From positions 1 through 41,187 of IMG/VR virus record IMGVR_UViG_3300042396_000609: 41,187 nt of DNA; one strand, given 5' to 3'. Under the pieces are notes generated by a model. It saw only the letters and a program-made list of their open reading frames with translations. It was not told where the DNA came from and made no database searches. Of the stretch, positions 1-41,187 are shown one piece after another. This DNA comes from a virus. Each line of letters opens with the position of its first letter. Position 1 is the stretch's first letter. Made by a program: the position numbers and the translations under genes.

Positions 1-1
1 C

Positions 2-598
2 GTCGTCGCCGTCTCCCCGCCCGTCGATTGGTCATCGCTCACCGGCAAGCCAACGACCTTCGCACCTTCCGCCCACACCCACGCCGCAACCGAGATCACC
101 GGCCTTTCGTCCTACATCATCGCCTCGGCCCCCGGCCTTCAGATCAACACCACCGTGCGCATAGGCGACGGCACCAGCGTCACCTTCCCAATCGACGGAC
201 TCGTCAGCAGCGATCCCGAGCATGTCCTCGTCGCCCTCAACGGCGTCACACAAACCCCCACCACCGACTACACGGTCAGCGAAGCCACCGGCACGATCAC
301 CTTCGACTCCGCTCCAAGCGCCGGGATGCAGATCAGCTGCACCGCCCTCGGCCTCCGCACCGTCCAGCCCCCGCTCGATCCGACCCTCTACCTTTACGCC
401 TTCGATCAAAGCCTCGACGGCCTCACGACCTACAGCGGACGACTCCTCAATGCCGACCGCCCCGCCGCGCCAGCCCTCCCCGAGACCGCCACAAGCTGGA
501 CCGTCAAGCGCAGCACCCTCAACGCCGCCGGCCAAATCCTCGCCACCGCCTCCGCCACCGGCTCGTGGGCTAACCGGGAGACTCTTGCATTCGCATGA
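2..598 (+). CDS. Tail-fibre protein, 5'-truncated by window start (C-terminal part)
   Basis: The reading frame is open from base 2, so the start lies outside the window. The first 97 codons correspond to the last part of the gene at 40296, with only 9 base differences in 290. Joining the two gives a continuous 399-codon gene. Visible features are an HTH (His-x-His) motif near residue 32 of this fragment, a beta-rich middle, and a C-terminal module of about 75 residues that recurs in the protein at 1877-2257 (both end in LAFA). HxH motifs in phage fibres are known to bind metal in trimeric shafts. The gene ends in ATGA, coupling it to the next one. A fibre or receptor-binding role is inferred from the repeats and from the surrounding tail genes. 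Confidence 0.8.
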   Translation, partial: VVAVSPPVDWSSLTGKPTTFAPSAHTHAATEITGLSSYIIASAPGLQINTTVRIGDGTSVTFPIDGLVSSDPEHVLVALNGVTQTPTTDYTVSEATGTITFDSAPSAGMQISCTALGLRTVQPPLDPTLYLYAFDQSLDGLTTYSGRLLNADRPAAPALPETATSWTVKRSTLNAAGQILATASATGSWANRETLAFA

Positions 599-822
599 CA
601 ACAATCACCGAAAGCAACCTCACACAGACGCTCGACCTTTCCGCGTTTGACCTAACCCTGCCAGGCATCGTCGTCGAGTATCCCACGCGCTCAAATTTCC
701 CGAGCGTCGGAAAATCCGACCGCCTGTATATGGCGATGGACGAGGGGATGCCCTACCGCTGGAGCCCGTCCGCAGCCGCCTACGCCTTGATGATCCCGGT
801 CATCGACGCGGGCAATTTTTGA
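595..822 (+). CDS. Small hypothetical protein following tail fibre
   Basis: This gene encodes 75 residues. Its ATG overlaps the stop of the fibre gene (ATGA), so translation is probably coupled. No family is recognised. The sequence has no signal peptide or membrane segment and contains several aromatic residues (LYMAM, YRW). Its place directly after a fibre gene suggests a fibre-associated accessory or chaperone protein, but nothing in the sequence proves it. The stop codon is part of a TTTGACA heptamer (818-824) that recurs at other gene junctions here. Confidence 0.65.
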   Translation: MTTITESNLTQTLDLSAFDLTLPGIVVEYPTRSNFPSVGKSDRLYMAMDEGMPYRWSPSAAAYALMIPVIDAGNF

Positions 823-877
823 CAACTCACCCACCCACGAACAGCCCAACCAACCACCACCAACCTAAAAAAATCAA

Positions 878-1795
878 ATGCCGAACCCTATCATCAAACT
901 AAAAAGAGGCAGTGGCCAGCCCGTAAATCTGCAGGGCTCTGAGCCAGCCTTCGACACCCTAAACAAGGTTTTATACATCGGAACCTCCGAAGGCGTTTTG
1001 CCTATCGGCGGTGAAGGCGTCTTCGCCAAAAAGACCTTCGTCAGCGACGCGGTCCAAGCCGAAGCCGACCTGCGGAGCGCAGCGGATTCGACGCTCACCT
1101 CGAACCTCAACGCCGAAATCTCCCGCGCCCAAGGTGCCGAAAGCGACCTCGCTGACGATATCTCCGCCGAGGAGACAGCGCGCATCGCGGCAGTTTCCGC
1201 CGAGCAATCCGCTCGCGAAGCAGCCGACCTCGTTCTCGACGGCAAAATCTCGACAGAGAAAGGCCGCATCGACGCAATTCTTTCTGCATCAAGCGCTGAT
1301 GCCGATAATTTCAAAGAAATCGTCGACCTCATCAACAGCGTCGACCTCACCAACGACAACGCCCTGGCAGCCGCCATCCTCTCTATCAACGACGACATCG
1401 CCGCTGAAGAGACCGCACGCATCGCTGGCGATTCTGGCCTCCAGACCTCGATCAATGGCGTCTCGAGCGACCTCAGCGCGCTGACCACACGAGTCACCGC
1501 AGCGGAAGCCGATATCGTTTCGGAAGAGTCCGCCCGCATCGCCGCAGTCTCCGCCGAGGCCGCCGCTCGCGCTTCGGATGTGTCCGGCCTCGAGTCCGAC
1601 ATCGCCGCAGTCCAGAGCAATCTGGATTCGGAAAGCTCGACTCGTTCGACAGCCGATACCTCGTTGAGCAACCGCATCACGACCCTCGAAAACGCCAGCG
1701 CGGACAGCCGCCTTGACGCAGTCGAGGCCGATGTGGCCGACCACGAGACCCGCATCACTGCCCTTGAGACCACCATCGACGGCGGCAGCTACTAA
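878..1795 (+). CDS. Coiled-coil tail fibre with Mtd-N-like N-terminus
   Basis: The product has 305 residues. Residues 1-45 (NPIIKLKRGSG, then EPAFDTLNKVLYIGTSEG) resemble the N-terminal anchoring domain of phage tropism determinants and other fibres, where a [G/S]E-x(2,3)-D...LYIG pattern is typical. From about residue 60 to the end the protein is Ala/Ser/Glu/Asp-rich with heptad-like repeats such as 'AEETARIAAVSAE', which recurs with variation four times. This predicts a long trimeric coiled-coil shaft. No receptor-binding head follows, so the gene at 1877 or 2254 may supply the tip. The leader is an unusual AC-rich stretch ending AAAAATCAA before the ATG, with no Shine-Dalgarno. Confidence 0.8.
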   Translation: MPNPIIKLKRGSGQPVNLQGSEPAFDTLNKVLYIGTSEGVLPIGGEGVFAKKTFVSDAVQAEADLRSAADSTLTSNLNAEISRAQGAESDLADDISAEETARIAAVSAEQSAREAADLVLDGKISTEKGRIDAILSASSADADNFKEIVDLINSVDLTNDNALAAAILSINDDIAAEETARIAGDSGLQTSINGVSSDLSALTTRVTAAEADIVSEESARIAAVSAEAAARASDVSGLESDIAAVQSNLDSESSTRSTADTSLSNRITTLENASADSRLDAVEADVADHETRITALETTIDGGSY

Positions 1796-1811
1796 CCAGC
1801 CCACCAACCCC

Positions 1812-1837
1812 GGCGGGGCGCTCCATAGCGCTCCGCC
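1812..1837 (+). terminator. Strong intergenic hairpin, possible terminator or processing site
   Basis: An 11-bp stem (GGCGGGGCGCT / AGCGCTCCGCC, one G-U pair) with a CCAT loop lies between the coiled-coil fibre gene and the next fibre gene. It is not followed by a T-run, so a classical intrinsic terminator is not supported. It may slow transcription, protect mRNA ends, or mark a module border. Confidence 0.45.
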
Positions 1838-1876
1838 ACGCGGGGGGTCTAACTCCGCAAAATCAAACCCCGCCAC

Positions 1877-2257
1877 ATGGCAAACCCAATCATCAAGCCC
1901 AAATCCTCGACCGTAGCGTCGAAAGTCCCAGCCTCCTCCGACCTGGCCTTGGGAGAAATTTGTGTGAACCACACAGACCGCCGACTCTATTCGCGCAATC
2001 CCAGCACGGGAGAGGTGTATAAATTGGCCGGCACCAAAGACGCGCCCGACCGCGTCTGGTCCTTCGACATCTCCGCCGACGGCACCACCACCTTCCTCGG
2101 CTTCCTACTCTACGCCGACTTCCCCAACTCCGGCAGCGTCTACGACAGCGCCAACTGGGAAATCTCCCGAACCATTTTCAACGCCGCAGCCACCACCAGC
2201 ACCGAAGCCAGCGCCACCGGCGCGTGGTCTAACAAGCAAAACCTAGCCTTCGCATGA
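1877..2257 (+). CDS. Short tail-fibre protein with Mtd-N-like N-terminus and shared C-terminal module
   Basis: The product has 126 residues. The N-terminal ~50 residues (NPIIKPKSST, then LALGEICVNHTDRRLYSRN) follow the same anchoring pattern as the protein at 878. The C-terminal ~75 residues align with the C-terminus of the fibre at 2-598: WSFDISADGTTT against LYAFDQSLDGLTT, and the final GAWSNKQNLAFA against GSWANRETLAFA. The gene is therefore a compact combination of two modules found separately in neighbours. It ends in ATGA with the next gene. A fibre or fibre-tip role is inferred. The start is the first ATG and has no Shine-Dalgarno. Confidence 0.75.
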   Translation: MANPIIKPKSSTVASKVPASSDLALGEICVNHTDRRLYSRNPSTGEVYKLAGTKDAPDRVWSFDISADGTTTFLGFLLYADFPNSGSVYDSANWEISRTIFNAAATTSTEASATGAWSNKQNLAFA

Positions 2258-3072
2258 TCACGCCACTCTACGGCCAACTCTCCCCGCTGCGCGTGCCAAC
2301 CACGATGCGCCGAGTTTCTGACGACAACGACGCGAACGCTTATCTGCTCTCCGTCGAACAAGCCGACGGCCAAGAGCTAGAGTCTGGCGTCATTACAGCG
2401 GTCGAATCATTCATCACCGGCTGCAAAGCGGACGGCATCTGGTCTGCCCTCAAGTCCTCCTGCATTCTCGCAGGCGCACGCTCGCTCTCCGGTGCGCTCG
2501 TCCCACTCGTCGGAACCGCTCCGACGAATAACAATTTTGTTACCAGCAACTACAACCGAGAAACGGGATTAAAGGGCGGCTCACCAAAGCGACTTATTGC
2601 AAACCGTTTAAATAATGCGGACCCGCAAAATTCAAAACATCTCGCCGTTTGGAAAACAGAGCCAGAATCGACATCGGCAGATACCGTTGTTTTGGGAACG
2701 CGATTTTCCTCGGGAGGACACTCCCACCTCTACACGCAGTCCACATCTGGACGCCAGTATTTTGCAGCAAATTCCGCTGACGGTGGATTTCGGACAGGAG
2801 GCGGAGATGCAACTGTTGCCACTGGGTTGATCGGCGTCTCTCGTTTTTCAGCCACTCAATTTGTGCGTCGGATTTATTCGGTCTCAACGACGACAGCGAA
2901 TAACTCAACCACGCCGAATTCAGAAGCAATTCGAGTTTTTGGGAGCAATCAATCGAACATGCATTCAACGAGTAGGGTCTCGTTTTACTCCATCGGCGAA
3001 AACCTCGACCTCGCCCTCCTCGACACCCGTGTGTCCAACCTCATGACCGACCTCGCCGCCGCCATACCATGA
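2254..3072 (+). CDS. Putative receptor-binding / lectin-like tail protein
   Basis: The product has 272 residues and starts by ATGA coupling to the upstream gene. After an N-terminal linker it has 'ESFITGCKADGIWSAL', then 'LVPLVGTAPTNNNF' and 'YNRETGLKG', and ends with 'SRVSFYSIGENLDLALLDTR'. I associate this layout with concanavalin-like (LamG-type) domains in environmental phage adhesins. The middle is Ser/Thr/Asn-rich and beta-like. The segment 2580-2960 is less GC-rich than its flanks, which fits a swapped binding domain. The host-binding function is inferred and has not been matched to a characterised protein. Confidence 0.65.
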   Translation: MITPLYGQLSPLRVPTTMRRVSDDNDANAYLLSVEQADGQELESGVITAVESFITGCKADGIWSALKSSCILAGARSLSGALVPLVGTAPTNNNFVTSNYNRETGLKGGSPKRLIANRLNNADPQNSKHLAVWKTEPESTSADTVVLGTRFSSGGHSHLYTQSTSGRQYFAANSADGGFRTGGGDATVATGLIGVSRFSATQFVRRIYSVSTTTANNSTTPNSEAIRVFGSNQSNMHSTSRVSFYSIGENLDLALLDTRVSNLMTDLAAAIP

Positions 3073-3386
3073 CCCTCGCCGACCTCATTACCCAGCCAGT
3101 GAGCTACGAAGGCACAAAAGACCTCGCTCTCGTTTTTAGCTCCGAACTCGCCGCGCAACTCGCCGCCGTGCAAGCCGAGCATGGCAACCCCCGCCATGTG
3201 GCCGCGCCCGTCGATCTCGTCGATGGCCGCAAAATGCTTTGCGCCGACCTCCTGACTGAAATCGGCCCCGGAGGACTTTACGCCCAAGGATTCGCGCATC
3301 TCCCTGCCGAGCTATTCCCCAGCGTCGAAGTCCTCTCCATGTCCGCAGTCCTGCCGCTCCTACCTCAACCCGAAGAAGAAATCTAA
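3069..3386 (+). CDS. Hypothetical tail-region protein
   Basis: This gene encodes 105 residues and is coupled to the upstream adhesin by ATGA. No family is recognised. The protein is soluble-looking and mildly acidic, with an Ala/Leu-rich helical stretch (SSELAAQLAAVQAEHG) and a C-terminal proline/glutamate tail. Its position between an adhesin and a repeat-rich fibre suggests a fibre assembly factor or minor structural part; this is inference only. Confidence 0.6.
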   Translation: MTLADLITQPVSYEGTKDLALVFSSELAAQLAAVQAEHGNPRHVAAPVDLVDGRKMLCADLLTEIGPGGLYAQGFAHLPAELFPSVEVLSMSAVLPLLPQPEEEI

Positions 3387-3400
3387 ACCCACCACCAACC

Positions 3401-4885
3401 ATGCTCGAACAAGTCTCCACCTCCGTTAAATTCCTCGCTTTCTACACGGCGAGCAAACAAGGCAAAACCGGCCTCACCGTCGCCGTTGACATCTACAATC
3501 CAAGCGGCACCCAAATCGTGACCGCAGGCAGCGCCACGGCCCTCGGCGGCGGGTTGTATGCCTACACGCTCTCAACCGACAATTCCTCAGAGGGCGAATA
3601 CGCCGCCATTTTCAAAACCAGCGATTCGACGGTGGACGCCCAGCACATACCAAGCCTCTGGGTGCTTGGCCGCGCCGGCGTCGAAAACCTCGACGCCACG
3701 ACTAGCTCGCGCCTTGCTTCCTCGGGCTACACGGCTCCCGCGAACTCGGACATCTCGGCCATCAAAAGCAAGACCGACAATCTCCCAAGCGACCCCGCAG
3801 ATCAAAGCCTCGTCGAGTCCGCCATCTCCGCCCTCTCGATCCCGACCGTGGTCCAGATCCGCACCGAGATGGATTCCAACAGCACCAAACTGGCGAACCT
3901 CGACGCCACGATCTCCAGCCGATCAACCCTCACGACCGGCGACCTCCCGAGCGTGCCGAGCGCGGCCTCGGTAGCCACCGCCGTGCGCACCGAGCTGACC
4001 GAAATCTCGAACCTCGACGCCTCCATCTCGAGCCGTCTCGCTTCGGCGTCTTACACAGCGCCAGCAAACTCGGACATCACCGCGATTAAGAGCAAAACCG
4101 ACAACCTCCCGGCTTCGCCCGCAGCGGTATCCGACATCCCGACCACCGCGCAAATCGCAACCGCCGTCGAAGGATCGCTCCTCAACGAGGCAGACGGCCA
4201 AGCCGTGCTCAATGCCATCGTCGGAGCCATCGGTAACCAGAACCTCAGCGAAGTCTCGCTCGTCGCCGCAGTCCGCGCCGACCTCGAGCGCAACGGCGGA
4301 AAGCTCGACAGCATCCCCACCGATGCCGCTCCGAGCGCGGCCTCTGTGGCAACAGCCGTCTGGTCCGCAAGCACCAAGGAGATCACCGGCGGCACCGTCA
4401 CAACGCTGACCAACTCGCCCGATGTCCCGACCGAAGCCGAAATCGCCAGCCAAGTCCGCACCGAGCTTTCGGTCGAACTCGGCCGCATCGATGCCGCCGT
4501 CTCCAGCCGCCTCGCGCCATCCGGCACCTTGGCGACCGTCACGACATTGACCAACGCGCCAACCGTTCCAACAGCCGCCGCCATCGCCGACGAGGTGCGC
4601 GTGGAACTCGCCACCGAACTCGCTCGCCTCGACGCACCGGTCAGCGGCGCGACAGCCCCAAGCGCCGCCACCGTGGCAACAGCCGTCCGCTCGGAGCTTG
4701 CCACCGAGTTGGCCCGAGTCGACCAAGCCGTTAGCACGCGCCTTGCTGGTTCGGCCTACACCGCGCCAGCCAACAGCGATGTCGCCGCGATTAAGGTCAA
4801 GACCGACGCCCTTGTCGTGGAGCGCCTCAACAACTGCGCGACCACGGCAATCGTCGGCAACCTCATCGCCCAGGCGAACAGCTAA
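3401..4885 (+). CDS. Repeat-rich fibre-like structural protein
   Basis: The product has 494 residues. Residues 1-90 look like a compact beta domain (TASKQGKTGLTVAVDIYNPSG, ending in a WVLGRAG turn). The rest is built from two alternating repeats. One reads NLDA-x-x-SSRLA followed by YTAPANSD-x-x-AIK-x-KTD-x-L (three clear copies near residues 97, 205 and 447). The other reads PSAASVATAVRTEL (five or more copies). Modular repeats of this type are common in tail-fibre shafts and predict an elongated trimer. It lies just before the lysis genes. No enzymatic motif is seen. Confidence 0.75.
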   Translation: MLEQVSTSVKFLAFYTASKQGKTGLTVAVDIYNPSGTQIVTAGSATALGGGLYAYTLSTDNSSEGEYAAIFKTSDSTVDAQHIPSLWVLGRAGVENLDATTSSRLASSGYTAPANSDISAIKSKTDNLPSDPADQSLVESAISALSIPTVVQIRTEMDSNSTKLANLDATISSRSTLTTGDLPSVPSAASVATAVRTELTEISNLDASISSRLASASYTAPANSDITAIKSKTDNLPASPAAVSDIPTTAQIATAVEGSLLNEADGQAVLNAIVGAIGNQNLSEVSLVAAVRADLERNGGKLDSIPTDAAPSAASVATAVWSASTKEITGGTVTTLTNSPDVPTEAEIASQVRTELSVELGRIDAAVSSRLAPSGTLATVTTLTNAPTVPTAAAIADEVRVELATELARLDAPVSGATAPSAATVATAVRSELATELARVDQAVSTRLAGSAYTAPANSDVAAIKVKTDALVVERLNNCATTAIVGNLIAQANS

Positions 4886-4886
4886 G

Positions 4887-5156
4887 ATGACTGAGGAACT
4901 CCTCACCCTCACGACTCACGCCAGCGGTCAATCCGACCGCTGGCTGTTTGTCGCCCTCCTCATCATCGGCTTGGCGGCGATCGGTGTCCTCTTCCGCTAT
5001 TTCACAGGCCGCCTCGACAGCCTGCAAGACCGAATGGACACGCAAACCGCCGAGTTTGTGGCTCACCTCAAAACCGCCAACCAAGAAATGCTCTCAGTCA
5101 TCGCCAGCGCAAAAGCCGTAATCGAGCGCGTCGAGCGCAAGCTGGAAAAGCCTTGA
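4887..5156 (+). CDS. Single-span membrane protein with coiled coil; candidate inner-membrane spanin or holin
   Basis: The product has 89 residues. Residues 18-40 (WLFVALLIIGLAAIGVLF) form one transmembrane helix, followed by a charged, heptad-like helix to the end (LDSLQDRMD ... IERVERKLEKP). One N-terminal membrane helix plus a coiled coil is the usual design of an i-spanin. With the lipoprotein at 5354 as o-spanin it could bridge the envelope in the last step of lysis. A class III holin or lysis accessory protein is also possible. The ATG follows the fibre stop by one base. Confidence 0.6.
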   Translation: MTEELLTLTTHASGQSDRWLFVALLIIGLAAIGVLFRYFTGRLDSLQDRMDTQTAEFVAHLKTANQEMLSVIASAKAVIERVERKLEKP

Positions 5157-5180
5157 GCCTTTGACACCTCCGCCAAAACG

Positions 5181-5354
5181 ATGAACGCAATATATTTTGT
5201 CCTCGATCGTCTTTCGGAAAACAGCACATGGCGCGGCCTCATCCTCGTCGCAGTCGCTCTCGGCGTGAAGCTCGAGCCAGAGATGCAAAACCAGATCATC
5301 GCCGCCGGGCTCGGCCTCGTCGGAACGATCAACATTTTCCGCAAAGGGAAATAA
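5181..5354 (+). CDS. Small holin-like membrane protein
   Basis: The product has 57 residues with two hydrophobic segments (about residues 14-24, RGLILVAVALGV, and 34-50, IIAAGLGLVGTINIF) joined by a short loop with a 'KLEPEMQNQ' turn. It ends in a basic tail. This size and layout match a widespread group of small phage holins in which a Gly/Ala-rich first helix is followed by 'L.PE....I...G'. The gene lies directly before the lipoprotein and amidase genes, and its TAATG end overlaps the next start. A holin role is likely but inferred. A TTTGACA heptamer lies 15 bases upstream of the ATG. Confidence 0.6.
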   Translation: MNAIYFVLDRLSENSTWRGLILVAVALGVKLEPEMQNQIIAAGLGLVGTINIFRKGK

Positions 5355-5605
5355 TGAACCCTAAACAGGTCGCCGCGACCGCAGTGATGCTCGCGTGGGT
5401 TTTTCTGGCGATTAGTTTTCTGAGTGGATGCGTAGCCGTCCCGATGCCTCCTTTCGGCGACCGCATCGGCGAGGCTGGCACGCTGCACATCCGCACCAGC
5501 GTTCGCTTTGAGCCGCGCCTGACTGAAGGCGAAGCCGCGAACCGCGACCTCTGGAACGCTCTTGGTGAGTTCCAAAAAACCCTGCCCGCGCTCAAGGACA
5601 AATGA
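5354..5605 (+). CDS. Small lipoprotein, candidate outer-membrane spanin
   Basis: The product has 83 residues. An N-terminal signal of about 25 residues (positive start, hydrophobic core VMLAWVFLAISF) ends in a lipobox, Leu23-Ser-Gly-Cys26. The mature chain of 58 residues would be lipidated and exported. Its position inside the lysis cassette, between a holin-like protein and an amidase, fits an o-spanin, but mature sequences of o-spanins vary too much for a motif match. A lipobox protein also implies a Gram-negative-type host envelope. The gene overlaps both neighbours (TAATG upstream, ATGA downstream). Confidence 0.65.
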   Translation: MNPKQVAATAVMLAWVFLAISFLSGCVAVPMPPFGDRIGEAGTLHIRTSVRFEPRLTEGEAANRDLWNALGEFQKTLPALKDK

Positions 5606-6210
5606 TCTCCCTCCTCGCCCGCTTCTTCATGCTCCCCAAGCCGCAGGTATCCCCCGCGCCACAGCCAGAGCCGAAGCCCGCGAAGCCCGCCAAAACCTCC
5701 CCCGCCAAAACCTCCGGCACCCTCAAGCCCGAGCCAAAGTTTTACCAACAGACCAACAAGCGCACGCCCAACATCAGCGCGGGCCGCGTGATCAAGCCCA
5801 CCCATGTGATCTTGCACCACACCAGCGGAGCCTATGCGGGCAGCGTCTCATGGTGCTGTGACCCCGTGAGCAAAGTCTCGTATCACTGCATTATCGCTCG
5901 CAACGGCAAACGCACCGCCCTCGCCCTGCCGAGCCAGAGAACATGGCACGCCGGAGTCTCAAGCTGGCAAGGCCGCAAAGACGCCAACTCATTCAGCGTC
6001 GGCCTAGCCTGGGAAGGCGACACCTACCAAACTCCGCTCAGCGAAGACGCCCTCCTCTCCGCCGTCGAATACTTGTTGCCTATCCTCCGCGAAAACAACA
6101 TCCCCCTCGCAAACATCCTGCGCCACGCCGACATCGCGCCCGGTCGCAAAGACGACTGCTCCCCCGCCGCGCACGCCGCCCTCCTCGCGGCTCTCAATAA
6201 AGTCCTTTAG
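5602..6210 (+). CDS. N-acetylmuramoyl-L-alanine amidase (endolysin)
   Basis: The 202-residue product cuts the amide bond between N-acetylmuramic acid and L-alanine in peptidoglycan. A Pro/Lys-rich N-terminal linker (residues 13-50) precedes an Amidase_2 domain. The zinc site is visible: His72 (or His73) in ILHHTSG, His175 in RHADIAPGRKDDC, and Asp185 or Cys186 as third ligand; His116 in TWHAG lies near the active site. No classical signal peptide is seen, so release probably depends on a holin. It closes the lysis cassette and overlaps the lipoprotein gene by ATGA. Confidence 0.9.
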   Translation: MISLLARFFMLPKPQVSPAPQPEPKPAKPAKTSPAKTSGTLKPEPKFYQQTNKRTPNISAGRVIKPTHVILHHTSGAYAGSVSWCCDPVSKVSYHCIIARNGKRTALALPSQRTWHAGVSSWQGRKDANSFSVGLAWEGDTYQTPLSEDALLSAVEYLLPILRENNIPLANILRHADIAPGRKDDCSPAAHAALLAALNKVL

Positions 6211-6459
6211 GGCAACAACGGGCAACACTCCCGTAAATCATTGCAAAACAAACCCAAGAAAGCGACTTAAAATCCGTTTTCGCGAAAGCGGAGTGCGGGT
6301 TCAAGTCCCGCCGCCGGCAGAGTGCTTTGTGACGATTTGAGCTAGGTTTTATGCGGCTCGGCGGGTGTTTGGCTTTCAGAAACAACGGGCGGGAAGCGGC
6401 GGCTAGTGGAAGAAAGTAGTTGCGATTTCGGGCAACACGGGCAACAAGTCTGGGCAACA
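6210..6459 (+). repeat. Five GGGCAACA direct repeats flanking attP core (candidate integrase arm sites)
   Basis: GGGCAACA occurs at 6210-6217 and 6220-6227 on the left of the tRNA-like core, and at 6430-6437, 6439-6446 and 6452-6459 on the right, all in the same orientation. Spacing inside the groups is 9-13 bases, close to one helical turn. Short direct repeats on both sides of a core are the known form of arm-type sites for tyrosine integrases. The right group ends directly before the integrase ATG, so binding there could also repress int. The role is inferred. Confidence 0.6.
6262..6319 (+). other. attP: attP core: 3' half of tRNA-Leu(UAA)
   Basis: The sequence matches a tRNA-Leu from the anticodon loop to the discriminator base: loop with TAA anticodon (about 6267-6273), a long variable arm (CGC/GCG stem near 6281-6290), T-arm GCGGG-TTCAAGT-CCCGC (6295-6311) and acceptor strand CGCCGGC plus A (6312-6319). 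The bases left of the loop no longer pair with the anticodon stem, so the 5' half of a tRNA is absent. Temperate phages with tyrosine integrases often carry this kind of fragment, which restores the host tRNA gene on integration. It lies between the lysis genes and int. Confidence 0.8.
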
Positions 6460-6461
6460 GC

Positions 6462-7481
6462 ATGAGTGCCTTTCTTGTCAGTCCATACCCGCAGCGTCCC
6501 AGCACGCCTTGGAAGCTGACGATTCCACAGAAAATTTTTGGCAAGAGGATTCGCCGGTTTTACCGCACGGAGGCGGAGGCTTGGGCGGCGGGGCCGGGGC
6601 TTTTGGAGAAACTTCAGAAAGGTGGGACCGATTCGCTCGCGGAGGAGCAGGTGAGCGGCATGTCTATGAAATCCGCGGTGCGGGATTACATCGCCTCCAA
6701 GGTGGGCAGCTCGGAGCGGCACAGGGAGAAGTTGGAAAAAATATGTGGGGAGCTTTTGGATGCGTTCCCTGGCGCGGTGGCGGCGGTCACTCCGATGCAG
6801 GCGGCTCGGGTCTTTGGAAAGATTAAGGGCGCGCCGACGACGCGGGCGGGGTGGCATCGTTACGCCTCCGGGTTTTTTCGGTGGTGCGTGGATATGGAAC
6901 TTCTAGATCGGAATCCATTTCGCCGGGTGATTGCGCCGGAGGCGGAGAGTAAACGGTCACTGATCTCGGCGAAGGAACTGCGGGCGATTCTGGATGCGGA
7001 GATGAGCGACGCGCTTCGGGCTTGGTTTCTTCTCGGTGCCTTTGCTGGGTTGCGGTCCATCGAAGTCCATCGGATGCGGTGGGATGATATCGATGCGAAG
7101 ACGGGACAGATCGAGGTGCGGCGGGAGGTTTCAAAACAAAGCTCGGGCCTGCCGGAGCGCATCGTGGACTTCACGGAGCCGATGAAGAAGCGGAAGGAAT
7201 TTTTCAAAGGAAAATCTGGCCTGATCGTTCCTCCGAAATCGCTCCGCCTTTATCGAGAGCGTGAGGCGTTGATCGAGAGGCTGAATAACGATGGCGTCGT
7301 CCCGTGGGCCAAGCTACCCGAGAACGCCCTACGCCATTCTTTCGCCACCTACCACCTCGGACGGTGCCAGGATGCTGGCAAGACGGCGCATCAGCTCGGG
7401 CATTCTTCGACGGCTCTCGTTCTCAAGACCTACGCGGTGCCGTCTCGCAAAGCGGACTGGCGGGCGTGGTGGAGGGTTTAG
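6462..7481 (+). CDS. int: Tyrosine site-specific recombinase (integrase)
   Basis: The 339-residue product catalyses attP x attB recombination. The C-terminal catalytic domain shows Arg198 in AGLRSIEV, Arg291 in NALRHSFATYH, His314 in QLGHSS and the nucleophile Tyr324 in KTYA. The usual His of box II is replaced by Asn288, as in a known subgroup with 'NALRHSF'. Residues 1-60 include a basic arm-binding-like segment, and 70-170 resemble a core-binding SAM-like domain. I chose the ATG at 6462; an upstream in-frame TTG at 6420 would run through the GGGCAACA repeats. The neighbouring tRNA-Leu fragment supports the role. Confidence 0.93.
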   Translation: MSAFLVSPYPQRPSTPWKLTIPQKIFGKRIRRFYRTEAEAWAAGPGLLEKLQKGGTDSLAEEQVSGMSMKSAVRDYIASKVGSSERHREKLEKICGELLDAFPGAVAAVTPMQAARVFGKIKGAPTTRAGWHRYASGFFRWCVDMELLDRNPFRRVIAPEAESKRSLISAKELRAILDAEMSDALRAWFLLGAFAGLRSIEVHRMRWDDIDAKTGQIEVRREVSKQSSGLPERIVDFTEPMKKRKEFFKGKSGLIVPPKSLRLYREREALIERLNNDGVVPWAKLPENALRHSFATYHLGRCQDAGKTAHQLGHSSTALVLKTYAVPSRKADWRAWWRV

Positions 7482-7494
7482 GCGGTCAGGTCGA

Positions 7495-7824
7495 TTATTT
7501 CGCCTTGCCACCCTGGAGGGAGATCGCAGTTTGGTGAGTTGACAATCCACCATCGGAGGTCACGGATTGTGGGCGCACAATATTCGAAGACGAGCCCTGG
7601 GGGAGGGGCTGTTTCTTCGATTGGTGCCTCTCATAAGCTGCCCGGTAGTGGTAGTCCCACGCGAGCCTCATGCACTTACGGATGGCTTGAGATGGAACCA
7701 TGTCGGTCTGGTTCACTTCAAATTCGTAGCGGATGATTTTGGCTAAAATATCTTGGCACTCCGGGGTCAAAGAGACGCCCGGTTTTTTCACTTTTTCACT
7801 GTCTGGTTTTTTGTGCCGACCCAC
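7495..7824 (-). CDS. Leftward RHH-like putative regulator at the lysogeny switch
   Basis: This is the only convincing gene on the minus strand. From a GTG at 7824 it gives about 109 residues (VGRHKKPDSEKV...); a TTG at 7866 would give 123. Residues around 15-60 read as a strand (PGVSLT) followed by two helices (PECQDILAKIIRYE and SQAIRKCMRLAWDY), the pattern of a ribbon-helix-helix DNA-binding protein, with a polar tail. It is transcribed away from the early genes and shares a control region of GTGCAC sites with the gene at 8012. A prophage repressor or anti-repressor role is plausible but inferred. Confidence 0.6.
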   Translation of the reverse strand: MGRHKKPDSEKVKKPGVSLTPECQDILAKIIRYEFEVNQTDMVPSQAIRKCMRLAWDYHYRAAYERHQSKKQPLPQGSSSNIVRPQSVTSDGGLSTHQTAISLQGGKAK

Positions 7825-8011
7825 AACGAAAACAATGTCAGCGAATAGGTGCACCCTTGCAACCAATTATTTTTTTTCGGTGCACAAAAAAATATTTTCG
7901 CCCGCAAACCTTGTCCCCATGCGGATGTCAATAGAAATCTTCGTATGGGGAGAACACCCCATTGACTTTTTTTTATTGATAAAAGTGCACCGAAATAAAA
8001 AAGTGCACCGC
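7825..8011. promoter_or_regulatory. Divergent control region with four GTGCAC operator-like sites
   Basis: This AT-rich stretch separates the leftward and rightward regulator genes. GTGCAC occurs at 7849-7854, 7880-7885, 7985-7990 and 8003-8008. The sites at 7875-7885 (TTTCGGTGCAC) and 7985-7995 (GTGCACCGAAA) are perfect 11-bp inverted copies, so two sites flank each side. A further dyad ATGGGG/CCCCAT (7945-7962) lies in the centre, nested inside GTCAAT/ATTGAC. The last site ends three bases before the ATG at 8012. The layout fits operators of a bidirectional switch; no convincing -35/-10 pair was placed. Confidence 0.6.
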
Positions 8012-8173
8012 ATGACAGCGAGCAACAAAAAACAGGGAGCGTGTTTCCCGATTGATCTCTGGCAGGAGATCAAGCGGGAAGCTGAAGCAAACGACACGAC
8101 ACTGAGCAAAGTGATCGTTCAAGCGGTCCGCGAAATGGTGGATCGGAAAAACAAACGGAGGGCGAAGAAATGA
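8012..8173 (+). CDS. Ribbon-helix-helix DNA-binding protein (CopG/Arc-like)
   Basis: The product has 53 residues. It shows the short RHH plan: strand (GACFPID), helix A (LWQEIKREAEAND), turn, helix B (TLSKVIVQAVREMVD) and a basic tail (RKNKRRAKK). Such proteins bind operators as dimers of dimers. The start is the ATG at 8012, because the upstream extension runs through the AT-rich operator region. No Shine-Dalgarno is present and a GTGCAC site almost touches the start codon, which suggests autoregulation. It overlaps the excisionase-like gene by ATGA. It could be the early repressor (Cro-like); this is inference. Confidence 0.75.
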   Translation: MTASNKKQGACFPIDLWQEIKREAEANDTTLSKVIVQAVREMVDRKNKRRAKK

Positions 8174-8403
8174 ACCTTTCCGATGTTTACATAGACATGC
8201 ACGAGGCTCAGCGCCTCACGGGTTTTTCCAGCCGCTCGATCCGCGACTACATCAAGCGAGGCGAGTTCTGCGCCTCGATGCCACGCGGCCGGTGCGGTGG
8301 CTGGCACATCGTCAGGGAATCCTTCCTCGACTGGTGGGGTTATCGGAACGCCTCCACCGCGAATCGCACGACGGTCCCAGCACGCAAAAGGAGGGCCGCG
8401 TAA
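8170..8403 (+). CDS. Excisionase-like / MerR-type helix-turn-helix protein
   Basis: The product has 77 residues. It reads MHEAQRLTGFSSRSIRDYIKRGEF...GGWHIVRESFLDWW, the helix-turn-helix plan of HTH_17 excisionase-like proteins: a MerR-type winged helix where 'R.....R..FLDW' follows the wing. The C-terminal tail is Arg-rich. Proteins of this type bend DNA at attP to direct excision or act as small regulators. It is coupled to the RHH gene before it and, through TAATG, to the next gene, and lies about 0.7 kb from int. Xis function is likely but not proven. Confidence 0.7.
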   Translation: MNLSDVYIDMHEAQRLTGFSSRSIRDYIKRGEFCASMPRGRCGGWHIVRESFLDWWGYRNASTANRTTVPARKRRAA

Positions 8404-8552
8404 TGAACCTTTATTACTGCCAAGCAAACGGGGTCTTTGGCCGGTTCGGCGATTATGTTTGGGCGAAGTCCCGCGTGGATGCCGAGCTTGAATTTCAGAA
8501 CAAGCACCACTCATGGCCGACTTCGACTCGGCTGGAACGGAGGGCGGCGTAA
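8403..8552 (+). CDS. Small early protein, unknown
   Basis: The product has 49 residues and starts in the TAATG of the previous gene. It is rich in aromatic residues (LYYCQANGVFGRFGDYVW) and contains 'WAKSRVDAELEFQNKH', which resembles small phage proteins with a beta-hairpin followed by a helix. No function can be assigned. The dense overlaps on both sides and GC-rich third codon positions support real coding. Confidence 0.55.
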   Translation: MNLYYCQANGVFGRFGDYVWAKSRVDAELEFQNKHHSWPTSTRLERRAA

Positions 8553-8659
8553 TGGACCACGACACGACGCTTCGCTGTATCGGATACGCAATCGACTTCC
8601 TGCAAGTTATCACCCTGCCGCTCATTTTGGCGGCGATCACTTGGAGGCTGGCACGATGA
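8552..8659 (+). CDS. Very small single-span membrane protein
   Basis: The product has 35 residues with one hydrophobic helix (AIDFLQVITLPLILAAITW) and a basic end (RLAR). The start overlaps the upstream TAA (TAATG) and the stop overlaps the next ATG (ATGA). Small membrane proteins in early regions can affect superinfection or lysis inhibition, but nothing specific is visible. Coding is supported mainly by the overlaps. Confidence 0.45.
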   Translation: MDHDTTLRCIGYAIDFLQVITLPLILAAITWRLAR

Positions 8660-8850
8660 GCCGGTGGATCCCCGCAGCGGTTGAGATGCCGGATGAAGAC
8701 ATCGAGGTCATCATCCACACGGCTGATGACGATGTGGCGACCGGCTTTTTGGATGCCGGCGTCTGGCGGTTTACGAATGCGGCCCGCGTTTTGGTGCCGG
8801 TCCTTCACTGGCAAAACCTCCCCGAACCTCCCGAGGAGGGCGCGAAATGA
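8656..8850 (+). CDS. DUF551-like protein
   Basis: The product has 64 residues. It shows the DUF551 pattern: 'RWIPAAVEMPDED' at the start, two short strands (IEVIIHT and DVATGFLDAGVWRF) and 'VPVLHWQNLPEPP' at the end, matching the usual W-I-P...L-P and H-W-x-x-L-P-x-P-P signatures. This family is common in phage early regions and has no settled function. The gene overlaps both neighbours by ATGA. Confidence 0.75.
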   Translation: MSRWIPAAVEMPDEDIEVIIHTADDDVATGFLDAGVWRFTNAARVLVPVLHWQNLPEPPEEGAK

Positions 8851-9017
8851 GCGCGTGGGAAGCCGTTCTTCTCTCCTCGATCGCCTTCGGGTCCATGTGG
8901 GCCTGCTACTGCCTCGGCTTTCGTGATGGGCGCATGAATGAGCGCCGTCGCCAAGAGCGCTACTACCGCCGCGAGGAGTTCGGGCGCGACTGGGACAACA
9001 TGGAGGATTTCGACTGA
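8847..9017 (+). CDS. Small membrane-anchored protein, unknown
   Basis: The product has 56 residues with a hydrophobic N-terminal segment (AVLLSSIAFGSMWACYCLG), followed by a highly charged Arg/Glu tail (NERRRQERYYRREEFGRDW). This suggests a short anchor with a cytoplasmic basic region. No family is recognised. ATGA overlap with the DUF551 gene supports expression in the same operon. Confidence 0.5.
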   Translation: MSAWEAVLLSSIAFGSMWACYCLGFRDGRMNERRRQERYYRREEFGRDWDNMEDFD

Positions 9018-9030
9018 TTTTGCCTCGCTA

Positions 9031-9045
9031 GTCCCCAAGGGGGAC
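9031..9045 (+). other. Short hairpin before the recombination operon
   Basis: GTCCCC-AAG-GGGGAC forms a 6-bp stem in the 94-base gap 9018-9111 before the Sak4-like gene. No T-run follows. The rest of the gap is A/C-rich (CAAACAACAAACAAACC) and carries only a weak AGAG-type ribosome site before the ATG at 9112. Confidence 0.3.
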
Positions 9046-9111
9046 GCAGGGGCCAAGGGGGGCTGCGCATCCCAAAAAACGCAGACCAAACAACAAACAA
9101 ACCAGAGTGAT

Positions 9112-10044
9112 ATGAAAATTGTAAAAGGAAAACAACAGCGGCCACAGCGGGTGGTCATTTACGGGGTCGAGAGCGTCGGCAAGACGACCTTTGCCAGCAA
9201 GTTCCCTTCTCCCTTGTTCCTCGACATTGAGGGCGGTAGCAACCACCTCGCCGTGGACCGCGTCGCGGTCTCGAGTTGGAAGGAACTCGGCGAGTGCATC
9301 CAAGAAGCCAGCCGGACGGATTACGAGACGATCGTGATCGACTCGGCAGACTGGGCGGAGCGGTTGGCGGTTGAAGACCTGCTCGCTACGAACAAGAAGC
9401 AGAGCGTCGAGGATTTCGGATTCGGCAAGGGCTGGGTGATGGCGGCGGAAAAGGTCAGCCGGTTTTTGACCGCTCTCGATATGCTCATCGACGCGGGTAA
9501 ACATGTGGTTGTCCTGGCTCACAGCAAAGTTCAGCGCACCGAGCCGCCGGACATCCTCGCCGCTTACGACCGTTACGAGTTGAAGCTGTCGAAGCAGTCC
9601 TCTCCGCTGGTCAAAGAGTGGGCGGATGAACTTTGGTTTTTCAGGTTCAAAACCAAGGCCGTATCGCAGGAGGGTGGCAAAGCCAAGGGGGTAGGGGGCA
9701 AGGAGCGGGTGATCTACACAACCCACTCGGCAGCCTACGACGCCAAGACCCGCTCGGGCCTCGCCGAGGAGTTGCCGATGGAGTGGGAATCGGTCGCGCA
9801 TGTCTTCGGCAAACCTGCACCCAAAACCTCGGCGCCTGTCGAAATCCTCGGTGCCGAGACGATGGCGGCCATGGAGTTGTTGGAAGCCAACGAGGAGGCG
9901 GTGAATACCTTCCTAACCGGCAACGGATCCATCCAAGAGGGCGAGACCTGGCGCAATGCCTCGCCGAAGTTGCTGGCACAAATCAAATCCCGCCCGCAAG
10001 CGCTCATCGCCAAGGCGACCGCCCAAATGGAGGTCGCAGCGTGA
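9112..10044 (+). CDS. Sak4-like RecA-fold ATPase (AAA_24), single-strand annealing
   Basis: The product has 310 residues. The Walker A motif is GVESVGKT (18-25); the Walker B strand TIVIDSADW places Asp77. 'HVVVLAHSKVQRTEPPD' and 'YELKLSKQSSPLVKEWADELWF' follow, as expected for the AAA_24/Sak4 family of small phage RecA-like ATPases that act in strand annealing with an SSB. The C-terminal 70 residues are helical and variable. I start at ATG 9112, because it precedes the conserved core by 12 residues and follows an A-rich leader. The next two genes (nuclease, SSB-like) make a recombination set. Confidence 0.85.
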   Translation: MKIVKGKQQRPQRVVIYGVESVGKTTFASKFPSPLFLDIEGGSNHLAVDRVAVSSWKELGECIQEASRTDYETIVIDSADWAERLAVEDLLATNKKQSVEDFGFGKGWVMAAEKVSRFLTALDMLIDAGKHVVVLAHSKVQRTEPPDILAAYDRYELKLSKQSSPLVKEWADELWFFRFKTKAVSQEGGKAKGVGGKERVIYTTHSAAYDAKTRSGLAEELPMEWESVAHVFGKPAPKTSAPVEILGAETMAAMELLEANEEAVNTFLTGNGSIQEGETWRNASPKLLAQIKSRPQALIAKATAQMEVAA

Positions 10045-11048
10045 TTAAGGAAATCTCTCCGAGTTCCCTGCCGAAGCTGGCCGAGTGCGCCCTATTTACG
10101 GGCGCGCCCGGCACCAGCGCGGCAGCGGAGCGTGGGACGCTTCTGGATCGAGCGATCCGCGAGCTTTTGGTTGATGATCCCACGACCTTCGACGCGCTGA
10201 CCGCCGAGGATCAAGCGGTGGCGCGGTGGGGCGTGGACGAACTCCGCACGCTCTCCGGTGGCTACCATGTCGAGACCCGCGAGGAGCATCTCGGTATGGA
10301 GGTGCCGGGCCTTTCCAAACCCGGAACGGCCGATGCGGTATGCGTTCGCGCTCAGTGGGTGGCAGATGTAAAAACGGGAGCCGTCAGGAGTTATAGGGAA
10401 CAATTAAGTGCCTATTGTTTAGCCTGTATGCACGAGCACTTTGCGGACTCGTGGACGGCCCATGTCGTCTATGTAGACCAACGCCTCCGCCGCACCTACA
10501 CCTTCACCCGCGAGCAAGCCGAGGCGACCGTTTCGGCGGTGATTGCCGAGGCGTCGAGCCGGTTGGCGGAGCCGACGCCGAATGAGTATTGCGGCTGGTG
10601 CGCTCATCAAAACGGGTGCCGCGCCTTGGTGCGTCAATCCTCCGAGGCGCTGGCGCTGGTCAAGTCCGACCTCGCACTCTCCGACATCCGCGACCAAATC
10701 CTCGCCAATCCGGTCGAGCTGTCGGCCTTCGCTGCGAACTGGAAGCTCGCCGAGAAACAGATCGCCGAGCCGGTCATCGATGCTCTGAAGGAACGCCTCG
10801 CCGCTGGTGAGGACATCCCCGGCTGGAAGGTCACGACCGGCGCGGGGCGTCAGTTCGTCGAGGCCGATGCCATCGCTCGGGCCTCCGCCAATGTTTCAAA
10901 AGAGACGCTCATCCTCGCCCTAGGCGGAAAAATGAGCGCCGACAAATTTCGCCAATTCTGCCTCGAAGCCGGGGTGGAAGTGGATGAATCCGCGGTGAAA
11001 GCAGGGTCACCCATTAACACCCTGCGCCAAATCAAATCCAAAAAATAA
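10041..11048 (+). CDS. PD-(D/E)XK nuclease with Cas4/AddB-type iron-sulfur cysteines
   Basis: The product has 335 residues. The start is a GTG whose last two bases begin the upstream TGA (GTGA). The nuclease core shows GTADAV (Asp98) and VADVKTG (Asp109, Lys111). One cysteine near the N-terminus (Cys16 in LAECALF) and three later (Cys184, Cys187, Cys193 in CGWCAHQNGC) match the C-xn-CxxC-x5-C iron-sulfur layout of Cas4 and AddB nucleases. The ~130 C-terminal residues may be a separate helical domain. It probably resects DNA ends for the Sak4-like annealing system next to it. Confidence 0.85.
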   Translation: MIKEISPSSLPKLAECALFTGAPGTSAAAERGTLLDRAIRELLVDDPTTFDALTAEDQAVARWGVDELRTLSGGYHVETREEHLGMEVPGLSKPGTADAVCVRAQWVADVKTGAVRSYREQLSAYCLACMHEHFADSWTAHVVYVDQRLRRTYTFTREQAEATVSAVIAEASSRLAEPTPNEYCGWCAHQNGCRALVRQSSEALALVKSDLALSDIRDQILANPVELSAFAANWKLAEKQIAEPVIDALKERLAAGEDIPGWKVTTGAGRQFVEADAIARASANVSKETLILALGGKMSADKFRQFCLEAGVEVDESAVKAGSPINTLRQIKSKK

Positions 11049-11049
11049 T

Positions 11050-11472
11050 ATGCCTACCTACAAACAACAGGAACCCCAAGCCCCACAGATCACGCCCGGA
11101 AAACACAAGGTCGAGATCGAGGGCGCGGAACTCAAGATCAGCGACCGAACCGGAAACGAATACATCCGCCTTAAGTGCCGGGTGAAACTCCCGGACGGCA
11201 GCAACGGCGGCACCATCTACGACAACATGGTCTTCACGGCCAAGTCGGCTTGGAAGATCGACCAAATCCGCGAGGCGCTGGGCTTTGCCATCATCCCAAA
11301 CGAGGACGCGAGCGTGGAGCCGGAACACCTCGTCGGGCGCACCGGCACGGTGATCGTGGAGCACAATGACGACACGGGATACCACGAGATTGACAGTTGG
11401 GTTTCACCCAAATCCTCGGTCCCCGCGCCGAAAGCCAAACCCGCCAAAGAGACCGACGACATCCCGTTTTGA
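11050..11472 (+). CDS. Single-stranded DNA-binding-like protein (DUF669-type)
   Basis: The product has 140 residues. The N-terminal 110 residues look like an OB-type beta barrel (GKHKVEIEGAELKISD, EYIRLKCRVKLPDG, GRTGTVIVEHND). The tail is disordered and Pro/Lys-rich and ends in ETDDIPF, the acidic D-D-I-P-F end typical of SSB proteins, which recruits partners. It is placed just after the Sak4-like ATPase and nuclease genes, a common arrangement for DUF669/SSB-like phage proteins. Confidence 0.75.
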   Translation: MPTYKQQEPQAPQITPGKHKVEIEGAELKISDRTGNEYIRLKCRVKLPDGSNGGTIYDNMVFTAKSAWKIDQIREALGFAIIPNEDASVEPEHLVGRTGTVIVEHNDDTGYHEIDSWVSPKSSVPAPKAKPAKETDDIPF

Positions 11473-11475
11473 TTT

Positions 11476-12945
11476 ATGCAATCGATCATAATCGACCCAG
11501 AGTTCAAGGCGCTAATCCCCCCGTTAGCGCCTGACGAACTCAGCCAACTGGAAGCCAACATTCTGCGCGATGGGTGCCGCGACCCGCTGGTGGTGTGGAC
11601 GGTTCCGCCTGATGAAAGCGAATTTGAACCAGAAGAACTAACCGGGAGACTTTTAACAGAAGAAGAAATTGAGGAATCTGTTGGTGATGTCTGTATGGGT
11701 TGGCAGGCCGAATTTATAGCCAGAAGCGGGAAGTTTGCTTTTGTTCGCTACCGCAACCCATCGGATGAATACATGCAAGACTGGCGCAATTCTTGGGTGC
11801 TTGGCGTTGAAGGACCAGATGCGGGTTTTTTGGAACCCAACGGTGAAATTCTGATCGACGGACACAACCGCCACGAGATTTGCACGCGCCATGGCGTTTC
11901 GTTTGAGACGGTGCAAATGCCTCACGCCGACAGATCAGAGGCTCTTGTGTGGATTATCCGAAACCAATTCGGCCGGCGAAATCTCCCGGCTTATGAGAGG
12001 GCAAGGCTGGCACTCAAGATGAAAAAGCTGATTGCCTCGCGAGCAAAGCTAAATCAATCCGAAGGCGGTGGTGGCGGCATAGCAGGTTGTCAGAAATCTG
12101 ACAAAGTGGTCGATCATATCGACACTAAGCGCGAACTCGCCGAAATGGCCGGGGTATCACATGATACCATCGCCAAGGTTGAGAAGATCGAAGAGAGAGC
12201 AACTCCGCAAGTTAAAGCCAAGCTGGCGAGCGGAGAAATTAGCATCAACCAAGCGCACAAGGACATCGTTAAAGAAGAGAAGCGGGAAGAAAAGCAGCAA
12301 AAGCTCCGCAACGCGGTTGAAGAAATCGCGAGCACTCCTGACTTTCTGTCCGTCTGCGACATCAGGGCTTGCTCGATGGCGGATTTATTCCAAGGCATTG
12401 AGCATCTTGACGCGGTTGTAACAGACCCGCCCTACCCAGAGGAGTTTTTGCCGCTGTATGAAGAGCTGGCAAGGCACTGCGCGAAAATTGGCGTGAAGGT
12501 GGTTGCGGCCATGGCAGGGCAGAGCTACCTGCCGCAAATCTACGCGGCCATGAGCAAACACCTGAAATATCGGTGGACGCTCGCCTACATGACGCCAGGC
12601 GGCCAAGCGGTTCAGCAATGGCAGGCGAAGGTCAACACATTCTGGAAGCCGATTCTGTTATTCGGTGAAGCAGACGAATGGTTTGGCGATGTCGCCATAA
12701 GCAAGGTGAACGACAACGACAAGCGGTTTCACGGTTGGGGCCAATCCGAGAGCGGAATGGTCGATCTGGTTGATCGGCTAACCAAGCCAGGAGACCTGAT
12801 TTGCGATCCGTTTGTTGGAGCCGGAACAACGGCGGTTGCGGCTCTCGCTTTGGGCCGTCGATTCATCGGATGCGACATTGATCCGTTTCATGCGGAAACC
12901 GCAAAGGCCCGTGCATTGCAAGCATTTTCACAATTAAAAAAATGA
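11476..12945 (+). CDS. ParB-like nuclease domain fused to DNA adenine/cytosine-N4 methyltransferase
   Basis: The product has 489 residues. Residues 1-160 form a ParB/Srx-like domain (ILIDGHNRHEICTRHG is the conserved GHxR motif), followed by a KorB-like HTH region (REL AEMAGVSHDTIAKVEKI around 220-240). From about 290 on is a beta-class methyltransferase: DPPY at 317-320 (motif IV) precedes FVGAGTT at 446-452 (AdoMet-binding motif I). No restriction partner is nearby, so it is an orphan enzyme that may protect phage DNA or mark regulatory sites. Parts of the N-terminal half (11630-12350) are more AT-rich than the neighbours. Confidence 0.88.
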   Translation: MQSIIIDPEFKALIPPLAPDELSQLEANILRDGCRDPLVVWTVPPDESEFEPEELTGRLLTEEEIEESVGDVCMGWQAEFIARSGKFAFVRYRNPSDEYMQDWRNSWVLGVEGPDAGFLEPNGEILIDGHNRHEICTRHGVSFETVQMPHADRSEALVWIIRNQFGRRNLPAYERARLALKMKKLIASRAKLNQSEGGGGGIAGCQKSDKVVDHIDTKRELAEMAGVSHDTIAKVEKIEERATPQVKAKLASGEISINQAHKDIVKEEKREEKQQKLRNAVEEIASTPDFLSVCDIRACSMADLFQGIEHLDAVVTDPPYPEEFLPLYEELARHCAKIGVKVVAAMAGQSYLPQIYAAMSKHLKYRWTLAYMTPGGQAVQQWQAKVNTFWKPILLFGEADEWFGDVAISKVNDNDKRFHGWGQSESGMVDLVDRLTKPGDLICDPFVGAGTTAVAALALGRRFIGCDIDPFHAETAKARALQAFSQLKK

Positions 12946-13400
12946 CTACTCAAGAAAGAACAGGGTGGAGAGATCAAGCATTGAGCGAACGCCACCGGGA
13001 GTGGGGAATAAATTGTCCTGCTGTGGACTTGGATTTCCTGATGGTCGAATACGACTACGGGAAACCGGCTGGCATTATTGAATATAAAAACTTTAGAGCA
13101 CGGCCTGTTTCAAGAGTTCACCCTACAATCCGAGCGCTTTCGTATTTAGCGACCCGCGCAGAAATCCCGTTCTTTGTGGTTAGATACATGGGGCCAAAAG
13201 ATTGCTCAAATTGGAAGTTTGATATTTCACCAATTAACCGAATTGCTGAATCGGCTTGCGCGACACACTTAAACAGTGAGATCGGATCAAGCGGATATTT
13301 AATTGAAGCTGAGTTTGTTTCGTTTCTCTACGCAATCAGAGGGCGAGGCTTTCAACTTCCCGAGGAAGTTGCCTACCACTTGCTGAATTCAAAGATTTGA
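12942..13400 (+). CDS. Putative PD-(D/E)XK-like nuclease
   Basis: The product has 152 residues and is coupled to the methyltransferase gene by ATGA. The N-terminus reads WRDQALSERHREWGINCPAVD-x-DFLMVEYDYGKPAGIIEYKN: an Asp in a strand and, about 20 residues later, Glu-Tyr-Lys, which fits the D...ExK active site of small PD-(D/E)XK nucleases. The rest is mixed alpha/beta without a recognised domain. The gene is less GC-rich than the genome. Given the fused methyltransferase upstream, a restriction-like or recombination role is possible but unproven. Confidence 0.6.
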   Translation: MTTQERTGWRDQALSERHREWGINCPAVDLDFLMVEYDYGKPAGIIEYKNFRARPVSRVHPTIRALSYLATRAEIPFFVVRYMGPKDCSNWKFDISPINRIAESACATHLNSEIGSSGYLIEAEFVSFLYAIRGRGFQLPEEVAYHLLNSKI

Positions 13401-13411
13401 AAGGCGATTCA

Positions 13412-13549
13412 ATGGGCGCAACTAAACAACACCAACTTGAGGAAATGGAAAAAGAGGCCGAGCGGATGGATGCCATAGCAAGGGCCGCAGGGTTTGATGA
13501 TTACGCCGAATACGAGGCGTATTATTCCGCAATGGAGAAGGAAGATTAA
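13412..13549 (+). CDS. Small acidic helical protein
   Basis: The product has 45 residues and is highly charged (EEMEKEAERMDAIARAAG, then YAEYEAYYSAMEKED). A single long helix with an aromatic patch is predicted. No family is recognised. It fills the gap between the nuclease-like gene and the next small gene and ends one base before the following ATG. Confidence 0.5.
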   Translation: MGATKQHQLEEMEKEAERMDAIARAAGFDDYAEYEAYYSAMEKED

Positions 13550-13550
13550 C

Positions 13551-13748
13551 ATGACCCACGACCTCTCGCTCCGCATCTCCATCTGTCTGAACGGCTGCCC
13601 GATCGGGCCGCGCATTCAACGCCTGGAGCCGCTGCCGAACTACCGGCACACTTACTCGCTGGCAGAACAGGCGGTGGCGGAGGCCGACATGGAGCGCGTT
13701 CGGAAATACATCGAGCGCAATGCAAACACAATGAAGGGGAAGAAATAA
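13551..13748 (+). CDS. Small early protein, unknown
   Basis: The product has 65 residues. A Cys-containing N-terminal half (SLRISICLNGCPIGPRIQRLEP) is followed by a long charged helix (LAEQAVAEADMERVRKYIERN). I start at ATG 13551, which directly follows the previous stop; an upstream in-frame ATG at 13494 would overlap the whole preceding gene. It ends one base before the replication gene. No function is visible. Confidence 0.5.
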   Translation: MTHDLSLRISICLNGCPIGPRIQRLEPLPNYRHTYSLAEQAVAEADMERVRKYIERNANTMKGKK

Positions 13749-13749
13749 T

Positions 13750-14202
13750 ATGGCCGGAGAATGGCTGAAAATCGAGCACCATGTGGCTGAAAAGCCCGAG
13801 GTGCTCCAGATCGCGGCGACCTGCGAAATGGATCCGGATTTAGTGGTCGGCAGGCTCGTGAAGGTATGGGCCTGGGCGTCCCGAAATTGTCCCGCTGGCG
13901 GAAGGACACACATCGCGGCGATGCCACATTTGAACACGATCGGGGGTCACGAACGCTTCGCGCAAAGTATGGTCGAAGCGGGCTGGTTGAAGATCAAAGA
14001 CACGGAAATGACCTTCGTGAACTTTGACAGGCACATAAGCCAAAGCGCTAAGGAGCGAGCACTTAACGCGGCGAACAAAGCCAAGCAACGGCGTCCCGAT
14101 TATGTCCCGAAAATGTCCCGATCCGAGAAGGACAAAAACGGGACCAGAGAAGAGAAGAATAAAGAGCGGTCTTGCGACCGCTTCCTCCCTACCTGCGTAT
14201 GA
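13750..14202 (+). CDS. Putative phage replication initiator / helicase loader
   Basis: The product has 150 residues. The N-terminal 95 residues (EWLKIEHHVAEKPEVLQIA, DLVVGRLVKVWAWAS, and MVEAGWLKI...FVNFDRHIS) have the layout of winged-helix replication proteins that precede DnaB-type helicases in phages. The C-terminal part is a short charged linker (KMSRSEKDKNGTREEKNKE), where longer relatives have a helicase-interaction domain. The gene overlaps the DnaB gene by ATGA, so the two are translationally coupled. The role is inferred from the N-terminal pattern and from position. Confidence 0.65.
   Translation: MAGEWLKIEHHVAEKPEVLQIAATCEMDPDLVVGRLVKVWAWASRNCPAGGRTHIAAMPHLNTIGGHERFAQSMVEAGWLKIKDTEMTFVNFDRHISQSAKERALNAANKAKQRRPDYVPKMSRSEKDKNGTREEKNKERSCDRFLPTCV
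14165..14182 (+). other. Perfect hairpin just before the helicase start
   Basis: AGCGGTC-TTGC-GACCGCT forms a 7-bp perfect stem inside the 3' end of the replication initiator gene, 17 bases before the DnaB ATG. It could regulate helicase translation or stabilise the transcript. No T-run follows, so a terminator is unlikely. Confidence 0.4.
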
Positions 14203-15470
14203 CAACACTCCCCAAGATTATCCCGATGCTCCCAAGCGTCCCACTCAACGAAACCGCCGAGAAGGCCGCGATCTCCTGCATCCTGCAAAACTTCGAATGC
14301 CTGAGAGTCATGTCCTGGCCGGAGGAGTTGTTTTTTTCGGAGGCGCACAAAATCATTTTGACCACGGCGAAGGAACTCGCCGAGACCGGTATGGCGACCG
14401 ACCCATTCGCGGTGCAGTCGCGGCTCGAAGCCAAGGGCCAACTCGACGCGATCGGTGGGATGCACGCCTTCACCGAGTTGGTGGACTTCATGCCAACCGG
14501 CGACGCCAAAACGGCGGCATGGCACCGGAGCGCGCTGATGGACGCGGCAAGGTATCGCCGGGCATTGTCCGCGGTGCGTGAGGCCGAGGGGGCTTTTCTT
14601 CGCCAGGAGGGAGACATTGCCGGCGTGTCGCTGGCTCTCTCCGAGGCGGCGATGATGGTGGACCGCCCGAGGGTTTCGACCAAAGACCTCCTGCTCAAAC
14701 TGACGGAGGAACTCGAAAACCACACGCCTGCGGAGGCATTTGGCACCGGCATCGATCGTCTGGACCGCTGGACGAATGGCGGCGTCAAGCGGGGTGAACT
14801 CCTGACGATCGGCGCGCCGACCTCGGGCGGTAAGTCGATCCTGCTCCTCCAGATGGCAGTGCAGGCGGTCCTCGCTGGCAAAAAGGTGGCGGTCTTCAGC
14901 CTCGAGATGCCGGCCACCCAAGTCCTCGCTCGCATGGTCTCGCACCTGGCGGGCTTTAATGTCGGCGTCTTCCGCATCGCGGGCGCCAAGGGATCGGTCA
15001 ACAAGGACATGCTGGCGAAATTCAACTCGGCCTCGGCTTTGATTTCCCAATCCGGCCTCGTGGTCGAGTCGGGCTTTACCGACATGGAGTCGATCGACGC
15101 CTCGGCGCGTGACCTCGCGGGCAAGGGCAACGCGGATCTCGTGATCGTGGACTATGTGCAACTCGTCCACCTGCGGGCCATGGCATCGAACGAAACACGC
15201 GAGCAGCATGTCTCGGAGATCACCCGGCGGCTCAAGGCGCTGGCTTTGCAACTCAACATCGCGGTCGCCACGGCCAGCCAGCTCAACGAAGACGGCAAAC
15301 TGCGCGAATCCCGCGCCATCGGGATGCACTCGGACCATGTGTGGATGATCCGCCACGGAGATGAATCTTTCATTTCACTCGACAAAAACCGCGACGGCGA
15401 GCGCGGCCACGCGGTGCCGGTCCAGATGGACGGCGCCATCGCCAAATTCACCCAACAACAAGACTCATGA
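14199..15470 (+). CDS. DnaB-like replicative helicase
   Basis: The product has 423 residues. Residues 20-120 match the DnaB N-terminal domain (EKAAISCILQNFE, FFSEAHKIILTTAKELAE). The RecA-like domain has Walker A GAPTSGGKS (205-213), Walker B LVIVDYVQL (Asp318) and an ATASQLNEDGKLRESRAI segment near 350-375, as in DnaB motifs H3-H4. It unwinds DNA at the phage fork. I chose ATG 14199, overlapping the upstream stop, over an upstream TTG. The next gene overlaps by ATGA. Confidence 0.93.
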   Translation: MTTLPKIIPMLPSVPLNETAEKAAISCILQNFECLRVMSWPEELFFSEAHKIILTTAKELAETGMATDPFAVQSRLEAKGQLDAIGGMHAFTELVDFMPTGDAKTAAWHRSALMDAARYRRALSAVREAEGAFLRQEGDIAGVSLALSEAAMMVDRPRVSTKDLLLKLTEELENHTPAEAFGTGIDRLDRWTNGGVKRGELLTIGAPTSGGKSILLLQMAVQAVLAGKKVAVFSLEMPATQVLARMVSHLAGFNVGVFRIAGAKGSVNKDMLAKFNSASALISQSGLVVESGFTDMESIDASARDLAGKGNADLVIVDYVQLVHLRAMASNETREQHVSEITRRLKALALQLNIAVATASQLNEDGKLRESRAIGMHSDHVWMIRHGDESFISLDKNRDGERGHAVPVQMDGAIAKFTQQQDS

Positions 15471-15901
15471 AACTCTACATAGGAATAGACCCCGGCTTGT
15501 CCGGCGGTATCGCGTTTATCCCAACCCTCGGCGAACCATGGGCGCACAAAATGCCCGAGACAGACCGAGACCTCATCGACCTCCTCAGTGATGCCATTTC
15601 GCTGGCAGAGCCTCGGGCGGTGCTGGAGTTGGTCCACTCTTCGCCGCAGATGGGCGTCAAATCGGCTTTCACCTTTGGCGAGGGGTATGGACGCCTTCAA
15701 GCGGTTCTGACCGCGCTGCGGGTGCCTTACGAGCGAATCCGTCCGCAGGCGTGGCAAAAGGCAATGGGCTGCCTTACCAAGGGCGATAAGAATGTGAGCA
15801 AACGCCGGGCGCAGGAGCTTTTCCCGACCCTCAAGGTCACCCACGCCACGGCGGACGCGCTGCTCATCGCGGAGTTCAACCGGAGGACGGCCAAGCCATG
15901 A
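15467..15901 (+). CDS. RuvC-like Holliday junction resolvase
   Basis: The product has 144 residues with an RNase H fold pattern: Asp8 in YIGIDPGLSGG, Glu54 in VLELVHSS, and Asp130 in THATADALLIAEF, which form the usual acidic active site of RuvC-type phage resolvases. 'FTFGEGYGRLQAVLTAL' and 'RPQAWQKAM' between them are also family-typical. It probably resolves branched DNA from replication and annealing before packaging. It is coupled to the helicase gene and to the next gene. Confidence 0.88.
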   Translation: MKLYIGIDPGLSGGIAFIPTLGEPWAHKMPETDRDLIDLLSDAISLAEPRAVLELVHSSPQMGVKSAFTFGEGYGRLQAVLTALRVPYERIRPQAWQKAMGCLTKGDKNVSKRRAQELFPTLKVTHATADALLIAEFNRRTAKP

Positions 15902-16110
15902 GCAAACGCAAAAAGCCACGATTCGGCAAACACGGCAAGATCGTCCAAGAGGTGGCGGGCTTCCGCGAGTTTCGAGAAGCCTGGCTCGCTAACATGCTGG
16001 AAGAAATGTCCGCCGCCTGTGATCGCTTTTGGGCCAAGACGCCCGAACGACGGAAGATCGAGGCCTCACGCCAACGCTCGGGATTCAACTACGGGAACTC
16101 TCATGAATAA
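15898..16110 (+). CDS. Small basic protein, unknown
   Basis: The product has 70 residues, basic at the N-terminus (SKRKKPRFGKHGK) with a central helix (FREFREAWLANMLEEMSAACDRFWAK). It overlaps the resolvase stop (ATGA) and the next start by eight bases. No family is recognised. Nucleic-acid binding is possible from its charge, but this is not shown. Confidence 0.5.
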   Translation: MSKRKKPRFGKHGKIVQEVAGFREFREAWLANMLEEMSAACDRFWAKTPERRKIEASRQRSGFNYGNSHE

Positions 16111-16606
16111 CACCTTCACCGCAAGAAACGGCGAGCCTGCCTATATGCCAGACTACGACCTCGACACCCCCGAGGACACGCTCGCCGATGAACTCGGCAC
16201 GACGCCCGCCGTGGCCCGCAAGGTCATTGCGATGCTCCAGGCCGCCGAGGTTCGCCAGCAGGCGTTGACCCTTGGCAAGGTCGTCGGGCTATTGCTCGAG
16301 ACAAACAACCTCCCCGTCATGGCGAACGCCATCGCTTTCGCGGCCGGCCTCGACCAGCTCAACGGCAAGATGTCGCAGGCTCAAGTGGCTCGGGAGCTGG
16401 GCGTCACCAGGGCGCTCGTGAGCCATTACACGGTCGGCGTGCGCGATGTCCTCAGCGGCAAGCGCGACACATTCGACTGCACGAAGTTCCGCAAACGAAA
16501 CTCCTCCAGAGAAACCTTCCGGGCGAAAGCCACGGATCCACACACGGCCGCCAAGTCGGCAGCCATTGCCAGATACAGAGCATCACTCAAAACCACAACA
16601 CCATGA
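16103..16606 (+). CDS. HTH-containing protein, possible late regulator
   Basis: The product has 167 residues. Residues 85-115 (NGKMSQAQVARELGVTRALVSHYTVGVRDVLSG) form a clear helix-turn-helix with S-Q-A-Q-V-A in the first helix and R-A-L-V-S-H in the recognition helix. The N-terminal half (ADELGTTPAVARKVIAMLQAAE) has a second helical region. The C-terminus is basic. I start at ATG 16103. Its position near the end of the early block, before the packaging genes, makes a transcriptional switch role possible; this is inference. Confidence 0.6.
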   Translation: MNNTFTARNGEPAYMPDYDLDTPEDTLADELGTTPAVARKVIAMLQAAEVRQQALTLGKVVGLLLETNNLPVMANAIAFAAGLDQLNGKMSQAQVARELGVTRALVSHYTVGVRDVLSGKRDTFDCTKFRKRNSSRETFRAKATDPHTAAKSAAIARYRASLKTTTP

Positions 16607-17031
16607 CACAACTCATCGACCAAAAGACATACACCCTCAGCGGCGTGACCATCAACCCAGACGCCACCCGCGAGGAGTGGATGGCGATCCATAAGGACAT
16701 CCTGACCTGCAAGCACGCCGCATCCAAGTGGCTGGCTCAATCCCGAGACTATGCGACCAAGCGGTGGGGCGCGGAGTTTATGGCGGACACGGAACTCCAA
16801 CTTGAGCTGGACCTCGGGCTGGCATTGCCGGCCGAAAAGCCCACGCTGAATCCTACGGACAAAACCACAGCGATCGTGACGATCGAGGGGCTGAGTCAGA
16901 AGTTCCAACTCTGGGAGCGCAAGATGTCCGACGACATCGGCAAGTGGGACCGCGACCGGCTCACCCGCGCCCTCGAACTCCTCACCCCTATGGAGACGAC
17001 AGCCGCACGGATCCGGGGGCTACTGGCATGA
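16603..17031 (+). CDS. Hypothetical early protein
   Basis: The product has 142 residues and starts by ATGA overlap with the HTH gene. The N-terminal part (YTLSGVTINPDATREEWMAIHKDILTCKHAASKWLAQSRDYATKRWGAEFM) recalls small phage proteins in which a helix with 'W..I...I........W...D' dominates. A second helix-rich half follows (FQLWERKMSDDIGKWDRDRLTRALELL). No enzymatic motif is visible. Confidence 0.55.
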   Translation: MTQLIDQKTYTLSGVTINPDATREEWMAIHKDILTCKHAASKWLAQSRDYATKRWGAEFMADTELQLELDLGLALPAEKPTLNPTDKTTAIVTIEGLSQKFQLWERKMSDDIGKWDRDRLTRALELLTPMETTAARIRGLLA

Positions 17032-17414
17032 ATATATCCACTAAAAAACTGGAAGCCTTAAACAAAGGCAAATCAAGATACAGGGAAAGCTGCATGGAAT
17101 TATCACAAGCAAAAGGCACTATTGAGCAGTATAAAAATGATTTAGCTGATTCTAAATTAGATAACAACAAACAAAAGACGAAAGAGTTAAAGCTATTAAT
17201 AAAAGATCAAAAGGCTCTTGTTGAGAAGATTCAAATAAGAAACCATCACGATAAAAGGGAGTTACTAGATTTAATCCGAGATTGTGAGGCTGAAATACCT
17301 GACAGAGTTTTACACGCAAAGTCAGACAGCGGCATGGGCCGATTCGATTCTTATGGCGGTATTAGATCAAACATAAGCAACAGGTTTTCTGATTTTGATT
17401 TAGTCAATCCATGA
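17028..17414 (+). CDS. AT-rich coiled-coil protein, likely recent acquisition
   Basis: The product has 128 residues and is almost entirely helical and charged (TKKLEALNKGKSRYRE, then DNNKQKTKELKLLIKDQKAL), with a polar C-terminus (GMGRFDSYGG). Its codon use (AAA, TTA, GAT, ATA) is far more AT-rich than both neighbours, yet it overlaps them exactly by ATGA on both sides. It looks like an insert that kept operon coupling. No family is recognised. Confidence 0.65.
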   Translation: MNISTKKLEALNKGKSRYRESCMELSQAKGTIEQYKNDLADSKLDNNKQKTKELKLLIKDQKALVEKIQIRNHHDKRELLDLIRDCEAEIPDRVLHAKSDSGMGRFDSYGGIRSNISNRFSDFDLVNP

Positions 17415-17641
17415 CCTGCCCAACCTGTGGCACCGACACCCGCGTCATTGCCACCCGCGAAGGTTACAGGCGCAGACTATGCAAGGACGGCCATCGATTC
17501 GTAACCCTTGAACAGGCGCACGAAACGAAATTCCCATGGCTATCCAAACCCAAGCGCAAGCCATTGAAGAAGAAAAAGAAAACAAAGCAGGACGACAAAT
17601 GGATCGAGCGCATCAACGCCAAGCTCGCCGAGCCAACATGA
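17411..17641 (+). CDS. NrdR-like zinc-ribbon protein
   Basis: The product has 76 residues. The start MTCPTCGTDTRVIATREGYRRRLCKDGHRFVTLE follows the NrdR zinc-ribbon plan: CxxC (Cys3, Cys6), an Arg-Arg-Arg turn, a third Cys (24) and 'GHRFVTLE' where NrdR has 'C..RF.T.E'; His28 may replace the fourth ligand. There is no ATP-cone, so it is not a nucleotide sensor. A Lys-rich linker and short helix follow. It is the last gene before the packaging block and may act as a small DNA-binding regulator. Confidence 0.65.
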   Translation: MTCPTCGTDTRVIATREGYRRRLCKDGHRFVTLEQAHETKFPWLSKPKRKPLKKKKKTKQDDKWIERINAKLAEPT

Positions 17642-17743
17642 GGGGGGTGGCATGGGAACCCTACCCCCCAGCCAAATCGTGCAGTGTTGGAATGTCGATC
17701 GGTCTTTTTCTGAGTGTTCAATATTTGACGCCCGTTCAATAGA
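17642..17743 (+). other. cos: Candidate cos region upstream of terminase
   Basis: The gap before the small terminase gene holds a G/C-rich inverted repeat (GGGGGGT at 17642-17648 with ACCCCCC at 17663-17669, and an inner GGGAACCC) and two direct GTTCAATA repeats (17716-17723, 17734-17741) 18 bases apart. In lambda-type phages that use a GpA-family terminase, the cohesive-end site with terminase-binding repeats lies just upstream of the small subunit gene. This is the best candidate here, but the exact nick positions cannot be read from sequence alone. A promoter or terminator function of the same elements is possible. Confidence 0.4.
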
Positions 17744-18400
17744 GTGGGCGTTACTGAACTCGCTAAACAACTCGGATGCACCAAAGGACTCGTCTCCATG
17801 CTGGTTAAGCGAGGCATGCCGACCGGATCGGTAGATGCCGCGAATGCCTGGCGCGCCATCAACGCTCCGCCGCGCAACCGCAAAGACAAAACCAACCGAG
17901 CAACGCCGCCCCCGAAGGCTACCCCGGCACCGGCTCAACCGCTACAAACGCAACCGCCCGCCGCCAAGGTATCAAATGATACCAAGCCCGCGATTGAATC
18001 GGCCAACACGCCGAAGCTCTCGCTTGATCGTGCGATCGCTGCCGAAGACGCCGCGCATCAGAAGCTCAAAGAAATCGAACTCGGAGGCGGATCGATCGAA
18101 GACTACCGCAAGGCCAATCAGGTTTACATCGCGGCAAGAAATAATCGGGTGAAAGCCCAGAAGGATTATGACGAGTGGCAGCGGATGCAACAGATCACGA
18201 TCTTTACCGCTGAAGGGTTGGAGTTTCTTCAAAGAATCCTGCTCCCCGTTCGGCAGATGGCCGAAGTCATGCCGAAAACCATGGCCCCGCGTTTAGCCAT
18301 GCAGCCGCAAAAGATGGTCGAGAAGACCTTGTTTGAGTGGAGCGCCCGGTTGATTGAAAGCGCAAAAGACGAGATATGGCCGCGAGCATTGAAGTCTTAA
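17744..18400 (+). CDS. terS: Terminase small subunit
   Basis: The product has 218 residues and starts at a GTG; no in-frame ATG is available upstream before a stop. Residues 1-30 (GVTELAKQLGCTKGLVSMLVKRGMP) form a Nu1-like winged helix-turn-helix for binding the packaging site. A Pro/Ala/Thr-rich linker (45-75) precedes a helical assembly region (YRKANQVYIAARNNRVKAQKDYDEWQ) and a C-terminal part that would contact the large subunit. It overlaps terL by 25 bases. Identification rests on the HTH and on its position. Confidence 0.8.
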   Translation: MGVTELAKQLGCTKGLVSMLVKRGMPTGSVDAANAWRAINAPPRNRKDKTNRATPPPKATPAPAQPLQTQPPAAKVSNDTKPAIESANTPKLSLDRAIAAEDAAHQKLKEIELGGGSIEDYRKANQVYIAARNNRVKAQKDYDEWQRMQQITIFTAEGLEFLQRILLPVRQMAEVMPKTMAPRLAMQPQKMVEKTLFEWSARLIESAKDEIWPRALKS

Positions 18401-20079
18401 TGCAGGCCGCCAACGCGATGCTCGCACCGATAGACACCCGAACGGTCTGCGAGTGGTGCGAGGACGAGGTCATGCTATCGGAGCGACAGACTCAATCCCC
18501 TGGGCATTTCAGCACCGACCTCACGCCCTACCTCCGCGAACCGCTCGAGTGTTTTGGCGATGTCGATGTTTCCGACCTCGTGCTGGTATTTGGAACGCAG
18601 ACCGGCAAGACCACGATGGTGCAAGCAGGCACCGCCTGGCGCATCGTCAACAAGCCGCAGCCGGTCGTGTGGGTCATGCCCACCGAAGGCCTCGCCCGAT
18701 CCTTCTCCGAAACGCGCTGGCTCCCGCTCTTCGAGGACAGCGCCACGCTCCGCGAACAAATACCCAGCGACCGGCACAAATTCAAAAACCTCGAGCAGCA
18801 TTTTTCCAGATGCTCCCTCGTCTTCGTCGGCAGCAACTCCCCGGCAAACCTCGCCAGCCGCCCCGCTGGTCTCCTGCTCATGGACGAGGTGGACAAATTC
18901 GCCCGCGAGACCGACAGCGAGACCAGCGCCCTCTTCCTCGCCGAGAACCGCACGAAGAGTTTCGTCGGCGCTCTCCGCGTCAAGACCAGCACTCCCACCA
19001 CGCCAGACGGCGCGATATGGCAGGAGTATCTGAAAGGCACGCAGGAGAAATTCATGCTCGCCTGCCCGCACTGCCACGAACGCATCGAGCTTTTGTGGGA
19101 GCAGGTCAAGTGGGACGCCACCGCCAAGGAGGCCGGCAAGTGGAACATGGCCCTCGTCGAGGAGTCCGCGCATTACCTCTGCCAGCGATGCGGCGGCGAA
19201 ATCAACGACGGCCAGAAAATGGAAATGCTCGCAGATGGAAAATGGCAAGCCACCAACCCCACCGCGCAACGCGGCTTCCGATCCTTCCACCTCAATTCCC
19301 TCTACGCCCCGTGGCGCTCCTGCACCTTCGGCGCTTTGGCGGTCAAATTCCTCCGCGACAAAGACACCATCAACGGCCTCCAAGATTTCACGAACAGCAC
19401 CATGGCCATGCCGTGGGAGCAGGTCGAAACCTCGATCGGAGATTCAAAGATTTTGGGACTTTCAGGCGATTACAATGTAGGCACCTGCCCCATCGAGCCC
19501 CGCGTCGTCGTCACCTGCGCTGACTGCGGACAGGACAAACAGCACTGGGTAACGACAGCGTTTTCAGAAAATGGCGCGTCGTATGTCATCGATTACGGAA
19601 CTACTCTCACCGTGGAAGACCTTTTACAGGATCCACCACTTAGGAAATACACAACGCCAAGCGGGAATATTGTCTCGCCAGAATGCGGCCTCATTGACAG
19701 CGGATACGCTACATTTCGCGTGTATGCCGCCTGTCAGGCATCGGCTGGTTTTTACCATCCTGCGAAGGGTAGCAGCGCCACATTTGGAACTCGGATATCA
19801 CGCACCGCGATCGAAAACTTTCCTGGCGTCGTGCTTTACACATTTGTCGATCACGCCATCAAAACCGAACTGTTTATCGATCGGATCAAAGATCAAAAGC
19901 CAGAGATCAAACTCCCTAAAAAAATCACCACGGAATTTATCGCTGGCCTGAGCGGACAAAAACTCGTGCCGCGCAAGACGCCCTCCGGCCAAGTCTATAT
20001 CTGGAAAGAGGTCAGAGAAGATCACTTCATGGACGCCCTCAAACTCTGCCACATCGCCTGGCATATATTGAAAAACTGA
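18376..20079 (+). CDS. terL: Terminase large subunit (GpA family)
   Basis: The product has 567 residues. The ATPase domain shows Walker A FGTQTGKT (72-79) and Walker B LLLMDEVDKF (Asp170, Glu171); a motif III-like VKTSTPTTPDG follows. A zinc-finger-like insert (Cys230, Cys233, Cys269, Cys272) lies at the domain border, as in GpA-type terminases. The C-terminal nuclease domain includes VVVTCADCGQD and YGTTLTVEDLL, with HFMDALKLCHIAW near the end. The enzyme cuts and translocates DNA into proheads. The GpA family usually packages from cos sites. Confidence 0.95.
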   Translation: MAASIEVLMQAANAMLAPIDTRTVCEWCEDEVMLSERQTQSPGHFSTDLTPYLREPLECFGDVDVSDLVLVFGTQTGKTTMVQAGTAWRIVNKPQPVVWVMPTEGLARSFSETRWLPLFEDSATLREQIPSDRHKFKNLEQHFSRCSLVFVGSNSPANLASRPAGLLLMDEVDKFARETDSETSALFLAENRTKSFVGALRVKTSTPTTPDGAIWQEYLKGTQEKFMLACPHCHERIELLWEQVKWDATAKEAGKWNMALVEESAHYLCQRCGGEINDGQKMEMLADGKWQATNPTAQRGFRSFHLNSLYAPWRSCTFGALAVKFLRDKDTINGLQDFTNSTMAMPWEQVETSIGDSKILGLSGDYNVGTCPIEPRVVVTCADCGQDKQHWVTTAFSENGASYVIDYGTTLTVEDLLQDPPLRKYTTPSGNIVSPECGLIDSGYATFRVYAACQASAGFYHPAKGSSATFGTRISRTAIENFPGVVLYTFVDHAIKTELFIDRIKDQKPEIKLPKKITTEFIAGLSGQKLVPRKTPSGQVYIWKEVREDHFMDALKLCHIAWHILKN

Positions 20080-20082
20080 CCT

Positions 20083-20295
20083 GTGAAAAAATCACAACTC
20101 TGGAAAATCTATGTGGCAAAAAATCCCGCTTTCGAGCGCGATGGAAATGTTACTTTATCAACGCGCGGCCTGCGCAAACTCTTCGAGCAGACATGGGACT
20201 TGGCCTACCACGAAGGCGAAGAGGAGAACGAACACGCGCCGGTCACCGACTCAAAAGGCGTGGATGACCTCATGAAAATTTTCGGCATGTCCTGA
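20083..20295 (+). CDS. Small hypothetical protein after terL
   Basis: The product has 70 residues and starts at a GTG three bases after terL. It reads WKIYVAKNPAFERDGNVTLSTRGLRKLFEQTWDLAYHEG, with an acidic stretch (EGEEENEH) and 'DDLMKIFGM' at the end. No family is recognised. Similar short proteins often follow GpA-type terminases. It is followed by a 386-base gap. Confidence 0.55.
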   Translation: MKKSQLWKIYVAKNPAFERDGNVTLSTRGLRKLFEQTWDLAYHEGEEENEHAPVTDSKGVDDLMKIFGMS

Positions 20296-20296
20296 T

Positions 20297-20320
20297 CATT
20301 TCGGTGCGCTCACCGAAATG
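20297..20320 (+). terminator. 10-bp perfect hairpin after packaging genes
   Basis: CATTTCGGTG-CGCT-CACCGAAATG is a perfect 10-bp stem with a four-base loop, two bases after the stop of the gene at 20083. The following bases are CTCCCCGAAC, with T-runs only later (TTTT inside the tandem repeat). It may be a terminator or mRNA-end stabiliser separating packaging from head transcripts. Confidence 0.5.
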
Positions 20321-20322
20321 CT

Positions 20323-20358
20323 CCCCGAACTTTTCCCCGAACTTTTCCCCGAACTTTT
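20323..20358 (+). repeat. Three tandem copies of CCCCGAACTTTT
   Basis: The 12-bp unit CCCCGAACTTTT is repeated exactly three times (20323-20334, 20335-20346, 20347-20358), straight after the hairpin. Each unit ends in TTTT. This may be a slippage-generated repeat or a protein-binding array; nothing else in the window repeats it. Confidence 0.75.
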
Positions 20359-20626
20359 GAAGGAAAAAGACACCAGAATTTCCGTCAAAAATATGTTTAG
20401 AAAAGACCCCGCGAAATCAAGCCACGCTTGAACTGCAGCGCAATTTCTAATCTTTGACTCAACCGACTTCATGCAGGCAGTCGATCTACATATTGCCGTG
20501 ACAAGCCCCTCTTCTCTTCGATGGGTAATGGGCGGCGGCCGGATCGGGGAGCGCTGGGCCGCTCGATTCACTCCGTAAAACCCGGCGACTGAAAAGGTGC
20601 GGCCGCGCCGTCCCTGCGATCTCCCC

Positions 20627-20660
20627 CTCCGTGCTCTCCGTGTCCTCGGTGGTCAATCCC
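20627..20660 (+). repeat. Dispersed CTCTGTG-type repeat, copy 1
   Basis: The segment (CTCCGTGCTCTCCGTGTCC and on to GGTCAATCCC) differs from 40196-40229 at only about four positions. Read on the other strand it gives the 'DHRGHREH' peptide pattern that I recall from many spurious intergenic ORFs in environmental bacterial genomes. Both copies lie just upstream of a TTTGACA element. Confidence 0.6.
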
Positions 20661-20661
20661 T

Positions 20662-20684
20662 TTTGACACGCCCGCCGAGGCGTG
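20662..20684 (+). promoter_or_regulatory. TTTGACA plus start-codon hairpin before the gene at 20682
   Basis: TTTGACA (20662-20668) is followed by a stem CACGCC (20667-20672) / GGCGTG (20679-20684). The GTG start codon of the next gene is the last three bases of the right arm. The same arrangement occurs at 20953 and 24857. No Shine-Dalgarno is present. The start codon would be hidden in mRNA structure, which suggests translational control. Confidence 0.55.
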
Positions 20685-20957
20685 ACCGACCTCGACAAAA
20701 TCAGCGGCGTTAAAAGCTACCTCCGCCGCACCAAGAACACCGCCGAACTCCAAGCCCTCGCCGATGCGGCTTTTCTTTCTGCGTCCGAGGAAGTCGTCAT
20801 CACATCCATCTCTGGCGACGGCACCGCATCGAGCGGACAAGTCTCCTTCCCAAAGTGGCTCCTCCTCCAAGCCCTCGAAGAAATCCTCTCCGAAGGCCCG
20901 AACGGACGCCAACTTTTCAACATCGCTGACCGCTCCCGCTACGGGACCGCCATTTGA
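20682..20957 (+). CDS. Putative gpW-like head-tail joining protein
   Basis: The product has 91 residues. Two helices (SYLRRTKNTAELQALADAAFLSA and PKWLLLQALEEILSE) flank a beta hairpin (EEVVITSISGDGTASSGQVSF), which resembles the alpha-beta-alpha plan of lambda gpW. In lambda-like genomes gpW lies between the large terminase and the portal gene, as here. The GTG start lies in the arm of a hairpin. Sequence similarity to gpW is weak, so the name rests on fold pattern and position. Confidence 0.6.
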   Translation: MTDLDKISGVKSYLRRTKNTAELQALADAAFLSASEEVVITSISGDGTASSGQVSFPKWLLLQALEEILSEGPNGRQLFNIADRSRYGTAI

Positions 20958-20977
20958 CACGCGCCCTCGGGCGTGTC
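20953..20977 (+). promoter_or_regulatory. TTTGACA plus start-codon hairpin before portal gene
   Basis: TTTGACA (20953-20959) contains the stop codon of the upstream gene. The stem GACACGC (20956-20962) / GCGTGTC (20971-20977), extended by CC/GG around one bulged base, places the portal GTG (20973-20975) in its right arm. It is the second of three nearly identical elements in the late region. Confidence 0.55.
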
Positions 20978-22460
20978 CGCGAAATCAAAAAAATCAAGTT
21001 GGGGAGGAACTCGCCCCGGAGCAGGCCGCCCCCGCAAGCTCGATGCCAAAGCCGCCGCGTTCGAAGCCGCCCAGCCCTCTTTAAATCGCGGCCTCATATG
21101 GGTTCCGACGACCGACCCGAAGCGCGAACTCACCGCGCACAGCCGACTTGAAATCCTCAAGGTTTCGCGCTGGCTCTACAACAACGCACCGCAGGCCACC
21201 TACATCGTTGAGCACCTCGCCCAGCGCGCGATCGGCACCGGCATCGTCGTTCAACCCAAAACCTCGAACACCGAGTGGAACAAAAAGGTCGATCAGTATT
21301 TCGAAGATCGCAACTGCGCCGAGGCATGGGCATTCGACGCCGGAGCGCAGGTCAATTTTTACACCGCGCAAAGTCTCATCCTTCGCCAGGTCGCCATCGA
21401 CGGCGACTTCTTCGCGCAATTCCTCAAAACCAAAGACGGCGCGGCTCGCGTTCGATTCCTCGGCGGCGAGTCCATCGGCGGTGCCGGATCATTCGCCACC
21501 GATTCGCACGATGGCGTCATCCTCGACCGCTACGGCGCGCCGACCGCCTACACGCTCAACAGCGAAGACGGCCTCCGCGTCCCCGCCGAAGACATCCTGC
21601 ATTTCCGCCACATCCGCCGCCAAGGCCAACCGCGTGGCGTCTCATGGTTTCACTCCGCCGCCGCCAACCTCCGCGACATCTCCGAAATTAACGGATTCGT
21701 GAAGGGCGCTTACAAAGCAGGCGCCCAGATCGGCTACATGGTCACGAGCACCGAAGTCGCCAAAATCGGCCTCGGCGCTGGAATGAAAACCACCAGCAAC
21801 GAAGTCGGCGACCTCACCACCAGCGACCTCCCGAACGGCATCCTCCTCCCGCGCCTCAAGCCAGGCGAAAAGCTCGAAGCATTCAAAAACGACATCCCCG
21901 GCCAAACCTACGAAGCCGTCATGCGCGCCCTCCGCTCCGATGTCGCCTTCGCCATCGGCCTCCCGCCCGAAGCCATGATGGTCAATGTCGGCCTCGCTGG
22001 CACCGAGCAACGCGCCGTTTTGGAAGTCACCCAGAATTTCCTCGAGCGACTCCAACAGCAGGTCATCGATCAGTTCTGCCGCCCCTTCTACAAATACTGG
22101 CTCTGGCACGAAATGCAGGCCGGTCGCCTCGAATACCCCGGCGATGACTGGTGGCGCCACGAATGGCTCGCCCCCCGCAAGATCACCGTGGACAGCGGAC
22201 GCGACGCCCGCGCCTACAGCGAGCAACTCGACAAAGGCCACCTCTCCCCGACGCGCTACTACAACATGCTCGGCCTCCGAGCCACCGAGGAGGAGGACGA
22301 TGTGATCGACACCTACCTCCGCCGCAAAGCCAAGTGCGACGCCCTCGGCCTCGATGTTTCGCAGGTCTTCCCGAACTCCCTCCGCAACGGCATCGCCGCC
22401 CAACAACCCGCCGAGCCGGATGCCGCCGAGCAACCCATTCAACCACCCGCACAACCATGA
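20973..22460 (+). CDS. Portal protein (lambda GpB family)
   Basis: The product has 495 residues and starts at a GTG within a hairpin. Typical portal segments are present: ELTAHSRLEILKVSRWLYNNAP, an 'AIGTGIVVQP' strand, LRQVAIDGDFFAQFLK, 'HFRHIRRQGQPRGVSWFHSA' and 'ALRSDVAFAIGLPPEAMM', where lambda-family portals have a conserved G-L-P...M. Twelve copies form the ring through which DNA enters the head. The protein is close to the usual length. It is coupled to the protease gene by ATGA. Confidence 0.92.
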   Translation: MSAKSKKSSWGGTRPGAGRPRKLDAKAAAFEAAQPSLNRGLIWVPTTDPKRELTAHSRLEILKVSRWLYNNAPQATYIVEHLAQRAIGTGIVVQPKTSNTEWNKKVDQYFEDRNCAEAWAFDAGAQVNFYTAQSLILRQVAIDGDFFAQFLKTKDGAARVRFLGGESIGGAGSFATDSHDGVILDRYGAPTAYTLNSEDGLRVPAEDILHFRHIRRQGQPRGVSWFHSAAANLRDISEINGFVKGAYKAGAQIGYMVTSTEVAKIGLGAGMKTTSNEVGDLTTSDLPNGILLPRLKPGEKLEAFKNDIPGQTYEAVMRALRSDVAFAIGLPPEAMMVNVGLAGTEQRAVLEVTQNFLERLQQQVIDQFCRPFYKYWLWHEMQAGRLEYPGDDWWRHEWLAPRKITVDSGRDARAYSEQLDKGHLSPTRYYNMLGLRATEEEDDVIDTYLRRKAKCDALGLDVSQVFPNSLRNGIAAQQPAEPDAAEQPIQPPAQP

Positions 22461-23572
22461 CCACACCCACATCCACCCCGAAATTTTATGCATTGGAAAA
22501 ATCCGACAACGGCGAAACAACGATACACCTCTATGATGAGGTCGGTGCTTTCGGCTCAGGCTCAAAAGAATTCCTCGCCGACCTCGGCAAGCTCGAAGGC
22601 CAACACATCCATCTCCGCATCAACTCGCCCGGTGGGTCCGTGGTTGAGGGAACGGCCATTTATAACGCCCTCCGCCGACACAAAGGCGGTCTGACCGTCC
22701 ACATCGACGCGCTCGCCGCCTCGATGGCCTCGGTCATCGCTATGGCAGGCGCTCCCGTCTACATCGCCGACAACGCCCTGCTCATGATCCACAACCCGTG
22801 GACCGTCAGCATGGGAGACAGCGACCAGCTCCGCCGCGAAGCCGCTCTCCTCGACAAACTCAAAGACTCCCTCCGCAACGCCTATGTCCGCAAAACCGGC
22901 ATGGAGGCTGACCGTATCGCCCAGATGATGGACGAAGAAACATGGCTGGACGCTGTCGAAGCCGTCGCCCTCGGATTCGCCGATGCCATCGAGGAAGGCG
23001 TCGCCGCCGCAGCCACCGCAACCCCCGCCCAACTCCGCGCCCGATTTGACAAGTTCGCGCAGGGCATGACCCAGCAGCCTGAAACCCAAGAGCCCACCGC
23101 TCCCGAAGTCCTAGACACCGTCGTCAGCGAATCCGCTCCCGAAGTTGTCGAAACTCCCGCCCCCGAAATCGTCGAAGAGGTCGCCGTCCCTGCCGATTCT
23201 GTCGAGCCAACACCCGAGCCAGAGCAACCCGCTCCCGCCGAACCACAAGCTCGCGCCACCGCAGCCGACGCGATCCTCGCCAAATACAACGAAGTGATCG
23301 CCCGTGCCGAAGCCGCCGAAGCTCACGCCAAAGCGATCGAGTCGAAACTCGAACTCGTGAAGGGCGAACTCGCCACCAAGTGCGAAGACCTCGACCGCCT
23401 CGAGCGTTCCCTCGGTCTCTCACCTGCCCGCGTCGTCCCCGCCGTCGACCAAGTGCAAGACTCCGGATCGATTTACGACCAGTGGAAAAACTCCACCGGA
23501 GCCGACAAGACCCGGATTTTCCGCGCCAACCGCAAAGCCCTCGAAGCCCACTCGAGACTCCACGGCGTTTGA
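22457..23572 (+). CDS. ClpP-like head maturation protease, possibly fused to scaffold
   Basis: The product has 371 residues. Residues 1-200 have the ClpP/S49-type fold: INSPGGSVVEGTAIYNAL, the nucleophile Ser89 in LAASMASV, and His112 in LMIHNPW. It cleaves scaffold and itself during head maturation. From about residue 205 a Pro/Glu-rich region and a long coiled coil (ARAEAAEAHAKAIESKLELVKGELATKCEDLDRLERSLG) follow. No separate scaffold gene is present, so the C-terminal part probably serves as scaffold, as in lambda C/Nu3. Its stop codon is part of a TTTGACA heptamer. Confidence 0.9.
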   Translation: MTTPTSTPKFYALEKSDNGETTIHLYDEVGAFGSGSKEFLADLGKLEGQHIHLRINSPGGSVVEGTAIYNALRRHKGGLTVHIDALAASMASVIAMAGAPVYIADNALLMIHNPWTVSMGDSDQLRREAALLDKLKDSLRNAYVRKTGMEADRIAQMMDEETWLDAVEAVALGFADAIEEGVAAAATATPAQLRARFDKFAQGMTQQPETQEPTAPEVLDTVVSESAPEVVETPAPEIVEEVAVPADSVEPTPEPEQPAPAEPQARATAADAILAKYNEVIARAEAAEAHAKAIESKLELVKGELATKCEDLDRLERSLGLSPARVVPAVDQVQDSGSIYDQWKNSTGADKTRIFRANRKALEAHSRLHGV

Positions 23573-23627
23573 CACCTCACCAATCACCGAACCCAACAAC
23601 CTCACCTAACCACCACCACCCACTAAA

Positions 23628-24533
23628 ATGGCAACTACCATCAGCTCCGAACTCAAACTGAATGTCGTCCTCGACAGCGCCCTCATCGCGCTCCGCGAGG
23701 CACTTCTCCCAATCAACTCCTTCTCGACCGTGTTCAACTCGGTCCCACTGCAAGGCACCGACAAAATCTCGGTTCCGTTTTTCCCTCTCGCCACTGACGC
23801 GACGAGCGACTTCAACGGCACCTACGCTTTCGGCGACACGAACGCGATCAACTCCCGCGAGATCACGGTCAACAAGCGCAAATACCAAGCGCTGTCCTTC
23901 ACATCGAGCGAACTCGCCCGCCAGCCTTATTTCAATCCCGAGCAGCTCGGTTTCTTGAAAGGACGCAAACTCGCCGAGGACATCCTCCGCGACATCCTCT
24001 CGATCGTCACCCTCGCCAACTACGGCGCGGCGATCCACACCGGCGCGGCCTCCGCGTTCGACAGCGACGACCTCATCACCATCAAGACCGCGCTTGACCA
24101 GGCCAAATGGTCCAAGTCCAGCCGCGTCATGATCCTCGACAACTCCTATGAAGGCGCGCTCCTCAAGGACGCCGGCATCAAGAACGCCGCCGCAGTCGGC
24201 AGCGCATCGGCCATCCAAAACGGCCGCCTGCCACAGATCGCTGGCTTCGATGTCATCGGAACCAACCTCATCCCCGGCAACAGCCAAAACCTCGTCGGCA
24301 TGGTCGCACTCCCCGAGTCGATCTTGGTCGCCTTCTCGCCGATCCAGCCATCCCCTGGCGTGCTCAACCACCTCACCAGCTACGAGACCGCCGTTGATCC
24401 AGAGACCGGCCTCACCATCGAATACCGCGCATGGGCTGACCCCGACACCGACACCGAAAAACAAGTCCTCGAGGTCAACTACGGCTACGCCCTCGGCCAC
24501 GCCGCCGCCCTCAAGCGCATCGTCAGCGCCTAA
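23628..24533 (+). CDS. Major capsid protein (HK97 fold)
   Basis: The product has 301 residues and is placed directly after the protease. 'NSFSTVFNSVPLQGTDKISVPFFP' and 'REITVNKRKYQALSFTSSELARQPYFN' fit the N-arm and E-loop/P-domain strands of HK97-fold coats; 'LPQIAGFDVIGTNLIP' and 'LTIEYRAWADPDTDTEKQVLEVNYGYALG' fit the C-terminal A-domain. There is no decoration-protein gene of usual size beside it. A 55-base AC-rich leader with TTTGACA, without Shine-Dalgarno, precedes the ATG, an odd arrangement for what should be the most expressed gene. Confidence 0.85.
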   Translation: MATTISSELKLNVVLDSALIALREALLPINSFSTVFNSVPLQGTDKISVPFFPLATDATSDFNGTYAFGDTNAINSREITVNKRKYQALSFTSSELARQPYFNPEQLGFLKGRKLAEDILRDILSIVTLANYGAAIHTGAASAFDSDDLITIKTALDQAKWSKSSRVMILDNSYEGALLKDAGIKNAAAVGSASAIQNGRLPQIAGFDVIGTNLIPGNSQNLVGMVALPESILVAFSPIQPSPGVLNHLTSYETAVDPETGLTIEYRAWADPDTDTEKQVLEVNYGYALGHAAALKRIVSA

Positions 24534-24538
24534 GCCTG

Positions 24539-24781
24539 ATGCGCCTAGCAATCACGCTCACCCGCACCGGCGACACTTGGAAGGTGGAAAGCCTTCCGAG
24601 TGTCCCGCTCGGCGACCAGCTCGCAGCCTTCAAAGCCAAGCAGGTCGCCGGCGAGTTGACCGCAGACGAGACGCTCGTCGTCTCCCTCGGCGACACGCTC
24701 AAGCGCCATATCTGCAAAGCCAAGCCAGCTCCCGCCGTTGAGGTGGAAGCCGAAGAAGAGTCACCCAAGAAAAAGAAGTAA
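24539..24781 (+). CDS. Small protein following the capsid gene
   Basis: The product has 80 residues: a beta-rich start (RLAITLTRTGDTWKVESLP), a helix (LGDQLAAFKAKQVAGELTADE), and a disordered Glu/Lys tail ending in PKKKK. No family is recognised. It may be a capsid accessory or a short completion factor. It is followed at once by a strong intrinsic terminator, so it ends the packaging-head transcript. Confidence 0.55.
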   Translation: MRLAITLTRTGDTWKVESLPSVPLGDQLAAFKAKQVAGELTADETLVVSLGDTLKRHICKAKPAPAVEVEAEEESPKKKK

Positions 24782-24818
24782 TTCCCGCAAGCGCGCCCGC
24801 ACCGCGCTCCTCGCCCGC

Positions 24819-24859
24819 AAAAGCCCTCGCCGTCTCACTCCGGCGGGGGCTTTTCTTTT
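24819..24859 (+). terminator. Rho-independent terminator after head genes
   Basis: AAAAGCCCTCGCCG (24819-24832) pairs with CGGCGGGGGCTTTT (24841-24854), a 14-bp stem with one G-U pair and an eight-base loop, followed by CTTTT. This is the clearest intrinsic terminator in the window. It separates the head block from the neck/tail block, so genes from 24877 on need read-through or their own promoter. Confidence 0.85.
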
Positions 24860-24881
24860 GACACGCGCCCAGTGGCGTGTC
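24857..24881 (+). promoter_or_regulatory. TTTGACA plus start-codon hairpin before the neck gene
   Basis: TTTGACA (24857-24863) begins inside the terminator T-run. The stem GACACGC (24860-24866) / GCGTGTC (24875-24881) with one bulged G holds the GTG start (24877-24879) in its right arm. It is nearly the same as the portal element at 20953. Confidence 0.55.
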
Positions 24882-25200
24882 GCCCAACGCTCGCAACGCC
24901 CTCGCTCTCCGCTCAGCCGCCGTTGGCAATGCCCTCCACGGAATACTTGTGAAATTTCGCGGGCAGGAGATCCGCGTTTGCTTGGCGACCACGGCCATCG
25001 GCCTCGACCTCGACACCGGCGGACTGAAGCAGGGCGGCGAGTTCCGATGCCGATTTTTGGTTTCCGACCTTCAAAGCCCTCCGCGTCGTGGGGAATCGGT
25101 GCTTCACAACGGGCGCACCTACCTCGTCACCGAAATCACCCAGCAGACCAACATCACCGGCGAGCATGTTGTCACGCTCACGCCCGGCTCCGCGCAATGA
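24877..25200 (+). CDS. Putative head-tail connector protein
   Basis: The product has 107 residues from a GTG start. The pattern 'FRGQEIRVCLATTAIGLDLDTGG...FRCRFLVSDLQSPPRRGESVLHNGRTYLVTEITQQ...HVVTLTPGSAQ' matches small beta-barrel connectors (gpFII-like), which have a 'G..v..ng..Y.V..i' core. The position after the capsid block fits. It overlaps the next gene by ATGA. Confidence 0.65.
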   Translation: MSPNARNALALRSAAVGNALHGILVKFRGQEIRVCLATTAIGLDLDTGGLKQGGEFRCRFLVSDLQSPPRRGESVLHNGRTYLVTEITQQTNITGEHVVTLTPGSAQ

Positions 25201-25595
25201 CTCTCGATACCCAAAACGCCATCGTCGCCTATCTTCGCGCTCTACCAGCCATGGAAGGCCTCACGATCCACGGCGCGACCGACGACAAAGAAATCCCCGG
25301 CGACCTGCCCGTCATCGTCGTCTCGTGCGACAACGCCGAAAGCCCGGTCGCCAAGCTCTACCGCGCCACGGTTCAGATCACCCTCTCCACCCCGGTGCTC
25401 CTCGAGGACGCGCTGGAAACCCACCGCACTCTGACGGCCGCCCTCCGCACGGCCGCCAATCTCTCCGCCGTCGCCACCTTCTTCCCGCCGACTCTCGTTT
25501 TCAGCGGTCGCCACCTCACCACCTGGAGCGAATCCCGTGAGGACGAGCGCCTCGTAACCACGGCCGAACTTGTCGTCGGTGTGAGAGAAATTTGA
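25197..25595 (+). CDS. Putative tail terminator / neck protein
   Basis: The product has 132 residues. It starts with a helix (TQNAIVAYLRALPAME), has a strand (DLPVIVVSCDNAE) and 'YRATVQITLSTPVLLEDALETHRTLTAALRTAA', and ends with strands (RLVTTAELVVGV). This alpha/beta layout fits tail terminator proteins of the gpU/TrP type that cap the tail tube. Gene order (connector, then terminator, then tube) supports this. Its stop is part of a TTTGACA heptamer. Confidence 0.6.
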   Translation: MTLDTQNAIVAYLRALPAMEGLTIHGATDDKEIPGDLPVIVVSCDNAESPVAKLYRATVQITLSTPVLLEDALETHRTLTAALRTAANLSAVATFFPPTLVFSGRHLTTWSESREDERLVTTAELVVGVREI

Positions 25596-25717
25596 CAACC
25601 CAGCAAAATCAAATGCCCGACCTTCTTTTTCGTTCCCTCGATGACATCGACGAAGCCGAAAAGGAAAACCTCGAGCTCTACAATTTGACAACCCAGCAAA
25701 ATCAAATGTCCGACCTT
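25589..25717 (+). repeat. Duplicated 36-bp translation-start region
   Basis: Bases 25589-25624 and 25682-25717 are the same at 35 of 36 positions. Each copy holds TTTGACA, the spacer AACCCAGCAAAATCAA, an ATG, and the codons for (P/S)DL. The copies are 93 bases apart, so both ATGs are in the same frame. The first TGA is the stop of the gene before it, while the second TGA is out of frame. Confidence 0.8.
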
Positions 25718-25864
25718 GAATCCAAACTCCGCGACCTGATCGACGAGGCCAACGCCGCCGGGGCATTTGCCAGCGTCGGCAGCGTGCCGGTCGAAGACGG
25801 CACGAAACTGGAATTTTACTTCACCCTGCGCGTTCCCTCCGCGCCACAACCCACCAACGAATAA
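25613..25864 (+). CDS. Small helical protein with two alternative in-frame starts
   Basis: From the ATG at 25613 the product has 83 residues (MPDLLFRSLDD...). From the duplicated ATG at 25706 it has 52 residues (MSDLESKLRDLIDEANAAG...). Both starts have the same TTTGACA leader, so both could be used. The C-terminal part ends in a strand (TKLEFYFTLRVP). No family is recognised. It lies between the terminator-like and tail tube-like genes, so a minor tail role is likely. Confidence 0.55.
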   Translation: MPDLLFRSLDDIDEAEKENLELYNLTTQQNQMSDLESKLRDLIDEANAAGAFASVGSVPVEDGTKLEFYFTLRVPSAPQPTNE

Positions 25865-25867
25865 CCC

Positions 25868-26176
25868 ATGGCCTTTGCATCCATCGATCTTTTCGGAGTC
25901 ACTGACCCAGCCTCCGGCTTTGTGCAGGAAACGACCCAAACAGAAACCGCCGAAATCGCCTCCGTGCGCGACACGACCGGAGTCACCAAACTCGCCGTGC
26001 TGAAAGGCGTTCTCACCACAGAGACGGTAATCAAAGGCAAAGGCACTTACACCCCCGCCGTAACAGCCAATCTCAATGTCACCGGCACGGCAGTCATCAC
26101 TTCCGCCAAAGTCTCCGAGTCCGCTGAGGACTTCCCAGACTACGAGATCACCTACCAACAATTTGCCTCGAACTAA
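25868..26176 (+). CDS. Short tail tube-like protein 1
   Basis: The product has 102 residues and is beta-rich. It contains 'KGKGTYTPAVTANLNVTGTAVITSAKVSESAEDFPDYEITYQQF', with strands spaced as in small tail-tube or tail-associated barrels. The next gene shows a similar strand order and a comparable C-terminal 'Y...'. No standard-sized (150-250 residue) major tail protein is visible in this window, so these two are the candidates. Identification is by position and fold pattern only. Confidence 0.5.
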   Translation: MAFASIDLFGVTDPASGFVQETTQTETAEIASVRDTTGVTKLAVLKGVLTTETVIKGKGTYTPAVTANLNVTGTAVITSAKVSESAEDFPDYEITYQQFASN

Positions 26177-26179
26177 CCT

Positions 26180-26500
26180 ATGGCCGCTCCAACTGACATC
26201 GGAATTTCCCTCATCTCCACGGCTACCGCGCAAAGCGTGGAAGTCACCTCGCAGGGCGAAGTTGCCATCCTTGTCACCAAGGACGGCAAGTTTTCCAAGG
26301 CCGCCGTTTACGACCCCAAGTTCACCTTTACCGTTTCCGGCAAAGGCGCGGCCTGCCCCGTCTCGATCAACGCCAGCGGCACCGGCAAGCCCGGCGGCGT
26401 CACAGGCAAAGTGATCATCAACTCGATCAAAAATCAGACAAATAACGACGACTGGGAGTCTTGGGAATACTCCGGAGAAGGCTTCCCGTCAGCTACCTAA
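26180..26500 (+). CDS. Short tail tube-like protein 2
   Basis: The product has 106 residues. It has a helix-poor, Ser/Gly/Val-rich sequence (VEVTSQGEVAILVTKDG, KFTFTVSGKGAACPVSINASGTG, KVIINSIKNQTNNDDWESWEYSGEGFP) and resembles the preceding protein in strand order, suggesting a tandem duplication of a tube-type barrel. One of the two is probably the major tail tube protein. Confidence is limited by the short length. Confidence 0.5.
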   Translation: MAAPTDIGISLISTATAQSVEVTSQGEVAILVTKDGKFSKAAVYDPKFTFTVSGKGAACPVSINASGTGKPGGVTGKVIINSIKNQTNNDDWESWEYSGEGFPSAT

Positions 26501-26520
26501 CCGCGCCACCGCGCCCGCTC

Positions 26521-26537
26521 GCAGACCGGCCGTCTGC
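26521..26537 (+). other. Intergenic hairpin before the gene at 26552
   Basis: GCAGAC-CGGCC-GTCTGC forms a 6-bp stem in the 51-base gap, 14 bases before the ATG. It is another structure close to a start codon in the late region, here without TTTGACA. Confidence 0.35.
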
Positions 26538-26551
26538 CCACCGATCCCATT

Positions 26552-27055
26552 ATGTTAAAACCAGGCGACAGCTACCACTACCTGACCGAGACTTCCCTCG
26601 GCGAGACCACCAAAGACGGACGCGTCCGTTACGGCAACAATCCCCTCAACGCGCAGAATACCCGGCTCATCGCCGACGCGCTCACCAGCGGCTTTCGATT
26701 AGTCGAAGGCAGCGGATTCCGCGACACGGTTGAGCAGACCGATAAAGGCCCGCTCCGCAAAGTGGAGTGGTATATCGACGGATCCAGCAAAGGCCTCTTC
26801 GTCACCGCCGAAGGCCGGGAGGAAATCGACTTCACCGAATTCCAACGCCGCTACAACTCGGAGCAGTGGTGCCTCGAGCACTCGCACCACCCCATTGCCT
26901 TCATGCGATGGTCTGCCCGCCACCTCTCCGAACTCCGCGACAAAATCCGCGACCTCACGCCCGCAGCCGTTCTCCGCCGAGGGAACCGCATGGTCACAGT
27001 CCCTGCCGATCTTCCACAGGACAAAAAAGACAAACTCCTCTCCTACATCAAATGA
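26552..27055 (+). CDS. Hypothetical tail protein
   Basis: The product has 167 residues. Strands at the start (YHYLTETSLGETTKDGRVRYG) are followed by helices (FQRRYNSEQWCLEHSHHPIAFMRWSARHLSELRDKIRDL) and 'DKKDKLLSYIK' at the end. No family is recognised. It lies just before the tail assembly chaperone pair and is coupled to it by ATGA, so it probably acts in tail formation. Confidence 0.55.
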   Translation: MLKPGDSYHYLTETSLGETTKDGRVRYGNNPLNAQNTRLIADALTSGFRLVEGSGFRDTVEQTDKGPLRKVEWYIDGSSKGLFVTAEGREEIDFTEFQRRYNSEQWCLEHSHHPIAFMRWSARHLSELRDKIRDLTPAAVLRRGNRMVTVPADLPQDKKDKLLSYIK

Positions 27056-27450
27056 AACCCGACCGATCCAAAAACCTCCTGACCCCCGCTCCGCAGATTA
27101 GCGGGCTTTCACTTCGCCCGCTCACCTCCGGCACCTACGCGCTCTTGAATCGTGTCGGCAACATCTTCGTCACGCCTTCCAACCCCGACCAAAAACCAGA
27201 CCACATCTGGGCCGCGCTCGAGTGGATTTTCATTCACTCCGCGCCGCAGCAGGAAGTCCTCCGCGTCACCCACGACTCGCCCGAGGCGTTCAAAGCCGCC
27301 GTCTTTCAATACAGCGAATCGGTCACCGTGTCTTCGGTGCCGAAGCTCATCGTGGAAATCGAGCGCGCGCTCAACGCCGTTCACGAGCAAACCGTCGATG
27401 TCGTCCCACGCCATGACAGCGTTGACAAGGATGCGCCCCCAAACTCCTAG
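27052..27450 (+). CDS. Tail assembly chaperone (gpG-like)
   Basis: The product has 132 residues and reads ISGLSLRPLTSGTYALLNRVGN...HIWAALEWIFIHSAPQQEVLRV, a helical pattern seen in gpG-type chaperones. It ends DKDAPPNS at TAG 27448-27450. Just before the stop is CCCAAAC, placed in frame as C-CCA-AAC, a canonical -1 slippery site. The following reading frame (minus one) continues to 27671. This matches the lambda G/GT strategy: a minority frameshift product binds tape measure and tube protein. Confidence 0.75.
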   Translation: MKPDRSKNLLTPAPQISGLSLRPLTSGTYALLNRVGNIFVTPSNPDQKPDHIWAALEWIFIHSAPQQEVLRVTHDSPEAFKAAVFQYSESVTVSSVPKLIVEIERALNAVHEQTVDVVPRHDSVDKDAPPNS

Positions 27451-27463
27451 AGCCAGCCTGGCT
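27438..27463 (+). promoter_or_regulatory. -1 ribosomal frameshift signal (CCCAAAC plus stem-loop)
   Basis: The heptamer CCCAAAC (27438-27444) fits X-XXY-YYZ exactly in the gpG frame (codons CCA, AAC). Six bases downstream a small stem AGCCA/TGGCT (27451-27463, loop GCC) could pause ribosomes. After slippage the next codons are CTC CTA GAG, entering the frame that reads LLEPAWLASRIFMIAEKTGW. Confidence 0.75.
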
Positions 27464-27671
27464 TGCCTCGCGCATCTTCATGATCGCCGAGAAGACAGGT
27501 TGGCGCGAAGACTTCATCCTTTGGGAACTCCCGCTTCACCGCGCTCTAGCCTATCAGCATTGCGCCCTCTGGAGCGGCGGTGCGTGGACCGTCGAGCCAC
27601 AGGCCGCGCCCGAGGCCCAGCTCGACGCCTGTTTGACTTCCCTGCCCATTATTGACGACGAGGACGAATAA
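27444..27671 (+). CDS. Frameshift extension of the tail chaperone (gpT-like)
   Basis: This frame opens after a TGA at 27423-27425, inside the gpG-like gene. Entered by a -1 shift at CCCAAAC it adds 75 residues (LLEPAWLASRIFMIAEKTGWREDFILWELPLHRALAYQH...), giving a 206-residue fusion. The segment recalls gpT-type C-terminal domains, with 'EKTGW...I.W.LPL..A'. An independent start at ATG 27480 would drop the first conserved part, so frameshifting is favoured. It ends in an acidic IIDDEDE tail. Confidence 0.7.
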   Translation, partial: LLEPAWLASRIFMIAEKTGWREDFILWELPLHRALAYQHCALWSGGAWTVEPQAAPEAQLDACLTSLPIIDDEDE

Positions 27672-27672
27672 A

Positions 27673-28452
27673 ATGGCCGCACCCCGAATCAAAGTGGACG
27701 AGACGAAACTCCGCCGAAAGATGCAACAATACGAGCGCATCGTCGGCAAGGAGGTGCGGCAACTTGTTCACAATGCTGGCCGCCTTTGCGCGGTGGAGTG
27801 CGCCCGCTACACATTCCCGACCGGCCTTGGCAGCGCGGCAAAAAAACAGGGCGAAAAGAAAATCGCAAAAAACCTCCGGGGCATTTTTACCATCGTGAAT
27901 CCAAAATGGTGGAAAGAGGTCACAAGCGGGAAAGCGTTTAGCAGCGGCGGCGCAGCCTTGCATGAAAAGTCTGGCGTTGTATGGGCGCTCGACACCCAAG
28001 AGACCATTTCCAATCTCGCCGCCGCTAAGACTTGGCACAAATCCAAACGCGGATCGGACGGCCAAGCCAAGCGCCTCGGCTTGCTTGACCGAGCCATTAT
28101 CAAACAAGCGGTCTATCGCAAAATCATCCGCGATACCGAAAAGAAGGTCGGCATCGTGAAAGCCGGTTGGGGGCTCGCCGCCGCTGCCTGCAAAGCAGAT
28201 GTCCGCGAGCCTTTGCGTGGCATCCCTGCATGGGTGCGCCGAAACACGATCCGCGCCAAAGGAGCCATCGACGACCGCAAAGCCTCGGGGCTTGGCTGGA
28301 AACTCAAAATTAAAAACCAAGTCGGCTATGCCCGGCAGACCCTCGCCCGTGGCAATGAAGGGTTCGCCGTGAATCTCGCCCGCCGCAAATTCTTTTCCAT
28401 GCTCAACCACCAAATCCGCTATGTAAAAGCCAAGGAGGCCGGTCTCCGGTAA
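27673..28452 (+). CDS. Putative minor tail / HK97 gp10-like protein
   Basis: The product has 259 residues and is strongly basic. Residues 5-55 (DETKLRRKMQQYERIVGKEVRQLVHNAGRLCAVECARYTFPTG) resemble the start of HK97 gp10-like neck proteins, which have a helix then 'A...A....P..TG'. The remaining 200 residues are not recognised and include Lys-rich helices. It sits between tail chaperones and tape measure, which is unusual for a neck protein. I start at ATG 27673, one base after the GAATAA stop region. Confidence 0.5.
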   Translation: MAAPRIKVDETKLRRKMQQYERIVGKEVRQLVHNAGRLCAVECARYTFPTGLGSAAKKQGEKKIAKNLRGIFTIVNPKWWKEVTSGKAFSSGGAALHEKSGVVWALDTQETISNLAAAKTWHKSKRGSDGQAKRLGLLDRAIIKQAVYRKIIRDTEKKVGIVKAGWGLAAAACKADVREPLRGIPAWVRRNTIRAKGAIDDRKASGLGWKLKIKNQVGYARQTLARGNEGFAVNLARRKFFSMLNHQIRYVKAKEAGLR

Positions 28453-28456
28453 CGCC

Positions 28457-30679
28457 ATGGCCGATGTCACAGTCACACTCGGCGCTCGCGACGCCGGCCT
28501 CCAGGCCGCGATGAATCGCGCCCAAGGGGCCGCCAAGAATTTCATGTCCACATTCTCAAATGTGGCCGCGCCCCTAGCCGCCCTTGGCAGTCTCGCCGGG
28601 GCATTCGCTGCTGTCAAAAGCTCGCTCGATATGGGCGGCAGGCTCTCTGACATCAGCTCGCAGACCGGCATCGCCGTGGGTGACCTAGTCGTCCTCGAGC
28701 AAGCATTCAAAAATGCGGGACTCGGGGCCGAGCAAGTCGGCCCATCGATCAACCGCCTCCAGCGCGCCATCGTCCAAGCCGGACAAGGCGGCACCGGAGC
28801 CTCGGATACTTTTGCGAAGCTCGGCCTCTCTCTGGCTCAACTAGAGAGCCAATCTCCTAGCGAACAATTCAAATCAGTCGCCACCGCCATCCAAGGCATT
28901 CAGAGCCCCGCCGCTCGCACTGCCGCCGCCATGGAAATTTTCGGCAAAAGCGGCGGCAAAATGCTCACGCTCTTTTCGGATTCCAATGCTTTCGCTACTG
29001 CCGCCACCCAAGTCGGCGGACTGGCCGGGGTCATGGCTGCTAATGCTGGATCTTTTGACTCAATCTCCGATTCTTTAGGAGCCGCCTCGCTAAAGGGCCA
29101 ACAACTTTCGGCGGCTTTCACCGCCGCATTAGCCCCCGCGCTTGAGCGAATTGCCACGACGCTTGATCAGACCGACCTGACAGGTCTGGGAGAAATGCTC
29201 GGTGGCGTAGCTCTCGCCGCTATTAACCTTGGGGGAGTTCTTGCACAAATGATTCCTCAGATTGTTGGAGTTACGGTTGCAATGGCTCTCTTTAAGTCGG
29301 GCTTTGATGCTAAAGTAATGACAATGTTTTCAACGCTTGGCCCCAAAGCGCTGGCGGCATTTGCACAAGTCAGGGCGGGGATGGCCTCGATTAGTTGGAG
29401 CGGATTTGCAACGGCTGGGCGCACCGCTCTGACAAGCGTAGCAGTTGCTGCAAGGGCCGCAGGGGTTGCAATAAAAGGCGCTCTCATATCAACGGGCATT
29501 GGAATCTTAGTTGCCGCGCTTGCTTCCGGAGTTGAATTTATCATGGGCAAACTTGATCAGGCGAAAGAAGCAATTCGTCGGATTGAAGATGCAAGCAATG
29601 ATTCTGCAAACACGGTTCGCGGACTGCAAGGCGAGTTTAAAAATATCTCCAGCGCTGCTGACAAAATTTCTTTTGCTGCCAATGTTGAAAAAGAAATTGA
29701 TCGGGTAAAAGCAAAGCTTGGTGAGTTAAATAGTGACGACAGCCTCTCGGAATCACAGCGAGAAGATATTGCCGTTCATTACAGAATCGAAATCGGACTG
29801 CTCGAAAAAATGAAATCGAGCATGGCGAAAATCTCGCCCGAAATCATGGCCCAGCGCCAAGCAGAGAAGGACCGCGCCGCCGCGCTTGCTGAAAGCGAGC
29901 GCCAAGCAGCTTCGCTTAACGAAGAACTCGGCAAAGGTAAAACCGCCCTCGACAAAAAGATCGCCGACTCTGCCTTCAACGAACTCGGCGCGCAGGAGCA
30001 GAAGGACACCACCCTTTCCGGTGTGGGTCTTGGATCCACCGCCGCCGTCGATGCCGAGGTCGCCGCGCTCGCCGCCAAGCGCGAAGCCACCTTCCTCACC
30101 GGCGAGGAAGCCAAGCGAATGGAAGCACTCCTCGAAGCACGGTCCAAATTGGTGGACATCGAGAAATCCATCAACGACGAACGCGACCGCGCTGCCGAGC
30201 AAGCCGCCCGCGATCAGGAACGAGCCGAAGCCGAAGCTCGCGTCGCCGCCGAAAAAGCCGCTGCCAACGCCGAACTTCAAAAGACCCTCCAGTTAGAACT
30301 CGCCATCGCCGAAGCCAGAGCCAGTAAAAATACCCAGGAAGAAGGGAAACTCCAATTCGTCAAAGACTACCAAGCCGCCCTCGAGCGCGCCCGCCAAGCA
30401 GGGATCGAAGGCAACGAAGCTTTCGACTTCGCCAATCGATCCGCCAACGCCGAATTTGCCCAGCGCCAACAAGACGGCAGCCCGTCAGCGCAAACAACTC
30501 AAGCGACTCAAGCCACCAACCAGCCCCTCTTCGCCAGCTCCCTCGCCAAGATCGGCGGCGGAGGTGGCATCGCGGGCGGTCCCGCCGCACTGCTCGATGA
30601 AAACCGCCGTCAGACAAACTTCCTCCGCCAGATCGCCCAGCGCCTCGGCAACCTCAACCCCACACCGCTCCTCGCCTAA
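28457..30679 (+). CDS. Tape measure protein
   Basis: The product has 740 residues, the second longest in the window. The start (VTVTLGARDAGLQAAMNRAQGAAKNFMSTF) and the segment 'SDISSQTGIAVGDLVVLEQAFKNAGLGAEQVGPSINRLQ' match tail tape measure proteins. Hydrophobic, Gly/Ala-rich regions (about 240-370) are followed by long coiled coils (about 380-660). At roughly 1.5 angstrom per residue it predicts a tail near 110 nm, typical of siphoviruses. The DNA for residues about 250-450 (29200-29800) is visibly less GC-rich, suggesting mosaic exchange. Confidence 0.92.
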   Translation: MADVTVTLGARDAGLQAAMNRAQGAAKNFMSTFSNVAAPLAALGSLAGAFAAVKSSLDMGGRLSDISSQTGIAVGDLVVLEQAFKNAGLGAEQVGPSINRLQRAIVQAGQGGTGASDTFAKLGLSLAQLESQSPSEQFKSVATAIQGIQSPAARTAAAMEIFGKSGGKMLTLFSDSNAFATAATQVGGLAGVMAANAGSFDSISDSLGAASLKGQQLSAAFTAALAPALERIATTLDQTDLTGLGEMLGGVALAAINLGGVLAQMIPQIVGVTVAMALFKSGFDAKVMTMFSTLGPKALAAFAQVRAGMASISWSGFATAGRTALTSVAVAARAAGVAIKGALISTGIGILVAALASGVEFIMGKLDQAKEAIRRIEDASNDSANTVRGLQGEFKNISSAADKISFAANVEKEIDRVKAKLGELNSDDSLSESQREDIAVHYRIEIGLLEKMKSSMAKISPEIMAQRQAEKDRAAALAESERQAASLNEELGKGKTALDKKIADSAFNELGAQEQKDTTLSGVGLGSTAAVDAEVAALAAKREATFLTGEEAKRMEALLEARSKLVDIEKSINDERDRAAEQAARDQERAEAEARVAAEKAAANAELQKTLQLELAIAEARASKNTQEEGKLQFVKDYQAALERARQAGIEGNEAFDFANRSANAEFAQRQQDGSPSAQTTQATQATNQPLFASSLAKIGGGGGIAGGPAALLDENRRQTNFLRQIAQRLGNLNPTPLLA

Positions 30680-30685
30680 TCCGCC

Positions 30686-31339
30686 ATGTCCGTCGAAACT
30701 CGCCGCGAAAAGACCGTCAACAACCGCAACCGGGGCGTCACCACCGTTACGATGGAAATGGTGGGGGCTACCGGTATCGACGCCATTCAAAAACCCACCG
30801 GCTCCTCAATCCGCAATGTCCGGCGCTCGATTGCCGATGGCCGCGCCGTCCTCACCTACGACGAGGTCGATGACACGGTGGGCGATACATACTCCGTCAG
30901 CGGCACAGCCAGCCAGGAGCCCCTCGCCACGCATCCGTTTTTTCAAGAGGACGGCAAGTGGGCCGTCACAGAAGCCGAATGGAAAAAGTGGGACAAATGG
31001 CAAAAAGAAGGCACGGACATCTCCACGCTCACCCTCACCTCCGAAGGCGAAGGATTTCAGAAATTCATCAAGCTCTACCTCGCCGGATTCACCGACTACC
31101 TCCAGCCCCGCGTCTCCATCCGTGTGACCGATGCGAATACCGAAGAGCCGGATCTTTCGGAACTCGGCAAAATCGCCAGCCCGCCCAAAGCCCCCACGCT
31201 CCCCGATGGAGCGAATTGGCTCATGACCGGGTGCGACGCCAGCGAAGACGCCGATAAAAATTGGGAAGTCACCCGCGAATATATGTCCAGCGGCCCCGGC
31301 GGGTGGAATGCCGACATCTACGGCGGCAGCACTCCCTGA
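30686..31339 (+). CDS. Distal tail region protein, unknown
   Basis: The product has 217 residues and directly follows the tape measure gene. It begins with basic strands (RREKTVNNRNRGVTTVTMEMVGATGI), contains 'DGKWAVTEAEWKKWDKWQKEGTDISTLTLTSEG' and ends in 'REYMSSGPGGWNADIYGG'. In siphoviruses this place is usually taken by the distal tail protein, but no motif confirms it. Its TGA overlaps the next ATG by one base. Confidence 0.55.
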   Translation: MSVETRREKTVNNRNRGVTTVTMEMVGATGIDAIQKPTGSSIRNVRRSIADGRAVLTYDEVDDTVGDTYSVSGTASQEPLATHPFFQEDGKWAVTEAEWKKWDKWQKEGTDISTLTLTSEGEGFQKFIKLYLAGFTDYLQPRVSIRVTDANTEEPDLSELGKIASPPKAPTLPDGANWLMTGCDASEDADKNWEVTREYMSSGPGGWNADIYGGSTP

Positions 31340-32046
31340 TGCAATACCCCTCCTTCCAAAAACGAGCCCCCCTTTCCGCCGCCGATCTCAACTTGGCGAT
31401 GGACGCCCTCAAGCGCGCTCGCGTGCTCCCAGGCGTCGGCATCAAGCTCACGGAAACCCTCAACGGCACCGTCGTTTCCCTCAAGCCCCCGCGAGCCGCC
31501 GGCGGGGGGAGTTCCATAGATCGCCACCCGTGGCAAATCCACAACATGACGGGAGTCGGTGAGCCCGACGATGATGGGAATTACAACTCCTACGAATTTC
31601 AAGTCTGGCCGGGAACGATCAACGGGCTGATCCCATCAAATTTATTCGACGGCGGGAAATTAAGGAAATTCACAGGCGATGCGACATTAAAGAATGTCCT
31701 GCTGAAATGCACCTCCAACGGCAAGGAACTCAATGCCTGCACCATCGAGGTCAGCGCATCCTTGCCTTCGCCGGATGCCGCCGTGAAATACGGCGTCCCA
31801 TCAAATCTCAACATCGTCCTCGGCGCGGTCGTGAAAGACGCGGCGTTTCAAGTCGAGTTTGATAACCTCTCCGCTACTCCGCAAATGGTTTACATCACGG
31901 AAAAAGGCTCCGTGGCGGCAGGCGAGTATCCTTACGAGGTCTATCTAAACTGGATTTACCACAGCTACCAAGGCACGGGTGGCGGAGGTGGTGGCGGTGG
32001 CGGCGGTGGTGGGGGTGGTGGGGGTGGTGGCGGGGGAGGATACTAA
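31339..32046 (+). CDS. Structural protein with 21-residue polyglycine end
   Basis: The product has 235 residues. The N-terminus (PLSAADLNLAMDALKRARVLPGVGIKLTETLNGTVVSL) resembles phage fibre-associated proteins; the middle is beta-rich. The C-terminus is GTG followed by twenty more codons of uninterrupted glycine (31978-32040) and one tyrosine. The DNA mixes GGT, GGC, GGG and GGA, so it is not a simple homopolymer slip. Such a flexible end could act as a linker or be fibre-like (polyglycine II). It overlaps the next gene by TAATG. Confidence 0.65.
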   Translation: MQYPSFQKRAPLSAADLNLAMDALKRARVLPGVGIKLTETLNGTVVSLKPPRAAGGGSSIDRHPWQIHNMTGVGEPDDDGNYNSYEFQVWPGTINGLIPSNLFDGGKLRKFTGDATLKNVLLKCTSNGKELNACTIEVSASLPSPDAAVKYGVPSNLNIVLGAVVKDAAFQVEFDNLSATPQMVYITEKGSVAAGEYPYEVYLNWIYHSYQGTGGGGGGGGGGGGGGGGGGGGGY

Positions 32047-34187
32047 TGATCGCCTACACAATTACAGCGCCGTTGGCGAATGGGACGAGCTATGAGCGCA
32101 CGGAGTCGGGGAGTAACTCTTTTTTTGAAATACAAACTGGAGGGTGGACAGTCAGCTCAACTACAAGAGACGACGCTGATGGGAAGACATATAAGATTCA
32201 AGATAACGGAGGCGAATCGCGATCAATAACTTACACGAATCAACAAATAATTGACGGATATGTTTCCGAGTGGGGAGGGGTAACCTTTGAACACGGTTCA
32301 GGAGCTGGAGATTTTCACGAAACAGTATCTCCTGAAGGGTTATACTCAGCAACCAACAGTCATGGATATACATGGACTATTATAAGGCAGTCAGATGATG
32401 CTTTTTACTATGAAAACGGCGAACGCGTAACAAGCAGAGTAGAAACACGCAGGCAATACGATACTGGCGAAGGTCATGTTATGGCTACCCCAAATGCGCC
32501 AAAGGATAGCGATGGGAATACTGTTCAAGAAGCCCTTTATGCGACTTATACATACAACGGCGGCGGCGGAGTAGCTGTTCCTGCAAGTCTATATTTTTGG
32601 ACATACGCATCGCAAACCACCACAAAAACCACCGTTACAAATTACGGCAAAGTCACCACGACAACGCAGGAGAAACTAGCAAAAGTCGGCACGACGATCA
32701 CACAAAGCGTCGGAACTTCGGTTGTCACATTGCCGACCACGACCAACGCGAAATCGTGGACGGAAAACAAAACGACCAACACCACCGCGACCGAAGACGC
32801 CACGGTGGTCACGACGAGCATGGGGATTGACTCGTATTGGAAAAAAACCGCTCACACGGTTTACATTTTAGGAAAAGGCGAAACGGCGGCTTTTCTCAAA
32901 TCCGATGTCGCCCTCAACGCCACGAATGGCGGGCCGACTGATACCGCCGCCTACGATACCTACAGCGGGCCGACGACTTTCACAATAACCCGAGTCGCAG
33001 GCACGACGAGCCAGAATCCCGTAGTCGCCGACACCGCGACAGATACAGGATTTATACAGGAAGAGGGGTCTGAAACCACCGTAACAATTCGGGGGATCGC
33101 CGCCGCCAATAGCACAGGGGCTTATTTTTATCCCGGCTGGCCCGGCCACTTTCCTCTATCTTCCGCAAATATAACGATTCAAACAGGCGCATCGGAATCC
33201 AGCACAACTCAACTTGGATGGAATGACGGCACTGGCTCATGGGGAGCAAACGCACAAACAACAACCCGCTCGGCTTGGAGCGACTCATCGGTCACTTACA
33301 GTCTCGCGGGCGTGTCTTACACAGAAGGCGTCCCGACGCATACTGAGGAAACCTACGCCCGGCCAACTGTTAGGTCGGGCACTGGGAGTTTTTCAAACGA
33401 TTTGGCTGTTGCTAAAGACTACTTCGAGACAGAAATCGACGGCGAATGGGTCGAAACATTTTCAACCTCGCAAATTGAAGGAGTTACTGGCAACGAAGGC
33501 GGCGCAAACGGCTTCGGCGAGCAAGCCAACTATTTCGTCAATTTCCAAAACCAAAGCAGGCAAAACAACGGCGGCGGGGCGGATGCTTTTTACGGCCTCG
33601 CCTACGCATGGGGAACTCTCGGCGGAACCACGGCAACCCCCCGCCAATCCATCAGCGTGGATGGCATCGCCTCTAGCGAGTCGGTGACATGGCCGTTCGT
33701 CTCCATCTCCGCAGGGGTGCAGACACCCAAGCCATTCGTCACGGTGTCCCAAATCCCCGCAACAAGCAAAACATCCAGCACGGCGGCGACAAAGACCGAA
33801 ATTACTACTCGCCGGATTTGGGGTGAGGAGTTCGCAAAAACCACTTCCAGCCGACAGACCGCATCGACAACTTCCGGCACCACAATCACAGGAACTTCCG
33901 GCTCGACAACCACGCCTATTGAGGCAGGCGGGGCCGCGATCACATCGTTTCAACTAGGAGGCGCAAGAGGCTTCCCCGTCAGCCAACTCGCGAGCGGATG
34001 GATTCCCTCGCCCGCCATGTTCGTCGTCGGCGGAATCGCACAGGCCAACGACAGCACCGCGATCATACCCCCCGGCGAATATGCCAACTCTACAATCACC
34101 GCGCCCCAAACTTTTTCCGGCTCCTCAATAGCGAACACCTACTTTTTACCAAAAGCCGCAGTGACTTATCTATGCTATCCATCGTAG
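32046..34187 (+). CDS. Large Thr/Ser-rich tail or fibre protein
   Basis: The product has 713 residues and is dominated by Thr, Ser, Gly and Asn with many beta-strand-like segments. Examples are 'TYASQTTTKTTVTNYGKVTTTTQ' split by charged turns, and 'TSSTAATKTEITTRRI' near residue 580. No enzymatic domain is seen. Size, composition and place after the tape measure fit a central tail tip or fibre protein. The first third (32050-32600) is less GC-rich. The last 16 bases overlap the glycosyltransferase gene. Confidence 0.65.
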   Translation: MIAYTITAPLANGTSYERTESGSNSFFEIQTGGWTVSSTTRDDADGKTYKIQDNGGESRSITYTNQQIIDGYVSEWGGVTFEHGSGAGDFHETVSPEGLYSATNSHGYTWTIIRQSDDAFYYENGERVTSRVETRRQYDTGEGHVMATPNAPKDSDGNTVQEALYATYTYNGGGGVAVPASLYFWTYASQTTTKTTVTNYGKVTTTTQEKLAKVGTTITQSVGTSVVTLPTTTNAKSWTENKTTNTTATEDATVVTTSMGIDSYWKKTAHTVYILGKGETAAFLKSDVALNATNGGPTDTAAYDTYSGPTTFTITRVAGTTSQNPVVADTATDTGFIQEEGSETTVTIRGIAAANSTGAYFYPGWPGHFPLSSANITIQTGASESSTTQLGWNDGTGSWGANAQTTTRSAWSDSSVTYSLAGVSYTEGVPTHTEETYARPTVRSGTGSFSNDLAVAKDYFETEIDGEWVETFSTSQIEGVTGNEGGANGFGEQANYFVNFQNQSRQNNGGGADAFYGLAYAWGTLGGTTATPRQSISVDGIASSESVTWPFVSISAGVQTPKPFVTVSQIPATSKTSSTAATKTEITTRRIWGEEFAKTTSSRQTASTTSGTTITGTSGSTTTPIEAGGAAITSFQLGGARGFPVSQLASGWIPSPAMFVVGGIAQANDSTAIIPPGEYANSTITAPQTFSGSSIANTYFLPKAAVTYLCYPS

Positions 34188-35206
34188 TCGCCGCGACCAA
34201 GACCTACCTGCACGCCTTCCCTCAATGCGTCCGAGCCATTGCCGCCGCCGCCGCGCACCATGCCGAGGCGCATTTTATTTTTGTCACAGACGAATCGAAA
34301 GACGCAAAACGCGCCGAAGAAGCCCTGCAATCCGAACTCCCCGAAGGCTGGCGGCTTACCGTCCTACGCCTCGCCTTAGGTGACGATACCTCCACGCGCT
34401 ACAAAGAAGAAGCGCAACTCCGAATCGCCCGCCTGCAAGGATCAGGCTTTGCGATGGCACGGAAAATCCGCGCCTCTCGATGCTGGGTAGTCGAAAGCGA
34501 CACCATCGTCAGCGGCGATGCCCTGCGCGTCCTCGAATGGACGCTCGCCATGCCCACGGCGGACGGCTCGCCACACTACGACATCGCCGCCGCCACCTAC
34601 CCCAATGGCCTTTTCCTCGGCGGCTTCGGCTCGCCACAGCACCAGATCGCCGAGGATTTCCTCCCCTCCGAAAAGAAACTCCCTCCTCGCCTTAAACTCT
34701 GCCTCGACACCTGCGAGTCCCGCCTCAAGTCCTGCAAAGACCAACCAACCGCCGAGCGCGAGCACAAGCGCATGAGCCGCCTCCGCGAACGGATTAAAAA
34801 CTGCCCGCCCGATGGCAATGTCTTTGAAGTCACCGCCAAGCACGGATGGCGGCGGCGCGGTTGGATGGATTTCGCCTATCCAGCCATCGGGCGCGGAGCC
34901 ATCGTCCCCTCCGACTGGTGCGGATTAGGTTGCACACTCCTCTCTGCCCGAGCCTTGGCTCATGCCGACTTCACAGGATACGAGGGAAAAGGCACCCAAG
35001 ACCTCTTCCTCTGCTGGTCCCGCTGGTATCCGGCCGGACTTAAGATCGCCTGCGTTCCACACATTGTGTGCGACCACATCAAACGCAAATCCTCCGACGC
35101 TCCGAAGGACGCCCCCGAAATAATCCACCACCGAGCCTACCACGAAACCGAAGGCGAATGTCGCGGACACCTCCGCGTCCGCACTCAACCCTTTGTCGCT
35201 GTCTAA
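34172..35206 (+). CDS. Putative glycosyltransferase (GT-A-like)
   Basis: The product has 344 residues. The start (LSIVVAATKTYLHAFPQCVRAIAAAAAHHAEAHFIFVTDES) is a Rossmann-like strand-helix-strand, and 'RCWVVESDTIVSGDAL' (Glu108, Asp110) fits a DxD-like metal/nucleotide-sugar motif. 'WCGLGCTLLSARALAHADFTGYEGKGTQDLFLCW' resembles the acceptor region of family 2-type enzymes. It may modify virion proteins or host surface glycans. The end reads LRVRTQPFVAV; the same peptide is encoded again at 36676-36710. It overlaps the next gene by TAATG. Confidence 0.7.
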   Translation: MLSIVVAATKTYLHAFPQCVRAIAAAAAHHAEAHFIFVTDESKDAKRAEEALQSELPEGWRLTVLRLALGDDTSTRYKEEAQLRIARLQGSGFAMARKIRASRCWVVESDTIVSGDALRVLEWTLAMPTADGSPHYDIAAATYPNGLFLGGFGSPQHQIAEDFLPSEKKLPPRLKLCLDTCESRLKSCKDQPTAEREHKRMSRLRERIKNCPPDGNVFEVTAKHGWRRRGWMDFAYPAIGRGAIVPSDWCGLGCTLLSARALAHADFTGYEGKGTQDLFLCWSRWYPAGLKIACVPHIVCDHIKRKSSDAPKDAPEIIHHRAYHETEGECRGHLRVRTQPFVAV

Positions 35207-36702
35207 TGTTACTCGTCGTTCCAGTTTCGATTTTTGATCGCCACATTGCGGCGGATTTTATTTCTGCCGTCTTGACTCAAGGAAAGTGCAAAAAACACCG
35301 TCTGCTGGTGGTAGCCTCACCACAGGCGAGCATTTATGCGCTCCGCCTATCCGTTGAAATTGGCGGGCTTTTTGAATCCTGCGACACCCACATCTTTGAT
35401 GAAAATGGGCCGGAAGGCTGGCCGTGCGGCCCGAATTATTACTTCTCGCAAGCCGTAAAACACCTTGAGGAAATCAACAACCCCTTCCCGTGGTTGTGGT
35501 GCGAACTGGACTCCACGCCGATGCGACCAAGATGGCTCGACATCATCGAGGCGGAATATGTTGCCGCCGCCATGCCGTGCCTTGGCGTCAAAGCGACTTG
35601 CGATAGACGCTCTGGAAAGTATGTTGTGCAACAAAACTATGTCGTCGGCGTTGCCGTCTATCCGCCACATTTCTCACAGTATTTCCGCGACTATATGCAC
35701 TTCCCTCCCGACACGGCATTCGATCTGTATTTAGGCGCACATTTGCACGAGCTGGCGGCACAGAGCCAAACGATCCAGCACTGTTGGCGCACGAAAAATT
35801 ACCAAGACACGGGGGGCGGAGTTTTTCAGGGATGCCACGGATCGGACTACAAGTCCAAGCCCATGAATGATCCCGTAAATACCGAAACGGCGTTGTTGCA
35901 TGGATGCGACGATGGCTCTCTGGCTCGGTTGATCGCTCCAAAGCGACCCAAACCAAAAGAATTGGACACAGTGCCACTATTTCTGGCCGTCCCGCGATGC
36001 GGCACAACCTACACGCGAGAATCCATGAGGCAAATTTTGCGAGATCGCTCCAACCGATTGAGAAAATCTTGGGCAGTTTTGCAATTTGGAAACAACGGAG
36101 GGGTTGAAATCGAAGCCTATATTTTAGGAGCGGAACCAGCCCCCAAGCAGTCGCTCTCCATGCTTTTCAAAATGAATCACCCCGGCCTCTTGTTTGCCTG
36201 TGCCACATCGGTCGCTTTTGAAAATCGAGATGCCCACAAATCCGTTGTCGATAAAATCGCCCAGCACTCTCCCAAGCCGCTGGAATGCTTTACTTTTATT
36301 CGCCCGCCCGTGGAACGAATCGAGTCGTCGTCTGCATATAATCAATCGGAGCAGATTAGCGAGAACTGGATGACCAAGTATTTATACGCCTGCTTTTATC
36401 CAGAGGAGCAATGCCCCGCCCCGACACCTATTGAGGCTAAGTTTCGGGCTTTGGAAGGGTTAATCGAATCCGAAAAGCTAAAGGTTTTTAGGTTCCCGTG
36501 CTTTAACGAAGCCCTCTCGAAAATTTCCGCCTCAAGGCTTCCACTTCATTTTGGCGACATTTCACATAGAGAAAGGTCGTTCAATCGCCGCCCAACATTT
36601 CACGCAGCCTTTGATTCGGAAAAAATAAAATCAGGGAACGAGGTCGATTTGAAACTTTATCAATTAAGTCAGCCCTCCGCGTCCGCACCCAGCCTTTCGT
36701 AG
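35206..36702 (+). CDS. Glycosyltransferase-like / sulfotransferase fusion protein
   Basis: The product has 498 residues. Residues 1-230 form a glycosyltransferase-like domain (LLVVPVSIFDRH, and WLWCELDSTPMRPRW with Glu100-Leu-Asp102). From about 255 a sulfotransferase-like domain begins: 'VPLFLAVPRCGTTYTRESM' (263-269) is a 5'-PSB loop for PAPS, and 'FTFIRPPVERIESSSAYNQ' (Arg366) is the 3'-PB motif. It could add and sulfate a sugar on phage fibres or the host envelope. The DNA is less GC-rich than its flanks, and the 3' end runs into a relic of another gene end. Confidence 0.7.
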   Translation: MLLVVPVSIFDRHIAADFISAVLTQGKCKKHRLLVVASPQASIYALRLSVEIGGLFESCDTHIFDENGPEGWPCGPNYYFSQAVKHLEEINNPFPWLWCELDSTPMRPRWLDIIEAEYVAAAMPCLGVKATCDRRSGKYVVQQNYVVGVAVYPPHFSQYFRDYMHFPPDTAFDLYLGAHLHELAAQSQTIQHCWRTKNYQDTGGGVFQGCHGSDYKSKPMNDPVNTETALLHGCDDGSLARLIAPKRPKPKELDTVPLFLAVPRCGTTYTRESMRQILRDRSNRLRKSWAVLQFGNNGGVEIEAYILGAEPAPKQSLSMLFKMNHPGLLFACATSVAFENRDAHKSVVDKIAQHSPKPLECFTFIRPPVERIESSSAYNQSEQISENWMTKYLYACFYPEEQCPAPTPIEAKFRALEGLIESEKLKVFRFPCFNEALSKISASRLPLHFGDISHRERSFNRRPTFHAAFDSEKIKSGNEVDLKLYQLSQPSASAPSLS

Positions 36703-36710
36703 CTGTTTGA
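36674..36710 (+). pseudogene. Relic 3' end of a glycosyltransferase-type gene
   Basis: In a frame different from the sulfotransferase gene, bases 36677-36710 encode LRVRTQPFVAV and a TGA, the same peptide as the end of the gene at 34172. Every base difference between the two is synonymous, which shows that the copy once evolved as coding sequence. The body of that second gene is gone; the sulfotransferase gene now ends across it. Confidence 0.65.
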
Positions 36711-36734
36711 CACCCCGCCAACTCCTGACCCGCC

Positions 36735-37961
36735 ATGCGCCTCTTCCTCGACATCGACACCCGCGAATTTCTGCAATCTCCGGCGTTCCCCCGCGCCATC
36801 ACGACACTCTCGCTCAAACGCCGCGACACCGACCTGATCGAGCTTCAATTCCTCCGCGACCGCACCGTGCAAGAACTCCCCGCAGGCACGGCGATCCGCC
36901 TCGGCATCAAGCCTGCCGCCAGCTACACGGCGGAGTTTTTAGCCACTGGCACCTTCACAAAATCCGGCACCGGCACCGCTACCAGTTACCTCCTCGATCT
37001 CAACCTCAACACCGTCCCCCTCAACACCGTATTTGAGGTCGTGACCCCCGAGCCAGAGACCCTCGCCGCCATGCTCGAAATCGAGTGGGCCAGCGGCACG
37101 AATACCTCATCCAGCCTCACCCTGCCCATCGTCATCGCCAACGATGTCATTCGCGGCGACGAAGGCGACCCCGCCGAACTGCCGCTCTTCTATACCTCGA
37201 GCACACCCAATTTCCTTGCTACTCAAGCCGAAGCAGAAGCCGGGTCCGACAACACAAAATGGATGTCGCCTCTGCGGACGGCGCAGGCCATCGCGGCGTT
37301 GACGGAAGACGGCGTCTCGTCATGGAACGATCTCACCGACAAGCCGCTCACTTTTGCCCCATCGACACACACGCACGCCATCGCTGACACGACCGGCCTT
37401 CAGACCGCCCTCGATGGCAAATCCGCCACCTCCCACACGCACGCGCTCTCAGCCCTCACGCAATCCAGCGCCACGACCGGCCAAGTCGTCACATTTAACG
37501 GCACCGCTTGGGTGCCCGAAGACCCCAGCGGGGGCGGCGGCGTCACCAGCTACAACGATCTCACGGATGTTCCGACCACTTTCTCGCCAGCCACGCACAA
37601 TCATTCTGCTGCCGAAATCACGAGCGGCACGCTGGCGCTCGCCCGCATCCCCACAGGCACGACCAGCACAACCGTGTGCATCGGTAATGACTCTCGCCTC
37701 TCCGATGCCAGAACGCCGACCACGCACTCTCACGGAAACATCACCAACGCGGGAGCAATCGGCACTAGCTCAGGCGTGCCAATAATCACCGGAACCAGCG
37801 GCGTGCTCCAAGCAGGATCTTTCGGCGCAACTGCCGGGACATTTTGCCAAGGCAACGATTCGCGCCTGCTGACACTCACTGGCGGCCTCACGGCAATCGC
37901 GGTGGTTTCAGCGATGCCGGCGACGCCAAACGCAAACACGCTGTATATCGTCACCGAGTGA
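36735..37961 (+). CDS. Tail fibre with repeated HxH motifs
   Basis: The product has 408 residues. Residues 1-150 form a compact domain (MRLFLDIDTREFLQ, LKRRD, 'NTVPLNTVFEV') shared with the fibre at 40296 (MKLFLDQKARRFIK, LKRRD, 'NTVPVEGAFSS'). A conserved 'TQAEAEAG-x-DNTKWM-x-PLRTAQAIA' linker leads to a shaft with His-x-His at 212/214, 234/236, 288/290 and 331/333. In T4-type fibres HxH motifs bind iron along a trimer axis. The end is short (PATPNANTLYIVTE), and the next gene overlaps at GTGA, so the adhesin at 37958 may be its tip. Confidence 0.82.
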   Translation: MRLFLDIDTREFLQSPAFPRAITTLSLKRRDTDLIELQFLRDRTVQELPAGTAIRLGIKPAASYTAEFLATGTFTKSGTGTATSYLLDLNLNTVPLNTVFEVVTPEPETLAAMLEIEWASGTNTSSSLTLPIVIANDVIRGDEGDPAELPLFYTSSTPNFLATQAEAEAGSDNTKWMSPLRTAQAIAALTEDGVSSWNDLTDKPLTFAPSTHTHAIADTTGLQTALDGKSATSHTHALSALTQSSATTGQVVTFNGTAWVPEDPSGGGGVTSYNDLTDVPTTFSPATHNHSAAEITSGTLALARIPTGTTSTTVCIGNDSRLSDARTPTTHSHGNITNAGAIGTSSGVPIITGTSGVLQAGSFGATAGTFCQGNDSRLLTLTGGLTAIAVVSAMPATPNANTLYIVTE

Positions 37962-40192
37962 TTACGCCTGGACAAAGTTTTAATGGCAAAGTTGGCGTGG
38001 CGTTTTCCCAAACGCCTGCTTACACCGGAACGATCAGTTCATGGAGCGGTAGTGGTTTACCCGCTGGCTTGTCGTTGAATGGAACAGCCGGGCTGATTTC
38101 CGGCACTCCAACTACGAAGGGGAGTTCCAGCGCGAGTATTTCGTATCCGGGAAAATATTTAAGTCTTTATGCCAACGGAAATAAGAGTGGTCTAATAAGC
38201 GCCAATGGGACCGCATCAATTCGCGGATATCAGGGATCAGTAGGAGGAGTGCGAAACGGCGAAGTTTCGTATTTACCGCTTTCTATTGTGGATTTGGTAT
38301 TTTATGAGAATTATTATGGAATTGCATTATTAAGCGATGGAACAATCCGTGTTATTGGAGATATATCCAGTAGTGGCGCGGGGTCTAGTATATATGGATT
38401 AAGGTTAAATATCTATGCCGGAAATGATGTTATCGGAATTGCAGTGCGCGGCTCTTCTAGTTATTATGTATTGAAAAGCAACGGTAGCGTTTTGCAATGC
38501 TCAGATGAATCTGCTCCATACTCTACGGGATTAACCGGTGTCCAAAAAATAGGGAATAAAGGTGGTTTCTTTGTAATCAAAAGCAACGGCGATCTTTTTG
38601 TCGAAGATTTTGGCATAGCAAGCAGTAATGGAAGTTTCATTAACAATGGATTTGGATTAGTTACATCAAATGTCGCAGATGCGATTTTAAGCGTTGAACT
38701 TGCTAGAACTGGCCCCTATGAGCCTTATGAATCCAGGACGCGAGGCGTTGTTTGCCTTAAAAACAATGGAACGGTAGAGGTATTTGGCGAGGCATATTAT
38801 ACTGGGAGCCCTAGCGGTTTGAGTCAAGTGACATCGATTGCCAAAGCGGACAGAAAATATTTCGCGGCAAAAAATGACGGGTCTCTTGTAGCATGGCATC
38901 CGGCAGGCTACGCTCCGCCGGCTTATTTGGACTTGCCTCTCGGGCTTTCCGGTGTGACGGCTCTAGCTGGGGCCGGCGGCGGAGATAATAGTTATTTCCT
39001 TGCGTTAAAAAATGATGGTTCAATAGTGGGATGGGGAGGCTCTTATACTTACGGGGCTAACGCTTCTGCATCAGCGCCAAACTTCACGACTAGCATCGGC
39101 TTCTCGATTGCCGAAGGCGTGCCGATCATCACTGCTGGGCAGACTGCATCCGGAACCGTTGGCACGGCGTTCAGTAAGACATTTTCGCTCACCGACAGCG
39201 CGAATCGACCAGTGACGAGTTGGGCAGCGACAGGGCTGCCTGATGGTCTAATCATCAATTCCACGACTGGGCAAATTACAGGGTCCGCTACTACCGCTGT
39301 GACTTACGAAACAACGCTTACGGCAACAGGTCCTGGCGGCACAGATTCGGAATCGGTCAGCATGTTAATATCAGCCGCAATACCATTTTTTTTAGGCAGC
39401 CTTAAAACAAAAGCCGTCTACGCAGGCACGACCGAAGCGAAGGCGGTCTACTACGGCCCGCAACTCCTCTGGAATGTTCCGGGCTGGGAGCCTCCCGCTT
39501 TCTCTCCATCGAGCATCTCCGGTCTCAGGCTCTGGCTCGACTCATCTGTCGGCCTTTACGACGCGACGAGCGGCGGCAATCTCGTCACGACGAATTCCTC
39601 CCCCGTCCGGCGATGGGAAGACCGAAGCGGCAATGGATTCCATGCGACTGGGACAAACAGCCCGACCCTTTCGCTTAACCAAGTCAACACATTGCCTGCC
39701 CTCACTTTTAACGGGTCGCAATATCTGAGCCTCCCAACCTACTTGAATGGCACCGCAGCCAGTTTTTTTGTCGTAGCAAAGCCCTCCAGCACACCATCCG
39801 ATAATGGGCCTCTCCTCGGCAATGTCGGATCGGCGTCGTCTTCCGGTCATTACCCATACCAGGCAGGGGACATATACGACAAAACGGCTTCGTCGGTTAG
39901 AAAAGGCCCGATCACCCAGCCCAGCGGATTTTTTAACTGGCACCTCTACAATGTCACCAGCGCCGATAATAACTGGCGATATTTATTCAATGGGAGCCTC
40001 CATTTCAGCACGACGAGCAACACCTACAACGCCACATTCGGCTCGGCTCCCACAATTGCCTTCGACCAAGCGGGCGGGAGTTATGCTTTCAACGGCTCAA
40101 TCGCCGAAATCATAGTTTACAACACAGCCCTCAGCGAGTCAGACCGCCTCGCCGTCTCCGAATACCTCCGCGCAAAATTCACTCTGTATTAG
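37958..40192 (+). CDS. Large adhesin: two Ig-like (He_PIG) domains, RCC1-like propeller, LamG-like domain
   Basis: The product has 744 residues from a GTG overlapping the fibre stop. Residues 1-55 (ITPGQSFNGKVGVAFSQ, GLPAGLSLNGTAGLISGTP) and 388-470 (ITAGQTASGTVGTAFSK, GLPDGLIINSTTGQITGSA) are He_PIG repeats. Between them six or seven RCC1-like blades are visible (FAAKNDGSLVAW, FLALKNDGSIVGWGG, YYVLKSNGSVLQC). Residues 513-744 are a LamG-like lectin domain (SGLRLWLDSSVGLYD, RRWEDRSGNGFHATG). The blade region (38150-38900) is AT-rich. It probably recognises the host surface. Confidence 0.8.
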   Translation: MITPGQSFNGKVGVAFSQTPAYTGTISSWSGSGLPAGLSLNGTAGLISGTPTTKGSSSASISYPGKYLSLYANGNKSGLISANGTASIRGYQGSVGGVRNGEVSYLPLSIVDLVFYENYYGIALLSDGTIRVIGDISSSGAGSSIYGLRLNIYAGNDVIGIAVRGSSSYYVLKSNGSVLQCSDESAPYSTGLTGVQKIGNKGGFFVIKSNGDLFVEDFGIASSNGSFINNGFGLVTSNVADAILSVELARTGPYEPYESRTRGVVCLKNNGTVEVFGEAYYTGSPSGLSQVTSIAKADRKYFAAKNDGSLVAWHPAGYAPPAYLDLPLGLSGVTALAGAGGGDNSYFLALKNDGSIVGWGGSYTYGANASASAPNFTTSIGFSIAEGVPIITAGQTASGTVGTAFSKTFSLTDSANRPVTSWAATGLPDGLIINSTTGQITGSATTAVTYETTLTATGPGGTDSESVSMLISAAIPFFLGSLKTKAVYAGTTEAKAVYYGPQLLWNVPGWEPPAFSPSSISGLRLWLDSSVGLYDATSGGNLVTTNSSPVRRWEDRSGNGFHATGTNSPTLSLNQVNTLPALTFNGSQYLSLPTYLNGTAASFFVVAKPSSTPSDNGPLLGNVGSASSSGHYPYQAGDIYDKTASSVRKGPITQPSGFFNWHLYNVTSADNNWRYLFNGSLHFSTTSNTYNATFGSAPTIAFDQAGGSYAFNGSIAEIIVYNTALSESDRLAVSEYLRAKFTLY

Positions 40193-40195
40193 GCG

Positions 40196-40229
40196 CTCCG
40201 TGTTCTCTGTGTCCTCTGTGGTCAACCCC
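40196..40229 (+). repeat. Dispersed CTCTGTG-type repeat, copy 2
   Basis: It matches 20627-20660 except for about four bases and lies directly after the adhesin stop, before the TTTGACA at 40268. See the other copy for its nature. Confidence 0.6.
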
Positions 40230-40267
40230 TCCGAGCCGCTCTAGGAGACGCTCGGAATCCTGCCCGA

Positions 40268-40295
40268 TTTGACAGTCCGCCGCTCCTCGAGCGGC
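40268..40295 (+). promoter_or_regulatory. TTTGACA plus hairpin abutting the fibre start codon
   Basis: TTTGACA (40268-40274) is followed by a 7-bp perfect stem GCCGCTC-CTC-GAGCGGC (40279-40295). The ATG starts at the next base. Unlike the three GTG elements, the heptamer is not part of the stem. There is no Shine-Dalgarno. Confidence 0.5.
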
Positions 40296-41187
40296 ATGAA
40301 ACTTTTCCTCGATCAAAAAGCCCGGCGATTCATCAAGAGCGCCGCGTCGAATGTCGCGCTTCAAACCCTCGTCCTCAAGCGCCGCGACCAGGTTCCGATC
40401 GAAGTCATTTTCATCGAGAACGGCGTCGCCATCGATCCCCCCGCAGGCACGCAGACCACCGTCGCCCTCAAGTCCTCATTTTCCGACGCCAACTTTCTCG
40501 CTTTGGCGGCCCCCGGGTCCACCATCCTTGACCTCAACACCGTCCCGGTCGAGGGCGCCTTCTCCTCCGACCCCGCCAGCATCGCCGCTTTCCTCGAGAT
40601 CCGCTGGACAGCACCGACCCAAGCCCTCCGCACCGCCACGCTGCAAGTCGAAATCCAGAACTCCGTCATCCTCGGCGACGAAGCCACCCCCGCCGCGCTC
40701 CCCGACGGCAAAGCCACCCAAGCCGAAGCCGAAGCCGGAACCGATAACACCAAATGGATGACGCCCCTGCGCACCGCGCAGGCCATCGCCGAACTCGCCC
40801 CACCGCCCACTTGGGACAGCGTCCTCAACAAGCCTGCCGCCTTTCCTCCCTCGGCCCACACGCACACCGCCAGCCAGATCACCGATTTCGCCTCTGCCGT
40901 CGTCGCCGTCTCCCCGCCCGTCGATTGGTCATCGCTCACCGGCAAGCCAACGACCTTCGCACCTTCCGCCCACACCCACGCCGCAACCGAGATCACCGGC
41001 CTTTCGTCCTACATCATCGCCAGCGCCCCTGGCCTCTCGATCAACACCACCGTCCGCATCGGCGACGGCACCAGCGTCACCTTCCCAATCGACGGACTCG
41101 TCAGCAGCGATCCCGAGCATGTCCTCGTCGCCCTCAACGGCGTCACACAAACCCCCACCACCGACTACACGGTCAGCGAAGCCACCG
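40296..41187 (+). CDS. Tail fibre, truncated by window end (N-terminal part)
   Basis: The frame is open to the last base. It encodes 297 residues of a fibre related to the one at 36735 (shared N-terminal domain, TQAEAEAG linker, and HxH in SAHTHTAS and SAHTHAAT). The last 290 bases equal bases 1-290 except for nine clustered differences, eight of which are silent or part of a single Gln/Ser change. Joined with 291-598 it gives exactly 399 codons. The two are therefore probably one gene in a circular or permuted genome, or else two close paralogues. Confidence 0.8.
   Translation, partial: MKLFLDQKARRFIKSAASNVALQTLVLKRRDQVPIEVIFIENGVAIDPPAGTQTTVALKSSFSDANFLALAAPGSTILDLNTVPVEGAFSSDPASIAAFLEIRWTAPTQALRTATLQVEIQNSVILGDEATPAALPDGKATQAEAEAGTDNTKWMTPLRTAQAIAELAPPPTWDSVLNKPAAFPPSAHTHTASQITDFASAVVAVSPPVDWSSLTGKPTTFAPSAHTHAATEITGLSSYIIASAPGLSINTTVRIGDGTSVTFPIDGLVSSDPEHVLVALNGVTQTPTTDYTVSEAT

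Follow-up and report, generated by a model that had tools for sequence, protein, structure and literature searches.

Between the integrase gene and the excisionase-like gene of an environmental virus lies a region that we read as an exchangeable, CI/Cro-like immunity cassette governing lysis and lysogeny in a temperate tailed phage. The cassette would comprise two divergently encoded ribbon-helix-helix (RHH) proteins that recognize the same operators, a reading to which we give a probability of about 70%. In its fuller form, this reading takes the RHH proteins to be paralogs in competition for a single set of operators, forming a primary, stand-alone switch that arose independently of HTH repressors and has diversified into some ten or more specificities; we favor this form too, with somewhat less confidence. 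We infer DNA binding, promoters, protein roles and lysogeny, and draw lysogeny control from the integrase, the CI/Cro-like geometry and the swapping of immunity types.

Palindromes and RHH genes beside the integrase

The window analyzed spans an entire IMG/VR virus record (41,187 bp). It encodes a terminase, portal, protease, capsid, tape measure, endolysin, DnaB-like helicase, Sak4-like protein, exonuclease and integrase. The features of the candidate cassette, hereafter type A, and of the two genes on either side of it are collected in Table 1.

Table 1. Coordinates of the candidate cassette and flanking genes in the window
Feature	Position	Strand	Description	Basis or remark
Tyrosine integrase	6420..7481	+	Convergent with left RHH gene; flanks cassette	PHROG 1, E=3e-31
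Left RHH-like regulator	7495..7824	-	109 aa, GTG start; proposed maintenance repressor (CI-like role)	Motifs, position, relatives
Putative operator OL1	7849..7854	.	AGGTGCACC	Invariant across 13 divergent type-A loci
Putative operator OL2	7880..7885	.	C[GA]GTGCAC	GTGCAT (decayed) in L066
Conserved core	7901..7968	.	CCCGCA-N11-ATGCGGRTGTCAA...CACCCCATTGAC	Common to nearly all types, not C
Putative operator OR1	7985..7990	.	AGTGCACC	Site search and type-A locus alignment
Putative operator OR2	8003..8008	.	GTGCACCGC-ATG	18 bp from OR1; abuts RHH start codon
Right RHH protein	8012..8173	+	53 aa, Arc-like; heads rightward early operon; proposed Cro-like role	Profile and model evidence
Xis-like HTH_17 protein	8170..8403	+	Adjoins right RHH gene	HTH_17 / excisionase PHROGs, weak

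The window contains GTGCAC four times and no more, and every copy lies between the leftward and rightward RHH genes, where the first-pass annotation had placed four sites. The total is not itself evidence, since shuffled sequences predict 7.8 copies; the evidence lies solely in how the sites cluster and in the comparative pattern. No other 6-mer with at most six copies packs four of them into 160 bp, and the chance that four randomly placed sites would lie this close together is about 2e-7. The 11-bp inverted pair described earlier is also real: its exact arms start 110 bp apart and extend to 16-nt arms (7870-7885 and 7985-8000) that are 94% complementary.

A repressor-driven lack of GTGCAC elsewhere is not supported. 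Many 6-bp palindromes are strongly avoided in the window and in loci L002-L049 (GGGCCC, 1 copy vs 43 expected; CTGCAG, 4 vs 75), which suggests pressure from host restriction. Because this avoidance is family-wide, the absence of GTGCAC elsewhere is by itself no evidence about a repressor.

The right protein belongs to a known fold family. It matches PHROG 6506, an Arc-like repressor family (E=6e-8), and a profile built from 11 sequences, the protein and its relatives, matches P22 Arc (E=6.6e-5), bearing out the earlier call of a rightward RHH gene. Its AlphaFold model (pLDDT 84.5) contains the two RHH helices (14-27 and 31-52), and its Foldseek neighbors CdbA, MatP and Arc score probabilities of 0.9-0.99 with modest E-values (0.08-0.3). 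Both hallmarks of the RHH (MetJ/Arc) superfamily, a short beta-strand of alternating DNA-contact residues with two helices after it and homology to Arc/CopG, are present. A search of 50,697 phage records with the right RHH protein and the cassette DNA returned zero matches.

The left protein is placed by other means. Its layout comprises an N-terminal GRxKK motif, a strand-like KPGVSL segment, two helices and a disordered C-terminal tail, and we put its start at the GTG at 7824 rather than at the TTG that opens the longest ORF. Profile comparison aligns it in register, weakly, with the right protein. Left proteins of other cassette types (C, E, E2 and N; Table 2) resemble RHH/Arc proteins, with weak matches in E, E2 and N, and the left and right proteins of type C are paralogs (43% identical). 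Alignment, position and these relatives suggest an RHH-like protein. The earlier description of the leftward gene as RHH-like holds for its relatives in other types, whereas family, PDB and fold searches with the type-A protein itself gave no significant match.

The C-terminal tails of left proteins (7495-7620 in the window, and in L009, L014, L034 and L040) are of low complexity and predicted to be disordered. They recombine independently of the RHH domains and are shared between types.

Family and profile searches found no CI-like or S24-type gene in the window. Two ORFs show traces of HTH_3, one at 16019-16606 that falls just below the cut-off (22.1 vs 23 bits) and one at 11476-12945 that matches very weakly, and neither occupies a repressor-like position. 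The claim that the window lacks a CI/Cro-type HTH protein is accordingly nearly right, if a little too strong in view of the sub-threshold match at 16019-16606. That protein is encoded midway along the rightward operon, ahead of the terminase genes, and is a possible second regulator. The ORF at 11476-12945 joins a ParB-like N-terminal part to a DNA N6/N4-methyltransferase C-terminal part. A small protein at 17411-17641 has a zinc ribbon resembling that of NrdR, at a score slightly short of the cut-off (E=8e-6).

Cassette exchange between integrase and Xis

If the GTGCAC sites serve the RHH proteins, the two should travel together, and related viruses indicate that they do. Scanning viral contigs for the Xis-like protein returned 50 loci, nearly all with Xis 83-96% identical; some carry GTGCAC at the same positions and most do not. 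GTGCAC is missing from the latter because a different RHH gene lies between the same neighbors, and at the corresponding positions every RHH type shows a repeated or palindromic motif of its own. Compared with types B-F of the same lineage, the window's integrase is 90-97% and its Xis 86-95% identical, whereas the left RHH domains are 9-26% and the right RHH proteins 17-36% identical, and the motifs differ.

The converse scan, with the type-A RHH protein, found 22 viral contigs (RHH 64-100% identical). GTGCAC stands at about -162, -132, -27 and -9 from the RHH start codon in 22 of 22, one of which, L066, has three copies and a decayed fourth (GTGCAT). The expectation that relatives would share the sites was therefore borne out in every contig with a type-A RHH, including those whose RHH is only 64-84% identical and is followed by an unrelated gene. 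Scanning IMG/VR with a DNA pattern for the double right-hand site, which contains no RHH coding sequence except the start codon, recovered exactly the same 22 contigs. Across four further type-A records (35-44 kb), a single GTGCAC copy falls outside the cassette. These comparisons show that RHH type is coupled to putative operator type and that the cassette is swapped between a fixed integrase-Xis pair.

Lineage statistics separate the cassette from its neighbors. Across 67 loci representing 22 distinct combinations, integrase and Xis lineages co-vary (1.93 of 2.03 bits, p=0.0005), and the type of cassette is independent of both (p=0.97). Five integrase/Xis backgrounds carry type A, and a single background has six types. 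Judged from these distributions, the cassette is exchanged freely, as lambdoid immunity regions behave.

The same statistics dispose of one component of the switch as first described. Xis lineage tracks integrase lineage and not RHH type; the Xis-like protein thus belongs to the integration module, and the role in the switch that the first-pass annotation had given it falls away. The HTH_17 protein is likely the cognate excisionase of each integrase lineage. An integrase with a cognate, co-inherited excisionase is what a temperate phage would carry, and the predicted integrase shows that the element can integrate; a scan of genome contigs found no integrated copy in a host genome.

They also bear on the idea that the GTGCAC clustering is incidental, or that the sites serve another factor, such as integrase or Xis at arm sites or a host protein. 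The region does lie between int and xis, and it contains a conserved core of unassigned role. The sites nevertheless track RHH type, and not int/xis lineage, across at least five backgrounds, and we regard this explanation as the least probable of those considered here.

A scan with the conserved core, which lies between the two groups of putative operators, gave 79 contigs. Their left and right proteins and motifs sort into the types of Table 2 and the one-RHH types G, H and I described below, all defined after some of the sequences had been viewed. About ten or more distinct protein-site specificities may exist among related viruses. The correspondence extends to single bases: between two type F loci, L138 and L153, the same base change appears in both left and right operators (CCAACATTG to CCAAGATTG).

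Table 2. Motifs and contact triads of two-gene cassette types
Type	Motif	Contact triads (left/right)	Site compared with triads	Remark
A	GTGCAC	KGS/KGC	GTGCAC	Type of the window
B	GGTAGCACC	KNS/KSS	GGTAGCACC	Motif of B and relatives
C	CAACAATT..AATTGTTG	SGS/AGS	CAACAATT	Without core
D	GGTAATACC / GGTATGACC
E	TGTGCACA	FAR/FGR	TGTGCACA
E2	GTGAGCACA
F	TTGGCAAGA or TTGGCAACA	TNS/ASS	TTGGCAA
M	TAGTAGC / GCTACC
N				Further type among core-scan cassettes
O		RTT/RSS		Further type among core-scan cassettes

The core itself combines an inverted repeat, CCCGCA-N11-TGCGG, with TGTCAA...TTGAC, and is kept across cassettes and integrase lineages. We presume it to be the divergent promoter region; no sigma-70 consensus match was recognized in the cassette region. 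A role as attP is unlikely, as phages with integrases no more than about 28-70% identical have the core in common. Reading its ATGGGG..CCCCAT hairpin as a terminator is rejected, the stem being broken in L066 and in type D. In L163 and L179 the core is present and our script recognized no right-hand RHH gene; L179 has a GGT..ACC-like palindrome after the core.

Host assignment draws on distant relatives. The nearest proteins of cultured phages are those of Akkermansia phages (terminase 35%, integrase 23%), which suggests a host among the Verrucomicrobiota. A host scan of genome contigs gave only a partial match, 50% over 38 residues, in a Pseudonocardiaceae MAG. On inspection, the two Akkermansia phages with these nearest proteins had no comparable annotated RHH pair beside int.

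Left-right matching and the proposed switch

We compared the predicted DNA-contact residues of left and right proteins within each type, taking the DNA contacts of Arc (Gln9, Asn11 and Arg13) as the reference for contact triads (Table 2). True left-right triad pairings beat shuffled ones (p=1e-5 with 12 types, 7e-5 with 9 types, and the best of 720 arrangements with 6), and helix A matches far more weakly (p=0.04-0.07). On the DNA side, type-specific motifs are common to the left and right arms (p=2e-5 with 15 arms, 0.002 with 8 types); both the contact-residue and the arm tests were framed after some sequences had been seen. Whole-domain similarity likewise favors the true pairs (p=2e-5), and common ancestry of left and right proteins therefore explains part of the triad match. 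Since triads and DNA arms both match within types, the two proteins of a type probably read the same operators.

From these elements we propose the following switch. In type A, RHH dimers would bind GTGCAC, with two sites before each gene. The left protein, product of the sole leftward gene, would keep the rightward early operon silent in the lysogen and regulate its own gene; the silenced operon would comprise the right RHH gene, Xis, recombination, replication and packaging. In several types the right operators directly adjoin the right gene's start codon, and RHH binding there would thus block initiation or early transcription. As the first product of the lytic operon, the right protein would bind the same sites and turn the left gene off, in the manner of Cro. 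Relatives would swap the whole unit, that is, left RHH domain, left operators, right operators and right RHH, and through the changed specificity phages may escape each other's immunity. The compact switch of RHH proteins and GTGCAC sites that the first annotation had put forward is strongly supported by comparison, through the co-travel of proteins and operators, the different operators of other RHH types and the left-right match, and is modified by the loss of its Xis component.

The roles of the two proteins could also be reversed. The right RHH protein alone might be an autoregulated repressor of the early operon, with the left protein as a modulator, antirepressor or heterodimer partner; this is a variant of the two-RHH immunity switch and not exclusive of it. 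The right protein is the better-recognized Arc homolog, and the disordered left tails undergo recombination of their own. Types G, H and I, moreover, retain only the right-hand RHH and a palindrome: each has one longer RHH protein and a single 13-bp palindrome (for example GGTTATAGTAACC) without a left RHH gene. Against this, a repressor encoded first in the operon that it silences would not easily give a stable lysogen, and in all two-gene types the left protein matches the right in its contact residues and has putative operators of its own. We consider role reversal doubtful, though the least improbable of the alternatives, and keep the left protein as the proposed maintenance repressor.

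Types G, H and I (L130, L152, L180, L181, L193, L159 and L172) share the core; their RHH proteins are about 59-91 aa long, and their palindrome takes the form GGT-N7-ACC before the RHH gene. They are a possible one-protein version of the cassette. Given these types, the predicted two-protein switch is not universal.

Comparison with known systems

Small RHH proteins acting on short palindromes at their own promoters are typical of CopG and of RHH antitoxins. That likeness, together with weak antitoxin and partition HMM matches, could indicate a toxin-antitoxin module, or a plasmid-type copy-number or partition module, with an RHH autorepressor. The pair described here differs in having two RHH-like genes, no toxin or replication-control context and free reassortment with phage modules. 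Both partners are RHH-like and no toxin family matched, the cassette heads the lytic operon between int and xis, and free swapping of specificity would be unexpected of such modules. We hold this explanation to be very improbable.

The immI region of P22 offers a phage parallel. There, mnt and arc are divergent genes with overlapping promoters, and Mnt and Arc use different operators; the antirepressor Ant targets a separate CI-type repressor. Mnt represses arc-ant, while mnt is repressed and ant moderated by Arc (PMC11016777); immI lies within the late operon, controls an antirepressor and counts as a secondary immunity region (PMC8022706). The resemblance would lie in two phage-encoded RHH repressors: a divergent pair is present here, its right protein Arc-like and its left one RHH-like by way of its relatives. 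In contrast to immI, the pair here stands between int and xis at the start of the early operon, and one set of operators appears to serve both of its proteins.

That the P22 pair constitutes only a secondary immunity region (PMC8022706, PMC11016777) raises the prospect that the RHH pair here is also a local or secondary regulator. It would then tune the expression of early genes or of an antirepressor, with another gene or a host factor as the true immunity repressor; the protein with the sub-threshold HTH_3 match at 16019-16606 would be an example. The genome argues otherwise. The cassette stands beside int and xis at the head of the one long early operon that runs rightward, the position expected of a main switch; the downstream gene is only Xis, with no ant-like gene downstream and no CI-type repressor found in the window; and the HTH protein lies mid-operon without a divergent partner. 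We judge a purely secondary role unlikely and retain the pair as the candidate immunity switch.

The archaeal fusellovirus SSV1 provides a second parallel. Its F55 protein, a 55-aa RHH, maintains the carrier state by binding repeated sites, asymmetrical and 11 nt long, at early promoters and at its own (PMC9608457). A small putative RHH regulator and repeated short sites are likewise present here. F55, however, is single, without a divergent RHH antagonist, and its sites are spread over several promoters, whereas the sites here are GTGCAC palindromes. In the open-access papers, which give limited coverage, we found no bacterial phage in which an RHH pair sharing operators acts as the main switch.

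In its proposed logic the cassette resembles lambda. As with CI, OR and Cro, a putative repressor gene and a divergent first lytic gene flank putative operators, probably shared, near the integration module. Lambdoid phages typically encode an XRE-HTH repressor, usually with S24; the window has only the sub-threshold HTH_3 match and no S24. The cassette differs from lambda in its RHH rather than HTH fold, in having no cleavable repressor, in operators that abut a start codon, and in an integrase located on the repressor side and convergent with the repressor gene. If the proposal is correct, environmental phages have re-created CI/Cro logic, in which two antagonists read one operator set, with another DNA-binding fold and have diversified it into immunity types. 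The matched RHH proteins and operators would form a natural data set for direct testing of an RHH recognition code, and the cassette would offer a way to recognize lysogeny modules where searches for HTH repressors find nothing. In lambdoid phages, immunity types are exchangeable among close relatives; diversification of the RHH cassettes would be mosaic in the same way.
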